A DNA stretch of 43,021 nt from Actinomycetota bacterium (GCA_035697485.1 DASSCU010000048.1:1-43021); one strand, 5' to 3'; numbered from the stretch's first letter, positions 1 to 43,021 are shown. Notes: generated by a model from the sequence alone, not told the origin. Translations and numbers: made by a program.

Positions 1-873
1 GATCGACAGTCGGAAGAGCACCTGCGCGAGATCGTCGTGGAGGTAACCGGCGATCTGCAACCGTTCGTCGGCCCGCTCCTCGGCCATCGCGTTCGAGAGC
101 GTCTTGAGCACCTGTTCACGCTCCTGCAGCTCCTTGTGCGCCTCCTCGAGCGCCTGCGACCTGAAGAACATCTGTCGAGCCAGCAGAGAAGGTCCGAGGA
201 AGGCTGGGATCGACCAGAAGCCAATCTCCTCCGCGAAGATGGCAACAATCAGGCCAAGTACGCCGAGCCCCAGATAGCTCACCAGGAACTCACTCAATCG
301 CCCGATGCGAAGTTCCCGTATGACGGCAACCGGGGGAAGGCCGACTCGAAGGCTTGTGAACACAGTCACCATCGCCGTGTTAACGCCGTAGTCAGCGATA
401 GCCGCCACCATCGCTGGAAGCACCAGCGTCCACTGGGGAACCGTGGCGATGCCATCGGGCGCCAACCAGTGGAAAACTCCACTCGCTGCCAAGACCGACA
501 AGCTCACCTGGCATCGATTGAACAACGCCCTCAGAAGGGTGACCTCATGTCGAAGCTCGCGTGGATCGAAGGACCCCAGCAGAGCCGTCACCGCAGCGGC
601 GGGCGGCGAGAAGAGAATCGCCACAGTCATGAGCAACGGGAACCCAAGACTGAGATGGACACCTCGCCAGGCTGGTACCGGGAGGAGTTCGACGACCGCA
701 ATCAGGGCGGCCCAGAGGAGTAGCTCGGCGTAGAAGGCAAGATCTCTGTCGATGACGGATTCGTCGGACGTCAGAAGGATCGCGAGGAGAACCAGCGTCG
801 GGATGATTACCGCTAGCTCGAAAGCAAGCAGCAAGCGTTCTCGCGCCTCCGCGGTCGAGCCCTGACTTGTCAC
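1..873 (-). CDS. Membrane sensor histidine kinase, C-terminus cut by window edge
   Basis: Reading leftward from a GTG at 871-873, the frame stays open for 291 codons to base 1. The N-terminal 230 residues hold several hydrophobic segments, followed by a charged helix and an H-box (GYLHDDLAQ, His279) of the HisKA_3 class. The ATP-binding domain lies outside the window. The protein is a clear paralog of the kinase at 1189-2613: both have a DPRE-x-RHE loop followed by an NR-x-Q-x-x-LSV stretch, and with both GTG starts the phosphoacceptor is residue 279 in each, which supports the starts. HisKA_3 kinases usually pair with NarL/LuxR-type regulators; none is in the window, so a partner may lie to the left. 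The signal is unknown. Codon use is less GC-biased than in the rest of the window. Confidence 0.85.
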   Translation of the reverse strand, partial: MTSQGSTAEARERLLLAFELAVIIPTLVLLAILLTSDESVIDRDLAFYAELLLWAALIAVVELLPVPAWRGVHLSLGFPLLMTVAILFSPPAAAVTALLGSFDPRELRHEVTLLRALFNRCQVSLSVLAASGVFHWLAPDGIATVPQWTLVLPAMVAAIADYGVNTAMVTVFTSLRVGLPPVAVIRELRIGRLSEFLVSYLGLGVLGLIVAIFAEEIGFWSIPAFLGPSLLARQMFFRSQALEEAHKELQEREQVLKTLSNAMAEERADERLQIAGYLHDDLAQVLFRLSI

Positions 874-965
874 GAGCTCATCTTCGGCTCTACAGACAGC
901 GTTTGAAAGTAGGACACCTGGAGGGGTCAGGCCCTACACCGAACGCAGTAGCTGTAACTCCCCGT

Positions 966-1008
966 TGTCCCCCATGTGGGTGTCCCCCGATAGTTTGCGT
1001 TGTCCCCC
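966..1008 (+). promoter_or_regulatory. Three direct TGTCCCCC repeats upstream of the small peptide gene
   Basis: TGTCCCCC occurs at 966-973, 981-988 and 1001-1008; the last two continue as TGTCCCCCGA and are exactly 20 bp apart, about two helical turns. A second short repeat, GGGGTCAG, is at 923-930 and 1013-1020. The copies sit between two divergent genes and around the likely promoter at 994-1023, as an operator array for a dimeric or cooperative regulator would. The bases are seen; the operator role is inferred. Confidence 0.5.
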
Positions 1009-1023
1009 GAATGGGGTCAGTAT
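994..1023 (+). promoter_or_regulatory. Possible promoter of the 27-residue peptide gene
   Basis: A TTTGCG -35-like box (994-999) and a CAGTAT -10-like box (1018-1023) are 18 bp apart. The third TGTCCCCC repeat lies between them and the second just upstream. The match to consensus is moderate, and TATCTG at 1021-1026 is an alternative -10. Confidence 0.35.
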
Positions 1024-1067
1024 CTGCAACGAGAGAACGACGTGACCGTCGGAGAAGGAGTGGGGCC

Positions 1068-1151
1068 ATGAAGATTGCTCGCCGAATCGCCATCGCTCTT
1101 GGTTCCCTGCTGGCGATCGCCCTCGCGGGCGGCGCACACTGGAAGGCCTGA
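1068..1151 (+). CDS. 27-residue membrane or secreted peptide
   Basis: This ATG-to-TGA frame of 27 codons is preceded by a good ribosome-binding site (GAAGGAG, 1054-1060, 7 nt before the ATG). The product starts MKIARR, continues with an uninterrupted hydrophobic stretch of Ile, Ala, Leu and Gly, and ends GGAHWKA. It looks like a signal peptide with a very short tail, or a single-span membrane peptide; cleavage after the GGA would free a four-residue tail. It has its own upstream repeats and a 9-bp terminator hairpin 24 nt after the stop, so it forms a complete small transcription unit. It lies between two paralogous membrane histidine kinases, which suggests, without proving, a signal or accessory peptide for them. 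No known family is recognised. Confidence 0.6.
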   Translation: MKIARRIAIALGSLLAIALAGGAHWKA

Positions 1152-1175
1152 GCAGGACCGAGACGCTTCACCAGC

Positions 1176-1202
1176 AGACCCCGGGATTTCATTCCGGGGT
1201 CT
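1176..1202 (+). terminator. Hairpin terminator after the small peptide gene
   Basis: AGACCCCGG (1176-1184) and CCGGGGTCT (1194-1202) form a perfect 9-bp stem with a 9-nt loop, followed by CTTGTTGT-like sequence. The hairpin overlaps the last codons of the convergent kinase (stop at 1189-1191), so the two genes share their 3' ends. The T-tract is weak. Confidence 0.65.
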
Positions 1203-2613
1203 TGTTGTATCCGGCCTTGGGAATCAGGGCGCGTATGGTCGTGCCCCCACCGAGACAGGTGTGCACATCAACGATTCCGTTTGTGGCCTTCACGCGCTCG
1301 GCGACGAGACTCAAGCCGAAGTGGGTTGAAGAGTCCACCTGACTCGGATCGAAACCAACTCCGTCATCGGAAACGGTCAGCTGCAGCCAGTCACTTTCCT
1401 CATCCAGAGTGACTGAGACCTTGGACGCCTGCGAATGTCTCGCAGCGTTGCTCATCGCCTCCCGGGCCAGCTGATAGCAGAGCAACTCAGCGGCCTCCGT
1501 TCCGGACACCTCGCCTATCTCTAGAGCGAATCTCGGGGAGCCAGCCGACTCAAGGCGTTGAGCGACAAGCCTGAGACTGCTGGCGAGACCTCCGGGACCT
1601 AGCTTCGCGCCACGAAGTCCTCTGACCACATCCCGGATGGCGGACTGAGCCATCTCCGTAGCGGTCAGAAGCTCCGGAAGATCTTCATCGAGACTTAGGA
1701 GTCGGCCAGAATCGAGGTCTTGACGAAGGACCTGCCCCATCAGATGGACCTTGAATAGGGGAGGGAGCACTTCATCGTGCAGCTCCCCGGCAAGCACCTG
1801 CCGCTCGTCACGCCGTTCGTTGGCAAGGGAGTCGGTGGCTTGCATGAGCGCCTTACTCTTCCGGTCTGAATCGCGTCGGAGCAGAAGCACCTGTCGACTC
1901 TGCTCGAACACACCCTTCGCAAGCGCCAACGGAACGACGAACGCCACAAACCCTCTCAGACCCATGCCGGCAGTAGCTTCAGCCAGAAGAACACTCATCA
2001 GCCCGTAGGACAGGTACATCAGAGCGAACAGGCGAGTCGATCCGAGCTGGAGCTGAGAGAGCGCAGTGGAGACTGAGACTCCAGTACGAACGGAGGTCAT
2101 CAAGGCCACGAGAACGTAGTTGATCGAAATGTCTGTAGCTAAGGCCAACAGGCCAGCCAGCAGCGAGCCTGGCCAGATTCCGAGCTGTCCCCCAACAGCC
2201 ATAAAGGCTAGGGATCCACCGATGACGCTCAGGGCCGTTTGACCGCGATTGCAGATCGCTCTCGATATGCTTATCTCGTGGCGCCACTCTCTAGGGTCGA
2301 CATACGACACCAGCGCGATGGCACCCCCAACCCCTGGACCAACCACCAGCCCCGCTGCCAACAGGACGGGCATATCTAGCGACAACGCAGTTGTGGAACC
2401 TGATCTGACTGAGAGCAGCCCAGCGAGGGCAGCAGCCGCCCCGAAGACAAGAAGCTCGGCCCACGAGACGGATCGATGTTCCGTCGCGAGTCCAATCAAG
2501 ACGGCTCCCACCGCGGATGAGAAGACCGTCCCGGCCAGTATGCGAAATCGCGTGGACTCTCGGTTGCCCCTAATGTCGACCTGAGCTCTGCGGATCGCTG
2601 CACCGTCGGACAC
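1189..2613 (-). CDS. Membrane sensor histidine kinase (HisKA_3 class)
   Basis: This is a complete kinase of 474 residues. The start is the GTG at 2611-2613, because a GGGGGAG ribosome-binding site lies 5 nt before it; the frame stays open further upstream but without such a site. About six hydrophobic segments fill residues 20-245. A linker helix leads to the H-box GELHDEVLPP (His279), then a HATPase domain with an N-box (REAMSNAARHS), a G1 box (DDGVGFDP) and a short G2 region (FGLSLVAERV). Instead of a periplasmic sensor domain the input appears to be the membrane region itself. It is a paralog of the truncated kinase at the left edge. The neighbouring OmpR-type regulator is divergent and has its own HisKA-class kinase, so this kinase is probably not its main partner. 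Confidence 0.9.
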   Translation of the reverse strand: MSDGAAIRRAQVDIRGNRESTRFRILAGTVFSSAVGAVLIGLATEHRSVSWAELLVFGAAAALAGLLSVRSGSTTALSLDMPVLLAAGLVVGPGVGGAIALVSYVDPREWRHEISISRAICNRGQTALSVIGGSLAFMAVGGQLGIWPGSLLAGLLALATDISINYVLVALMTSVRTGVSVSTALSQLQLGSTRLFALMYLSYGLMSVLLAEATAGMGLRGFVAFVVPLALAKGVFEQSRQVLLLRRDSDRKSKALMQATDSLANERRDERQVLAGELHDEVLPPLFKVHLMGQVLRQDLDSGRLLSLDEDLPELLTATEMAQSAIRDVVRGLRGAKLGPGGLASSLRLVAQRLESAGSPRFALEIGEVSGTEAAELLCYQLAREAMSNAARHSQASKVSVTLDEESDWLQLTVSDDGVGFDPSQVDSSTHFGLSLVAERVKATNGIVDVHTCLGGGTTIRALIPKAGYNKTPE

Positions 2614-2738
2614 CAGAACTCCCCCTTCCCTTGACCCCGCACCCGCGCCTCCGGACGGTGGGAGCTTTCTAACCGCCACCAGTGACACTGGGCAAGGAGA
2701 GTGACAAGAGTTCTCCACCGAAGTTGCGGGCTCGCCGC

Positions 2739-2744
2739 TACCAT
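2739..2744 (+). promoter_or_regulatory. Leaderless -10 box before the response regulator
   Basis: TACCAT lies 6 nt before the ATG at 2751 and no Shine-Dalgarno sequence is present, which fits transcription starting at or next to the start codon. Confidence 0.55.
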
Positions 2745-2750
2745 CGCTCC

Positions 2751-3455
2751 ATGAAGCCCCGTGTGCTCGTCGTAGAGGACGAGACGAGCATCTCCGAGCC
2801 CCTCTCGGAGCATCTCTCGCGCGAAGGGTTCGACCCCGAGGTCGCCGGCACGATCGCCGAAGCGACCGCTGCCTACGAGGTCGGGGAACCCGACTTCCTG
2901 CTGCTCGACGTGATGCTTCCCGACGGGGACGGTCGAGATCTGTGCCGCGAGATCCGTCGCCGATCCGACGTGCCGATCATCATGCTCACGGCCCGCGGCG
3001 AGGAGGTCGACCGCATCGTGGGACTCGAGCTCGGCGCCGACGACTACGTCGTCAAACCGTTCAGCGCCGGGGAGCTCGTGGCACGCATGCGGGCGATCAT
3101 GCGTCGCAGCCGCGCCGGGTCGGACACCGCTTCCAAGTCGCCGATCGCGATCGGAGAGATCACGCTCGACCCGTCGTCCCGAACCGTGACGAAGGGCGCC
3201 GAGGCCGTGCAGCTCGCAGCCAAGGAGTTCGATCTGCTGCGGCTGCTGATGTCGCGGGCAGGCGAGGTCGTGCCGCGGGAGCAGATCATGGACGAGGTCT
3301 GGGACCCCCATTGGTTCGGACCCACGAAGACGCTCGACGTGCACATCTCATGGCTGCGGAAGAAGCTCGAGGATGATCCGAGCCACCCGCGGTACATCAC
3401 CACGAGCCGCGGGGTCGGCTTCCGCTTCGCCGCCCCTGCCGACATCACGGATTGA
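2751..3455 (+). CDS. OmpR/PhoB-family response regulator
   Basis: The 234-residue protein has a receiver domain (residues 1-120) with the acidic pair ED at 9-10, phosphoacceptor Asp53 in LLLDVMLPD, Thr80 and Lys102 in VKPF. A C-terminal winged-helix DNA-binding domain (about 130-230) ends in the usual TSRGVGFRF hairpin. It is the length normal for the family. An upstream in-frame ATG at 2682 exists, but the family N-terminus (MKPRVLVVEDE) and the -10 box 6 nt before 2751 favour this start. It is followed immediately by a HAMP/HisKA kinase, its likely partner, with the two reading frames almost touching. The regulon cannot be told from the sequence. Confidence 0.93.
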   Translation: MKPRVLVVEDETSISEPLSEHLSREGFDPEVAGTIAEATAAYEVGEPDFLLLDVMLPDGDGRDLCREIRRRSDVPIIMLTARGEEVDRIVGLELGADDYVVKPFSAGELVARMRAIMRRSRAGSDTASKSPIAIGEITLDPSSRTVTKGAEAVQLAAKEFDLLRLLMSRAGEVVPREQIMDEVWDPHWFGPTKTLDVHISWLRKKLEDDPSHPRYITTSRGVGFRFAAPADITD

Positions 3456-3465
3456 GGAGGCTCTT

Positions 3466-4938
3466 ACGAAGGTCCGTACGCGCCTCGTCATGGCCTTCGC
3501 CTACGTGTTGGTCACCGTGATCGTTGCACTCACCGTGCCCCTCGCCGTCAACCTTCGCGAACGTGCCGAGTCGGACCTGCTGGGGCAAGCCAAGGTCACC
3601 GCCCAGGCTCTCGCGGCGTCATTCGACTCGTCGTCGCTGGCGCCCGGCTCACGCGACCAGCTGACCCGCCAAGCGGAACGCTACTCGGAGCAGATCGACG
3701 GGCGGGTGCTCGTGATGGACGACGATGGCGTGGTCCTCGCCGACGCGAATCCCTTCCCCGTCCCTGCGGATTCGGCGGTCGGTGAGGACTACGCCACGGT
3801 GCAGCGTCCGGAAGTCGTGAGCGCGCTCGTCGACGGCGAACCGTCGGCCCTCGTGCGGACCAGCGACGAACTGGCGATCGACCTATTGCTGGCCTCAGCC
3901 CCCATCGTCGACGATCCCGATGGGAGGCCGGCGATCATCGGGGCGGTCCGCATCACGCTCGACGTGCAGCGCGTGAGCGACTCGGTCCGGCGCGTGACGG
4001 TCGGCGTGATCGTGATCGGGCTCGCCGGGCTGCTCGCGGGCATGCTGGTCGCCTTCGTGCTGGCCGGATCGCTCGCCCGGCCGCTGACGAAGCTCGCGGC
4101 CGCGGCGCGGAGCCTCGGCCGCGGCGACCTGTCGACCCGTGCCGGCGCGATCGGTGGACCCGACGAGGTACAGGAGCTCGCGGGCTCGTTCGACGAGATG
4201 GCCGACCGGGTCGAGCGCACGTTCCAGGCGCAGCGGTCGTTCGTCGCGAACGCGTCGCACCAGCTCCGCACCCCGCTCACCGGCATGAAGCTGCGGGTCG
4301 AGCGTGCGGCCGACGAGACCGGGGACCCGGAGCTGCGCACTCAGCTCGAGGCGGCCGACCGAGAGGTCGACCGCATGGCGGCCACCATCGATCGCATGCT
4401 CGAGATGGCCCACGAGGTCGAGGAGGGCGCGCCGACGGAGGCCGATGCCGGGGACGCCGCGCGCGCCGGCGCGGAGCGGTGGGTCGATCGCGCGGTCGAA
4501 CGTGGGGCCGAGGTCACGGCCGTCGTCCCCGGTCCGGCCCCCGTGCACGCGAACCCGACCGACCTCGATCAGATCATCGATAACCTGCTCGACAACGCCA
4601 CGGCGTACGCGCCCGGTGCGATCGAGGTCTCGGTGACGCCCGGTGCCAAGCGAACGGTGCTCGCGGTACGCGATCATGGCCCCGGCATCGCTCCTGACGA
4701 GCGCGAGGTCCTGACCGAGCGCTTCTCACGAGGCCGCGCTGCTCCCCCCGGGGGCTCGGGGCTCGGGCTCGCGATCGCCCGGGAGCTCGCGGAACGCTGG
4801 GGCGGATCCCTCGAGGTCGTCGCCCCGCCCGATGGGGGCACGCTGATCGAAGTCCGGTTGCGGCCTGCGCCGGAGCCGGTCCCGAGCACCGACCAGCCCG
4901 GTATGCGGCCCGAGCCCGGCGAGGCCAACGTCACGTGA
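3466..4938 (+). CDS. HAMP-domain sensor histidine kinase
   Basis: From the proposed start the protein has 490 residues: a first membrane segment (about 7-27), an extracytoplasmic sensor region (30-175), a second membrane segment (178-203), a HAMP domain (205-255), the H-box NASHQLRTPL with His265, an N-box around Asn376, the G1 box DHGPGIAP and the G2 box GGSGLGLAIA. The start is uncertain. GAGGAGG (3454-3460) stands 5 nt before an in-frame ACG at 3466 that would give the usual family N-terminus KVRTRLVMAF. The first in-frame ATG, at 3490, has no ribosome-binding site and cuts into the first membrane helix. It forms an operon with the regulator upstream and is coupled through a GTGA overlap to the DsbA-fold gene downstream. 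About 25 Pro/Glu-rich residues extend the C-terminus. Confidence 0.88.
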   Translation, partial: TKVRTRLVMAFAYVLVTVIVALTVPLAVNLRERAESDLLGQAKVTAQALAASFDSSSLAPGSRDQLTRQAERYSEQIDGRVLVMDDDGVVLADANPFPVPADSAVGEDYATVQRPEVVSALVDGEPSALVRTSDELAIDLLLASAPIVDDPDGRPAIIGAVRITLDVQRVSDSVRRVTVGVIVIGLAGLLAGMLVAFVLAGSLARPLTKLAAAARSLGRGDLSTRAGAIGGPDEVQELAGSFDEMADRVERTFQAQRSFVANASHQLRTPLTGMKLRVERAADETGDPELRTQLEAADREVDRMAATIDRMLEMAHEVEEGAPTEADAGDAARAGAERWVDRAVERGAEVTAVVPGPAPVHANPTDLDQIIDNLLDNATAYAPGAIEVSVTPGAKRTVLAVRDHGPGIAPDEREVLTERFSRGRAAPPGGSGLGLAIARELAERWGGSLEVVAPPDGGTLIEVRLRPAPEPVPSTDQPGMRPEPGEANVT

Positions 4939-5558
4939 GCGATCCGACGACCCGGCCGACCCTGGTGGTGTGGACCGACCCCGGCTGCCCGTGGGCCTGG
5001 GAGACGTCGCGATGGTTGCGGAACCTCCGCGATCGGGGTCTGTTCGAGATCGAGTGGCGCATCTTCAGCCTCGAGGTCAACACCGCCGGTCTGCAGGTGC
5101 CCTTCAGCGAGGCCGCGGATCGCTACGGGGAGGCTCTCACCGCGATGGCGCTCGCGCGCCGCGAGGGCGGGGATCCCGGCCTGGAGACGTACTACGTCGC
5201 GCTCGGCGCGATCGTGCACGACGGCGCAGAACCGATCTCGGCCGAGGTCACCCGCCAGGCCGCCGACGCAGCGGGCATGTCCGGGCTCGTCGACCGCGCG
5301 GCATCGGACCCGACCCTCGTCGAGGAGATCACCCGCGAGTACCAGGAGGCACGCGACATCGACGTCTTCGGCGTGCCGAGCCTGCGACTCGGCGGGGCGC
5401 GGCCGATCTACGGACCGATCATGCCCGAGGCGCCCACGGGTGCCGCCGCACTGGAGTGGTGGGAACACATCTCGTGGCTGATCGGCCGTGACGACGTGTA
5501 CGAACTGAAGCGGTGGCCGAGGGGGCGCCGGCCCGGCATCTCCTTTACCTCCTCTTAG
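4935..5558 (+). CDS. DsbA-fold thioredoxin-like protein with a single active-site cysteine
   Basis: The protein has 207 residues and a GTG start overlapping the kinase stop (GTGA, 4935-4938), so translation is probably coupled. The N-terminal strand leads into DPGCPWAWE, the active-site position of the DsbA/FrnE group that includes mycothiol-dependent nitroreductase-like proteins. In those relatives the motif is CPWC; here Cys18 is kept and the second Cys is Ala21. The cis-Pro region is FGVPSLRL. With one cysteine it could work only by a monothiol mechanism with a small thiol such as mycothiol, or as a binding protein. No signal peptide is present, so it is cytoplasmic. Linkage to the two-component system suggests a redox or detoxification output, which is an inference. 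Confidence 0.8.
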   Translation: MSDPTTRPTLVVWTDPGCPWAWETSRWLRNLRDRGLFEIEWRIFSLEVNTAGLQVPFSEAADRYGEALTAMALARREGGDPGLETYYVALGAIVHDGAEPISAEVTRQAADAAGMSGLVDRAASDPTLVEEITREYQEARDIDVFGVPSLRLGGARPIYGPIMPEAPTGAAALEWWEHISWLIGRDDVYELKRWPRGRRPGISFTSS

Positions 5559-5570
5559 CCCGTCCCCTTC

Positions 5571-5576
5571 TACGCT
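5571..5576 (+). promoter_or_regulatory. Leaderless -10 box before the acidic Ser/Gly-rich protein
   Basis: TACGCT ends 6 nt before the ATG at 5583, with no Shine-Dalgarno sequence between. Confidence 0.55.
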
Positions 5577-5582
5577 CGGACC

Positions 5583-6026
5583 ATGAAGCGCATGCTAGTC
5601 GTCGGGGTCTACGCCCTGGGCGGACTCGCCCTCGCCGGGGCCGTCTCGCTCGGCGCGTTCGCCGTGACCGCGCGCCAGCTCAGCGAGACCCCCGAGTCGA
5701 TCAGCGTCGGCCGGTCGGCGGCCGTGGACCCGGCCGCCGAGGGCGAGGGCTCGGGAACCGGCAACGGCAACGGACAGGACGTCCAGCAGGGCAGCTGGTC
5801 TCCTTCGTGGTCCCCGTCCCCCGCCGGCTCCCAGTCGAGCTCGGCCTCAGGCTCGCAGAGCGGTGGGTCCGGAGGCAACGACGACTCGTCGGGCTCGGGG
5901 TCCGGCTCCGACGACGACCCGTCCGGCTCGGGCGACGACCATGGGGGCGGCGGCGACTCGTCAGGCTCCGGTGGAGGCGACGACTCGTCGGGCTCCGGGA
6001 GCGACGGCGACGCCGACGACGACTGA
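5583..6026 (+). CDS. Membrane-anchored acidic Ser/Gly/Asp-rich protein
   Basis: The 147-residue protein starts MKRMLVVG and has one hydrophobic segment (about residues 5-30), then a low-complexity tail made almost only of Ser, Gly, Asp and some Pro, with repeated DDSSGSGSG-like units and an acidic end. It is probably tethered to the membrane by the N-terminal helix or released after cleavage; the tail should be disordered, highly negative and able to bind cations, which is inferred from composition. The DNA of the tail is itself repetitive (GACGACTCGTCGGGCTC-like units), so length variation between strains is likely. No family is recognised. It heads a run of three same-strand genes with short gaps. 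Confidence 0.75.
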   Translation: MKRMLVVGVYALGGLALAGAVSLGAFAVTARQLSETPESISVGRSAAVDPAAEGEGSGTGNGNGQDVQQGSWSPSWSPSPAGSQSSSASGSQSGGSGGNDDSSGSGSGSDDDPSGSGDDHGGGGDSSGSGGGDDSSGSGSDGDADDD

Positions 6027-6070
6027 CTCCTTCCACCGTTCCCGCGAGCCGTGAGAGGATGGTGGTTCCG

Positions 6071-6511
6071 ATGACGGACCACCTGCATCGCCACGATATC
6101 TGGGGCGACGACCCCGAGGAACGCGACGCCAGCGCGGTCGTCGAGGAGCTGCTCGCCGAGCCCGGGATCGAGCGGAGGTGGCACGACCACCCCACGATCG
6201 TGTGGACCAAGGCGGTCGGGCGGTTCATCGGCCGAAACGGCCAACGGATCGCCGTCACGGTGGCCGGCTTCGCCGTGCTGCTGGCGGGCGTGGCACTCCT
6301 CGTGCTCCCGGGCCCGGGCTGGCTGTTGATCTTCGTCGGCCTCGGCATCCTCTCGACCGAGTACATGTGGGCGCGACGCCTGCTCGATACCGCCAAGCAG
6401 AAGGCCGAACAGGCGAAGAACGCGGTGATCCAGCGGAAGAACGGGCGTGCCGAACGCCGCGAGGCACGAAGGAACGGCGCACTGCCGACCCCAACCGACG
6501 ACGCGGGCTGA
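6071..6511 (+). CDS. PGPGW-family small membrane protein
   Basis: The 146-residue protein has an acidic N-terminal region, two hydrophobic segments (about 62-82 and 84-100) joined by the family signature LPGPGWLL, and a basic Lys/Arg/Ala-rich helix with a charged C-terminus. This is the arrangement of the PGPGW/TIGR02611 family of actinobacterial membrane proteins, whose function is unknown. The ATG at 6071 is chosen because GGTGG stands 5 nt upstream; the ATG at 6059 in the same frame is possible. It follows the acidic Ser/Gly protein by 44 nt and precedes the DUF72 gene by 13 nt, so co-transcription is likely. Confidence 0.85.
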   Translation: MTDHLHRHDIWGDDPEERDASAVVEELLAEPGIERRWHDHPTIVWTKAVGRFIGRNGQRIAVTVAGFAVLLAGVALLVLPGPGWLLIFVGLGILSTEYMWARRLLDTAKQKAEQAKNAVIQRKNGRAERREARRNGALPTPTDDAG

Positions 6512-6524
6512 TCCGCGATCCGGC

Positions 6525-7442
6525 ATGGCCTCCGGCCGCATCCTGATCGGCACCTCGAGTTGGACCGACCCCACCCTCGTGAAGGAGGGCCGCTGGTACC
6601 CGCCGGAGGCCAAAAGCGCGAAGGCGCGCCTCGAGTTCTATGCGTCGCGCTTCCCGCTCGTGGAGGTCGACTCGACCTACTACTTCCCGCCGAGCGAGAA
6701 GAACTCCGTGCTCTGGATCGAGCGCACGCCGGCAGACTTCACGTTCAACATCAAGGCCTACTCCCTGCTCACGAACCACCCCACCCGCACGGAATCGCTC
6801 TACAAGGACCTCGCTGCCGAGCTTCCCGAGGAGACGCTCGTCAAGCGTCGCATCTACCGCGACAAGCTGCCCGACGAGGTCGTCGACGAGGTGTGGCAAC
6901 GCTTCCGCGACGCCCTGATGCCGCTGCACTCGGCGGGCAAGCTCGGCGCCGTGCTCTTCCAGTTCCCCCAGTGGTTCGTGATCTCGAGGAAGAACAAGAC
7001 CTACATCGAGGAGTGCGCGGGCCGGCTGTCCGACTTCCGCGTCGCGGTCGAGTTCCGCCACGAGAGCTGGATGCGCGAGGGCAACGTCGAGGAGACGATG
7101 GGTTTCCTGTCAGAGCGGCGCCTGCCCTACGTCTGCGTCGACATGCCGCAGGGGTTCGATTCGAGCCTCCCGCCGATCGCCGCGGCGACCGCCGACGACC
7201 TCGCGATGGTCCGCTTCCACGGCCGGGACCCGAACGCCTGGGAGTCGAAGGCCGAGACCGCGAGCGAGCGCTTCCGATACGACTACTCCGCGAACGAGCT
7301 CGCCGAGTGGGTGCCGAAGGTGCTTGAGCTCTCGGGTAGGGTGCGCGAGACCCACGTGCTGATGAACAACTGCTACCGGGACTTCGCGGTCAAGAACGCC
7401 CGCGAGCTCGGCGACATGCTCGACCTCGACCTACCCGACTGA
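6525..7442 (+). CDS. DUF72 (YecE-like) protein
   Basis: The 305-residue protein opens with ILIGTSSWTDPTL and a YPP motif, then EVDSTYYFPPS, and later has an FHGRDPN-like motif and a C-terminal HVLMNNCYRDFA segment. These are the hallmarks of the DUF72/YecE family, a TIM-barrel-like fold of unknown activity found across bacteria. No signal peptide is seen, so it is cytoplasmic. The ATG at 6525 is 13 nt after the PGPGW gene; an upstream ATG at 6447 would overlap that gene and adds residues outside the family. A possible link to DNA repair, given the convergent photolyase, is only positional. Confidence 0.9.
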   Translation: MASGRILIGTSSWTDPTLVKEGRWYPPEAKSAKARLEFYASRFPLVEVDSTYYFPPSEKNSVLWIERTPADFTFNIKAYSLLTNHPTRTESLYKDLAAELPEETLVKRRIYRDKLPDEVVDEVWQRFRDALMPLHSAGKLGAVLFQFPQWFVISRKNKTYIEECAGRLSDFRVAVEFRHESWMREGNVEETMGFLSERRLPYVCVDMPQGFDSSLPPIAAATADDLAMVRFHGRDPNAWESKAETASERFRYDYSANELAEWVPKVLELSGRVRETHVLMNNCYRDFAVKNARELGDMLDLDLPD

Positions 7443-7473
7443 GCGACGTCACAGGGGGAGTCACGGCGGGGCC

Positions 7474-8868
7474 TCACAGTGGAAGGGAAGCCTGGCCCGG
7501 GTGCGCGGGCTCGCCCGCGCGGAAAGGAGGGACACCCGGGCCAGGCGGCTTGTCCGACGGGACCTCGAGGATGGGGGCGGGGTAGCCGGTCGCGCGCAGC
7601 AGCTCGGGATCCCACCACGGGGCGAAGATCCACGGCGCCGGTACCTGGGCCAGCTCGCGCACGTACCGCCGCACGTACGCGCCGTCGGGGTCGAACCGCT
7701 CGGCCTGCCGCACCGGGTTGAACGAGCGAGACCGACGCGGGTCGGTGCCCGTGCCCGCCACCCATTGCCAACCCCCGGAGTTGTTCGCCGGATCGCCGTC
7801 GACGAGCCAGCGCATGAAGTGCTCGGCGCCGCGCTGCCACGGGATGCCGAGCCGCCGGGTCAGGAACGACGCCACCACCATGCGCGCGCGGTTGTGCATC
7901 CACCCTTCTCGGCGGAGCTGCCGCATGCCCGCGTCGACGAGCGGGATGCCCGTGCGGCCCAGCTTCCAGCACTCCACGAGGTACTCGCCGTGGTCCGGCA
8001 CCGACGGCACGTCGTCGGGAGGCTCACGGAAGTCCGTCCACGCGATCGCGGGGTCGCGTGCCAGCAGTTGGCCGTAGAAGTCACGCCAGGCCACCTGACG
8101 CACGAGTTCCTCGGCGCCGGGAACCTCGATCGCAGACGCGACCACCTCGTTCGCACTCACGTTGCCGAACCGCAGGTACGGCGACAGGCGCGAGGTCGCG
8201 TCGGCGGCGAGGTCGTTGCGCACCGCCGCGTAGCGCGATGCGCTGCCTGCAAGGTAGGTCCCGAGGTGCTTGCGCGCCGCGGTCTCGCCCCCCGGAGGCA
8301 GATCGATCGAGTCGGCGTGCACGGCGCCGGCGTCGGGCCGTCGACCGGGATCGATGTCCGATGGCGTCTCGATCATCCGAGGCGGAGCCAGGACGGCTCG
8401 ACGCGGCGCCTGGGCCCATGCGCGGTGGTAAGGCGTGAACACCGAGTACATGTCCTTGCCGGATGGGACCACCTCGCCCGGCTCGACCACCGCGTTGCCG
8501 GGATGGACCACGAGATCGACGCCGTGGGCCGCGAGGGCCTCCCGGAGGGCGCCCTCCCTGCGCTGTGCGGTGCGGCTGACGTCGGACGACAGGTGCACCG
8601 CCTGCGCCCCGCAGCCGCTCACGACGTCGAGCACCCGCGCGACGGGATCCCCGTCGCGCACGATCAGCCCCGACCCACGGCGGGCGAGCGACCGATCGAG
8701 ATCGACGAGGCTCTCCATCAGGAAACGCTGCCGGTTCGCGCTGCGCCCCAGCAGCCCCGGGTCCAACACGAAGAGCGGCACCACCGGCTCGCCGCAGCGG
8801 ACCGCCGCGTCGAGCGCCGGGTGGTCGTGCACGCGGAGATCGCGGGTGAACAGCACGACGGAGCTCAT
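7474..8868 (-). CDS. phr: Deoxyribodipyrimidine photolyase
   Basis: The 464-residue flavoprotein uses blue light to split UV-induced pyrimidine dimers. The N-terminal antenna-binding Rossmann domain starts VVLFTRDLRVHDHPAL. The C-terminal FAD-binding helical domain carries VAWRDFYGQLLA, MHNRARMVVASFL, DPANNSGGWQWVAGTG and the class I signature SFNPVRQAERFDP. The start at 8868 matches the family N-terminus and has a TACCGT box 6 nt upstream on its strand; the 20 extra in-frame codons further upstream are not conserved-looking. The last 25 or so residues are Pro/Gly-rich and are encoded by a large inverted repeat (7490-7546), so the natural C-terminus may have been extended by that element. CPD versus 6-4 specificity and cryptochrome function cannot be separated with certainty, but the tryptophan-rich CPD-type segment favours photolyase. 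Confidence 0.93.
   Translation of the reverse strand: MSSVVLFTRDLRVHDHPALDAAVRCGEPVVPLFVLDPGLLGRSANRQRFLMESLVDLDRSLARRGSGLIVRDGDPVARVLDVVSGCGAQAVHLSSDVSRTAQRREGALREALAAHGVDLVVHPGNAVVEPGEVVPSGKDMYSVFTPYHRAWAQAPRRAVLAPPRMIETPSDIDPGRRPDAGAVHADSIDLPPGGETAARKHLGTYLAGSASRYAAVRNDLAADATSRLSPYLRFGNVSANEVVASAIEVPGAEELVRQVAWRDFYGQLLARDPAIAWTDFREPPDDVPSVPDHGEYLVECWKLGRTGIPLVDAGMRQLRREGWMHNRARMVVASFLTRRLGIPWQRGAEHFMRWLVDGDPANNSGGWQWVAGTGTDPRRSRSFNPVRQAERFDPDGAYVRRYVRELAQVPAPWIFAPWWDPELLRATGYPAPILEVPSDKPPGPGVPPFRAGEPAHPGQASLPL
7490..7546. repeat. Large nested inverted repeat at the photolyase 3' end
   Basis: GCCTGGCCCGGGTG (7490-7503) and CACCCGGGCCAGGC (7533-7546) are perfect 14-bp arms; inside them GCGCGGGC/GCCCGCGC (7503-7510, 7513-7520) forms a second hairpin with a 2-nt loop. 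It lies between convergent genes and inside the last photolyase codons. On the minus strand it is followed by TTCCCTTCC, so it may be the terminator of the photolyase and, from the other side, of the DUF72 operon. Confidence 0.6.
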
Positions 8869-8874
8869 CTGGTC

Positions 8875-8880
8875 ACGGTA
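8875..8880 (-). promoter_or_regulatory. Leaderless -10 box of the photolyase gene
   Basis: On the minus strand TACCGT stands 6 nt before the ATG of the photolyase. Divergent starts at 8868 and 8966 share a 97-bp intergenic region. Confidence 0.5.
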
Positions 8881-8951
8881 GGCGCGTAGGGCCCGACGCG
8901 CCCGAGGCGAACCGATGCATCGGTGCACCCGGCGTCAGCGTCGCAGAGGGG

Positions 8952-8957
8952 TACGCT
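8952..8957 (+). promoter_or_regulatory. Leaderless -10 box of the site-2-protease-like gene
   Basis: TACGCT ends 8 nt before the ATG at 8966 and no Shine-Dalgarno sequence is present. Confidence 0.5.
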
Positions 8958-8965
8958 CGTGAACG

Positions 8966-10102
8966 ATGGGTGGCGGGAACCGTTGGAAGATCGCGACCGT
9001 GCGGGGCATTCCGCTCTACGTCAGCACGTCGTGGTTCGTGATCGCCGCGCTCTACATCTGGCTGCGCTACGAGGATCTCACGCGCGTCTTCGTCGAGCCG
9101 GCGGAAGCCGCCACGATCGCGGTGCTCGCGGCGGTGCTCTTCTTCGGCAGCGTGCTCCTGCACGAGGCGGCCCACGCGATCATGGCGCGCTCGCTCGATC
9201 TTCCGGTCTCCGGGATCACCTTGGTGTTCTGGGGCGGAGCCACCGAGACGAAGGCGAGCGGGAAGGGTCCGCTCGGCGAGTTCCTCGTGGCGTTCGTCGG
9301 CCCCGCCACCACGCTCGTGCTCGCGGGGGTCTTCTGGTTCGGTGAGACCGTCTCGAACGGGCTGGTCGCGGCCACGATGGGCTCGCTCGCCGGGCTCAGC
9401 CTGATCTTCGCCGGGTTCAACGCCCTCCCCGGGTTCCCGCTCGACGGCGGGCGCATGCTGCTCGCGACCGTCTGGGGCATCACCGGGAACCGCCGAACGG
9501 CGATGCGTGCCGCGGGGTACGGCGGCATCGCGGTCGGCGCCGTGATCGGCGGCATCGCCGTCTGGATGGTGGCGACCGGCGACATCGGCATGGCGGTCTT
9601 CCTCGGCTACGTCGCGATGATCCTGATCTCTGCCGGCCGCGCGATGGACCAGCGCATCGCGATCCGGGATCAGCTTGTGCAGGGAACGGTCGCCGACGCG
9701 ATGCGGCCCCCGCCGCCTACCGTCCCGATCGACCTCTCGCTCGTACAAGCGCTCGACGAATACCTGCGAGCGGCCGACGGCCAGGCGTTCCCCGTCATCG
9801 AGGCGGGGAAGGTCGTCGGCACCGTCTCGATCGAGAGCGCGCGCAGGATCGGGGGACGCGATCCGATGCGGCCGGTACGCGACGGCGTGCGGCCCTTGGC
9901 CCAGACCCCGGTGGTCGCCCCCGGCGAGACGCTCGACGAGGCGGTGGAATGGATCGGCGGACGCGAGGGTCTCGTGCTGCGTGACGGGGTGCTCGTCGGC
10001 GCGCTCGGCCCCGCGGACATCGAGCGCTGGTACCGCCGGGTGATCGAGGGCAAGGCTGACGATCCCCGGGACGTGACCGTGCCGGCCCGCCCCGACCTCT
10101 GA
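8966..10102 (+). CDS. Site-2-protease-like membrane metalloprotease with CBS region
   Basis: The 378-residue protein has a multi-span membrane core with the zinc-binding motif HEAAH (His66, Glu67, His70) and the second ligand motif NALPGFPLDGG (Asp160), followed by further hydrophobic segments to about residue 220. The soluble C-terminal part (about 230-350) looks like a pair of CBS-type modules, although the second is poorly conserved. This is the M50B/SpoIVFB-like group of rhomboid-independent intramembrane proteases, which cut membrane-bound substrates such as anti-sigma factors. CBS modules usually sense adenine nucleotides. The substrate is unknown; the anti-sigma at 39920 has no membrane segment and is not a likely target. 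Its stop is 41 nt before the adnA start, which has its own -10 box. Confidence 0.9.
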   Translation: MGGGNRWKIATVRGIPLYVSTSWFVIAALYIWLRYEDLTRVFVEPAEAATIAVLAAVLFFGSVLLHEAAHAIMARSLDLPVSGITLVFWGGATETKASGKGPLGEFLVAFVGPATTLVLAGVFWFGETVSNGLVAATMGSLAGLSLIFAGFNALPGFPLDGGRMLLATVWGITGNRRTAMRAAGYGGIAVGAVIGGIAVWMVATGDIGMAVFLGYVAMILISAGRAMDQRIAIRDQLVQGTVADAMRPPPPTVPIDLSLVQALDEYLRAADGQAFPVIEAGKVVGTVSIESARRIGGRDPMRPVRDGVRPLAQTPVVAPGETLDEAVEWIGGREGLVLRDGVLVGALGPADIERWYRRVIEGKADDPRDVTVPARPDL

Positions 10103-10130
10103 GCCGAGCGCAGCTGTCGGCAGGCGGCGG

Positions 10131-10136
10131 TAGCAT
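10131..10136 (+). promoter_or_regulatory. Leaderless -10 box of the adnA-like gene
   Basis: TAGCAT ends 7 nt before the GTG at 10144; there is no Shine-Dalgarno sequence. Confidence 0.5.
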
Positions 10137-10143
10137 CCGCGAT

Positions 10144-13056
10144 GTGACGCCCCCCTTCTCCCCCGACGAGCGCCAGGCGCTCGTGCTCGGCCACGCCTCG
10201 GGCACGTTGCTCGTGACCGGTCCGGCCGGTACGGGCAAGACCGCCGTGCTCCGCGAACGCTTCGCTCGGCTCGTCGAGCAGGGCGCCGATCCCGATCGGG
10301 TGGCGCTCGTCGTGGGGTCGTCCTCGGCGCGCGAAGCGACGAGATCCGCACTGCTGCTGCGTCTGCCGACCTCGCTCTCGGGGCTGCACGTGGTCACGAT
10401 GCACGGCCTCGCGAACCGCATCCTCAAGGCACATGCCGAACAGACGGGCGAGGGCGAACCGCCCCAGCTCCTGTCCGCGACCGAGCAGTTCGCGAAGGTG
10501 CGCGAGCTCCTGGCGACCGAGGATCCCGAGCGGTGGTCCGCCTACGGGCCGCTCCTCGACATGCGCGGGTTCGCCGACGAGGTCCGGCAGTTCCTCTCGC
10601 GGGCGCAGGAGGCGTTGCTCTCGCCCGAGCGGATCGTCGAGGCCGCCGACCGGCGGAGACTGACGGGCTGGCGCGAGCTGGCTCGCTTCCTCGGGGAGTA
10701 CCAGGAGGTGCTCGACGCGCTCAACCTCGCCGACTTCGCGACGGTGCTGCAGCGCGCCGCGGGGGCGGCCCCGGAGGGCGAGCCGCCCTTCGACCACGTG
10801 CTCGTCGACGACTACCACGACACGACGATCGCGGCCGAGGCGATCCTGCGCGGGCTCCGCGCGCCCGATCTCGTCGTCGCGGCGAACCCCGACGCTCACG
10901 TCTTCTCGTTCCAGGGCACAAGCCGCGCGCCGCTCGACCGCTTCCTCGAAGTGTTCGGGTCGGCCGCGAAGATCGAGCTGGCAACGAACCATCGCGCGCC
11001 CGAGCTCCCAGCCCTCGAGGCATGGGTGGCGCCTCATGCGAGCGAGGAGCACGCAGCCATCGCTCGGGAACTCCGCCGCCTGCACGTCGAGCACGGCGTC
11101 GGGTGGCACGACATGGCGGTCGTCGTGCGCCGGCAGGGCGCCCACCTCGGCGGACTGCTCCGGGCGCTCGACGACGCGCGCATCCCCAGGGCGATGCCCG
11201 AGCGGGGTCTCTCGCTCACCGCCGAGCCCGCGACCCGCCCGTACGTGCTCGCGTTGCGGTGGCTCGTGGCCGACGAGGCCGCGCGCGAGACGTTGATCGA
11301 ACAGCTCCTCGTCTCCGACGTCGTCGGGCTCTCCCCCGCCGCGGCCCGTGGCCTGCTGCGCGCGGCTCGCGCCACGACCGGCTCGATCGCGAACGCGATC
11401 GACGTGACCGAGGGCCTCACCTCCGCCGAAGCCGACGCCGTCGTAGCGGCGCGCGAGACGCTCGCCCGGGCCGCCTTGTTCGCCGGCATGAGCGTGCAGG
11501 ACGCGTTCCGCCACCTGTGGGAACACTTGCCGTGCTCGCGACGGCTCGTCGATCACGCGGGCGAGAGCGCCGAGGCCCGGCGCGAGCTCGACACCGTGGT
11601 GACGTTCGCGAACGTGGTCGCCGAGACCGACGAAGCGAGCGCCGACGCGGGGGTCGCGGCGTTCATCGAATCGCTCGACGCGGGCGAGCACGGCCCGGGC
11701 TACTCCGCCTGGGAACGCGGCCGGTCCGACGCCGTGCAGGTGCTGACCGCGCACGGCACGGTCGGTCGCGAGTTCGACACCGTGCTCGTCTCTGGCGTGA
11801 CCGAGGGCAACTTCCCGAGCCTGTCCCGGCCAGAACCGATGTTCGACCTGGCGGTGCTGGAGCGTGCGGTGACGAACGCCGAGCGCAACCGCGAGCGCCT
11901 CGACGACGAACGGCGGCTCTTCGACATGGTGCTCGCGCGCGCGAAGCGACGCGTGGTGCTCACGTGCGCCGACGCCCATCCTCACGCCGACGAGCGCTCG
12001 GCTCGCTCGCGCTTCGTCGACGCCGCCGCCTGGACGCGCGCACCCGCCGGGCCGTTCGACGACCCCGTCTCGACCCGGGAAGCGGCCGCCGCTTGGCGCT
12101 CGCAGCTCGCCGACCCCGGCCGGCCAGCGTGGCGGCGCGTCGCGGCGCTCGACGGTTTGGTGGCGCTCGAGGTCGATGCCGGTCGCTGGTGGTTCCATCG
12201 CGAGTGGACCGACACGGGCCGCCCGCTGCACGAGACGATCCGGGTCTCGTACTCGCGCCTGTCGAACCTCGAGGCATGCGAGCTGATGCACGTGCTCGGG
12301 GACGAGCTGGGGCTGGGGAGGCCGGGCGGCTACCACGCATGGGTGGGCAAGACCGTGCACACGATCCTCGAACAGGTGGAGAAGGGCGAGCTCGAGAAGG
12401 ATCCCCGGGCGATGGTGGAGGCCCTCGAACGGCGGTGGCGCCCCCAGGAATTCCCCTCGATGGCGGTGTCGAAGGCGTTCTTCGACCTCGCCCACGACCA
12501 CATGCTGCGGAACTGGTTCGAGAACTACGCCGAGCGTCCCGCTGCCGGCATCGAGCGCTTCTTCGAGTTCGAGTTCGAGGGCGCGACCGTGATCGGCTAC
12601 ATCGACCGCATCGGCCCCGCGGTGCGGGACGGCTACGTGATCACGGACTTCAAGACCGGGAAGAGCGACAGCGCCGGCCCGCCGCGCGACAGCCTGCAGC
12701 TCGGGATCTACTACCTCGCCGTGCAGGAATCGCCCGACCTCGCGGAGTACCAGCCGGTGAAGACCGTCGAGCTCGCGTTCCTGCGGGGCAACTGGAAGAG
12801 CAAGGACATCGACTACCGCAAGTGGATGGTCACCGAGCGCGATGAGGAGGCTTACCAGGCGGAGATGCGTGAGCGCCTCGCCTCGCTGATCGCGCGCAAG
12901 CGGGACCTGAACGAGCGCGAGGTGTTCCGGCCGAACCCTTACGCGAACTGCCGGTTCTGCGACTTCCAGACGCTTTGCCCGCTGTACGCGGAAGGTCAGC
13001 CGGTGTTCCCCGTCGAGTCCGTCCGCGCCGGAGCACCCGAGGAGGTGCCGGCGTGA
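10144..13056 (+). CDS. adnA: AdnA-like helicase-nuclease subunit
   Basis: The 970-residue protein pairs a UvrD/RecB-type motor with a RecB-family nuclease. Walker A is GPAGTGKT (residues 26-33). Motif II is VDDYHD (about 220-226), where active motors have DEYQD, and motif V is also altered (TAHGTVGREFD in place of the usual HQAKGLEFD), so ATPase activity may be weak. The nuclease has ITDFKTGK (about 832) and LQLGIYYLA. A Cys near 711 with three more in the NCRFCDFQTLC segment (about 936-945) forms the iron-sulphur cluster pattern of AddB/AdnAB nucleases. AdnAB resects DNA double-strand breaks in mycobacteria and replaces RecBCD. The downstream adnB overlaps by four bases, so the two subunits should be made together. 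GTG at 10144 is the first start after the -10 box. Confidence 0.9.
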   Translation: MTPPFSPDERQALVLGHASGTLLVTGPAGTGKTAVLRERFARLVEQGADPDRVALVVGSSSAREATRSALLLRLPTSLSGLHVVTMHGLANRILKAHAEQTGEGEPPQLLSATEQFAKVRELLATEDPERWSAYGPLLDMRGFADEVRQFLSRAQEALLSPERIVEAADRRRLTGWRELARFLGEYQEVLDALNLADFATVLQRAAGAAPEGEPPFDHVLVDDYHDTTIAAEAILRGLRAPDLVVAANPDAHVFSFQGTSRAPLDRFLEVFGSAAKIELATNHRAPELPALEAWVAPHASEEHAAIARELRRLHVEHGVGWHDMAVVVRRQGAHLGGLLRALDDARIPRAMPERGLSLTAEPATRPYVLALRWLVADEAARETLIEQLLVSDVVGLSPAAARGLLRAARATTGSIANAIDVTEGLTSAEADAVVAARETLARAALFAGMSVQDAFRHLWEHLPCSRRLVDHAGESAEARRELDTVVTFANVVAETDEASADAGVAAFIESLDAGEHGPGYSAWERGRSDAVQVLTAHGTVGREFDTVLVSGVTEGNFPSLSRPEPMFDLAVLERAVTNAERNRERLDDERRLFDMVLARAKRRVVLTCADAHPHADERSARSRFVDAAAWTRAPAGPFDDPVSTREAAAAWRSQLADPGRPAWRRVAALDGLVALEVDAGRWWFHREWTDTGRPLHETIRVSYSRLSNLEACELMHVLGDELGLGRPGGYHAWVGKTVHTILEQVEKGELEKDPRAMVEALERRWRPQEFPSMAVSKAFFDLAHDHMLRNWFENYAERPAAGIERFFEFEFEGATVIGYIDRIGPAVRDGYVITDFKTGKSDSAGPPRDSLQLGIYYLAVQESPDLAEYQPVKTVELAFLRGNWKSKDIDYRKWMVTERDEEAYQAEMRERLASLIARKRDLNEREVFRPNPYANCRFCDFQTLCPLYAEGQPVFPVESVRAGAPEEVPA

Positions 13057-16000
13057 GCGCGACGTTCCCGCCCGAGGTCGTGACCGCCATGGGTGGCGCG
13101 CCTCCCACCGACGAGCAATGGCGCGCGATCACGATGCCGCTCGAGCCGAGCGTGCTGATCGCAGGCGCCGGCTCGGGCAAGACGAGCGTGATCGCCGCCC
13201 GAGTGGTCTACCTGGCGCTCGCGGCGCTCGGGCGGGTCGACGGCGACGTCGAGGGGGTGCTGCCCGGGAACGTGCTCGCGCTCACGTTCACCGTGAAGGC
13301 CACCGACAACCTCCGCTCGCGCATCCGCCGCGCGCTCGCCGGCGTGGAGCTCGCCCAGGGCGAGGAGCCCGAGATCCTGAACTACCACGGGCTCGCCGCC
13401 CAGGTGATCGACCGGTACGGCATCTTCGCCGGCATCGAGACCGGGCGACGGGTGCTGAGTCAGGCCCAGCGGGTCACACTCGCCGGGCGGGTGCTGGACG
13501 AGATGACGTTCGAGCACGTGAAGACCGAGTGGCAGCCGAGCGTGGTCGAGAAGATCCTGAACCTGGACGGGCAGATCGCGAACCACCTCGTCGACCCTGA
13601 CGACGTCGTGAGTTTCGTCGAGGGGCGGCTGCCGGTGCTCAAGCAGATCGCGCGCACCGACCGCGTCTACGACACGGCGCTCGAGCGTATCGAGCTCGCG
13701 AAGGCGGTGGGAGTCTTCCGCCGGCTGAAGCGCGACCTCGCCGTGATCGACTTCGGCGACCAGATCGAGCTAGCGGTCAAGGTCGCGACCGCTCACCCCG
13801 AGGTCGGCCGCGAGTACCGCGACCGGTTCGCCGCCGTGCTGCTCGACGAGTACCAGGACACGAACGTCGCACAGGCGAAGCTCATGCGCGCGATGTTCGG
13901 GGGCGGCCACCCGGTCACGGCCGTCGGCGACCCCGACCAGAACATCTACGCGTGGCGGGGCGCGTCGTTGTCGAACCTATTCGACTTCGCGACCGACTTC
14001 CCGAAGGAAGACGGCACGCCCGCCGAGCGGCTGCCACTGTTCACGAACTTCCGATCGGGCGCACGCATCCTGCACGCGGCCGACACGATCATCTCACCGC
14101 TCCCACCGGCCCAGCGTCCCGACCCCGACAAGCGACTCGTGCCCTTCGGACCCAACGGCGAGGGCGACGTCACGGTCACGTCACATCGCGACGAGTTGAC
14201 CGAGGCGCGCGCGATCGCCGAGCGGGTCGTGGAGCTCAACGCCTCCGGCTCGCCGTGGCACGAGACTGCGGTGCTGTGCCGCACATCGCGGCTGTTCTTC
14301 CTGCTCCAGCAGACGTTCGCCGAGCGCGAGATCCCGGCCGAGATCGTCGGGCTCGCCGGGCTGCTGCGTACGCCCGAGGTCGTCGAGGTGATGGCGTACG
14401 CTCGCGCGGCGAACGACGCGATGGCGAGCGTCGCGCTCGCCCGCATCCTGATGGGCCCCCGCTACCGCGTCGGCTTCAAGGACCTCGCGCTCGTCGCCTC
14501 GTGGGCGAAAGGCAAGAACTACGCCTGGCGCGACGAGGGTGGCGACGACGAGGAGACGCCGTTCCTGTTCGCGGAGGCGCTCGAGCACCTCGACGAGGTC
14601 GAAGGCCTGTCCGACGAGGGCCGGATGCGGCTCGAGGAGTTCCGCGCCGAGCTCTCGGCGCTGCGGGTGGAAGCCCGCCGCCCGGTGCCCGAGTTCCTGG
14701 GCGAGGTGATGCGGCGCATCGGCATCGTCGACGAGCTCGAGGCCGACGTCGACCGCGCCGCCGCCGCCCAGCGCTCGCGCAACCTCGCCGCGTTCCTCGA
14801 CCAGGTGCACGCGTTCGAGCCGGTCGAGGGTGAGCTCACACTTCGCGCGTTCCTCGACTACGTCGACTCGGTCGAGGCGCTCGAGAAGGAAGAATGGGAG
14901 CCCGTGCAGCCGAGCGAGTCCGACTCGGTCAAGGTGATGACGATCCATCAGGCCAAGGGGCTCGAGTTCGACCACGTCTTCGTGCCGGGCGTGGCGGCGG
15001 GGCTGATGCCGTCGAGGCGCATCCAACAGAACCCGGCCGAGCGCGGCTACTCGCTCGACTTCGAGCTGCGCGGCGACGCGGCGATCCTGCCCACGTTCGA
15101 CGGCGTGCTCTCGCACTTCAAGCGCGACCTGCAGGCCCAGGAGGTCATCGAGGAGCGCCGCACGATGTACGTCGCCCTCACGCGCGCCCGCCGGTCGCTG
15201 CACGTGAGCGCCTCGAACTGGTACGGCGAGAACGTTCGCGCGAAGGGTCCGAGCGAGTTCTTCACCGAGCTCGCCGAGTGGGGCACGACCGAGGGGGAGG
15301 CCGAGGTGGCGATCGAGACGTCGAGCGGGCCGTCGGGCGACGCCGAGCCCGAGCGGAACCCGATGCTCGGCTACCGCGAGTCGCTCGTGCGCGACTGGCC
15401 GGGCCCTGCGAGGCCCGACGACGCCGATGCGGCGTTCCCAGACGGATGGCGGCGTACCGCCGTGGCGGCGATCGGGGCCGGCGCCGTGCAGACCGCGCTC
15501 GTCGACGCGCTCGACGACGACGACCGCACGGCGTTCGAGCGCCTCACGGCAGACCGGCGCCAACTCGCCGCCCACCTGCGCGAGCGCGAGGCGGTCGAGG
15601 GCGGTCCCGGCCCCGAGCGCACACCCCAGGCGGTCGGCGCGAGCGACTTGATCACGTACGTGCAGTGCCCGAAGCGCTTCTATTGGTCGCGGGTGCGCCC
15701 GCTGCCGCGCTTCAGCGGCCCGGCCGCGCGCATCGGCACCGAGATCCACGCCTGGATCGAGCGCCGCGCCCGCGGCCAGGGACAGCTCCTCGAGCTCGAG
15801 GATCGTCCCGACCTCACCGACGAGGAGCTCGCCGGCGACCCGGGCCGCATCGAACGCCTGCGCGAGTCGTTCCTCGCCAGCAGGTTCGCGGGCGTCCCAC
15901 CGCTCTACGCGGAGCGGGCCTTTCTGCTGCGCCTCGGCGAGTTCACGGTCGGCGGACGCATCGACGCGATCTTCGGCGAACCCGACGGCCCCTGGGAGAT

Positions 16001-16337
16001 CGTCGACTGGAAGACCGGCCGACGGCCCGCCGCCGACGACCCCACGCTCGGCATGCAGCTCGACGTCTACGGACTCGCCGCGGTCGAGATCTGGGGGAAG
16101 GCCCCCGCCGATCTCACGCTCACCTACCTCTACCTCGCGAGCGGCGACGAGATCCAGAAGCCGATGGACGACCCCTCGGTCGTGCGAGAACGCGTGGAGG
16201 CCTCACTCACGGCGATCGGTGACGGCGCGTTCGACCCGACGCCGGGACGATGGTGCACCCATTGCGACTTCCGCTCGTTCTGCGACGCGGGCCAGGCGTG
16301 GCTCGCATCCGAGAGCGAGCCCAGCTCGGGCTACTGA
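13053..16337 (+). CDS. adnB: AdnB-like helicase-nuclease subunit
   Basis: The 1094-residue protein starts at a GTG that overlaps the adnA stop (GTGA), with GAGGAGG 7 nt upstream. All superfamily 1A motifs look intact: GAGSGKTS (about 38-45), LLDEYQDT (about 262-269), GDPDQNIYAWRGA, TNFRSG, TIHQAKGLEFD and YVALTRARRSL. The C-terminal nuclease has IVDWKTGR (about 984) and MQLDVYGLA. The iron-sulphur cysteines are in QCPKRFYW (about 871) and WCTHCDFRSFC (about 1067-1076). It should be the main translocating motor of the AdnAB heterodimer and cut one strand as DNA is unwound. Its stop overlaps by 7 nt the stop of the convergent small gene. Confidence 0.93.
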   Translation: MSATFPPEVVTAMGGAPPTDEQWRAITMPLEPSVLIAGAGSGKTSVIAARVVYLALAALGRVDGDVEGVLPGNVLALTFTVKATDNLRSRIRRALAGVELAQGEEPEILNYHGLAAQVIDRYGIFAGIETGRRVLSQAQRVTLAGRVLDEMTFEHVKTEWQPSVVEKILNLDGQIANHLVDPDDVVSFVEGRLPVLKQIARTDRVYDTALERIELAKAVGVFRRLKRDLAVIDFGDQIELAVKVATAHPEVGREYRDRFAAVLLDEYQDTNVAQAKLMRAMFGGGHPVTAVGDPDQNIYAWRGASLSNLFDFATDFPKEDGTPAERLPLFTNFRSGARILHAADTIISPLPPAQRPDPDKRLVPFGPNGEGDVTVTSHRDELTEARAIAERVVELNASGSPWHETAVLCRTSRLFFLLQQTFAEREIPAEIVGLAGLLRTPEVVEVMAYARAANDAMASVALARILMGPRYRVGFKDLALVASWAKGKNYAWRDEGGDDEETPFLFAEALEHLDEVEGLSDEGRMRLEEFRAELSALRVEARRPVPEFLGEVMRRIGIVDELEADVDRAAAAQRSRNLAAFLDQVHAFEPVEGELTLRAFLDYVDSVEALEKEEWEPVQPSESDSVKVMTIHQAKGLEFDHVFVPGVAAGLMPSRRIQQNPAERGYSLDFELRGDAAILPTFDGVLSHFKRDLQAQEVIEERRTMYVALTRARRSLHVSASNWYGENVRAKGPSEFFTELAEWGTTEGEAEVAIETSSGPSGDAEPERNPMLGYRESLVRDWPGPARPDDADAAFPDGWRRTAVAAIGAGAVQTALVDALDDDDRTAFERLTADRRQLAAHLREREAVEGGPGPERTPQAVGASDLITYVQCPKRFYWSRVRPLPRFSGPAARIGTEIHAWIERRARGQGQLLELEDRPDLTDEELAGDPGRIERLRESFLASRFAGVPPLYAERAFLLRLGEFTVGGRIDAIFGEPDGPWEIVDWKTGRRPAADDPTLGMQLDVYGLAAVEIWGKAPADLTLTYLYLASGDEIQKPMDDPSVVRERVEASLTAIGDGAFDPTPGRWCTHCDFRSFCDAGQAWLASESEPSSGY

Positions 16338-16729
16338 CCGGTGGCGAGCCGCTCGATCGAGTCCTCGAACCGCCGGTAGCCCGCGGCCGGGTCGAACCCA
16401 CCCTCCGTGATCCCGGGAACGAGGCGGACCTCGAGGCCCGTCTCCGTAGGCACGCGTACGAACGACGCGGCCCGGAACCACTCGAGGGTGCCCGGCTGGA
16501 TCTGCACCTCGCCGTACGTGCCGAACCGCCGGTACGACGCGTCGTCGGTCACGACCGGCGTCTTGCGATAGGCGCGTTCCAGCAGCGTCCGCAGCTCGTC
16601 GTCGCGGCACTCGACGACCGATTCGGCGCCAACCCACGAGGCCGAGCCGACGAGCTCGGGCGGCGGCGCTTCCGCGTCGGATTGGTCGACGCCCGGCGCT
16701 GACGCCGGGCGGTAGAACTCGACCTTCAT
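16331..16729 (-). CDS. Uncharacterised 132-residue protein
   Basis: I do not recognise a family. The protein begins MKVEFYRPAS, has an acidic, Pro-rich linker, and then a compact region with mixed strands and helices (RTLLERAYRKTPVV, FGTYGEVQIQPGT, LEVRLVPG) ending GYRRFEDSIERLA. No membrane segment, signal peptide or cysteine pair beyond one Cys is visible, so a small soluble cytoplasmic protein is likely. GGAGG stands 8 nt before the ATG, which supports it as a real gene. It lies 19 nt downstream of the cyclic-nucleotide-binding-domain gene on the same strand and is probably translated from the same message. Its 3' end overlaps adnB by 7 nt. Confidence 0.7.
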   Translation of the reverse strand: MKVEFYRPASAPGVDQSDAEAPPPELVGSASWVGAESVVECRDDELRTLLERAYRKTPVVTDDASYRRFGTYGEVQIQPGTLEWFRAASFVRVPTETGLEVRLVPGITEGGFDPAAGYRRFEDSIERLATGQ

Positions 16730-16748
16730 GCGGGCAGCCTCCGCGACG

Positions 16749-17177
16749 TCAGCGGGCCAGCGACCGGTCGACGCGGCGGATCATGCGGGCGAGGCTCTCG
16801 AGCAGCGTGATCGCGACCTCGGGATCCTGTTCGAGCTCCTTCAGGAAGTTCTTCCGCGTGATCATCAGCAGCGTCATCGGGGTTTCGGCCACGACCGTTG
16901 CGGTGCGCTCGCCGCCGTCGAGCAGCGAGATCTCGCCGAAATGATCGCCTGGCAACACGCGGTGCACGGTCCTGCCCTTGACCATGACCTTCGCCTCGCC
17001 GGAGAGCGCGACGTAGAAGCTGTCGCCAGGATCGCCTTCCTTCACGACCTTGGCCCCCTGCATGAAGTTGGCCATCTCGGCGAGCGAGGCGAGCTTCTTC
17101 AGGTGGCGCTTCGACAGCCCCTCGAACAGCGGGACGGCCGCGAGCACGGGCTCGAGCTTCGGCTTCGGCTTGGCCAC
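16749..17177 (-). CDS. Cyclic-nucleotide-binding-domain protein, stand-alone
   Basis: The 142-residue protein is almost only a cNMP-binding beta-barrel: PLFEGLSKRHLKKLAS, then VVKEGDPGDSFYVALSGEAKV, the phosphate-binding-cassette region GDHFGEISLLDGGERTATVVA, and a closing helix. It has no helix-turn-helix, channel or enzyme domain, so it probably acts by binding a partner. The cassette has the Gly-Glu and the Arg-Thr-Ala expected of cyclic-nucleotide binders. The GTG start at 17177 has AAGGAGGA 6 nt upstream. It is divergent from a Crp/Fnr-type regulator with a related fold and probably co-transcribed with the unknown gene at 16331. Confidence 0.88.
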   Translation of the reverse strand: MAKPKPKLEPVLAAVPLFEGLSKRHLKKLASLAEMANFMQGAKVVKEGDPGDSFYVALSGEAKVMVKGRTVHRVLPGDHFGEISLLDGGERTATVVAETPMTLLMITRKNFLKELEQDPEVAITLLESLARMIRRVDRSLAR

Positions 17178-17239
17178 GAGGGTTCCTCCTTGAGCTCATC
17201 GTCGGCGGGCTCGCGGCAAGCCTAGCCCTTCGGGGGGGT

Positions 17240-17251
17240 GCGATGCATCGC
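17240..17251. promoter_or_regulatory. 12-bp perfect palindrome between the two cNMP-fold genes
   Basis: GCGATGCATCGC is a perfect palindrome in the 169-bp divergent region between 17177 and 17347. It might be an operator; the sequence alone does not show what binds. Confidence 0.35.
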
Positions 17252-17268
17252 CCGGTCCCCCGCATGCG

Positions 17269-17302
17269 CACCTCTGTCGATGTCGGAGGTGGCGGGTAGG
17301 GT
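17269..17302 (+). promoter_or_regulatory. Promoter and inverted-repeat operator of the Crp/Fnr-type gene
   Basis: CACCTC (17269-17274) and GAGGTG (17286-17291) form an inverted repeat with an 11-nt spacer. TAGGGT (17297-17302) is a -10 box and TGTCGA (17275-17280) a -35-like box 16 bp before it, so the repeat covers the -35 region. Repression by the downstream Crp-type protein or another dimer is an inference. Confidence 0.45.
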
Positions 17303-17346
17303 CCTGCTCCCCGAAGTCGCGCTCCTCCCCCGAAGGAGCCGTGCCG

Positions 17347-17982
17347 ATGGTCGCCCGAGAGCAGCGAGGGCTGCATCCGCGTCCCCTCGAGATCGCCGTG
17401 CGCGCCGGAAGCGTGGTCGTCCGGCAGGGCGAGCCAAGCCCGCCGATGCGGGTCGTCACGCACGGTGCGTTCGTCGTCGAGGTGCTCCGGCTCGACGGGC
17501 GCCGGCTGGTACTCGACGTGCTCGGACCCGGCGACGGGGTCGGGGGCCCCGGTGACGGCGCCGGCTCCGACGGAGAGGAGCGTCTCGCCCAGGCGACGGT
17601 GCGTGCCCTGAAGCCCGGCCGGCTGCGCGAGATCTCGCCCGGCGAGGCGGTGCCGCTGCTGGTCCGGCGGGCCGAGCGAACGGCGCGACTCGCGGCCGAT
17701 CTGGCGTGGTTCGACGTGCCGACCAGGCTCGCCGCGCGGCTGCAGGTGCTCGCCGGGCGGTTCGGGCATCCCGTGGCCGGCGGGGTCGCGATCGGGCTGC
17801 GTCTCACCCATGAGGATCTCGCCGACCTGTGCGGCACGACTCGTGAATCGGTGACCCGAGCGATGCGTGTGCTGGCTCGCGAAGGCCGGCTCGAGGTACC
17901 GACGCGGGGACGCATCGTGCTGCGTCACCGGCTGTCGGCCGTGCCCTCCTGCAACAGGATCAGGCTGCACGTGCCGCAGTAG
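17347..17982 (+). CDS. Crp/Fnr-family transcriptional regulator
   Basis: The 211-residue protein has an N-terminal barrel-like sensor domain (about 10-90; VVVRQGEPSPPMRVVTHG, LDVLGPGDGVG), a dimerisation helix (about 110-135) and a C-terminal winged helix with the Crp-type recognition region THEDLADLCGTTRESVTRAM. The barrel has no recognisable cAMP cassette and no cysteine set for an iron-sulphur cluster, so the signal is unclear. GAAGGAG stands 8 nt before the ATG at 17347; the GTG at 17341 is too close to it. The last 58 nt overlap the 3' end of the convergent metallo-beta-lactamase-fold gene, an unusually long overlap in which both frames look real. Autoregulation through the inverted repeat just upstream is likely but unproved. 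Confidence 0.88.
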   Translation: MVAREQRGLHPRPLEIAVRAGSVVVRQGEPSPPMRVVTHGAFVVEVLRLDGRRLVLDVLGPGDGVGGPGDGAGSDGEERLAQATVRALKPGRLREISPGEAVPLLVRRAERTARLAADLAWFDVPTRLAARLQVLAGRFGHPVAGGVAIGLRLTHEDLADLCGTTRESVTRAMRVLAREGRLEVPTRGRIVLRHRLSAVPSCNRIRLHVPQ

Positions 17983-18806
17983 CGCGCCCGGCCCTTCACC
18001 GGCTTGCCGCACCGCTCGCACGAGCGAGGAGCGACCGCCTCCCAAGAAGCGTCGTCGCCGCGCCCCATCTGCGCTGCCCGGCCCTCCATGGAGAGCTTCA
18101 ACAGGTGTGCGAGCACCGAGCGGGCGGCGAGCTCGTGCACCTCGGGGGGGTACGCGGCGTAGATCTCGCCCACGATGTCGGTGACCGTGCGGGGTCCGTG
18201 CGAGATCGCCTCGACGACCTGCTCCTCGCGCTCCGCGCGGTGATCGAGGTACTCCTGCAACTTGGCCGCGGCGCCGAGGACGACGGGACCGTGGCCCGGG
18301 TAGATCGTGCGCGGAGCGAGCTCCTGCATGCGGGCGAGCGACCGAAGGTACTGGGCCAGGTCGCCGTCGGGCGGGTCGATGAAGCTCGTGCCGCGACCGA
18401 GTACCGCGTCGCCCGTGAACAGGGCGCCCTCCGAGGGAACGTAGAACGCCATGTGGTCGCTGGTATGCCCGGGCGTGTGCACCGCGGTGAGCGTCACGGC
18501 TCCCGCCCGCAGTTGCTGCCCATCGCGCAGGTGCTCGGCGCCGGTGAGCCGGAACGCATAGAGCGGCGCGTCCACGCGGGCGGCGAACGATACGGCTCCA
18601 GGCGCGTGGTCGGGGTGATCGTGGGTGACGAGCACCGCGCTCACATCTCCGCCCGCGGCGAGTGCAACCTCGTCGAGGTGAGCAGGGTCGTCCGGTCCTG
18701 GGTCGATCACGACGACCGAGTGGGCCTCGCCCACGACCCACGTGTTCGTCCCGTCGAGCGTGTAGGCGCTCGGGTTCGGAGCCAGCACCCGCACGATCGG
18801 CAACAT
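17925..18806 (-). CDS. Metallo-beta-lactamase-fold hydrolase with C-terminal zinc ribbon
   Basis: The 293-residue protein has the metal-binding motif THDHPDH (residues 61-67), later GHTSDHMAF, the bridging Asp in FTGDAVLG, and YPGHGP, so both metal sites are present. A winged-helix-like segment follows (about 205-250), as in the LACTB2 group of nucleases and hydrolases. The C-terminus adds a zinc ribbon, CERC and CGTC spaced by ten residues (about 265-283), which would suit binding of nucleic acid or protein. It lies 4 nt after the NUDIX gene and is co-transcribed with it. The exact substrate is not known; RNA endonuclease or thioester hydrolase activity are both possible for this group. Its final 58 nt overlap the Crp-type gene. 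Confidence 0.85.
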   Translation of the reverse strand: MLPIVRVLAPNPSAYTLDGTNTWVVGEAHSVVVIDPGPDDPAHLDEVALAAGGDVSAVLVTHDHPDHAPGAVSFAARVDAPLYAFRLTGAEHLRDGQQLRAGAVTLTAVHTPGHTSDHMAFYVPSEGALFTGDAVLGRGTSFIDPPDGDLAQYLRSLARMQELAPRTIYPGHGPVVLGAAAKLQEYLDHRAEREEQVVEAISHGPRTVTDIVGEIYAAYPPEVHELAARSVLAHLLKLSMEGRAAQMGRGDDASWEAVAPRSCERCGKPVKGRARYCGTCSLILLQEGTADSR

Positions 18807-18810
18807 CGGC

Positions 18811-19455
18811 TCAGTCCTCCCAGAAGACCGACCGCGGCAGCCGCACGACCTCGTCGTCGTCGGGCTCGCGCGTCTCGAAGGTGAGCGTCACGATCGCCTC
18901 GGTGCTCCCGCAGGCGGCGAGCTCGAGCATCGTGGCGTAGGTCGGCCAGTACAGCTTGCGGGCGCCGGCCTGCCACTCGCCGAGCAACGCCCGAGGCGAG
19001 GCCCACCAGGCGTGGGCGGCTTCCCCACCGTCGGGTGCCGGCTCGAGATCCCTCGGCGCGGCGATCGTGAAATAGCGGGCGTCGAACCGCACGGGCACCT
19101 CGTCGGGAGCGACCCACCGCGCGAGCTCGTGCAGCTGGGCCGCGATCGGCGGCGAAGCGTGCACCGGATCGAGCGAGTCCGGGTCGCTGGCATCGACCAG
19201 CCCACCGCGGGTGAGGGCGAGGCCTGCCTCCTCGACGAGCTCGCGCACGGCGGCGGCCCGCGCCGCTTCGCCCTCGTCGTCGAACCAGCGAGCCGCCAGC
19301 ACGGCGTCGTCGGCGTCGACCGCTCCTCCCGGGAACACGACGTACCCGGGCAGGAAGCGGCTGTCGGCCCCCCGCTCGAGGACGAGCACCTCGGGCTCGT
19401 CGTCGCCCTCGCGCACGGCGACCACCGACGCGGCGTGTCGGATCTGCTCGCTCAT
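18811..19455 (-). CDS. NUDIX hydrolase
   Basis: The 214-residue protein has the Nudix box spread over FPGGAVDADD and AAAVRELVEEAGLAL, with the REx2EExG core intact and a longer insert between the glycines and the core than in the minimal box. The N-terminus (ASVVAVREGDDEPEVLVLERG) and the PGYVVFPGG turn fit the family. Nudix enzymes hydrolyse nucleoside diphosphates linked to another group; relatives of this size with an acidic insert include CoA- and NAD-type pyrophosphatases, but no specificity motif is certain here. The ATG at 19455 is preceded by GGGAGGA about 10 nt upstream. It is the first gene of a two-gene unit with the metallo-beta-lactamase-fold hydrolase and is divergent from the MidA-type gene, 34 bp away. 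Confidence 0.9.
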   Translation of the reverse strand: MSEQIRHAASVVAVREGDDEPEVLVLERGADSRFLPGYVVFPGGAVDADDAVLAARWFDDEGEAARAAAVRELVEEAGLALTRGGLVDASDPDSLDPVHASPPIAAQLHELARWVAPDEVPVRFDARYFTIAAPRDLEPAPDGGEAAHAWWASPRALLGEWQAGARKLYWPTYATMLELAACGSTEAIVTLTFETREPDDDEVVRLPRSVFWED

Positions 19456-19475
19456 CGAGCGTTCATCCTCCCAGG

Positions 19476-19481
19476 TACCCT
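19476..19481 (+). promoter_or_regulatory. Leaderless -10 box of the MidA-type methyltransferase gene
   Basis: TACCCT ends 8 nt before the ATG at 19490, inside a 34-bp region between divergent starts. Confidence 0.5.
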
Positions 19482-19489
19482 GCCGCTCG

Positions 19490-20575
19490 ATGGACGCCGA
19501 GGGCCCGGGCGTGGTCGCCCGCACGATCGTGGACGAGATCCGCCGACTCGGGCCGATGCGCTTCGACCGGTTCATGGAGCTCGCCCTGTACTCGCCGGGC
19601 GGCTACTACGACGAGCCACCGGTCGGTGCAGGACCGACGGGCGACTTCGTGACGAGCCCTCACGTGCACCCGATCTTCGCGCAGCTGCTCGCCGAGGCGA
19701 TCCGCGACCTGCACGAGGCGATGGGCCGTCCCGACGGGTTCGAGCTGATCGAGGCAGGGGCCGGCGACGGCACGCTGCTTCGAGCTCTGCTCCCAGAGCT
19801 CGCCGATCTCGATACGAGGGTCACCGCGGTCGAACGCAGCGCCGGGGCTCGAACGGCGCTGGCGACGATCGACGGGGTGACGGTCCGCGACGCGATGCCC
19901 GCCGCGAGCGCACCGGCGATGATCATCGCGCACGAGCTGCTGGACAACCTGCCGTTCCGGAGGTTCCGGCTGGCCGACGAGGGCTCGCACGAGGCCTTCG
20001 TCGGCCTCGACGGCGACCGGCTCGTCGAGGTGCTGCGGCCGGTCACCGACCTCGAGGCGACCGACGTCGAGACCATCGTGCCGACTGGCGCGGCGACGTT
20101 CGTGACGGCGGCGCTCGAGGGGTCGGCGCCCCGCGTCATGCTCGCGATCGACTACGGCTCCGACCGTGGTTCCGGTGGCCCGGCCCACGGGTACGCCTCG
20201 CACCGGGTCGTCGAGGACCTGTTCGCCGCGCCCGGCACGACCGACATCACCGCGGGCGTGGACTTCGGGTTCCTGGCGGAGACGGCGACGGCGCAGGGAC
20301 TGCGGGCCTTCCCGACCGTCTCGCAGCACGACGCCCTGATCGCGCTCGGCTTCGAGGACTGGCTGCACACCGAGCTCGAGCGCCAGCAGGACCTGCTCGA
20401 CTCCGGACGCGGCGCCGACGCGGTGCGCACGTGGGGTGGCCGAAGCCGGGCGACGATGCTGGCCGACCCCGCCGGGCTCGGGCGTTTCCGATGGTTCGTG
20501 GTGGCCACCCCCGACGTCGCCGAACCGGCGTTCCTGCGTGCGGCTCGTGAGCACCGTTCAGCCGCCGAGGCGTGA
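19490..20575 (+). CDS. MidA/NDUFAF7-type SAM-dependent methyltransferase
   Basis: The 361-residue protein shows the family N-terminus (IRRLGPMRFDRFMELALYSP, GGYY, TGDFVTSPHVHPIFAQLLA), a SAM-binding EAGAGDGTLL motif (about 88-97), AHELLDNLPFRR with the family Glu-Leu-Leu-Asp-Asn, and ITAGVDFGFL. In mitochondria the homologue NDUFAF7 dimethylates an arginine of the complex I 49-kDa subunit; that subunit's bacterial counterpart, NuoD, is encoded 7 kb away in this window. Whether the bacterial enzyme has the same substrate is unknown. The start is the ATG at 19490, placed by its -10 box; longer in-frame starts overlap the divergent NUDIX gene. Its 3' end overlaps the convergent permease gene by 18 nt. 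Confidence 0.9.
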   Translation: MDAEGPGVVARTIVDEIRRLGPMRFDRFMELALYSPGGYYDEPPVGAGPTGDFVTSPHVHPIFAQLLAEAIRDLHEAMGRPDGFELIEAGAGDGTLLRALLPELADLDTRVTAVERSAGARTALATIDGVTVRDAMPAASAPAMIIAHELLDNLPFRRFRLADEGSHEAFVGLDGDRLVEVLRPVTDLEATDVETIVPTGAATFVTAALEGSAPRVMLAIDYGSDRGSGGPAHGYASHRVVEDLFAAPGTTDITAGVDFGFLAETATAQGLRAFPTVSQHDALIALGFEDWLHTELERQQDLLDSGRGADAVRTWGGRSRATMLADPAGLGRFRWFVVATPDVAEPAFLRAAREHRSAAEA

Positions 20576-21466
20576 CCCCGCCCAGAGCCCCCCTCGGCGA
20601 ACGCGATCGAACGCGCGGTACTGCAGCCACACGATCGAGGCGGTCAGGACGAACATGAACACCGTCGCGGCCGAGGCGTACCCGTAACGCAGGTACTCGA
20701 ACGCGTTGCGGTACACGAACAGCGGCAAGTACGTGGTGCCGTAGGGAGGCGGTCCGCCCTCGGTCACGATCAACGCCGGCACGAACGTCGCCTGGAAGCT
20801 CATGATCGTGTCGCGGGTGGCCATCAGCAGCAGGGCCGGCGTCATCAGCGGCAGCGTCACTCGGGCGAAGCGCGCAAACGGACCCGCTCCGCTCGCCGAG
20901 GCCATGTCGTAGAGCTCCCCCGGCAGGGCGCGTCGCGCGGCGAGCGCGATCAGGAAGCCTTCCCCGATCAGGAACAACCCCATGATGACTACCCCCCACC
21001 GAGCCGACGCCGGTATCGAGAGCCACGACGGGGTCGGCAACCCGAGCGCGCCGAGCAGCAGGTTGAGCGGGCCGTACAGCGGGTTGAGGATCCAGAGCCA
21101 GAGCAGCGCGTACGCGACGTCGGGGATCACCGTGGGGAAGAACACGCCCGCGCGCTCGGCGTCGACCCCGCGCATCCGACGGTGCATCAGCAGCCCGAGG
21201 CCGAGCGCGATCGCCACGCGCAGCGGCACGGCGATCGCGGCGTACGTGAGCGAGTTGCGCAGCGACGCCTTGAACGCAACGTCGCCGACGAGCTCGCGGA
21301 AGTTGTCGAGTCCGATGAAGCGGGCCGGCTGCAGCAGATCCCACTCGAACACTGACATCACGAGCGTCACGAGGGCCGGCGCCGCCACGAGCACGACGAC
21401 CCCGATCAAGAACGGCGAGGCCATGAGCCACAGGCCCAGCCGCTCCCGGTCGACCCGCACCGCCAC
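20558..21466 (-). CDS. Sugar ABC transporter permease (MalF-like)
   Basis: The 302-residue protein has six hydrophobic segments and the binding-protein-dependent permease signature near residues 175-210 (AARRALPGELYDMASASGAG, then VTLPLMTPALL), which contacts the ATPase. It belongs to the MalF/UgpA branch of carbohydrate importers, the first of the paired permeases. It is the last gene of a minus-strand operon: permease, binding protein, permease, with a 3-nt gap after the binding protein. No ATPase is in the operon, so it must share a MsmK/MalK-type ATPase made elsewhere. Substrate cannot be told from the sequence. Confidence 0.92.
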   Translation of the reverse strand: MAVRVDRERLGLWLMASPFLIGVVVLVAAPALVTLVMSVFEWDLLQPARFIGLDNFRELVGDVAFKASLRNSLTYAAIAVPLRVAIALGLGLLMHRRMRGVDAERAGVFFPTVIPDVAYALLWLWILNPLYGPLNLLLGALGLPTPSWLSIPASARWGVVIMGLFLIGEGFLIALAARRALPGELYDMASASGAGPFARFARVTLPLMTPALLLMATRDTIMSFQATFVPALIVTEGGPPPYGTTYLPLFVYRNAFEYLRYGYASAATVFMFVLTASIVWLQYRAFDRVRRGGLWAGSRLGG

Positions 21467-21469
21467 GCG

Positions 21470-22780
21470 TCAGCCGCCCGAGTTCGCCCGCTCGAACAGC
21501 GGCTTCGTCCGGTCGAGGATCGAGACCACGAGCTCGCCGGCCTCACCGCGACCGGTCGGCTCGTAGTAGGCCTCCTCCAGCAGCGCGTTCACGACGTCCT
21601 CGATCTCGGGCCAGGTCGCGATGTGGGGAACCGCCTGGATAGAGGGGATATTGTCGAGGAACACCTGCGAGCTCGCCGGCGGCACGCTCGGGTCGAGGAA
21701 CGCGTCCGACTCGGCCACCGAGCGCAGCGAGGGCACGGTGCGGCCGGTCTCCGTCGCGATCTCCTGGCCCTGCGGGCCGAGCGCGAACTCCAGGAACTCC
21801 CACGCCTGGTCCTTGCGTTCGCCCGCCGCGGTCATGCAGTACGCGTCGGAGTGCAGCACCGTCGCCGGCTGCTCGTGCACGGGCAGCTGGGCGACGTCCC
21901 ATTCGAAGTCGGTGATCGTGCGGAACGAGGGCACGACCTTGCGGGACTCCATCATCATCGCGAGCGACCCGTCGAGGAACCTCGTCTCGAAGTCCGCCGA
22001 CTCGGCCTCCTCGTCGGTGGGGGTGACGCCGTGCACCCCCCGCAGATCGAGGAACGCCTGGATCGGACGGATCGCGTCGAGGCTGCCGATCGTGAACCGG
22101 GTCGGCCGGTCGGGATCGTCGACGATGTCGCCTCCGTTCGACCAGACGAACGGGGCCACCCTGATGATCTCCACGTCGGTGCCGAGGCCGTACACGTCGA
22201 TCGCACCGTCACCGTCCGTGTCCTGGGTGAGCGCCGTCGCGGTCGTCACCATGTCGTTCCACTTCCAGCCCTGGGCGGGAGGCGGGTCGATACCGGCGGC
22301 CTCGAACAGGTCGCGGTTGTAGTAGAGGACCAGGCTCGACACGTTCTGAGGCATGCACGTCTGCACGCCGTCGTCCTGGAAGGCGGTCATCGCCTCGGGA
22401 TAGAACGCATCGGCCGACAGGGCATCGGAGGCGTCGAGGTACGGCTCGACCGGCTCGAGCGCCCCTTTCGACTCGAACTGCCCCAGGTAGCGGTAGTTCA
22501 TGAGGAAGACGTCGGGCGGCTCACCGCCCGCGAGCGACGTCGACAAGCGCGCGATCAGATCGTCGCGTTCGGCGATCGTGACGAGGTCGACGTCGATCGC
22601 ATCCTGGGACATCTCGAACGCCGCGGCGACGTCGACGAACGCCTGGGTCTCCCCGGGGTCGCCCGACACCCAGACCGATACGGTCGTCGGTTCGCCAGGC
22701 TGGGGAGATGCGTCCTCGCTCGTGCACGCGGCGAGCACGAGCCCGACGACGAGGAGCGCGCCGAGCGATCGGATCCTCAC
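21470..22780 (-). CDS. Sugar-binding lipoprotein of ABC importer
   Basis: The 436-residue protein is exported and lipid-anchored: the GTG start is followed by a short basic stretch, a hydrophobic core and the lipobox LAAC (Cys at about residue 19). The mature part has the family 1 solute-binding fold with segments VSVWVSGDPGE, PPDVFLMNYRYLGQF, LYYNRDLFEAAGIDPP and a DTDGDGAIDVYG loop typical of sugar-binding proteins. The GTG overlaps the stop of the upstream permease gene (GTGA), and the second permease follows by 3 nt. The reading frame stays open far upstream, but that part is the antisense of the divergent propeller gene. It delivers an unknown oligosaccharide to the two permeases. Confidence 0.92.
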   Translation of the reverse strand: MRIRSLGALLVVGLVLAACTSEDASPQPGEPTTVSVWVSGDPGETQAFVDVAAAFEMSQDAIDVDLVTIAERDDLIARLSTSLAGGEPPDVFLMNYRYLGQFESKGALEPVEPYLDASDALSADAFYPEAMTAFQDDGVQTCMPQNVSSLVLYYNRDLFEAAGIDPPPAQGWKWNDMVTTATALTQDTDGDGAIDVYGLGTDVEIIRVAPFVWSNGGDIVDDPDRPTRFTIGSLDAIRPIQAFLDLRGVHGVTPTDEEAESADFETRFLDGSLAMMMESRKVVPSFRTITDFEWDVAQLPVHEQPATVLHSDAYCMTAAGERKDQAWEFLEFALGPQGQEIATETGRTVPSLRSVAESDAFLDPSVPPASSQVFLDNIPSIQAVPHIATWPEIEDVVNALLEEAYYEPTGRGEAGELVVSILDRTKPLFERANSGG

Positions 22781-23652
22781 GTGACGGTCTCCGTCCTCGG
22801 ATCGGTGAACAGCCGACGCTGCACGAACAGGAACGAGGCCAGCACCGGCAGGCAGGCCAGCACCGACGCGGCGAGCATCAGCGGCTGCTCGGTCACCGGC
22901 ACGATCGCGAGCGACCGCATGCCGAGCGGCACCGTGAACCAGCGCCCGTCGTAGAGATAGATCAACGGGTCGAGGAAGTTCCCCCACGAGATCACGAACG
23001 ACAGCGACGCGACCGCCGCGGTCGTGCCCCGCTGAAGCGGCATCGCGACCCGCCACCAGGTGGCGACCGGCGAGAGGCCGCGCTCGAGCGCGAGATCGAA
23101 CAGGTCCCCGCTCAGGCGCGAAGTGGTCCATGCGTACAGCAGCACGAACAGGGGCGACATGCCGAGCAGGGCCGGAGCCATCAGCGGGATCGGCGTATCG
23201 GTGAGCCCGAGCCATCGGAAGACGCTCACCCGACCAACGAGCAGCGACGTGGCGGGGATCATCAGGACCCCGACGCACAGGCCGATCAGGAAGACACGCG
23301 ATCGACGCGGAAGCCGCGCGATCGCGAAGCCGGCCCACGAGGCCACGACGACCGAGAGTGGCACGGCGATCGCAGCCACGAGCAGCGAGTTCGCCGTGTA
23401 GCGCGCGAACGGCACCACCTCGAAGACCTCGGCGTAGTTCCCCCACGCGGGCGAGGTCGGGAACCACTGCACCGACTGCGGCGGCGCCTCGCCGAGCGGC
23501 CGCAGCGAGGCCACGATCATCAGCCACAGGGGCACGAGGAACAATGCCGTCACGGGCACGACGATCAGCTGCCGTGCGAGGCGGCCGCGACGCTGGAACG
23601 CCGGCTCGGGGCGACGCACGTTCGCGGGTCGGGTCGTGGGGGTCGCGGCCAT
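22777..23652 (-). CDS. Sugar ABC transporter permease (MalG-like)
   Basis: The 291-residue protein has six hydrophobic segments, the first at about residues 28-48, and a permease coupling loop around LALERGLSPVATWWRVAMPL. It is the MalG/UgpE-type partner of the permease at 20558. The start at 23652 is placed by a -10 box 8 nt upstream and by the family length; the longer in-frame extension runs through the divergent gene. It is the first gene of the three-gene operon and its stop overlaps the start of the binding-protein gene, so the two are coupled. Confidence 0.9.
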   Translation of the reverse strand: MAATPTTRPANVRRPEPAFQRRGRLARQLIVVPVTALFLVPLWLMIVASLRPLGEAPPQSVQWFPTSPAWGNYAEVFEVVPFARYTANSLLVAAIAVPLSVVVASWAGFAIARLPRRSRVFLIGLCVGVLMIPATSLLVGRVSVFRWLGLTDTPIPLMAPALLGMSPLFVLLYAWTTSRLSGDLFDLALERGLSPVATWWRVAMPLQRGTTAAVASLSFVISWGNFLDPLIYLYDGRWFTVPLGMRSLAIVPVTEQPLMLAASVLACLPVLASFLFVQRRLFTDPRTETVT

Positions 23653-23658
23653 GGCTCG

Positions 23659-23674
23659 CGAGCCTAACGGCTCG
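23659..23674 (-). promoter_or_regulatory. Promoter -10 with overlapping palindrome for the sugar ABC operon
   Basis: On the minus strand TAGGCT (23661-23666) ends 8 nt before the permease ATG. CGAGCC (23659-23664) and GGCTCG (23669-23674) form an inverted repeat with a 4-nt spacer that covers this -10 box, a position suited to a repressor. No regulator gene is next to it. Confidence 0.45.
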
Positions 23675-23726
23675 ACGTCGCCGCATGTCCGCCCCTCGAC
23701 GGTGGCGCTCCGCGCGGGTGTCGGTG

Positions 23727-23732
23727 TAGCGT
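23727..23732 (+). promoter_or_regulatory. Probable -10 box of the Asp-box propeller gene
   Basis: TAGCGT lies 38 nt before the ATG at 23771; the gene also has GGGAGGA as a ribosome-binding site, so this is a leadered transcript. Confidence 0.4.
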
Positions 23733-23770
23733 CCGCCCAACGGCCCGGTCGAGCGGGAGGATGCGCAGAG

Positions 23771-25225
23771 ATGGTGAAGGGACTGACCTGGACCAGGACG
23801 ATCGCGACATCGCTGGCGATCGCGCTCGTCGCCGTGGCGGCGATCCTGGCATCCGGCAGCGACGGTGCCGGCTCCCTCGCGCCCGGAAGGGCTCGCGCCG
23901 AGCGGATCGAGCAGGCGACCTCGACCGAGCAGCGTCTGAACGCGGCCGACGACGCCCGCCGGGTCGGCGAGCTCGGACAGATCGAGCCGATCGTGGCGGC
24001 GGCTGTCCCGGGATGGTCCGGCGAGCAGCTCGCCAGCCCCACGGCCGACGACTGGGAGCCCGCGATCGCGGCCGCGCCGGCCACCCCCTGGGTCTACATG
24101 ACGACCACGCGCTACACGGGGCCGAACGCATGCGGGAACCGGTGCCCGACCCCGTATATCGTGCTGCGCCGTTCCAACGACGGGGGCGCGACGTGGATGG
24201 GGGATCAGTTCCTCTGCGAATGCCGCGGCCAGAAGGGGCAGTTCGACCCCATCGTGGAGGTCGTGCCGAACACCGGCCACGTCTACGCGGTGTGGATGAA
24301 CGACTTCGACGTCTACTTCTCGAAGTCGACGAACAACGGGGCAACCTGGTCGGCGCCCGTGAAGACCTACGGCAAGGTCAGCTGGAACGACAAGCCGATC
24401 CTCGCGGCGAGCGACGATGGGCAGCACGTGTACGTCGCGTGGAACGGCCCGAGCGGCGGGGATCCGTACATCGCGCAGTCCCACGACGCGGGCGCCACGT
24501 GGACGCAGACCAAGGTTGTCGACTCCCCCCGTTACTTCTTCGCGTTCGACGGTGACGTGCTGCCGAACGGCACGGTCGTCTTCTCCCAGTCGAGCGTGAG
24601 CTACACGGGACCGGGGGCGTCGCCCGAGGGCCAGGTGCAGGTGCACGCGATCCGCTCGCCGAACCAGGGATCGTCGTGGTCCAACGTCGTCGTGGACTCG
24701 GTCGAGTTGGGCGCCGACTGCGTGGCCGACGGGTGTAGCGCCGACTACTACCTCGGCCACTCGGCGATCAGCGCCGACTCGAACGGAGCGCTCGTGATGC
24801 TGTACGACGGCGCGACGACGGCCGGCGGTCCACAGACGATCTGGACGAAACGGTCTGGCGACGGCGGTGCGACCTGGAGCACCCGCTCCGCCTTGTCCAG
24901 CGCAGGGGTCTTCTCGTCGTTCCCTGCGATGGAATCGCGAGGCACCGGCGACGTCCGTGCGTTCTACATGCAGCAGGACGGCGGTCCAGACGCCTGGAAC
25001 GTCTGGTACCGCGCTTCCACCGATGGTGGGATCTCGTGGTCGAGCCCCGTGAACATCTCCGACGCCACCGGCGGCACGGCGTACAAGAGCCCGGCCGGAT
25101 TCCGTGAACCCTACGGAGACTATGGCGAGGCAGCGATCACGAACACCGGGAAGTTCATCGGGGTCTGGGGCGAGGGCGACAGCTACTCGGGCCCCGGCGG
25201 CGTCTGGATCAACCGGCAGTTGTGA
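23771..25225 (+). CDS. Secreted Asp-box beta-propeller (sialidase-like fold)
   Basis: The 484-residue protein has an N-terminal signal or anchor segment (about residues 8-28) and then six Asp-box motifs: SNDGGATW, STNNGATW, SHDAGATW, SPNQGSSW, SGDGGATW and STDGGISW. These mark a six-bladed propeller as in sialidases and related glycosidases. The catalytic Arg triad, Tyr and Glu of true sialidases cannot be assigned with confidence, so enzyme activity is open. Two cysteine-rich loops (NACGNRCP, FLCECRG) suggest disulphide bonds outside the cell. GGGAGGA stands about 9 nt before the ATG. It is divergent from the sugar ABC operon, so it may release or bind the sugar taken up by it. A decayed copy of its last 41 codons lies just downstream. 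Confidence 0.85.
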   Translation: MVKGLTWTRTIATSLAIALVAVAAILASGSDGAGSLAPGRARAERIEQATSTEQRLNAADDARRVGELGQIEPIVAAAVPGWSGEQLASPTADDWEPAIAAAPATPWVYMTTTRYTGPNACGNRCPTPYIVLRRSNDGGATWMGDQFLCECRGQKGQFDPIVEVVPNTGHVYAVWMNDFDVYFSKSTNNGATWSAPVKTYGKVSWNDKPILAASDDGQHVYVAWNGPSGGDPYIAQSHDAGATWTQTKVVDSPRYFFAFDGDVLPNGTVVFSQSSVSYTGPGASPEGQVQVHAIRSPNQGSSWSNVVVDSVELGADCVADGCSADYYLGHSAISADSNGALVMLYDGATTAGGPQTIWTKRSGDGGATWSTRSALSSAGVFSSFPAMESRGTGDVRAFYMQQDGGPDAWNVWYRASTDGGISWSSPVNISDATGGTAYKSPAGFREPYGDYGEAAITNTGKFIGVWGEGDSYSGPGGVWINRQL

Positions 25226-25284
25226 GCCGTGCGATCCATCGCCCGATGTCACCTCCGGCTTCGCTTCCGTCTCATGACGCGGTC

Positions 25285-25407
25285 GTCCGGGAGCCGGACG
25301 CAGCCTATGGCGAGATCGCGATCACGAGAGCCGGCACGATGACCGCCACCGAGGGACAGGGCATGCGCGACTGAGGCCCCGGCGGGGTCTGGGTCAACCG
25401 CCAGCGA
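25285..25407 (+). pseudogene. Decayed duplicate of the propeller gene 3' end
   Basis: In one frame this stretch aligns without gaps to the last 41 residues of the propeller at 23771-25225, with about 21 identities: REP, YGE-x-AIT, GPGGVW and NRQ are kept. A TGA (25372-25374) interrupts the copy where the intact protein has Ser, and the final codons run on in place of the parent's stop. A 42-codon ATG frame (25246-25374) covers the 5' part, but nothing suggests it is a working gene. It is best read as the remnant of a second, tandem propeller gene whose 5' part has been deleted. The end overlaps the 3' end of the convergent PH-like gene. Confidence 0.75.
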
Positions 25408-26005
25408 TGTTCCGCAGCCGCCGCGCGCCCGGCGACTCGAGACCACCGTCGTCGGGCGATGGCGCGGACTCCTTCAGATCCGCCGGGCGGGGAACCGATC
25501 CCGATGTGAGCGCCTCGCGGGTCCGCGCGACGAGGCGGTTCAGCTGGTCGACCGCGGAGATGTCGCCCTCAGCCCAGAACGGGTCCATCTCGTCGGGATC
25601 CAGGGTGCCGGGCGACGTGACCCGATCTCCATCGGTGGTGAGGAGCACACACCTGCCCTCGTGCTCGTTGCGCTCCCCCACGAACCCGTCGAAGCGTTCC
25701 CAGGCCACGCGGTGCGTACGCGCCACATTGGTCACCTGCACGCCGGCGAGATCGACCCGGAACCCCAGGCGCGACATCCGCAGCACGATCCAGGCGCAAC
25801 CCAAGAGTAGGCCGGCGCCGACCGAACGGACCGGCAGGGGGAACGGCGAGAACAGGAAGCCGACGGCGATCACCACGGGAACGAGGGCCGGCACCTGCGA
25901 TTCGAGGCGCCAGCCCTTGGCCCAGATGTCCACCGCGCCGTCGCGCGCCATGCGGACGCGGAACAGGCCGATCGGCTGCACGCCGGAACCCGCTGGACGT
26001 CCCAT
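25394..26005 (-). CDS. Membrane protein with PH-like domain
   Basis: The 203-residue protein has a short N-terminal strand region, two adjacent hydrophobic segments (about residues 37-75; VPVVIAVGFLFS, VGAGLLLGCAWIVL) and a cytoplasmic segment FRVDLAGVQVTNVARTHRVAWERFDGF, typical of bacterial PH-like domains that follow a two-helix anchor. The C-terminal 60 residues are Pro/Arg-rich. Function is unknown. The ATG at 26005 is favoured because the codons further upstream look like non-coding Pro/Arg sequence; 25951 is another possible start. It follows the acyl-CoA-dehydrogenase-fold gene by 74 nt on the same strand. Confidence 0.7.
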   Translation of the reverse strand: MGRPAGSGVQPIGLFRVRMARDGAVDIWAKGWRLESQVPALVPVVIAVGFLFSPFPLPVRSVGAGLLLGCAWIVLRMSRLGFRVDLAGVQVTNVARTHRVAWERFDGFVGERNEHEGRCVLLTTDGDRVTSPGTLDPDEMDPFWAEGDISAVDQLNRLVARTREALTSGSVPRPADLKESAPSPDDGGLESPGARRLRNIAGG

Positions 26006-26079
26006 CCTCGGGGTATCGGCACGGGTGGGCGGACAACTGGAGCTCGGATGAGACCCGCGGGCCAAGCTCGGGAAGCCGT

Positions 26080-27228
26080 TCAGCGAGAACGCGCGGCGCG
26101 GGCGAGCGAGGTCGCTCGCAGATCGCCGGTCTGGGCCTGGATCAAGTAGAACGTCGCCTCGCGACTCAGCCGCTGTGCGGGATGATCGAGCGACATCGCA
26201 CCGCCGCCGCTCGCCGCCACGAGCGCGTCGGTGGCGCGCCGAGCGAGGTCGAGGCCGCGGTCGCGTTCCGTGGCGCCCGTCAGGACCATGTCGTCGATCG
26301 GTCGATCGTCGACCATCGATCCGGAGATCGCGGCGGCGATCTCGTCAGTGGCCGCCCGCCGTTCGTCGAGCTCGACGGCGAGCGCCGAGGCCGCCGAGGT
26401 GACACCTGGATCCGACGCTCGCTCGCGGAGCAACCGGATCGCCCGGTCGGCGATCCCGAGCGGAGCAGCAGGCGGAAGCGCCGAGCCGGCCCGGTCCCGC
26501 CGTCGCCAGGCTTCGTCGGTCTGTACGCCGACCACGTCGCGATCGGCTACCTCCAACACGTCGAGACGGAGGACCACCGTCCCGGTCGCCCCCATCACGG
26601 CCAGGGCCTGCGGCTCCCCGGGGTGCAGCGCAGGGTGCTCGGCCGGACGGTCGACGACCGCGGTGACCACGGAGCCGTCGGAGGCTCTGGCCATGACCAC
26701 GAGCGCGTCGATCAGGCCCCATCCGGTGATCCAAGGCGCCTCGCCGGTGATCCGCCAGCCGCCGGCCGCGCGCTCGGCGCGGACCGCGGCTGGACCGGGA
26801 CGGCGCAGGTACGCGAAGCCGATGCCAGCGAGGGTCGACCCGTCGCACAGACGCGGAAGCCACGCGGCGCGGGCCGGACCGTCGCCCCCGGCCACGCGTC
26901 GCACGGCACCGTGGTGTTGCGCCCACACGAAGGCCGTGGCGCCGCACCCGCCGGCGACCGCCTCGAACACCGGCCGGGCCTCCTCGTGGCCGGCCCCCAG
27001 TCCGCCGACGACGCTCATGGGACCCTGCAACCCGAGCAGCCCCGCATCACGGAGGGCGTCGATGTTCGCGAGCGGAACCAGCCGGGCGCGGTCGGTCGCC
27101 TGCGCCGCGGGGAACAGCACGTCGTCGGCGACCTCGCCGGCCCGCTCGGCCGCCGCTGCGAGATCGGCGTGGGTCGTCACGAGCTTCTTGAGCGCACTCA
27201 CGCGCGGGCGTGACGGCCTCGTGCTCAC
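26080..27228 (-). CDS. Acyl-CoA-dehydrogenase-fold flavoprotein
   Basis: The 382-residue protein has the three-part fold of the family: an N-terminal helical domain (AQATDRARLVPLANIDALRDAGLLGL), a middle beta-domain with GGWRITGEAPWITG and VMARASDG, and a C-terminal helical bundle ending SREATFYLIQAQTGDLRA. The catalytic Glu of true dehydrogenases is not obvious, and the C-terminal signature resembles the flavin-dependent monooxygenase branch (DszC/HpaB-like) as much as the dehydrogenase branch. I would not name a substrate. The GTG start at 27228 is 4 nt after the nuoD stop; GTG at 27201 is an alternative. Co-transcription with nuoD is likely from spacing but makes no obvious biochemical sense. 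Confidence 0.82.
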   Translation of the reverse strand: MSTRPSRPRVSALKKLVTTHADLAAAAERAGEVADDVLFPAAQATDRARLVPLANIDALRDAGLLGLQGPMSVVGGLGAGHEEARPVFEAVAGGCGATAFVWAQHHGAVRRVAGGDGPARAAWLPRLCDGSTLAGIGFAYLRRPGPAAVRAERAAGGWRITGEAPWITGWGLIDALVVMARASDGSVVTAVVDRPAEHPALHPGEPQALAVMGATGTVVLRLDVLEVADRDVVGVQTDEAWRRRDRAGSALPPAAPLGIADRAIRLLRERASDPGVTSAASALAVELDERRAATDEIAAAISGSMVDDRPIDDMVLTGATERDRGLDLARRATDALVAASGGGAMSLDHPAQRLSREATFYLIQAQTGDLRATSLARAARSR

Positions 27229-27232
27229 GCGC

Positions 27233-28423
27233 TCAGCGGTCGACGTCGCCGACCACGAAGAAGATCGACCCGAGGATCGAGATCAGGTCGGGAAGCTGCG
27301 TGCCGGGCAGCATCGCCGGGATCACGCTGACGTTCGAGAACGACGGGGTGCGCATCTTGAGGCGGTACGGCTGCTTCTTCCCGTTCCCGACGAGGTAGTA
27401 GCCCATCATGCCGAGCGGGTTCTCCGTGCGGACGTATGACTCACCCTCGAGCTTCAGGGTCTTCGGCAGCTTCGGGGCGCGGTACTCACCCGCCGGCAGC
27501 TTGTCCATGCACTGTTCGATGATGTTGCAGCTCTGCTTCATACGCTCGACCAATACCCACAGGCGGTCGTAGCTGTCGCCGGTCTGCCCGACCGGCACCT
27601 CGAACTCGACCTCGCCGTACTTCTCGTACGGCTCGTCCTTCCGGGGGTCCATCGGCACACCACTCGCGTGCAGCACGGGTCCGCTCGTGCCGAAGGCGAC
27701 CGCCGTCGCCGTCGGGAGCACGCCGACGTTGCGGCAGCGCGCGAAGATGATCTCGTTGCCCATGATCAGCGTCTCGAAGTCGCGGATCGTCCTGCGCACA
27801 GCGGCGAGTACGTCGACCGACCGCTTCAGGAACCCCGCCGGCAGGTCGTCCTTGAGCCCGCCGACGCGGCAGTACGAGTGATGCATGCGTGCGCCGGTCG
27901 CGCTCTCCATCAGGTCCTGGATCATCTCTCGTTCACGGAACGCGTAGAAGATCGGCGTCATCGCCCCGAGTTCCAGCGGGTAGGAACCCGAGAACATCAG
28001 GTGGTTCAAGATGCGGTTCCACTCGGCGAACATCGTGCGGATCCACTGCGCTCGCGCCGGTACCTCGATGCCGGCGAGCCGCTCCACCGCGATCACGAAA
28101 CCGAGCTCGTTGTTGAACGCGCTGATCCAGTCGTGACGGTTCATCAGCACCATCGTCTGACGCGCGTCGCGGAACTCGGCGAGCTTCTCCGCCGCGCGGT
28201 GCATGTAGCCGATCACGGGCTCGGCACGCACGATCACCTCACCGTCGAGCTCGAGCACCACTCGGAGTACGCCGTGGGTCGACGGGTGCTGCGGCCCGAT
28301 GTTGAGGATCATGTCCTCGGTCGCCATCGAGTCGTCGGCGATCTCGATGTCGAGGCCGCCGCCCCGGATCATGCTCGTGACCTGGGACGACTGGAAGGCG
28401 GGACGCTCTCGGGTGTCGGCCAT
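27233..28423 (-). CDS. nuoD: NADH-quinone oxidoreductase subunit D (NuoD), isolated gene
   Basis: The 396-residue protein is the 49-kDa subunit of complex I, which with NuoB forms the quinone site. It has NIGPQHPSTHGVLR, GYMHRAAEKLAEFRD, NRHDWISAFNNELGF and AEWNRILNHLMFSG, and the C-terminal GDVDR of the family. It is complete, of normal length, with no interruption. No other nuo gene lies within the window on either side, which is unusual since nuoD normally sits between nuoC and nuoE. It may be a second copy or belong to a split complex. ATG at 28423 follows directly after a GTG at 28426. It is divergent from selA with 78 bp between the starts. Confidence 0.93.
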   Translation of the reverse strand: MADTRERPAFQSSQVTSMIRGGGLDIEIADDSMATEDMILNIGPQHPSTHGVLRVVLELDGEVIVRAEPVIGYMHRAAEKLAEFRDARQTMVLMNRHDWISAFNNELGFVIAVERLAGIEVPARAQWIRTMFAEWNRILNHLMFSGSYPLELGAMTPIFYAFREREMIQDLMESATGARMHHSYCRVGGLKDDLPAGFLKRSVDVLAAVRRTIRDFETLIMGNEIIFARCRNVGVLPTATAVAFGTSGPVLHASGVPMDPRKDEPYEKYGEVEFEVPVGQTGDSYDRLWVLVERMKQSCNIIEQCMDKLPAGEYRAPKLPKTLKLEGESYVRTENPLGMMGYYLVGNGKKQPYRLKMRTPSFSNVSVIPAMLPGTQLPDLISILGSIFFVVGDVDR

Positions 28424-28488
28424 CACGCCCTATCCTGCCACGGAAGCCTCACCACCGCCCATGCGCGCCTCGCCACCGTTCCGCGGGA

Positions 28489-28494
28489 TAGGCT
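28489..28494 (+). promoter_or_regulatory. Leaderless -10 box of selA
   Basis: TAGGCT ends 7 nt before the ATG at 28502, with no Shine-Dalgarno sequence. Confidence 0.5.
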
Positions 28495-28501
28495 CCGGGC
28501 C

Positions 28502-29884
28502 ATGACGGACGTCCGGCGCTCGCTTCCCTCGGTCGATTCGCTGCTCCGCTCCGAGCCGGGAACGAGGGCGGTCGTCACCATCGGTCGGCCGCTGTTGAAG
28601 CGCGCGGTGAGCGAGGTGCTCGGTGAGGTGCGGGCGGGCATGGAGGTGGCGAGCGACGAGCGCCCGACCGACGACGAGATCCTGGCGCGGGCGATCGCTC
28701 GGGCTTCGCGCATCTCGGTCGGCCTCACCCCAGTGATCAACGCGACCGGGGTGATCCTGCACACGAACCTCGGACGGGCGCCGCTGCCCGAGCGAGCGAT
28801 CGAGGCGGCGGCGCGAGCGGCCCGCGGCTACAGCGACCTCGAGGTGGACCGCGAGACCGGTGCCCGGGGAAGTCGCTCGAGCCGCGCCGAGTCGATACTC
28901 GTCGCGATCACGGGCGCCGAGGATGCACTCGTCGTGAACAACTGCGCCGCGGCGCTGATGCTGAGCCTGGCCGGGCTCGCGAAGGGTAAGCAGGTGCTCG
29001 TTTCGCGGGGCGAGCTGATCGAGATCGGTGGGGAGTTCCGCATCCCGGACATCATGGCGGCATCGGGAGCGAAGCTCGTCGAGGTCGGCACGACGAACCG
29101 CACGCGCATCGGCGACTACCGTGCGGCGTTCACCGAGCGCGTCGGGGCGGTACTGAAGGTGCATCCATCGAATTACCGGGTCGTCGGGTTCACGGCCTCC
29201 GCTCCGGCCGCCGAGCTCGCCCGTCTGGCGGAGCAGCACGGCGTGCCCTTCCTCCACGACGTGGGCTCGGGCCTGCTGCGTCACGGCCAGGGGTTGCCGC
29301 AGGGCGAGCCCGCCGTCGCCGACGCGCTCGCCGACGGCGCCGACCTCGTGACGTTCTCGGGCGACAAGCTGCTCGGCGGTCCGCAGGCCGGCATCATCGT
29401 CGGTGACGCCGCGCTCGTCGCGAAGCTCCGTCGCCACCCCATCGCCCGCGCCGTCCGCGTCGACAAGATGCAGGTGGCGGCGCTCGAGCAGGTGCTCGCG
29501 ATGACCGTGACCGGCGACCTCGACCGGGTGCCGGTGGTCCGCATGCTCCGGGAGTCGGCCGGGTCGGTGCATCGGCGGGCCCAACGGCTCAACGAGACCA
29601 TCGGCGGCGACCTCGAGCATGCCCATGTGCATCGATGCGAGTCGGCCGTGGGCGGCGGATCGATGCCCGGCGCGGGGCTTCCCTCCTGGGGCGTGCGGGT
29701 CACCGTTCCCGATCCCGGCGCGTTCGCCGCTCGCCTTCGCGCCGGCCGCCCCAGCGTGTTCGGCCGGATCGAGAAGGACCACGTGCTCCTCGACCTACGG
29801 ACCGTCACGGACGAGCAGGTCCCCGACCTCGCGCGGGCGGTCTGGTACGCCCTCGAGGGCGACGAGCTCGCCGACGAGGAGTGA
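28502..29884 (+). CDS. selA: L-seryl-tRNA(Sec) selenium transferase
   Basis: The 460-residue PLP enzyme turns Ser-tRNA(Sec) into Sec-tRNA(Sec) using selenophosphate. It has the N-terminal domain ([11 protein letters not shown]), [43 protein letters not shown] and the PLP lysine, Lys289 in [14 protein letters not shown]. Length and motifs are normal for the family. The ATG at 28502 is placed by its -10 box and by the N-terminal motif; a far longer in-frame extension is antisense to nuoD. selB starts one base after its stop codon. tRNA-Sec and selenophosphate synthetase are not in the window. Confidence 0.96.
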
Positions 29885-29885
29885 G

Positions 29886-31748
29886 GTGACCGCGGGCGCG
29901 CGCGACGAGGTCGGCACGGCGCACCGCGTGGTGGCGACCGCCGGCCACGTCGACCACGGGAAGTCGTCGCTGATCGTTCGGCTCACCGGCATCGACCCCG
30001 ATCGCTGGGTCGAGGAGAAGCGCCGCGGACTGACGATCGACCTCGGCTACGCGTGGTGCCAGCTCCCGAGCGGACGTGAGGTGGGCTTCGTCGACGTTCC
30101 GGGCCACGAGCGGTTCATCCGCAACATGCTCGCCGGGGTCGGTCCGGCGCCGCTCGTGCTCTTCGTCGTCGCAGCGGACGAGGGCTGGAAGCCGCAATCC
30201 GAGGAACACCTCGAGATCATCGATGTGCTCGGCGTCTCGCACGGGGTGGTCGCCCTGACGAAGCTCGACCTCGTCGACGAGGAGACCCTGAGCATCGCCG
30301 AGCAGGAGGTTCTCGAGCAGCTCGACGGGACCACGCTCGCCAGTGCCCCCGTGGTGCCGGTCTCGTCGGCCACCGGCGAGGGGCTCGACCAGCTGGGCGC
30401 CGCGCTCGACGCGATGTTGGAGCAGGCTCCGGCGCCGAGGCCGTCGCCAGCGAGGCTCTTCGTCGACCGCGTCTTCACGATCAAGGGAGCGGGGACCGTG
30501 GCGACCGGGACGCTCACCGGCGCCTGCCTCGCGGTCGGTGACGAGATCGCGATCGAACCCGGCGATCGCCGGGCCCGCGTGCGTTCCCTGCAGACGCACC
30601 GTCAGAGCGAGGACCGTGCGTGCCCGGTGGCGCGCGTCGCCGCCAACCTGGTGGGACTCGAACGCGACGACCTCGGGCGCGGCGACGTGATCACCCGCCC
30701 GGGAGCGTGGCTCCCCAGCTCGACGTTCGACGTCGAACTCCGGGCGGTGCGAGGGCTCGCGAAGGCGCTCACCGCACGCGGAGCGTTCAAGGTATACGCG
30801 GGCGCCGCGGAGGCCGATGCGCGGGTGCGCTTCCTCGAAGGGAATCGGCTCGAGCCGGGTGGCTCGGCGTTCGCCCGAATGCGCACGTCGCATCCCCTCG
30901 TGCTCGCCGTCGGCGATCGTGTGGTGCTGCGGGAAGCCGGCCGCCGGGAGACCGTGGCCGGCGGCCTGGTGCTCGACCTGGCGCCGGGCAAGGCGACGGG
31001 GGCGCCGGAGCGTCTCGCCGCCCGCGTGGCGGCGTCCCCCGACGAGTTGCCGGCCCTGCTGATCGCCGAGCGAGGCGCCGTCGCCGTCGACGACGTGCCT
31101 CGGTTGGTCGGCAGGGAAGCCGACCCCTCGATCGTGATCGGGACCTGGGCCGTCGATCCGGCGGTCCGCGAGGCGTGGGAGCACGCGGTCATGGAGATGC
31201 TCGGCGGCTTCCACGAGCGTGAACCGCTCGCCGCCGGCGCGCCGATCGGCGACGTTCGCACGGTCGTCCGTGACGCCCTTCGTACGGCGAAGGCGCCGAC
31301 CGATCTCGCTCTCGTCGAGACGGCGATCGACGCCACGGTGGCGTCCGGGCTCGTGGTGCGGTCGGCGACCACGGTGCGCCTGGCAGGACACCGGGTCGCG
31401 CTCGACGCAGACGACGTCGACGTGCAGCGTCTGCTCGCCGCGATCGGCGGCGACGCCGAGGCAACGCCTCCCACGATCGCCGAGCTGGAACGAAGCGGGG
31501 TGCAGCGCGACGTCATCGAGGCGGCCGTGGCGGCCGGGCTCGTGGTACGGATCTCGAAGGAGCTGGTCTTCACCCCCGAGTTCGTCGCCCGCGCCGAGGA
31601 GATCGTGCGGAGCTCGACCGAGGGCATCACGGTGAGCGCCTTCCGTGAGGCGCTCCACACGAGCCGGAAGTTCGCCCTTCCTCTGTTGGAGTTCTTCGAC
31701 CGGACCGGCGTCAGTCGCCGCGACGGCGACCTTCGGTTCCCGCGCTGA
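29886..31748 (+). CDS. selB: Selenocysteine-specific elongation factor
   Basis: The 620-residue GTPase brings Sec-tRNA(Sec) to UGA codons that have a SECIS hairpin. G motifs are [10 protein letters not shown] (19-28), [26 protein letters not shown] and SSATGEG. Two EF-Tu-like beta-barrels follow (about 195-365) and then the winged-helix domains that bind the SECIS; the last one ([16 protein letters not shown], then [21 protein letters not shown]) is intact. The GTG at 29886 lies one base after the selA stop, with GAGGAG just upstream, so the two are one operon. This shows the organism inserts selenocysteine, unless the pathway is a relic, which the intact motifs do not suggest. Confidence 0.96.
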
Positions 31749-31765
31749 GTCTCGCCTGCCGAGAC
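31749..31765. terminator. Short hairpin between selB and the convergent RidA gene
   Basis: GTCTCG (31749-31754) and CGAGAC (31760-31765) form a 6-bp stem with a 5-nt loop in the 27-bp gap between the stop codons. There is no T-tract, so it would be a weak terminator used from both sides. Confidence 0.4.
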
Positions 31766-31775
31766 CCGGGATGGT

Positions 31776-32243
31776 TCAGCCGAGCTGGGCGGTGACGGCG
31801 ACCTCCACGGAGGTGCCGAGCGGCAGCGACGACACGCCGACCGCGACACGTGCGTGACGACCGGGATCACCCAGCACGTCGACCAACAGATCGCTCGCTC
31901 CGTTGGCGACCGCGGGATGCTCCGCGAAGTCAGGCACGCTCGCCACGTAGACGGTGACCTGCGCGATGCCCACGAGCGGTTCGAACGAGCCGAGGGCCTC
32001 GCGGAGGGCCGAGAGCGACTGCAGCGCAGCCTGACGGGCGGCCAGCGCCGCCTCGTCCGGGGTCACCCCGTCCCCGAGAAGACCGGGGTGCATCAGCACG
32101 CCGTCGACCATGGCCACCTGTCCAGCCACGAACGCGAGCGAGCCCACCACCCGCACGGGCACGTACGTGGCCACGGGATTCGGTGGCGGCGGGAGCTCGA
32201 GACCGAGTTCGGTGATCCGCTCGAGGATTCGTCGGTCGTCCAT
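31776..32243 (-). CDS. RidA-family protein (YjgF/YER057c/UK114)
   Basis: The 155-residue protein has the family pattern: GSLAFVAGQVAMVDG, an ALQSLSALREALGS helix, VTVYVASVPDFAEHP, and the C-terminal HARVAVGVSSLPLGTSVEV. RidA proteins hydrolyse reactive enamine/imine intermediates made by PLP enzymes; this subgroup, with a longer N-terminus and GQ-x-A in place of the usual substrate loop, is less well studied and may differ. The ATG at 32243 begins the conserved part; no convincing ribosome-binding site is seen. It lies downstream of the whiB gene on the same strand. Confidence 0.9.
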   Translation of the reverse strand: MDDRRILERITELGLELPPPPNPVATYVPVRVVGSLAFVAGQVAMVDGVLMHPGLLGDGVTPDEAALAARQAALQSLSALREALGSFEPLVGIAQVTVYVASVPDFAEHPAVANGASDLLVDVLGDPGRHARVAVGVSSLPLGTSVEVAVTAQLG

Positions 32244-32337
32244 CGCGGGAGCATCCTCGCACGATTCGGGCTTGCCGCAGCGAGACGATCGGGTGGGGTG
32301 GGTCAGGGTAGCGGCCGGGCGCGGGTCGGCGGCCGGG

Positions 32338-32673
32338 TCAGCTCGCGGCGCGAGCCCGCTCGCGGAGCAGGCGACGACGTTCCATCTCGTTGAGGCCGCC
32401 CCAGATGCCATGCGCCTCGCGGGTGGTCAAGGCGTACTCGAGGCATCGTTCCCGCACCGGGCACCGCGCACAGAACGCCTTCGCGACGGCCTCGCGCGCG
32501 TTCTTCTCCTCCCGGCGCTCGAAGTAGTTCGGCGCGAAGAAGTAGATCGCGTCCTGGCCCCGACAGGCGGCCTCGTGCTGCCAGTCCTCGGCGAGATTCC
32601 ACATCTCAATCCATTGTTCGGAGGACGCCTCGGTCGAGGATTGCGGCGGCCCCAACCTACTGAGGAGCGACAC
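32338..32673 (-). CDS. WhiB-family iron-sulphur transcription factor
   Basis: The 111-residue protein has the four cluster cysteines (Cys37, Cys68, Cys71, Cys77; ACRG and FCARCPVRERC), the GIWGGLNEMER turn and a basic C-terminal tail (RRLLRERAR). WhiB proteins bind a 4Fe-4S cluster and work with the principal sigma factor; the family is confined to actinobacteria and some of their phages. The start is uncertain: GTG at 32673 or ATG at 32604, the second giving the shorter N-terminus MWNLAEDW typical of many members. It follows the NfeD gene by 33 nt on the same strand and is probably co-transcribed or has a promoter inside that gap. Confidence 0.93.
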   Translation of the reverse strand: MSLLSRLGPPQSSTEASSEQWIEMWNLAEDWQHEAACRGQDAIYFFAPNYFERREEKNAREAVAKAFCARCPVRERCLEYALTTREAHGIWGGLNEMERRRLLRERARAAS

Positions 32674-32706
32674 CGGATCACCACACCGAGGACCCGATGC
32701 GCGCGG

Positions 32707-34044
32707 TCAGACCGGGTCGGCCAGCCCGCTGGTCGCGCCGGCAGGCTCGGCGTCCGGCTCCTCCTCGACGCGCAGCACGAGACCGTCGACGCCCCGGACC
32801 CGCACCTTGGCGCCGGGAGCGATCGGGTCGCCCTGCGCACGGCCTCGCCACATCGCGCCTTTCACGTAGACGGGCCCCTCGGGGGCCAGCTTGCCCCGCG
32901 CCTCGCCGATCAGTCCGATCAGTCCCCTCTGCGTGTTCACGATGCGATCGCGCGACTGGAGGGCGACGGTGAGCGCGAAGCCGTAGTAGAGCAGCGACGC
33001 CACGACCGCCCCGCCGATCAGCCACGGCGAGATGCGGATCGCGTCGGCCACGCCCGACCACGCCAGCACCGATCCGGCCCCGAACGCGATCAGGCCGACC
33101 GCGGTCAGCGGGCCGAGGTTGCGCAGTCGCACGTCGAGGGTCATCAGGCAGATGCCGCCGAGCAGGAGCGCCATGCCAAGGATCGAGGGCGGCACCACCC
33201 ACAGTCCGTACGCGGCGAGGGCCAGCAGTCCGACACCCGCGAACCCCGCGAAGCCGAACCCGGGCTGCGTGATCTCGAAGGCCAGCGCGGCGAGCCCGAA
33301 CACGAGCAGGAAGTAGACCATCGAGGGGGTCGAGATCGCGTGGGCGACCCGCTGGATCGGCCCGAGGTTGTCGAAGCGCAGGGCGACGGTCCCCTCCCCG
33401 GCCTCTTCCTCGCTCGTCGCGATGCGCGTGTCGAGCGTGATCGGACCGCTCGGCGTCTGCACCGTCTGCCCGTCGACCTCGGCCAGGAAACCGGTTACCG
33501 ACGTCGCCGCAGCCGAGGCGATGCCGAGCTCGATCGCATCGGCCGCGGTCAGGGGTTCGTCGGTGCGTTCGAGCCGCGTGTCCTTGCCGCGCTCGTCGAT
33601 CCATCCCTCGATCGTGGCCTCGAGATCGGCCGGCACGTCGTCGGGGTGCACCAGGTCGATCGGCTCGAGGGGCCCGGTTTGCGACCCCGGTGCAACCCCG
33701 GCGAGCGACGACGCGTACATCAGCAGCATGCCCGCACCGGACGCGCTCGCGGGGGTGGGCCCGACCCACGCCAGCACCGGCACGTCGAGGTCGACCACGC
33801 GCTGCGCGAGGGCGACTCCGTCCTCGCCGAGGGTTCCCGAGGTGTCGAGCTGCAGCACGACGATCGCTCGGTCGCGCTCGGCCTGCGCGAGGCGATCGTC
33901 GAGGTAGCCGAGCAACGGCCGATCGATCGCGCCCTCGACGCGGAGCACCACCACCGGAGTCGCCTCGGCGGCCCCCGCCGTGGAGGTCGCGAGCGCGACG
34001 GAGAGCACGCCGAGCACGGCGGAACGCAGGGCCACGCGTCGCAT
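32707..34044 (-). CDS. NfeD-family membrane protein with ClpP-like serine-protease region
   Basis: The 445-residue protein has a signal peptide, then a ClpP/SppA-like domain (VVVLRVEGAIDRPLLGYL, VVLQLDTSGT, VPVLAWVGPTPASASGAGMLLMYA, PGSQTG) with a plausible catalytic Ser in the PASASGAG turn, four to five hydrophobic segments (about 250-385) and a C-terminal OB-fold (KGAMWRGRAQGD, VRVRGVDGLVLRVEE). This is the long NfeD form, known in archaea to cleave the hydrophobic stomatin C-terminus; no stomatin gene is adjacent here. The start at 34044 is set by a TACGAT box 7 nt upstream; an ATG at 34053 overlaps that box. It is divergent from the penicillin-binding protein gene. Confidence 0.9.
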   Translation of the reverse strand: MRRVALRSAVLGVLSVALATSTAGAAEATPVVVLRVEGAIDRPLLGYLDDRLAQAERDRAIVVLQLDTSGTLGEDGVALAQRVVDLDVPVLAWVGPTPASASGAGMLLMYASSLAGVAPGSQTGPLEPIDLVHPDDVPADLEATIEGWIDERGKDTRLERTDEPLTAADAIELGIASAAATSVTGFLAEVDGQTVQTPSGPITLDTRIATSEEEAGEGTVALRFDNLGPIQRVAHAISTPSMVYFLLVFGLAALAFEITQPGFGFAGFAGVGLLALAAYGLWVVPPSILGMALLLGGICLMTLDVRLRNLGPLTAVGLIAFGAGSVLAWSGVADAIRISPWLIGGAVVASLLYYGFALTVALQSRDRIVNTQRGLIGLIGEARGKLAPEGPVYVKGAMWRGRAQGDPIAPGAKVRVRGVDGLVLRVEEEPDAEPAGATSGLADPV

Positions 34045-34051
34045 GTCCTCC

Positions 34052-34057
34052 ATCGTA
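34052..34057 (-). promoter_or_regulatory. Leaderless -10 box of the NfeD gene
   Basis: On the minus strand TACGAT ends 7 nt before the ATG at 34044. GGAGGAC lies between but is too close to the ATG to be a normal ribosome-binding site. Confidence 0.5.
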
Positions 34058-34075
34058 CCCGCAGGCAGTGGGGGG

Positions 34076-34081
34076 TATCCT
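34076..34081 (+). promoter_or_regulatory. -10 box of the penicillin-binding protein gene
   Basis: TATCCT lies 12 nt before the ATG at 34094; transcription would give a leader of about 6 nt. The divergent NfeD -10 box is only 18 bp away, so the two promoters occupy one short region. Confidence 0.45.
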
Positions 34082-34093
34082 GGGCGCAACCGC

Positions 34094-36487
34094 ATGCCTC
34101 CGTCCTCCGTTCCCCGCCGGCCCGATCCGCGGCCGATCTCCGACCGTCCGGCATTCAAGCCGTTGGCGGCGATCCTGCTGGTGCCCGTGATCCTGTTGGC
34201 GAGCGGACTGCTGGCGTTCCTGATCGCCCCCGCGTTCGTCGGCGTCGCGTTCGGGGTGATGCGGGTCGACGCCAAGCTCTCCACGCTCGGGGCCGACTTC
34301 ACACGCATCCCTCGGTTCCCGGAACGATCGACGATCTACGCGAACGACGGGGAGACCGAGCTCGCCACCGTCTACCTCGACAACCGAGAGCTGATCCGGC
34401 TGAAGGACGTGAGCGAGGTCGCGCAGAACGCGGTGCTCGCGATCGAGGACGCTGAGTTCTACGAGCACGGCGCCCTGAACTGGAGCTCGCTCGTGCGGGC
34501 GTTGATCGAGAACGCGCAGGCGGGCGAGATCGTGCAGGGAGGATCCACGATCACGCAGCAGCTGGTGGGCGCGACCCTGGGCCTCGGGCAGTTCGACCAG
34601 AGCTTCGAAGGCAAGTTCCAGGAACTCGCGCTCGCGATCAGGGTCGAGGAGAAGTACACGAAGCCCGAGATCCTCGAGCTCTACCTGAACCAGGTCTACT
34701 TCGGGAACGGCGTCTACGGCATCGGCACGGCGGCCGAGTTCTACTTCCACAAGCCGGCTCGCAAGCTCACGTTGACCGAGGGCGCGATGCTCGCCGGCAT
34801 GATCAGGGCGCCCGAGGACTACAACCCGATCGATCACCCGAAGCGGGCGCTCGTACGACGCAACGAGGTGCTCGTGCGCATGGGCGCCCTGGGGACCGAC
34901 TCGCCCGTCGGCATCAGCGAGCAGCGGGAAGAACGGGCCAAAGCGCAGCCGGTGAAGCTGCCGAAGGGGGCCGGCAAGCTGCTCCAGAAGAAGCAGCCGT
35001 TCTTCGTCCGTTACATGATCCGCCAGGTGCTCGAGAACGCGAACGGGCAGTTCGATGCGCTGGGGCGCAGCGTCAAGGCCCGCAAACGCACGTTGTTCGA
35101 GGGGGGTCTGAAGATCACCACGACGTTCGACCCGACCTGGCAGGAGTTCGCGCAACAGGCTGCGAACCAGCCGTACCGGGTGTTCATCCCGTCGAACGGG
35201 AAGGCGCATCCCGACACGTCGATCGTCACGGTCGACACGAACACGGGCGCGATCCGCACGATGCTCTCCGGCAAGAACTTCATGGAGGACGAGCTCGCGC
35301 TCGCGACCGATCCCCACCCCACGGGCTCGGCGTTCAAGCCGTTCGTGTTGGCTGCGGCGTTCGAGCAGGGCGTGCCGCCGACCCAGACCTACTCGAGCAC
35401 CTCGCCGTTCTGCAGCCCGCTGTGGCAGGACGAGGACGGATGCGTCTCGAACGCCGAGGGGAGCGGGAAGGGGAAGGTCGACCTCTGGACGGCCACCGAG
35501 AACTCGATCAACGTCGTGTTCGCGCAGCTGATCCTCGACATCGGCCCCGAGACGGTGCCCCCGGTCGCTTCGAAGATGGGCGTCTCGAACGACCTGCCGC
35601 CGGTCGCGTCGCTCGCCACCGGGTCCGCCGAGGTCTCGCCGCTCGACATGTCGGTCGGCTTCGCCACGCTGGCGAACGGCGGTGTGCACTGCTCGCCCTA
35701 CACGGTCGAAACGATCGTGCGTGACGGCGACACCGTCTTCGAGCACGACCCCGACTGCGAACGCGTGCTGCGTCCCGACATCGCGCACCTGATCACGGCG
35801 ATGCTGCAGCGGGTGCCCGCGAGCGGCACCGCCGCGAGCGCGTTCTACGGTTGGGGCACCCGGCCCGTGGCCGGCAAGACCGGCACGTCGGACCTGAACA
35901 AAGCCGTGTGGTTCTGCGGGTACACGCGGCAGCTCGCGACCGCGATCTGGGTCGGTTCCAACGGGAACCCGTACTCGATGGGGAGCGTCTTCGGCGGCAC
36001 CGTGGCCGCGCCGATCTGGCGCACGTACATGGCTCGGGTCGTCAGCGGCATGCCGATCGAGGGCTTCCCCGAGCCTCCGCCGCCTCCGACCGCGACCGTG
36101 CCGAACGTGGTCGGCCTCGAGAAGGATCAGGCGATCGCGCGCCTCGAGGAGGCGGGCTTCAACGTGTCGGTCGTCGAGGTCGACTCGCTCGAGCCCGAGG
36201 GCATCGTCGCGGCGCAGAGCCCGGCCGGCGGCACGACGGTCGATCTCGGCATCGCCGTGAAGATCGAGGTCAGTAGCGGGAAGCCGCCGAAGACCGAGGT
36301 GCCGGGCACGATCGGCTTGGGCGCAGGCGTGGCGCAGGCCACGCTCGAGGATGCCGGGTTCGTGGTGAGGGTCGACTACGACCAGGTCGACGACGGATCG
36401 AGGGTTGGGAAGGTGATCCGCCAGGACCCGCCGGGGGGCACCCCCGCCGCCGAGGGCTCGACCGTGACGATCGTGGTGGGTCGGTAG
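34094..36487 (+). CDS. Class A penicillin-binding protein with two PASTA repeats
   Basis: The 797-residue bifunctional enzyme polymerises and cross-links peptidoglycan outside the membrane. After a membrane anchor (about 25-55) the glycosyltransferase domain has EDAEFYEHGALN (Glu118), QGGSTITQQL and LNQVYFGNGVYGIG. The transpeptidase domain has SAFK with Ser412, ENSINVVFA as the SxN motif and KTGTS (Lys595). Two PASTA repeats follow (VPNVVGLEKDQAIARLEEAG and VPGTIGLG), which bind muropeptides or unlinked glycan. The Thr-Gly-Ser-Ala-Phe form of the SxxK motif differs slightly from the common Gly-Ser-Thr-Phe. It is divergent from the NfeD gene and convergent with yqeY, 6 bp from its stop. Confidence 0.95.
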   Translation: MPPSSVPRRPDPRPISDRPAFKPLAAILLVPVILLASGLLAFLIAPAFVGVAFGVMRVDAKLSTLGADFTRIPRFPERSTIYANDGETELATVYLDNRELIRLKDVSEVAQNAVLAIEDAEFYEHGALNWSSLVRALIENAQAGEIVQGGSTITQQLVGATLGLGQFDQSFEGKFQELALAIRVEEKYTKPEILELYLNQVYFGNGVYGIGTAAEFYFHKPARKLTLTEGAMLAGMIRAPEDYNPIDHPKRALVRRNEVLVRMGALGTDSPVGISEQREERAKAQPVKLPKGAGKLLQKKQPFFVRYMIRQVLENANGQFDALGRSVKARKRTLFEGGLKITTTFDPTWQEFAQQAANQPYRVFIPSNGKAHPDTSIVTVDTNTGAIRTMLSGKNFMEDELALATDPHPTGSAFKPFVLAAAFEQGVPPTQTYSSTSPFCSPLWQDEDGCVSNAEGSGKGKVDLWTATENSINVVFAQLILDIGPETVPPVASKMGVSNDLPPVASLATGSAEVSPLDMSVGFATLANGGVHCSPYTVETIVRDGDTVFEHDPDCERVLRPDIAHLITAMLQRVPASGTAASAFYGWGTRPVAGKTGTSDLNKAVWFCGYTRQLATAIWVGSNGNPYSMGSVFGGTVAAPIWRTYMARVVSGMPIEGFPEPPPPPTATVPNVVGLEKDQAIARLEEAGFNVSVVEVDSLEPEGIVAAQSPAGGTTVDLGIAVKIEVSSGKPPKTEVPGTIGLGAGVAQATLEDAGFVVRVDYDQVDDGSRVGKVIRQDPPGGTPAAEGSTVTIVVGR

Positions 36488-36493
36488 GTCGGC

Positions 36494-36949
36494 TCAGCCG
36501 CCCAGCTTGGCCTTGACCTTCGCCTGCACGACCGAGCCGTCGACCTGGCCCTTGGCCTTACCCATGATCGTCCCCATCACCTGACCCATCTGCTGCACCG
36601 AGGTCGCGCCGGTCGAGGCGATCGCCTCGTCGACGAGGGCGTCGACGGCCTCGTCGGAGAGCTGCTCGGGTGCGTACTCGGCGAGCACCTCGCGCTCCGC
36701 AACCTCCTTCGCGACGAGCTCGCTCCGACCCGCCTGCTCGAACACCTCGATCGACTCCGTTCGCTTCTTCACCTGGCTGCCGGCGACCTCGCGCACCTCG
36801 TCGTCGCTGAGCTCGTGGCCCAGCTCGTCCTCCTTGTACCGGATCGCCGAGATCAACATGCGCAGCGTGCTCAGGCGCAGCTCGTCGCGCGACCTCATCG
36901 CGGCGGTCATCTGCTCGTGGATCTCGGCCTTCAACGTGGGATCGGTCAC
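36494..36949 (-). CDS. GatB/YqeY domain protein
   Basis: The 151-residue protein has the YqeY pattern: AAMRSRDELRLSTLRMLISAIRYKE, then VREVAGSQVKKRTESIEVFEQAGR, LAEYAPEQLSDE and a C-terminal QQMGQVMGTIMGKAKGQVDGS. The domain resembles the tRNA-binding tail of GatB, so a role in tRNA-dependent amidation or tRNA binding is often suggested but not shown. The GTG at 36949 is preceded by GGAGGAG 4 nt upstream. Only 13 bp separate this start from the divergent metallophosphoesterase ATG, so its promoter must lie inside that gene's first codons. Confidence 0.92.
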   Translation of the reverse strand: MTDPTLKAEIHEQMTAAMRSRDELRLSTLRMLISAIRYKEDELGHELSDDEVREVAGSQVKKRTESIEVFEQAGRSELVAKEVAEREVLAEYAPEQLSDEAVDALVDEAIASTGATSVQQMGQVMGTIMGKAKGQVDGSVVQAKVKAKLGG

Positions 36950-36955
36950 TACACT
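36950..36955 (+). promoter_or_regulatory. Leaderless -10 box of the metallophosphoesterase gene
   Basis: TACACT begins one base after the divergent yqeY start codon and ends 7 nt before the ATG at 36963. Its complement is part of the yqeY ribosome-binding region, so one stretch serves two purposes. Confidence 0.5.
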
Positions 36956-36962
36956 CCTCCAG

Positions 36963-37916
36963 ATGTTTCCCCGTTCGCTCACGCAGGTCCTCGGCCTCCT
37001 GGCGCTGGTCGGCGCCGGATGCGTGGCCTACGGGGTGGCGATCGAACGCCGCTGGTACCGCTTGGTGCGGCACCGCGTCGCCATCCTACCGGCCGACGGC
37101 GAGGGGCCCGAGACCCTCACCGTGCTGCATCTGAGCGACCTGCACTTCGTGCGGGGCGACGAGGGGAAGGCTCGGTTCCTCGCATCGTTGCCCGAGGCGG
37201 ACGTCACGATCGTGACCGGGGACTTCCTCGCGGAACCCGAGGCGGTCGAACGCTCGGTCGAGGCGGTCCGGTCCGTACGGGGGCGGCTGGCCTCGTGGTT
37301 CGTGCTCGGGTCGAACGACTACTACGCCCCGCGCCCGCTGAACTACCTCGCCTACTTCCGCAAGCGTCGGAAGCGCCGCCGGGCCGAGCCCGGACGGGCG
37401 CCCGACCTCGTCGCCCAGCTCACCGCCGACGGATGGGAGGACCTGACGAACGTGCGGCGCGAGCTCGCGCTCGACGGATTGCCGATCGAGTTGCTCGGCC
37501 TCGACGATGCGCACCTGCGATGGCACGACCTGACGGACGCGCCGCGGCGAGCGCCGGGCCGCTTCGGCGTGGCGGTGATGCACTCTCCCGACTCGGCCCC
37601 CGAGGCGGCAGCCCTCGGCTACGAGTTCATGGTCGCCGGGCACACCCACGGCGGGCAGGTCTGCCTGCCGTTGCCCAGTCCGCTCGGGGGCCCGCTCGTC
37701 ACGAACTGCTCGATGCCGCGGCGGCTCGCGGCCGGCCTGATCCGCATGGGCGGATCGGTACTGCACACGTCGAAGGGGCTCGGCACGAGCAAGTACGCCC
37801 CGTTCAGGTTCGCGTGCCGGCCCGAGGCGACGCTGTTGGAGCTGCGCCGAATCGCTACACTCGAAGTTCCTCGGGACGTGGCGCAGCTTGGTAGCGCGCA
37901 GCGTTCGGGACGCTGA
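36963..37916 (+). CDS. Metallophosphoesterase, 3' end inside tRNA-Pro
   Basis: The 317-residue protein has an N-terminal membrane anchor (about 8-26) and a calcineurin-type phosphoesterase domain with the metal ligands in LHLSDLHF (Asp59, His61), TGDFL (Asp87), LGSNDYY, VMHSPD and GHTHGGQ (about 225-231). This is the YkuE/YaeI-type group, often active on lipid-linked or cell-surface phosphates. The reading frame does not stop before the tRNA-Pro at 37872 but runs 45 nt into it, ending at a TGA in the anticodon stem. Thus the last 15 residues (RDVAQLGSAQRSGR and so on) are coded by tRNA sequence and are probably an unselected tail. Confidence 0.9.
   Translation: MFPRSLTQVLGLLALVGAGCVAYGVAIERRWYRLVRHRVAILPADGEGPETLTVLHLSDLHFVRGDEGKARFLASLPEADVTIVTGDFLAEPEAVERSVEAVRSVRGRLASWFVLGSNDYYAPRPLNYLAYFRKRRKRRRAEPGRAPDLVAQLTADGWEDLTNVRRELALDGLPIELLGLDDAHLRWHDLTDAPRRAPGRFGVAVMHSPDSAPEAAALGYEFMVAGHTHGGQVCLPLPSPLGGPLVTNCSMPRRLAAGLIRMGGSVLHTSKGLGTSKYAPFRFACRPEATLLELRRIATLEVPRDVAQLGSAQRSGR
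37856..37861 (+). promoter_or_regulatory. -10 box for tRNA-Pro inside the metallophosphoesterase gene
   Basis: TACACT lies 10 nt before the mature tRNA 5' end, with a TGTTGG -35-like box (37834-37839) 16 bp upstream. Both are within codons of the metallophosphoesterase. Confidence 0.45.
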
Positions 37917-37948
37917 GGTCGCGGGTTCAAATCCCGCCGTCCCGACCA
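37872..37948 (+). tRNA. tRNA-Pro (anticodon CGG), CCA encoded
   Basis: The 7-bp acceptor stem pairs CGGGACG (37872-37878) with CGTCCCG (37938-37944), followed by A and an encoded CCA. The D-loop has AGCTTGGTAGC, the anticodon stem CAGCG/CGCTG encloses loop TTCGGGA with anticodon CGG at 37906-37908, and the T-arm has GCGGGTTCAAATCCCGC. All arms pair. It reads proline codon CCG. Its first 45 nt overlap the metallophosphoesterase reading frame. Confidence 0.97.
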
Positions 37949-37959
37949 GGACACCGGAA

Positions 37960-37988
37960 GGGCGGGTCGCGCACGACGCGACCCGCCC
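37960..37988 (+). terminator. Strong hairpin terminator after tRNA-Pro
   Basis: GGGCGGGTCGCG (37960-37971) and CGCGACCCGCCC (37977-37988) form a perfect 12-bp stem with a 5-nt loop 11 nt after the tRNA. The following TCGGTCGTTG is only mildly T-rich. Confidence 0.75.
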
Positions 37989-38057
37989 TCGGTCGTTGGG
38001 GGGATCCGGCGGCGGACTCGGGCCGAGGAAAACGGTTCCGCAGAGCGCAACAGAGGT

Positions 38058-38086
38058 TTGACGCCCCCCATCTCGCTCGGTAGCCT
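38058..38086 (+). promoter_or_regulatory. Housekeeping-type promoter of the NlpC/P60 gene
   Basis: TTGACG (38058-38063) and TAGCCT (38081-38086) are 17 bp apart, close to the consensus of the principal sigma factor. Transcription would start near 38093 and give a leader of about 58 nt. Confidence 0.7.
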
Positions 38087-38096
38087 CGTGGGCGTT

Positions 38097-38147
38097 GGCT
38101 CCGGAGGACCGGAGCCTTTCGTATTCCTGTAGGCCGACCACCGGAGG
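38097..38147 (+). promoter_or_regulatory. Leader with hairpin and alternative pairing to the ribosome-binding site
   Basis: GGCTCCGG (38097-38104) pairs with CCGGAGCC (38109-38116) in an 8-bp hairpin with loop AGGA, followed by TTTCGTATT. The left arm CTCCGG (38099-38104) can instead pair with CCGGAG (38141-38146), which contains the GGAGG ribosome-binding site of the NlpC/P60 gene. The two pairings exclude each other. Whether the leader is a regulatory switch is inferred. Confidence 0.4.
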
Positions 38148-38150
38148 ACG

Positions 38151-39239
38151 ATGACCCGCACCCCGAAGCGGATCGCACGGCTCGCGGTAGCCGTCGTCTT
38201 CATCGTCCCCGCCGTCGTCGTCGCAGCAGGTTCCGCCTCGGTCGCCGCTCCCACGAAGGCCGAGGTCGAGGCCGCGCAGGCCGAGGCCAACCGGATCGGC
38301 CACGAGCTCGAGATCGCGATCGAGCAGTACAACGACGCTCGGGTCCGCCTGCAGGGCGTGCAGGACCGGCTCGCCGACGCCCTCGACGACAAGGAAGCCG
38401 CGGAGGCGATCGCTGCCGAGGCGATGGGCCAACTCGAGGACCGTGCCGTGGAGGCGTACACGGGCGCCGGCTCGCAGATGGACGTGCTGCTGGGGGCATC
38501 CGACCTCTCCGAGTTCTCCGACCGGCTCGAGTTCATGGGCGCCCTCGCGCAGAACGACGCCGACCTCGCGACGGCCGCCGAGAACGCCAGGCAGCAGGCC
38601 GAGTGGGCGGCCGAGCGTTACGCCGACACGATCGAGGAAAAGACGGCCGAGCTCGAGCAGATGCAGGCCAAACGGGCCGAGATCCAGTCGATGCTCGAGG
38701 AGCAGAAGGCGCTCGCCGCCCAGCTCGACCAGGAGTACCGCGACTACATCGAGCGTCAGGAAGCGCAGGCCGCCGCCGCAGCCGCCGCGGAAGCCGATGC
38801 GGCGAGCGACACGGGCACGAGCGGCGGCGGGAGCACCACGGGTGGTGGCGGCGGGTACGTGCCGCCGCCTGATGCGAGCGCCGCCCAGATCGCGATCGGA
38901 GCCGCCGACTCGGCGCTCGGTTCGCCCTACGTGTGGGGCACGGCCGGACCCGACACGTTCGACTGCTCGGGTCTCACCAGCTGGGCCTATGCGCAGGCAG
39001 GCGTCTACCTGCCGCACTCCTCGGCCGCGCAGGCGAGTTCCGGAGCCGTCGTGTCGTCGCTATCGGAGGCCCAGCCGGGCGACCTGCTCTTCTTCTACTC
39101 ACCGATCAGCCATGTGGCCCTCTACGTGGGAGGCGGCACGATGATCCACGCCCGGCACCCGGGACCGGGCGGCGAGGTGCAGTACGGCTCGGTCGCAGGC
39201 TACGGCACGCCGGTGGTCCAGATCGTCCGTCCGACCTGA
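38151..39239 (+). CDS. Secreted NlpC/P60 peptidoglycan endopeptidase with coiled coil
   Basis: The 362-residue protein has a signal peptide (about 1-33, ending VAA), a long coiled-coil region (about 36-205, rich in Glu, Ala and Gln, with AQAEANRIGHELEIAIEQYN), a Gly/Ser linker, and a C-terminal NlpC/P60 domain with Cys272 in FDCSGLTSW, His321 in SHVALYVGG and His333. This is the layout of RipA-type hydrolases that cut peptide stems during cell separation; the coiled coil usually binds a partner or holds the enzyme inactive. GGAGG stands 3 nt before the ATG, closer than usual. Its promoter and structured leader are described separately. Confidence 0.93.
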   Translation: MTRTPKRIARLAVAVVFIVPAVVVAAGSASVAAPTKAEVEAAQAEANRIGHELEIAIEQYNDARVRLQGVQDRLADALDDKEAAEAIAAEAMGQLEDRAVEAYTGAGSQMDVLLGASDLSEFSDRLEFMGALAQNDADLATAAENARQQAEWAAERYADTIEEKTAELEQMQAKRAEIQSMLEEQKALAAQLDQEYRDYIERQEAQAAAAAAAEADAASDTGTSGGGSTTGGGGGYVPPPDASAAQIAIGAADSALGSPYVWGTAGPDTFDCSGLTSWAYAQAGVYLPHSSAAQASSGAVVSSLSEAQPGDLLFFYSPISHVALYVGGGTMIHARHPGPGGEVQYGSVAGYGTPVVQIVRPT

Positions 39240-39256
39240 CGTCGCTCCTCCCTCGG

Positions 39257-39262
39257 TAGTCT
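39257..39262 (+). promoter_or_regulatory. Leaderless -10 box of the ECF sigma gene
   Basis: TAGTCT ends 7 nt before the GTG at 39270, with CCTGAC 16 bp upstream as a -35-like box. This looks like a housekeeping rather than an ECF promoter. Confidence 0.5.
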
Positions 39263-39269
39263 CCGCGTC

Positions 39270-39923
39270 GTGGACGCCGCCGCGAGCGCGTCCGGCGATG
39301 ACGTCGAACTGGTGCGACGCCTCCGCCGGGGTGATGAGGACGCCTTCATGTCGCTCGTCGAGCGACTGCAGCCGATCATGCTCCGCGTCGCTCGCATGTA
39401 CGTCTCATCGCAGGCCATCGCGGAGGAGGTCGTGCAGGAAGCGTGGCTCGGCGTGCTGCAGGGCATCGACCGGTTCGAGAGCCGTTCGTCGCTGCGCACG
39501 TGGATCCTGCGCATCGTGAGCAACATCGCCAAGACGCGAGGGCAACGGGAGGGACGCAGCGTGCCGTTCACGTCGCTGGCCGGCGACGATCTCGACGCTC
39601 CCGCGTTCGACCCCGATCACTTCCTCGGGGCCGGCGACGAGTGGGCCGGGCACTGGTCGACGCTTCCGACGGATTGGCGGGGACTCCCGGAGACGCGGCT
39701 GACGTCGTCCGAGACGCTCGACGCCGTTCGCCGGGCGATCGACGCGCTGCCGCCGATGCAGGCGCAGGTGATCCGTCTGCGGGACGTGCTGGGTTGGACC
39801 TCGGAGGAGGTCCGTAACGCCCTGGAGCTGTCCGAGACCAATCAGCGGGTGCTGTTGCACCGGGCTCGCGCCAAGGTGCGCGCGGCCCTGGAGCGCGAGA
39901 TGGAGATCGAGGCTTCCTCATGA
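39270..39923 (+). CDS. ECF-type RNA polymerase sigma factor
   Basis: The 217-residue protein has sigma region 2 (DEDAFMSLVERLQPIMLRVARMYV, EEVVQEAWLGVLQGIDRFESRSSLRTWILRIVSN) and region 4 (LPPMQAQVIRLRDVLGWTSEEVRNAL, LHRARAKVRAALE), with no region 1 or 3. A 60-residue linker lies between. GTG at 39270 starts the conserved frame. The anti-sigma gene overlaps its stop by four bases (ATGA), the usual arrangement. The promoters it reads cannot be named from this window. Confidence 0.94.
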   Translation: MDAAASASGDDVELVRRLRRGDEDAFMSLVERLQPIMLRVARMYVSSQAIAEEVVQEAWLGVLQGIDRFESRSSLRTWILRIVSNIAKTRGQREGRSVPFTSLAGDDLDAPAFDPDHFLGAGDEWAGHWSTLPTDWRGLPETRLTSSETLDAVRRAIDALPPMQAQVIRLRDVLGWTSEEVRNALELSETNQRVLLHRARAKVRAALEREMEIEASS

Positions 39924-40204
39924 GCGGGCTGAGCGGTGAGGATCTGACGTGCCGGGAGGTGGTGGAGGTCATCACCAACTACCTCGAGGGCGCGATGGTC
40001 GGTCCCGATCGGGCGCGGTTCGAACACCACCTCGAGGAGTGCACCGGGTGCACCGCGGTGCTCGCCCAGTTCCGGGCGACGATCGAGGCCACGGGTCTGC
40101 TCACCGAGTCCGCGGTCACCGCCGATCAGCGCGAAGCGATGCGCGAGGTGTTCAGGCGCTGGCACGAGGGTGCCGCTCCCGCCGGCCCGGGCCCACAGAT
40201 CTGA
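39920..40204 (+). CDS. Zinc-binding anti-sigma factor (zf-HC2)
   Basis: The 94-residue soluble protein has the anti-sigma zinc motif H-x3-C-x2-C (His37, Cys41, Cys44 in HHLEECTGC) with Cys11 near the N-terminus as a further ligand or thiol. The N-terminal helix ITNYLEGAM is typical of ZAS domains. It has no membrane segment, so signals would be cytoplasmic, for instance oxidation of the zinc cysteines as in RsrA-type proteins. Translation is coupled to the sigma gene through ATGA. The C-terminal 25 residues are unlike the rest of the family and rich in Gly, Ala and Pro. Confidence 0.9.
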   Translation: MSGLSGEDLTCREVVEVITNYLEGAMVGPDRARFEHHLEECTGCTAVLAQFRATIEATGLLTESAVTADQREAMREVFRRWHEGAAPAGPGPQI

Positions 40205-40260
40205 CCTTCCGCTCGGTCTCACGACCCGGCGGGTCCTCGGAGGCGACCGACGGAGCGATG

Positions 40261-40509
40261 CTACGGGGCGGGCTCGGCTCCGCCGGGATCGGGCTCGCCC
40301 GGCCGACCACCGACGATCGCGTCGAGATCGGCGAGACGAACCTTCGCTTGCTGGACTAGCGCGTCGTTGCCGATCGCCTCGGCCTCGCGCAGGGCCTCGG
40401 ACAACAGCTCGCCCGCCTGCTTCGCTCGCACGTCGCCCTTGCCCGCCGTGGCGTACTTGAGCTTCTCGTCGGCCTTCACGATCAACTCGAAGATCTCGCT
40501 CGGTTCCAT
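40261..40509 (-). CDS. Small helical protein of unknown function
   Basis: The 82-residue protein starts MEPSEIFELIVKADEKLKYA, continues with two amphipathic helices (VRAKQAGELLSEALREAEAIG, split here by no break, and DALVQQAKVRLADLDAIVG) and ends in a Pro/Gly-rich tail. The helix-turn-helix layout resembles a single tetratricopeptide-type pair. GGAGGG stands about 11 nt before the ATG, which supports it as a real gene. No membrane segment or metal motif is visible and I recognise no family. It is convergent with the anti-sigma gene, 56 bp away. Confidence 0.7.
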   Translation of the reverse strand: MEPSEIFELIVKADEKLKYATAGKGDVRAKQAGELLSEALREAEAIGNDALVQQAKVRLADLDAIVGGRPGEPDPGGAEPAP

Positions 40510-40633
40510 CGCGATGCCCCCTCCGTCACTCGTGCATGGGAACGTCGGCCACGGTATCCGAAGTCCTCGTCCCGGGCATGTCACACGGGCGGGTCGCCGC
40601 GGCATGGAGCGGTGAACGTCCGGCGAACGGTGC

Positions 40634-40645
40634 GGGAACGTTCCC
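40634..40645. promoter_or_regulatory. 12-bp perfect palindrome between two divergent small genes
   Basis: GGGAACGTTCCC lies in the 221-bp region between starts at 40509 and 40731. It contains GGAAC on both strands, which resembles the -35 element of many ECF sigma promoters, but no matching -10 element is found at the right distance. An operator role is possible. Confidence 0.3.
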
Positions 40646-40730
40646 CGCGCCCGTTCCCTCGCCCGCGCCGTCGTCGGACACTGAGGAGCCACCGTCGTCC
40701 GAGGCGATCTGAGCACGGAGGTGACATCCG

Positions 40731-40970
40731 ATGGACACCGAACTCGAACGTGTGCACGACGAGGAGGAGGCCGACGCCCGCCGTGCGATCGTCCGCCTCC
40801 TGAACCGCGAGCCGTACGACGTGTGGACGAGGGACACCCTCGCGCGATCGCTCGGCGTGCCGGCGAGCCTCACCGAGCGCATCCTGAACCAGCTCGCGAA
40901 GTCCGGCATGGTGCAGCGCCTCGACGGCAGCGACGAGATCGAGTACACGGTCGCCACCGACGCGTACTAG
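40731..40970 (+). CDS. Small winged-helix-like protein
   Basis: The 79-residue protein starts MDTELERVHDEEEADARRAI and has a helix-turn-helix-like core: VRLLNREPYDVWTRDTLA, SLGVPASLTERILNQLAKSGMV, then QRLDGSDEIEYTVA, which fits a wing. It could bind DNA, though the acidic N-terminus is unusual for that and protein binding is an alternative. GGAGGTGA (40717-40724) 6 nt before the ATG is one of the best ribosome-binding sites in the window. The stop shares CTAG with the stop of the convergent gene. Confidence 0.75.
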   Translation: MDTELERVHDEEEADARRAIVRLLNREPYDVWTRDTLARSLGVPASLTERILNQLAKSGMVQRLDGSDEIEYTVATDAY

Positions 40971-41902
40971 TCCGTCACAGACTCGCTGGACACGAGCCGA
41001 GCCAGCGCCCTCGCCTCCTCCACGATCGCGGACCGATCCTGCAGGTGCCCGAGCCAGGCGGCCGGCAGCGCCCCGGTGCCGTGCATCGCGCCGAGCAACG
41101 CTCCCGCGACCGCGGCGTTCGTGTCGGTGTCACCGCCGAGGGCAACGACGTCGAGCAGTCCCCGGTCGAACGGGCGGCTCTCCCCCGCGACCCTCATCGC
41201 GACCCCGGCCGTGAAGAACACGAACCCCTGGTCGGGGCCATCGATCGGGCGTTCGATCCCCGCCGCTCCCACCAGGTACTCCAGCTCCTCGGCCCCCTCG
41301 CGACCGCCGATCGCAGCCAGCGCCTCCCGCACCGCGCTTTCGGCCGGTTCGCCCCGCACGAGCGCCGCGACGACCAGCGTCACCGCGAGGCACGCCGTGC
41401 GGCACCGGTCGTCCGCGTGCGTGAGCCCGCTCAGCGCCGGTGCGGCCGCGAACAGATCCCCGGGGCGAGCGGCGTAGGCGAGGCCGAGCGGCGCGCAGTA
41501 CATCACGCTGCCGTTCCCGGCGCTCACCTCCGGACCACGCCGGGCAACGTAGTCGTTGGCCGGATCCGGTTCCCCGTCGCGCCATCCGCTCAGCACCCGA
41601 CGGGTGAGGGTGCCGACGTCGGGAGGCGATGTGGCGAACCACTCCAAGTGGCGCCGTAGCACGTCGGCGGCGTCGAGCTCGCCCTCCGCGGCCGTGAGGC
41701 TCGTCCAAAGGTTCCGCGCCATCGCCGTGTCGTCGGTCGTGGAGCCCGGCGGCAACCCCATCCACGGCAGCTCGAACGCCGGCACGAGGTCCGGCACGTC
41801 GCGGGCCCGCCGGAACTCGAACGGCGCCCCGAGGGCGTCACCGAGCGCGAGGCCCAGGATGCTCCCTACGATCCGGTCCTGCGCGGCGTCCACGCGGGGC
41901 AT
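40967..41902 (-). CDS. ADP-ribosylglycohydrolase (DraG-like)
   Basis: The 311-residue protein has the fold-defining motifs VGSILGLALGDALGAPFE, GSTTDDTAMA (metal-binding Thr-Asp-Asp), a helix with GNGSVMYCAPLGL, and the C-terminal metal site ALGGDTDTNAAVAGAL. DraG-like enzymes remove ADP-ribose from proteins or small molecules. No transferase (DraT) or PII gene lies nearby, so nitrogenase regulation is unlikely and the substrate is open. ATG at 41902 begins at the family N-terminus; the GTG at 41935 is an alternative. It is convergent with the winged-helix gene and divergent from rpsD. Confidence 0.92.
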   Translation of the reverse strand: MPRVDAAQDRIVGSILGLALGDALGAPFEFRRARDVPDLVPAFELPWMGLPPGSTTDDTAMARNLWTSLTAAEGELDAADVLRRHLEWFATSPPDVGTLTRRVLSGWRDGEPDPANDYVARRGPEVSAGNGSVMYCAPLGLAYAARPGDLFAAAPALSGLTHADDRCRTACLAVTLVVAALVRGEPAESAVREALAAIGGREGAEELEYLVGAAGIERPIDGPDQGFVFFTAGVAMRVAGESRPFDRGLLDVVALGGDTDTNAAVAGALLGAMHGTGALPAAWLGHLQDRSAIVEEARALARLVSSESVTD

Positions 41903-41919
41903 CTTCGCAGGTCGACTGG

Positions 41920-41925
41920 TATCGT
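41920..41925 (+). promoter_or_regulatory. Extended -10 promoter of rpsD
   Basis: TATCGT is preceded by TGG, giving an extended -10 (TGGTATCGT). Transcription from near 41932 would give a 130-nt leader before rpsD, in which GTCGC/GCGAC (41966-41970, 41976-41980) and CCAGCC/GGCTGG (42001-42006, 42038-42043) could pair. S4 often represses its own message through its leader; whether it does here is an inference. Confidence 0.4.
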
Positions 41926-42061
41926 CGGTGCACACCGGAAGGGCACGAGTTCTCGCAGCGCGCCTGTCGCAGTCGGCGACGCTCCACGGTCAGGGGTAAC
42001 CCAGCCCACGCGCCCTGGCCAGCGGGAACACCCAACAGGCTGGAGGAACACGGGAGACCCA

Positions 42062-42664
42062 ATGGACAAGATCGGACCCAAGCACCGCATGTGTCGTCGC
42101 GTGGGCGAGCCGCTCTGCGGCCGCCCCAACTGCCCGTCGAACAAGCGCCCCTACCCGCCCGGCCAGCACGGCCGCGGCCGCAAGCGCATCTCCGAGTACC
42201 AGACGCGCCTGCTCGAGAAGCAGAAGCTCCGCCACATCTACGGCGTGAACGAGAAGCAGATGCGTGGCTACTTCGAGAAGGCGACCCGCCACAGGGGCGT
42301 CACGGGCGAGGAGATGCTCCGCCAGCTGGAGTGCCGCCTCGACACCGTCTGCCTGCGCCTCGGCTTCGCCCTGACGACGAGCCAGGCCCGCCAGCTCGTC
42401 TCGCACGGCCACGTGAGCCTCGACGGCCGCCGGATCGACATCCCGAGCGCCCAGGTCAAGCCCGGCCAGATGATCACGCTGTCGAACAAGGCGAAGAACT
42501 TCGTGTTCGTCCGCGAGGCGCTCGAGATCACACCCGAGCCACCCTCGTACCTCTACCGGAACAAGGACGAGGCGTCCGGCACGCTCAGCCGCTGGCCCGA
42601 GCGCGACGAGATCCCGCTGCCGGTCCCGGTCGAAGAGCGCCTGATCGTCGAGTTCTACGCTTAA
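42062..42664 (+). CDS. rpsD: 30S ribosomal protein S4
   Basis: The 200-residue protein binds 16S rRNA early in 30S assembly. It has the N-terminal zinc-binding segment, RPYPPGQHG, LLEKQKLRHIYG, the S4 RNA-binding domain (LECRLDTVCLRLGF, ARQLVSHGHVSLDGRRI) and the C-terminus IVEFYA. The metal site has His8 and Cys11, then Cys19 and Cys24, so His replaces the first Cys of the four-cysteine form. GGGAGA stands 4 nt before the ATG. The gene is alone, not next to rpsK, rpsM or rpoA, as also seen in some actinobacteria where rpsD is separate. Confidence 0.97.
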   Translation: MDKIGPKHRMCRRVGEPLCGRPNCPSNKRPYPPGQHGRGRKRISEYQTRLLEKQKLRHIYGVNEKQMRGYFEKATRHRGVTGEEMLRQLECRLDTVCLRLGFALTTSQARQLVSHGHVSLDGRRIDIPSAQVKPGQMITLSNKAKNFVFVREALEITPEPPSYLYRNKDEASGTLSRWPERDEIPLPVPVEERLIVEFYA

Positions 42665-42669
42665 GCGGG

Positions 42670-43021
42670 CTAAGCGGTCGGCGTCATCGTCGCCCGCACC
42701 AGCTCGACCACCTCGGCCTCGCGGCGCTTGAGCGACACCCGCGCGTCGTCCTGACCGACGAATGACGCCAGCACGCTCGCCTCGGTCAGTGAGCCGATGA
42801 CGGCCGTGTACAACGTGAACAGCAGCATCGCCGGATCCTGCCGGCGGATCTGTCCGGCCGCCATCCCCGCCTCGAGGAACCCGATCGCCCGCAGGCGCAG
42901 CGGCTCCAGCGAGCCGCCGAACCGGTCGAACGCGTTCGGTCCGAGGCGACCGGCCTCGCGGATGAACATCGGGAACTCCGGCCACTCGGCCGCCAGCTCG
43001 TACACCGCGTGGATCACGGCC
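42670..43021 (-). CDS. TetR-like regulator, C-terminal part (cut by window edge)
   Basis: The frame is open from the right edge to the stop at 42670-42672, giving 117 codons. The visible part is all helical, with WPEFPMFIREAGRLG, LRLRAIGFLEAGMAAGQIRRQDP and LLFTLYTAVIGSLTEA, as in the ligand-binding domain of TetR-family regulators. The DNA-binding domain would lie to the right, outside the window, so the family is inferred. Its stop lies 5 nt from the convergent rpsD stop. No ligand can be proposed. Confidence 0.7.
   Translation of the reverse strand, partial: AVIHAVYELAAEWPEFPMFIREAGRLGPNAFDRFGGSLEPLRLRAIGFLEAGMAAGQIRRQDPAMLLFTLYTAVIGSLTEASVLASFVGQDDARVSLKRREAEVVELVRATMTPTA

Follow-up and report, generated by a model that had tools for sequence, protein, structure and literature searches.

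The described systems closest to the locus analyzed here are MgrB-PhoQ, CbiN-CbiM, the RRNPP/RRNPPA pheromones (Phr, SHP, PapR, and NprX), and the AgrD-AgrC and ComX-ComP pairs. MgrB contacts PhoQ, a kinase with a periplasmic sensor domain, along the transmembrane (TM) helices and at the periplasmic interface (PMC10576120). The small membrane protein CbiN has a loop that lies over the pocket of CbiM (PMC7689651); it has two helices and, together with CbiM, forms the bipartite S unit of a cobalt ECF transporter. For RRNPP/RRNPPA systems, tandemly duplicated pheromones are known, and the propeptides measure 50 to 120 aa (PMC11343458). Their receptors, described for Firmicutes, are TPR proteins of the cytosol. 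In the AgrD-AgrC and ComX-ComP pairs, a peptide gene lies beside the gene of a multi-span kinase, and ComP is a HisKA_3 kinase, as are the kinases of the present locus.

The window, the whole 43,021-nt stretch of Actinomycetota DNA that was analyzed, is contig C48 of a 64-contig genome, and its position 1 is the contig end. A preliminary description had proposed two paralogous kinases flanking a self-contained gene for a 27-residue peptide, with the same phosphoacceptor position in both kinases. This arrangement was recovered (Table 1), with the peptide gene divergent from HK1 and convergent with HK2 and with the phosphoacceptor His at residue 279 of both, and the ribosome-binding site, upstream repeats (963-980 and 998-1015), and terminator mentioned there were all located. 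The remainder of HK1 was found at G000:C58:1-801, where an identical 47-codon overlap completes the kinase to 510 aa. The leftward extension had been suggested as a way to a response regulator, but neither the window nor G000:C58 nor any of eight relatives showed a recognizable one beside the kinase pair, and the gene after HK1 on G000:C58 lies on the opposite strand and is not regulator-like. An OmpR-type regulator and HisKA kinase pair at 2751-4938 was rejected as a partner because it forms a separate operon divergent from HK2. The synteny of this pair with HK2 is kept in relatives (L074 and L065), and its type is unrelated.

Table 1. Features of the peptide-kinase locus and of related loci (positions refer to the window unless a locus is named)
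Feature	Position	Strand	Remarks
HK1: MASE9-type membrane sensor and start of HisKA_3	1-873	-	truncated by the contig end
Dyad-like element	929-952 (approximate)		consensus TACnGC...GC.GTAG; same alignment of loci as the next entry
Promoter/operator-like element	963-1015	+	TTGTCC (965-970), 18 nt, GATAGT (989-994); 13-locus alignment
Shine-Dalgarno sequence of the microprotein gene	1052-1060	+	AGAAGGAGT; strong Shine-Dalgarno retained in relatives
Microprotein gene, 27 codons	1068-1151	+	27-aa product MKIARRIAIALGSLLAIALAGGAHWKA
Hairpin terminator of the microprotein gene, 12 bp	1176-1202	+	overlaps the 3' end of the convergent HK2 gene
HK2: membrane sensor, HisKA_3, and HATPase_c	1189-2613	-	paralog of HK1, 474 aa
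Arrays of type B-then-A peptide pairs upstream of GGDEF-EAL genes	L144:3108-5071, L082:1356-1976, L084:7966-8583, L087:7255-7914		
Two tandem identical 23-codon copies upstream of MASE9-HD-GYP, family f8	L147:1021-1228, L154:1161-1346, L163		MKKFYRILMILGSLVGICATVRW and similar
XRE-HTH plus TPR genes with divergent 28-33-codon signal-peptide-like gene	L312-L326		families f1, f2, f4, and f5
XRE-TPR example	L134:6658-7929	-	peptide at 8118-8204, + strand

Several lines of evidence supported the small gene. AAGGAG lies 8 to 10 nt 5' of the ATG, and a good Shine-Dalgarno sequence was present in all the homologs found. Compared with the sister species, pS was 0.69 and pN was 0.12, variability at codon positions 1, 2, and 3 was 0.37, 0.22, and 0.585, and none of the 20 homologs compared carried a frame-breaking change. 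By these patterns of substitution, the peptide gene is under purifying selection. When 100 relatives were searched, the peptide turned up within the same genus, in most genomes of the family, and in family f4 of the order; in the latter two groups, it is encoded by homologous frames of 25 to 30 codons that have good ribosome-binding sites and adjoin orthologous kinases, usually in the same placement (HK1 divergent, HK2 convergent). Judged by its sequence record, the 27-codon frame is thus a genuine conserved gene, and the preliminary description was borne out both in this and in its expectation of a conserved small frame between such kinase pairs; the conservation beside kinases has one exception in the same genus, genome G001, where the peptide lies away from kinases. 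Members of the family have a basic N terminus and a single short hydrophobic helix, followed by Gly-Ala and a tail of aromatic and basic residues, with GGAHWKA as the form in the window. Near-invariant residues are Arg, Ser, Ala, Ala, and Gly-Gly-Ala, followed mostly by Trp and Lys/Arg. The Trp is not invariant, being replaced by Tyr, Phe, His, Met, or Ala in several orthologs. The small residues form a conserved helix face (S10, A13, A17, and A20 in aligned core numbering). Most members also have a small residue at a possible cleavage site of the A-x-A type, a feature that is not discriminating. No known family matched the peptide near any cut-off in Pfam, NCBIfam, PHROGs, or PADLOC, and the NCBIfam AgrD model gave no match.

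These features did not agree with the AgrC/ComD type of system to which the locus had been likened. At the kinase loci, no AgrB-like gene and no adjacent LytTR or NarL regulator was recognized; unlike AgrD-AgrC, the window-type peptides have no Cys or thiolactone, and the HisKA_3-class kinases have a different membrane domain. The variable Trp differs from ComX-ComP, and no ComQ-like neighbor was recognized by eye in the gene lists. The locus resembles RRNPP/RRNPPA systems in having a signal-peptide-like short open reading frame (ORF) with a short C-terminal tail beside a receptor gene, but the putative receptor is a membrane kinase and the peptide has 27 aa. Identity with AgrD/AgrC, ComX/ComP, or RRNPP was therefore rejected, each being at odds with the features tested.

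Upstream of the gene, the TTGTCC-N18-GATAGT element and the further dyad are kept in the family while neighboring bases are not, and the upstream repeats belong to this element. CCCCC..GGGG palindromes lie between the two boxes and downstream. A sigma-70 consensus scan of the region gave no match, and the promoter call rests on conservation. Because of this conserved promoter/operator-like element, the peptide gene is probably controlled on its own. The C-tract palindromes here and in relatives recall the operators of CsoR/RcnR-type regulators.

The membrane part of HK1 gave a weak match to MASE9 (19.9-20.3 bits against a Pfam gathering score of 24.3) and could be aligned to it across the whole domain. 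MASE9 (PF20972) was matched by 84 of 97 aligned sensors at an E value of ≤1, with scores of 26 to 57 bits for relatives in the order and HD-GYP forms; canonical HD-GYP forms exceeded the cut-off. Within the phylum, 86 of the 396 genomes sampled encoded such sensors, which also occur in Bacillota. In both Actinomycetota and Bacillota, members of the microprotein family were encoded directly upstream of genes for MASE9-type sensors, which were fused to four classes of output (HisKA_3 kinases, HisKA kinases, GGDEF-EAL, and HD-GYP). A profile search of the 396 genomes yielded weak matches, and these again proved to lie a short distance upstream of genes that combine MASE9 with HD-GYP. When the search started from MASE9, including MASE9-HD-GYP in named genomes, a similar small upstream gene was found in several Actinomycetota families, in Coriobacteriia, and in Bacillota (Clostridiaceae, Tissierellales, and Clostridiales). 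Since the same microprotein family also occurs beside GGDEF-EAL and HD-GYP proteins, the pairing, as far as gene neighborhoods can tell, is with the type of sensor domain and not with kinases as such. GGDEF-EAL loci carry between one and three peptide pairs upstream, each with a type B and then a type A peptide, and arrays reach 2 to 6 copies per sensor.

The pairing was also evident in a blind scan with fixed criteria. Among 136 MASE9-type genes that had not been gathered via the peptide, 41 had a candidate, a lower bound given that the set also counts Streptomyces genes and genes in second position in operons, compared with 3 of 72 HD-GYP genes without MASE9 (p = 2.5e-6). L292, one of the three control candidates, proved to be a true MASE9-linked peptide detected through an overlapping frame. 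Scan intervals shifted into or past the genes at the same loci gave candidates in 3% and 8.5%. BTAD/AAA-TPR regulators were rejected as a general partner class, as the peptide occurred only in G001 and the candidate rate was 1 of 30 AAA-TPR genes. The MASE9-HD-GYP genes of Streptomyces showed no microprotein, also with relaxed filters, from which it was deduced that MASE9 can work without the peptide.

Co-divergence was assessed by Mantel tests on small sets and crude distances. For the HD-GYP set (n = 33), peptide distances followed MASE9 when HD was held constant (r = 0.50, p = 0.0005) more closely than HD when MASE9 was held constant (r = 0.13, p = 0.06). For the window-type set (n = 11), they followed the HK1 sensor (r = 0.60, p = 0.0003), also given the HK1 catalytic part (r = 0.52, p = 0.001), and not the faster-diverging HK2 sensor (r = 0.13, p = 0.27). 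By these distances, it is the sensor domain, and not the output domain, with which the peptide co-diverges. Since peptide distances follow the HK1 sensor and not that of HK2, HK1 is the likely partner, which narrows the earlier proposal of one or both kinases.

Two explanations that give the product no role as a partner were weighed against these data. A regulatory leader ORF, whose translation controls the downstream gene while the product itself has no function, would account for the co-directional position close upstream of many HD-GYP genes. At the kinase loci, however, the gene is divergent from one kinase, convergent with the other, and has its own terminator, and amino acid conservation across phyla together with co-divergence with the sensor domain makes this explanation extremely unlikely. 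A type I toxin or membrane-acting bacteriocin, with kinases that sense the resulting membrane damage, is very unlikely. The peptides do resemble type I toxins in size, hydrophobicity, W/K ending, and tandem copies, but the fixed site upstream of one sensor-domain type across phyla and the co-divergence with that domain argue otherwise, as does the fact that no immunity, antitoxin, or export gene was noted and no PADLOC or PHROGs match was obtained.

The fold of the sensor was predicted with AlphaFold2 (pLDDT 94.4 for the HK1 sensor and 92.9 for a canonical MASE9 domain). In Foldseek searches of the PDB, S-components occupied the top 23 places for HK1 and the top 18 for canonical MASE9, with RibU, ThiT, BioY, FolT, and CbiM/NikM at the head of the lists. 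Probabilities reached 1.00 and TMt reached 0.71; E values were weak (0.01 or worse), while the ranking was unanimous. Weak sequence support came from ECF-ribofla_trS and FolT. MASE9 sensors, HK1 included, are thus predicted to adopt a six-helix fold like that of ECF-transporter S-components. They are fused to HK, GGDEF-EAL, or HD-GYP outputs rather than being stand-alone transporter parts that cooperate with EcfT and ATPases. S-components bind small ligands from outside, and for this reason either a short outer peptide tail or a vitamin-like molecule would be a natural ligand.

We hypothesized that the 27-aa product is the dedicated partner of this S-component-like receptor, a ligand presented outside the cell, and assign a probability of about 0.5 to this reading. 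The peptide would insert into the membrane via its basic N terminus and short hydrophobic helix, exposing the Gly-Ala/Trp/basic tail on the outer face, where the tail may stay anchored or may be released through signal peptidase cleavage after ALA. This tail, perhaps together with the helix, would then dock on the S-component-like domain of HK1 and set the activity of the HisKA_3 output, and with it the genes that this kinase presumably regulates. In relatives, the same input module would drive HisKA kinases, GGDEF-EAL, or HD-GYP enzymes.

The main alternative is that the peptide is a membrane subunit whose TM helix packs on the MASE9 domain and modulates it, the true ligand being a small molecule. 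Of the two roles raised in the preliminary description, ligand or membrane cofactor, both still lead. The subunit role is possible, though we consider it clearly short of even odds, and it has precedents in CbiN and MgrB, small membrane partners of an S-component and a kinase, respectively (PMC7689651, PMC10576120). The similarity to MgrB-PhoQ lies in a small single-helix membrane protein, presumably N-in/C-out in our case, that serves a sensor kinase. Differences are that PhoQ has a periplasmic sensor domain and not a MASE9/S-component fold (PMC10576120), that MgrB has 47 aa with no sequence relation found to the window peptide, and that the present family serves GGDEF-EAL and HD-GYP proteins as well as kinases. 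CbiN-CbiM is similar in pairing a small membrane protein with a protein of the S-component fold, and CbiM and NikM were among the Foldseek matches of the sensors, but CbiN has two helices, CbiM is part of a transporter and not a sensor, and no sequence match was obtained.

The choice between these two roles depends on evidence that points in both directions. The invariant Ser, Ala, Ala, and Gly-Gly-Ala face makes the helix at least as conserved as the tail, beyond the need of a cleaved signal peptide, and the tail is only 4 to 9 residues long and close to the membrane; both count against a ligand and suit a subunit. Trp-Lys/Arg at the membrane border, the predicted S-component-like fold, and the peptide gene's own promoter-like region, such as a regulated connector would have, are likewise consistent with a subunit. 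Further points against a ligand are tails that are alike across genera, unlike most quorum-sensing pheromones, and the lack of a linked protease or exporter. The weak Foldseek E values, the peptide-less Streptomyces genes, and the small Mantel sets also weigh against the ligand-receptor reading.

In favor of the ligand and against a subunit, G001 encodes a window-type peptide with an identical GGAHWKA tail (L062:8596-8682) divergent from a different, cytosolic regulator of the BTAD-AAA type, while no such kinases were found in this 81% complete assembly of a sister genome. A second G001 peptide, at L071:4862-4948, has a GGAHFKIV tail and is not next to a MASE9 gene. The arrays and identical duplicates suggest dosage, which also counts for a ligand, and the 2 to 6 copies per sensor are difficult to reconcile with a subunit.

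A third observation of this kind came from XRE-TPR regulators of the same genomes and order, which in 12 of 15 cases had a small gene in divergent orientation whose product mostly ends in a W-P tail (for example, ANWPHH, AGYPWPK, and APWPHCC). By analogy, these may constitute an RRNPP-like pheromone pair in Actinomycetota; the W-P peptides were compared with the MASE9 peptides as analogues and not as homologues. Their pairing with cytosolic proteins counts for the ligand and against the subunit. Together with the G001 arrangement, it could also mean that the window peptide is an RRNPP-type pheromone that acts on a cytosolic receptor elsewhere and lies near the kinases by chance, an explanation that is unlikely considering the strong statistical link and the co-divergence with MASE9 sensors.

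If the ligand reading is true, peptide signaling in Actinobacteria would extend to a new receptor fold. A class spanning both phyla, in which the S-component fold serves as receptor for a co-encoded 23-34-residue peptide and drives kinases and c-di-GMP enzymes, is proposed tentatively, at somewhat below even odds. In the open-access papers searched, no relevant mention of MASE9 or of small peptides with HD-GYP proteins or sensor kinases was found, nor was a description of the input, fold, or peptide partner of MASE9 sensors. With the family absent from the four databases searched, the locus keeps its standing as a candidate for an undescribed system. This suggests novelty in three respects, namely the peptide family, its association with a single type of sensor domain that has four outputs in two phyla, and the receptor fold resembling an S-component, although an earlier description elsewhere is possible. 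The pairing of peptide and receptor genes in many Actinobacteria and Firmicutes points to a widespread peptide-receptor signaling system that had escaped notice. For orphan kinases and c-di-GMP enzymes, the peptide partner and the predicted fold suggest an input that can be tested, and none of the genome-annotation libraries used contains a family model for this recurring gene of about 25 codons.

Two minor observations concern the MASE9-HD-GYP loci. Downstream of the MASE9-HD-GYP gene, there is often another sensor-HD gene that is weaker and has no peptide of its own (L136:2759-4066, L142:6805-8121, L255:3484-, and L277:3490-), which parallels the HK1/HK2 pair. Possible diverged microproteins with GVSWV or GISWT ends were seen near MASE9-HD-GYP genes of Actinocorallia and Planotetraspora (L178:2636-2722 and L180:2669-2785).
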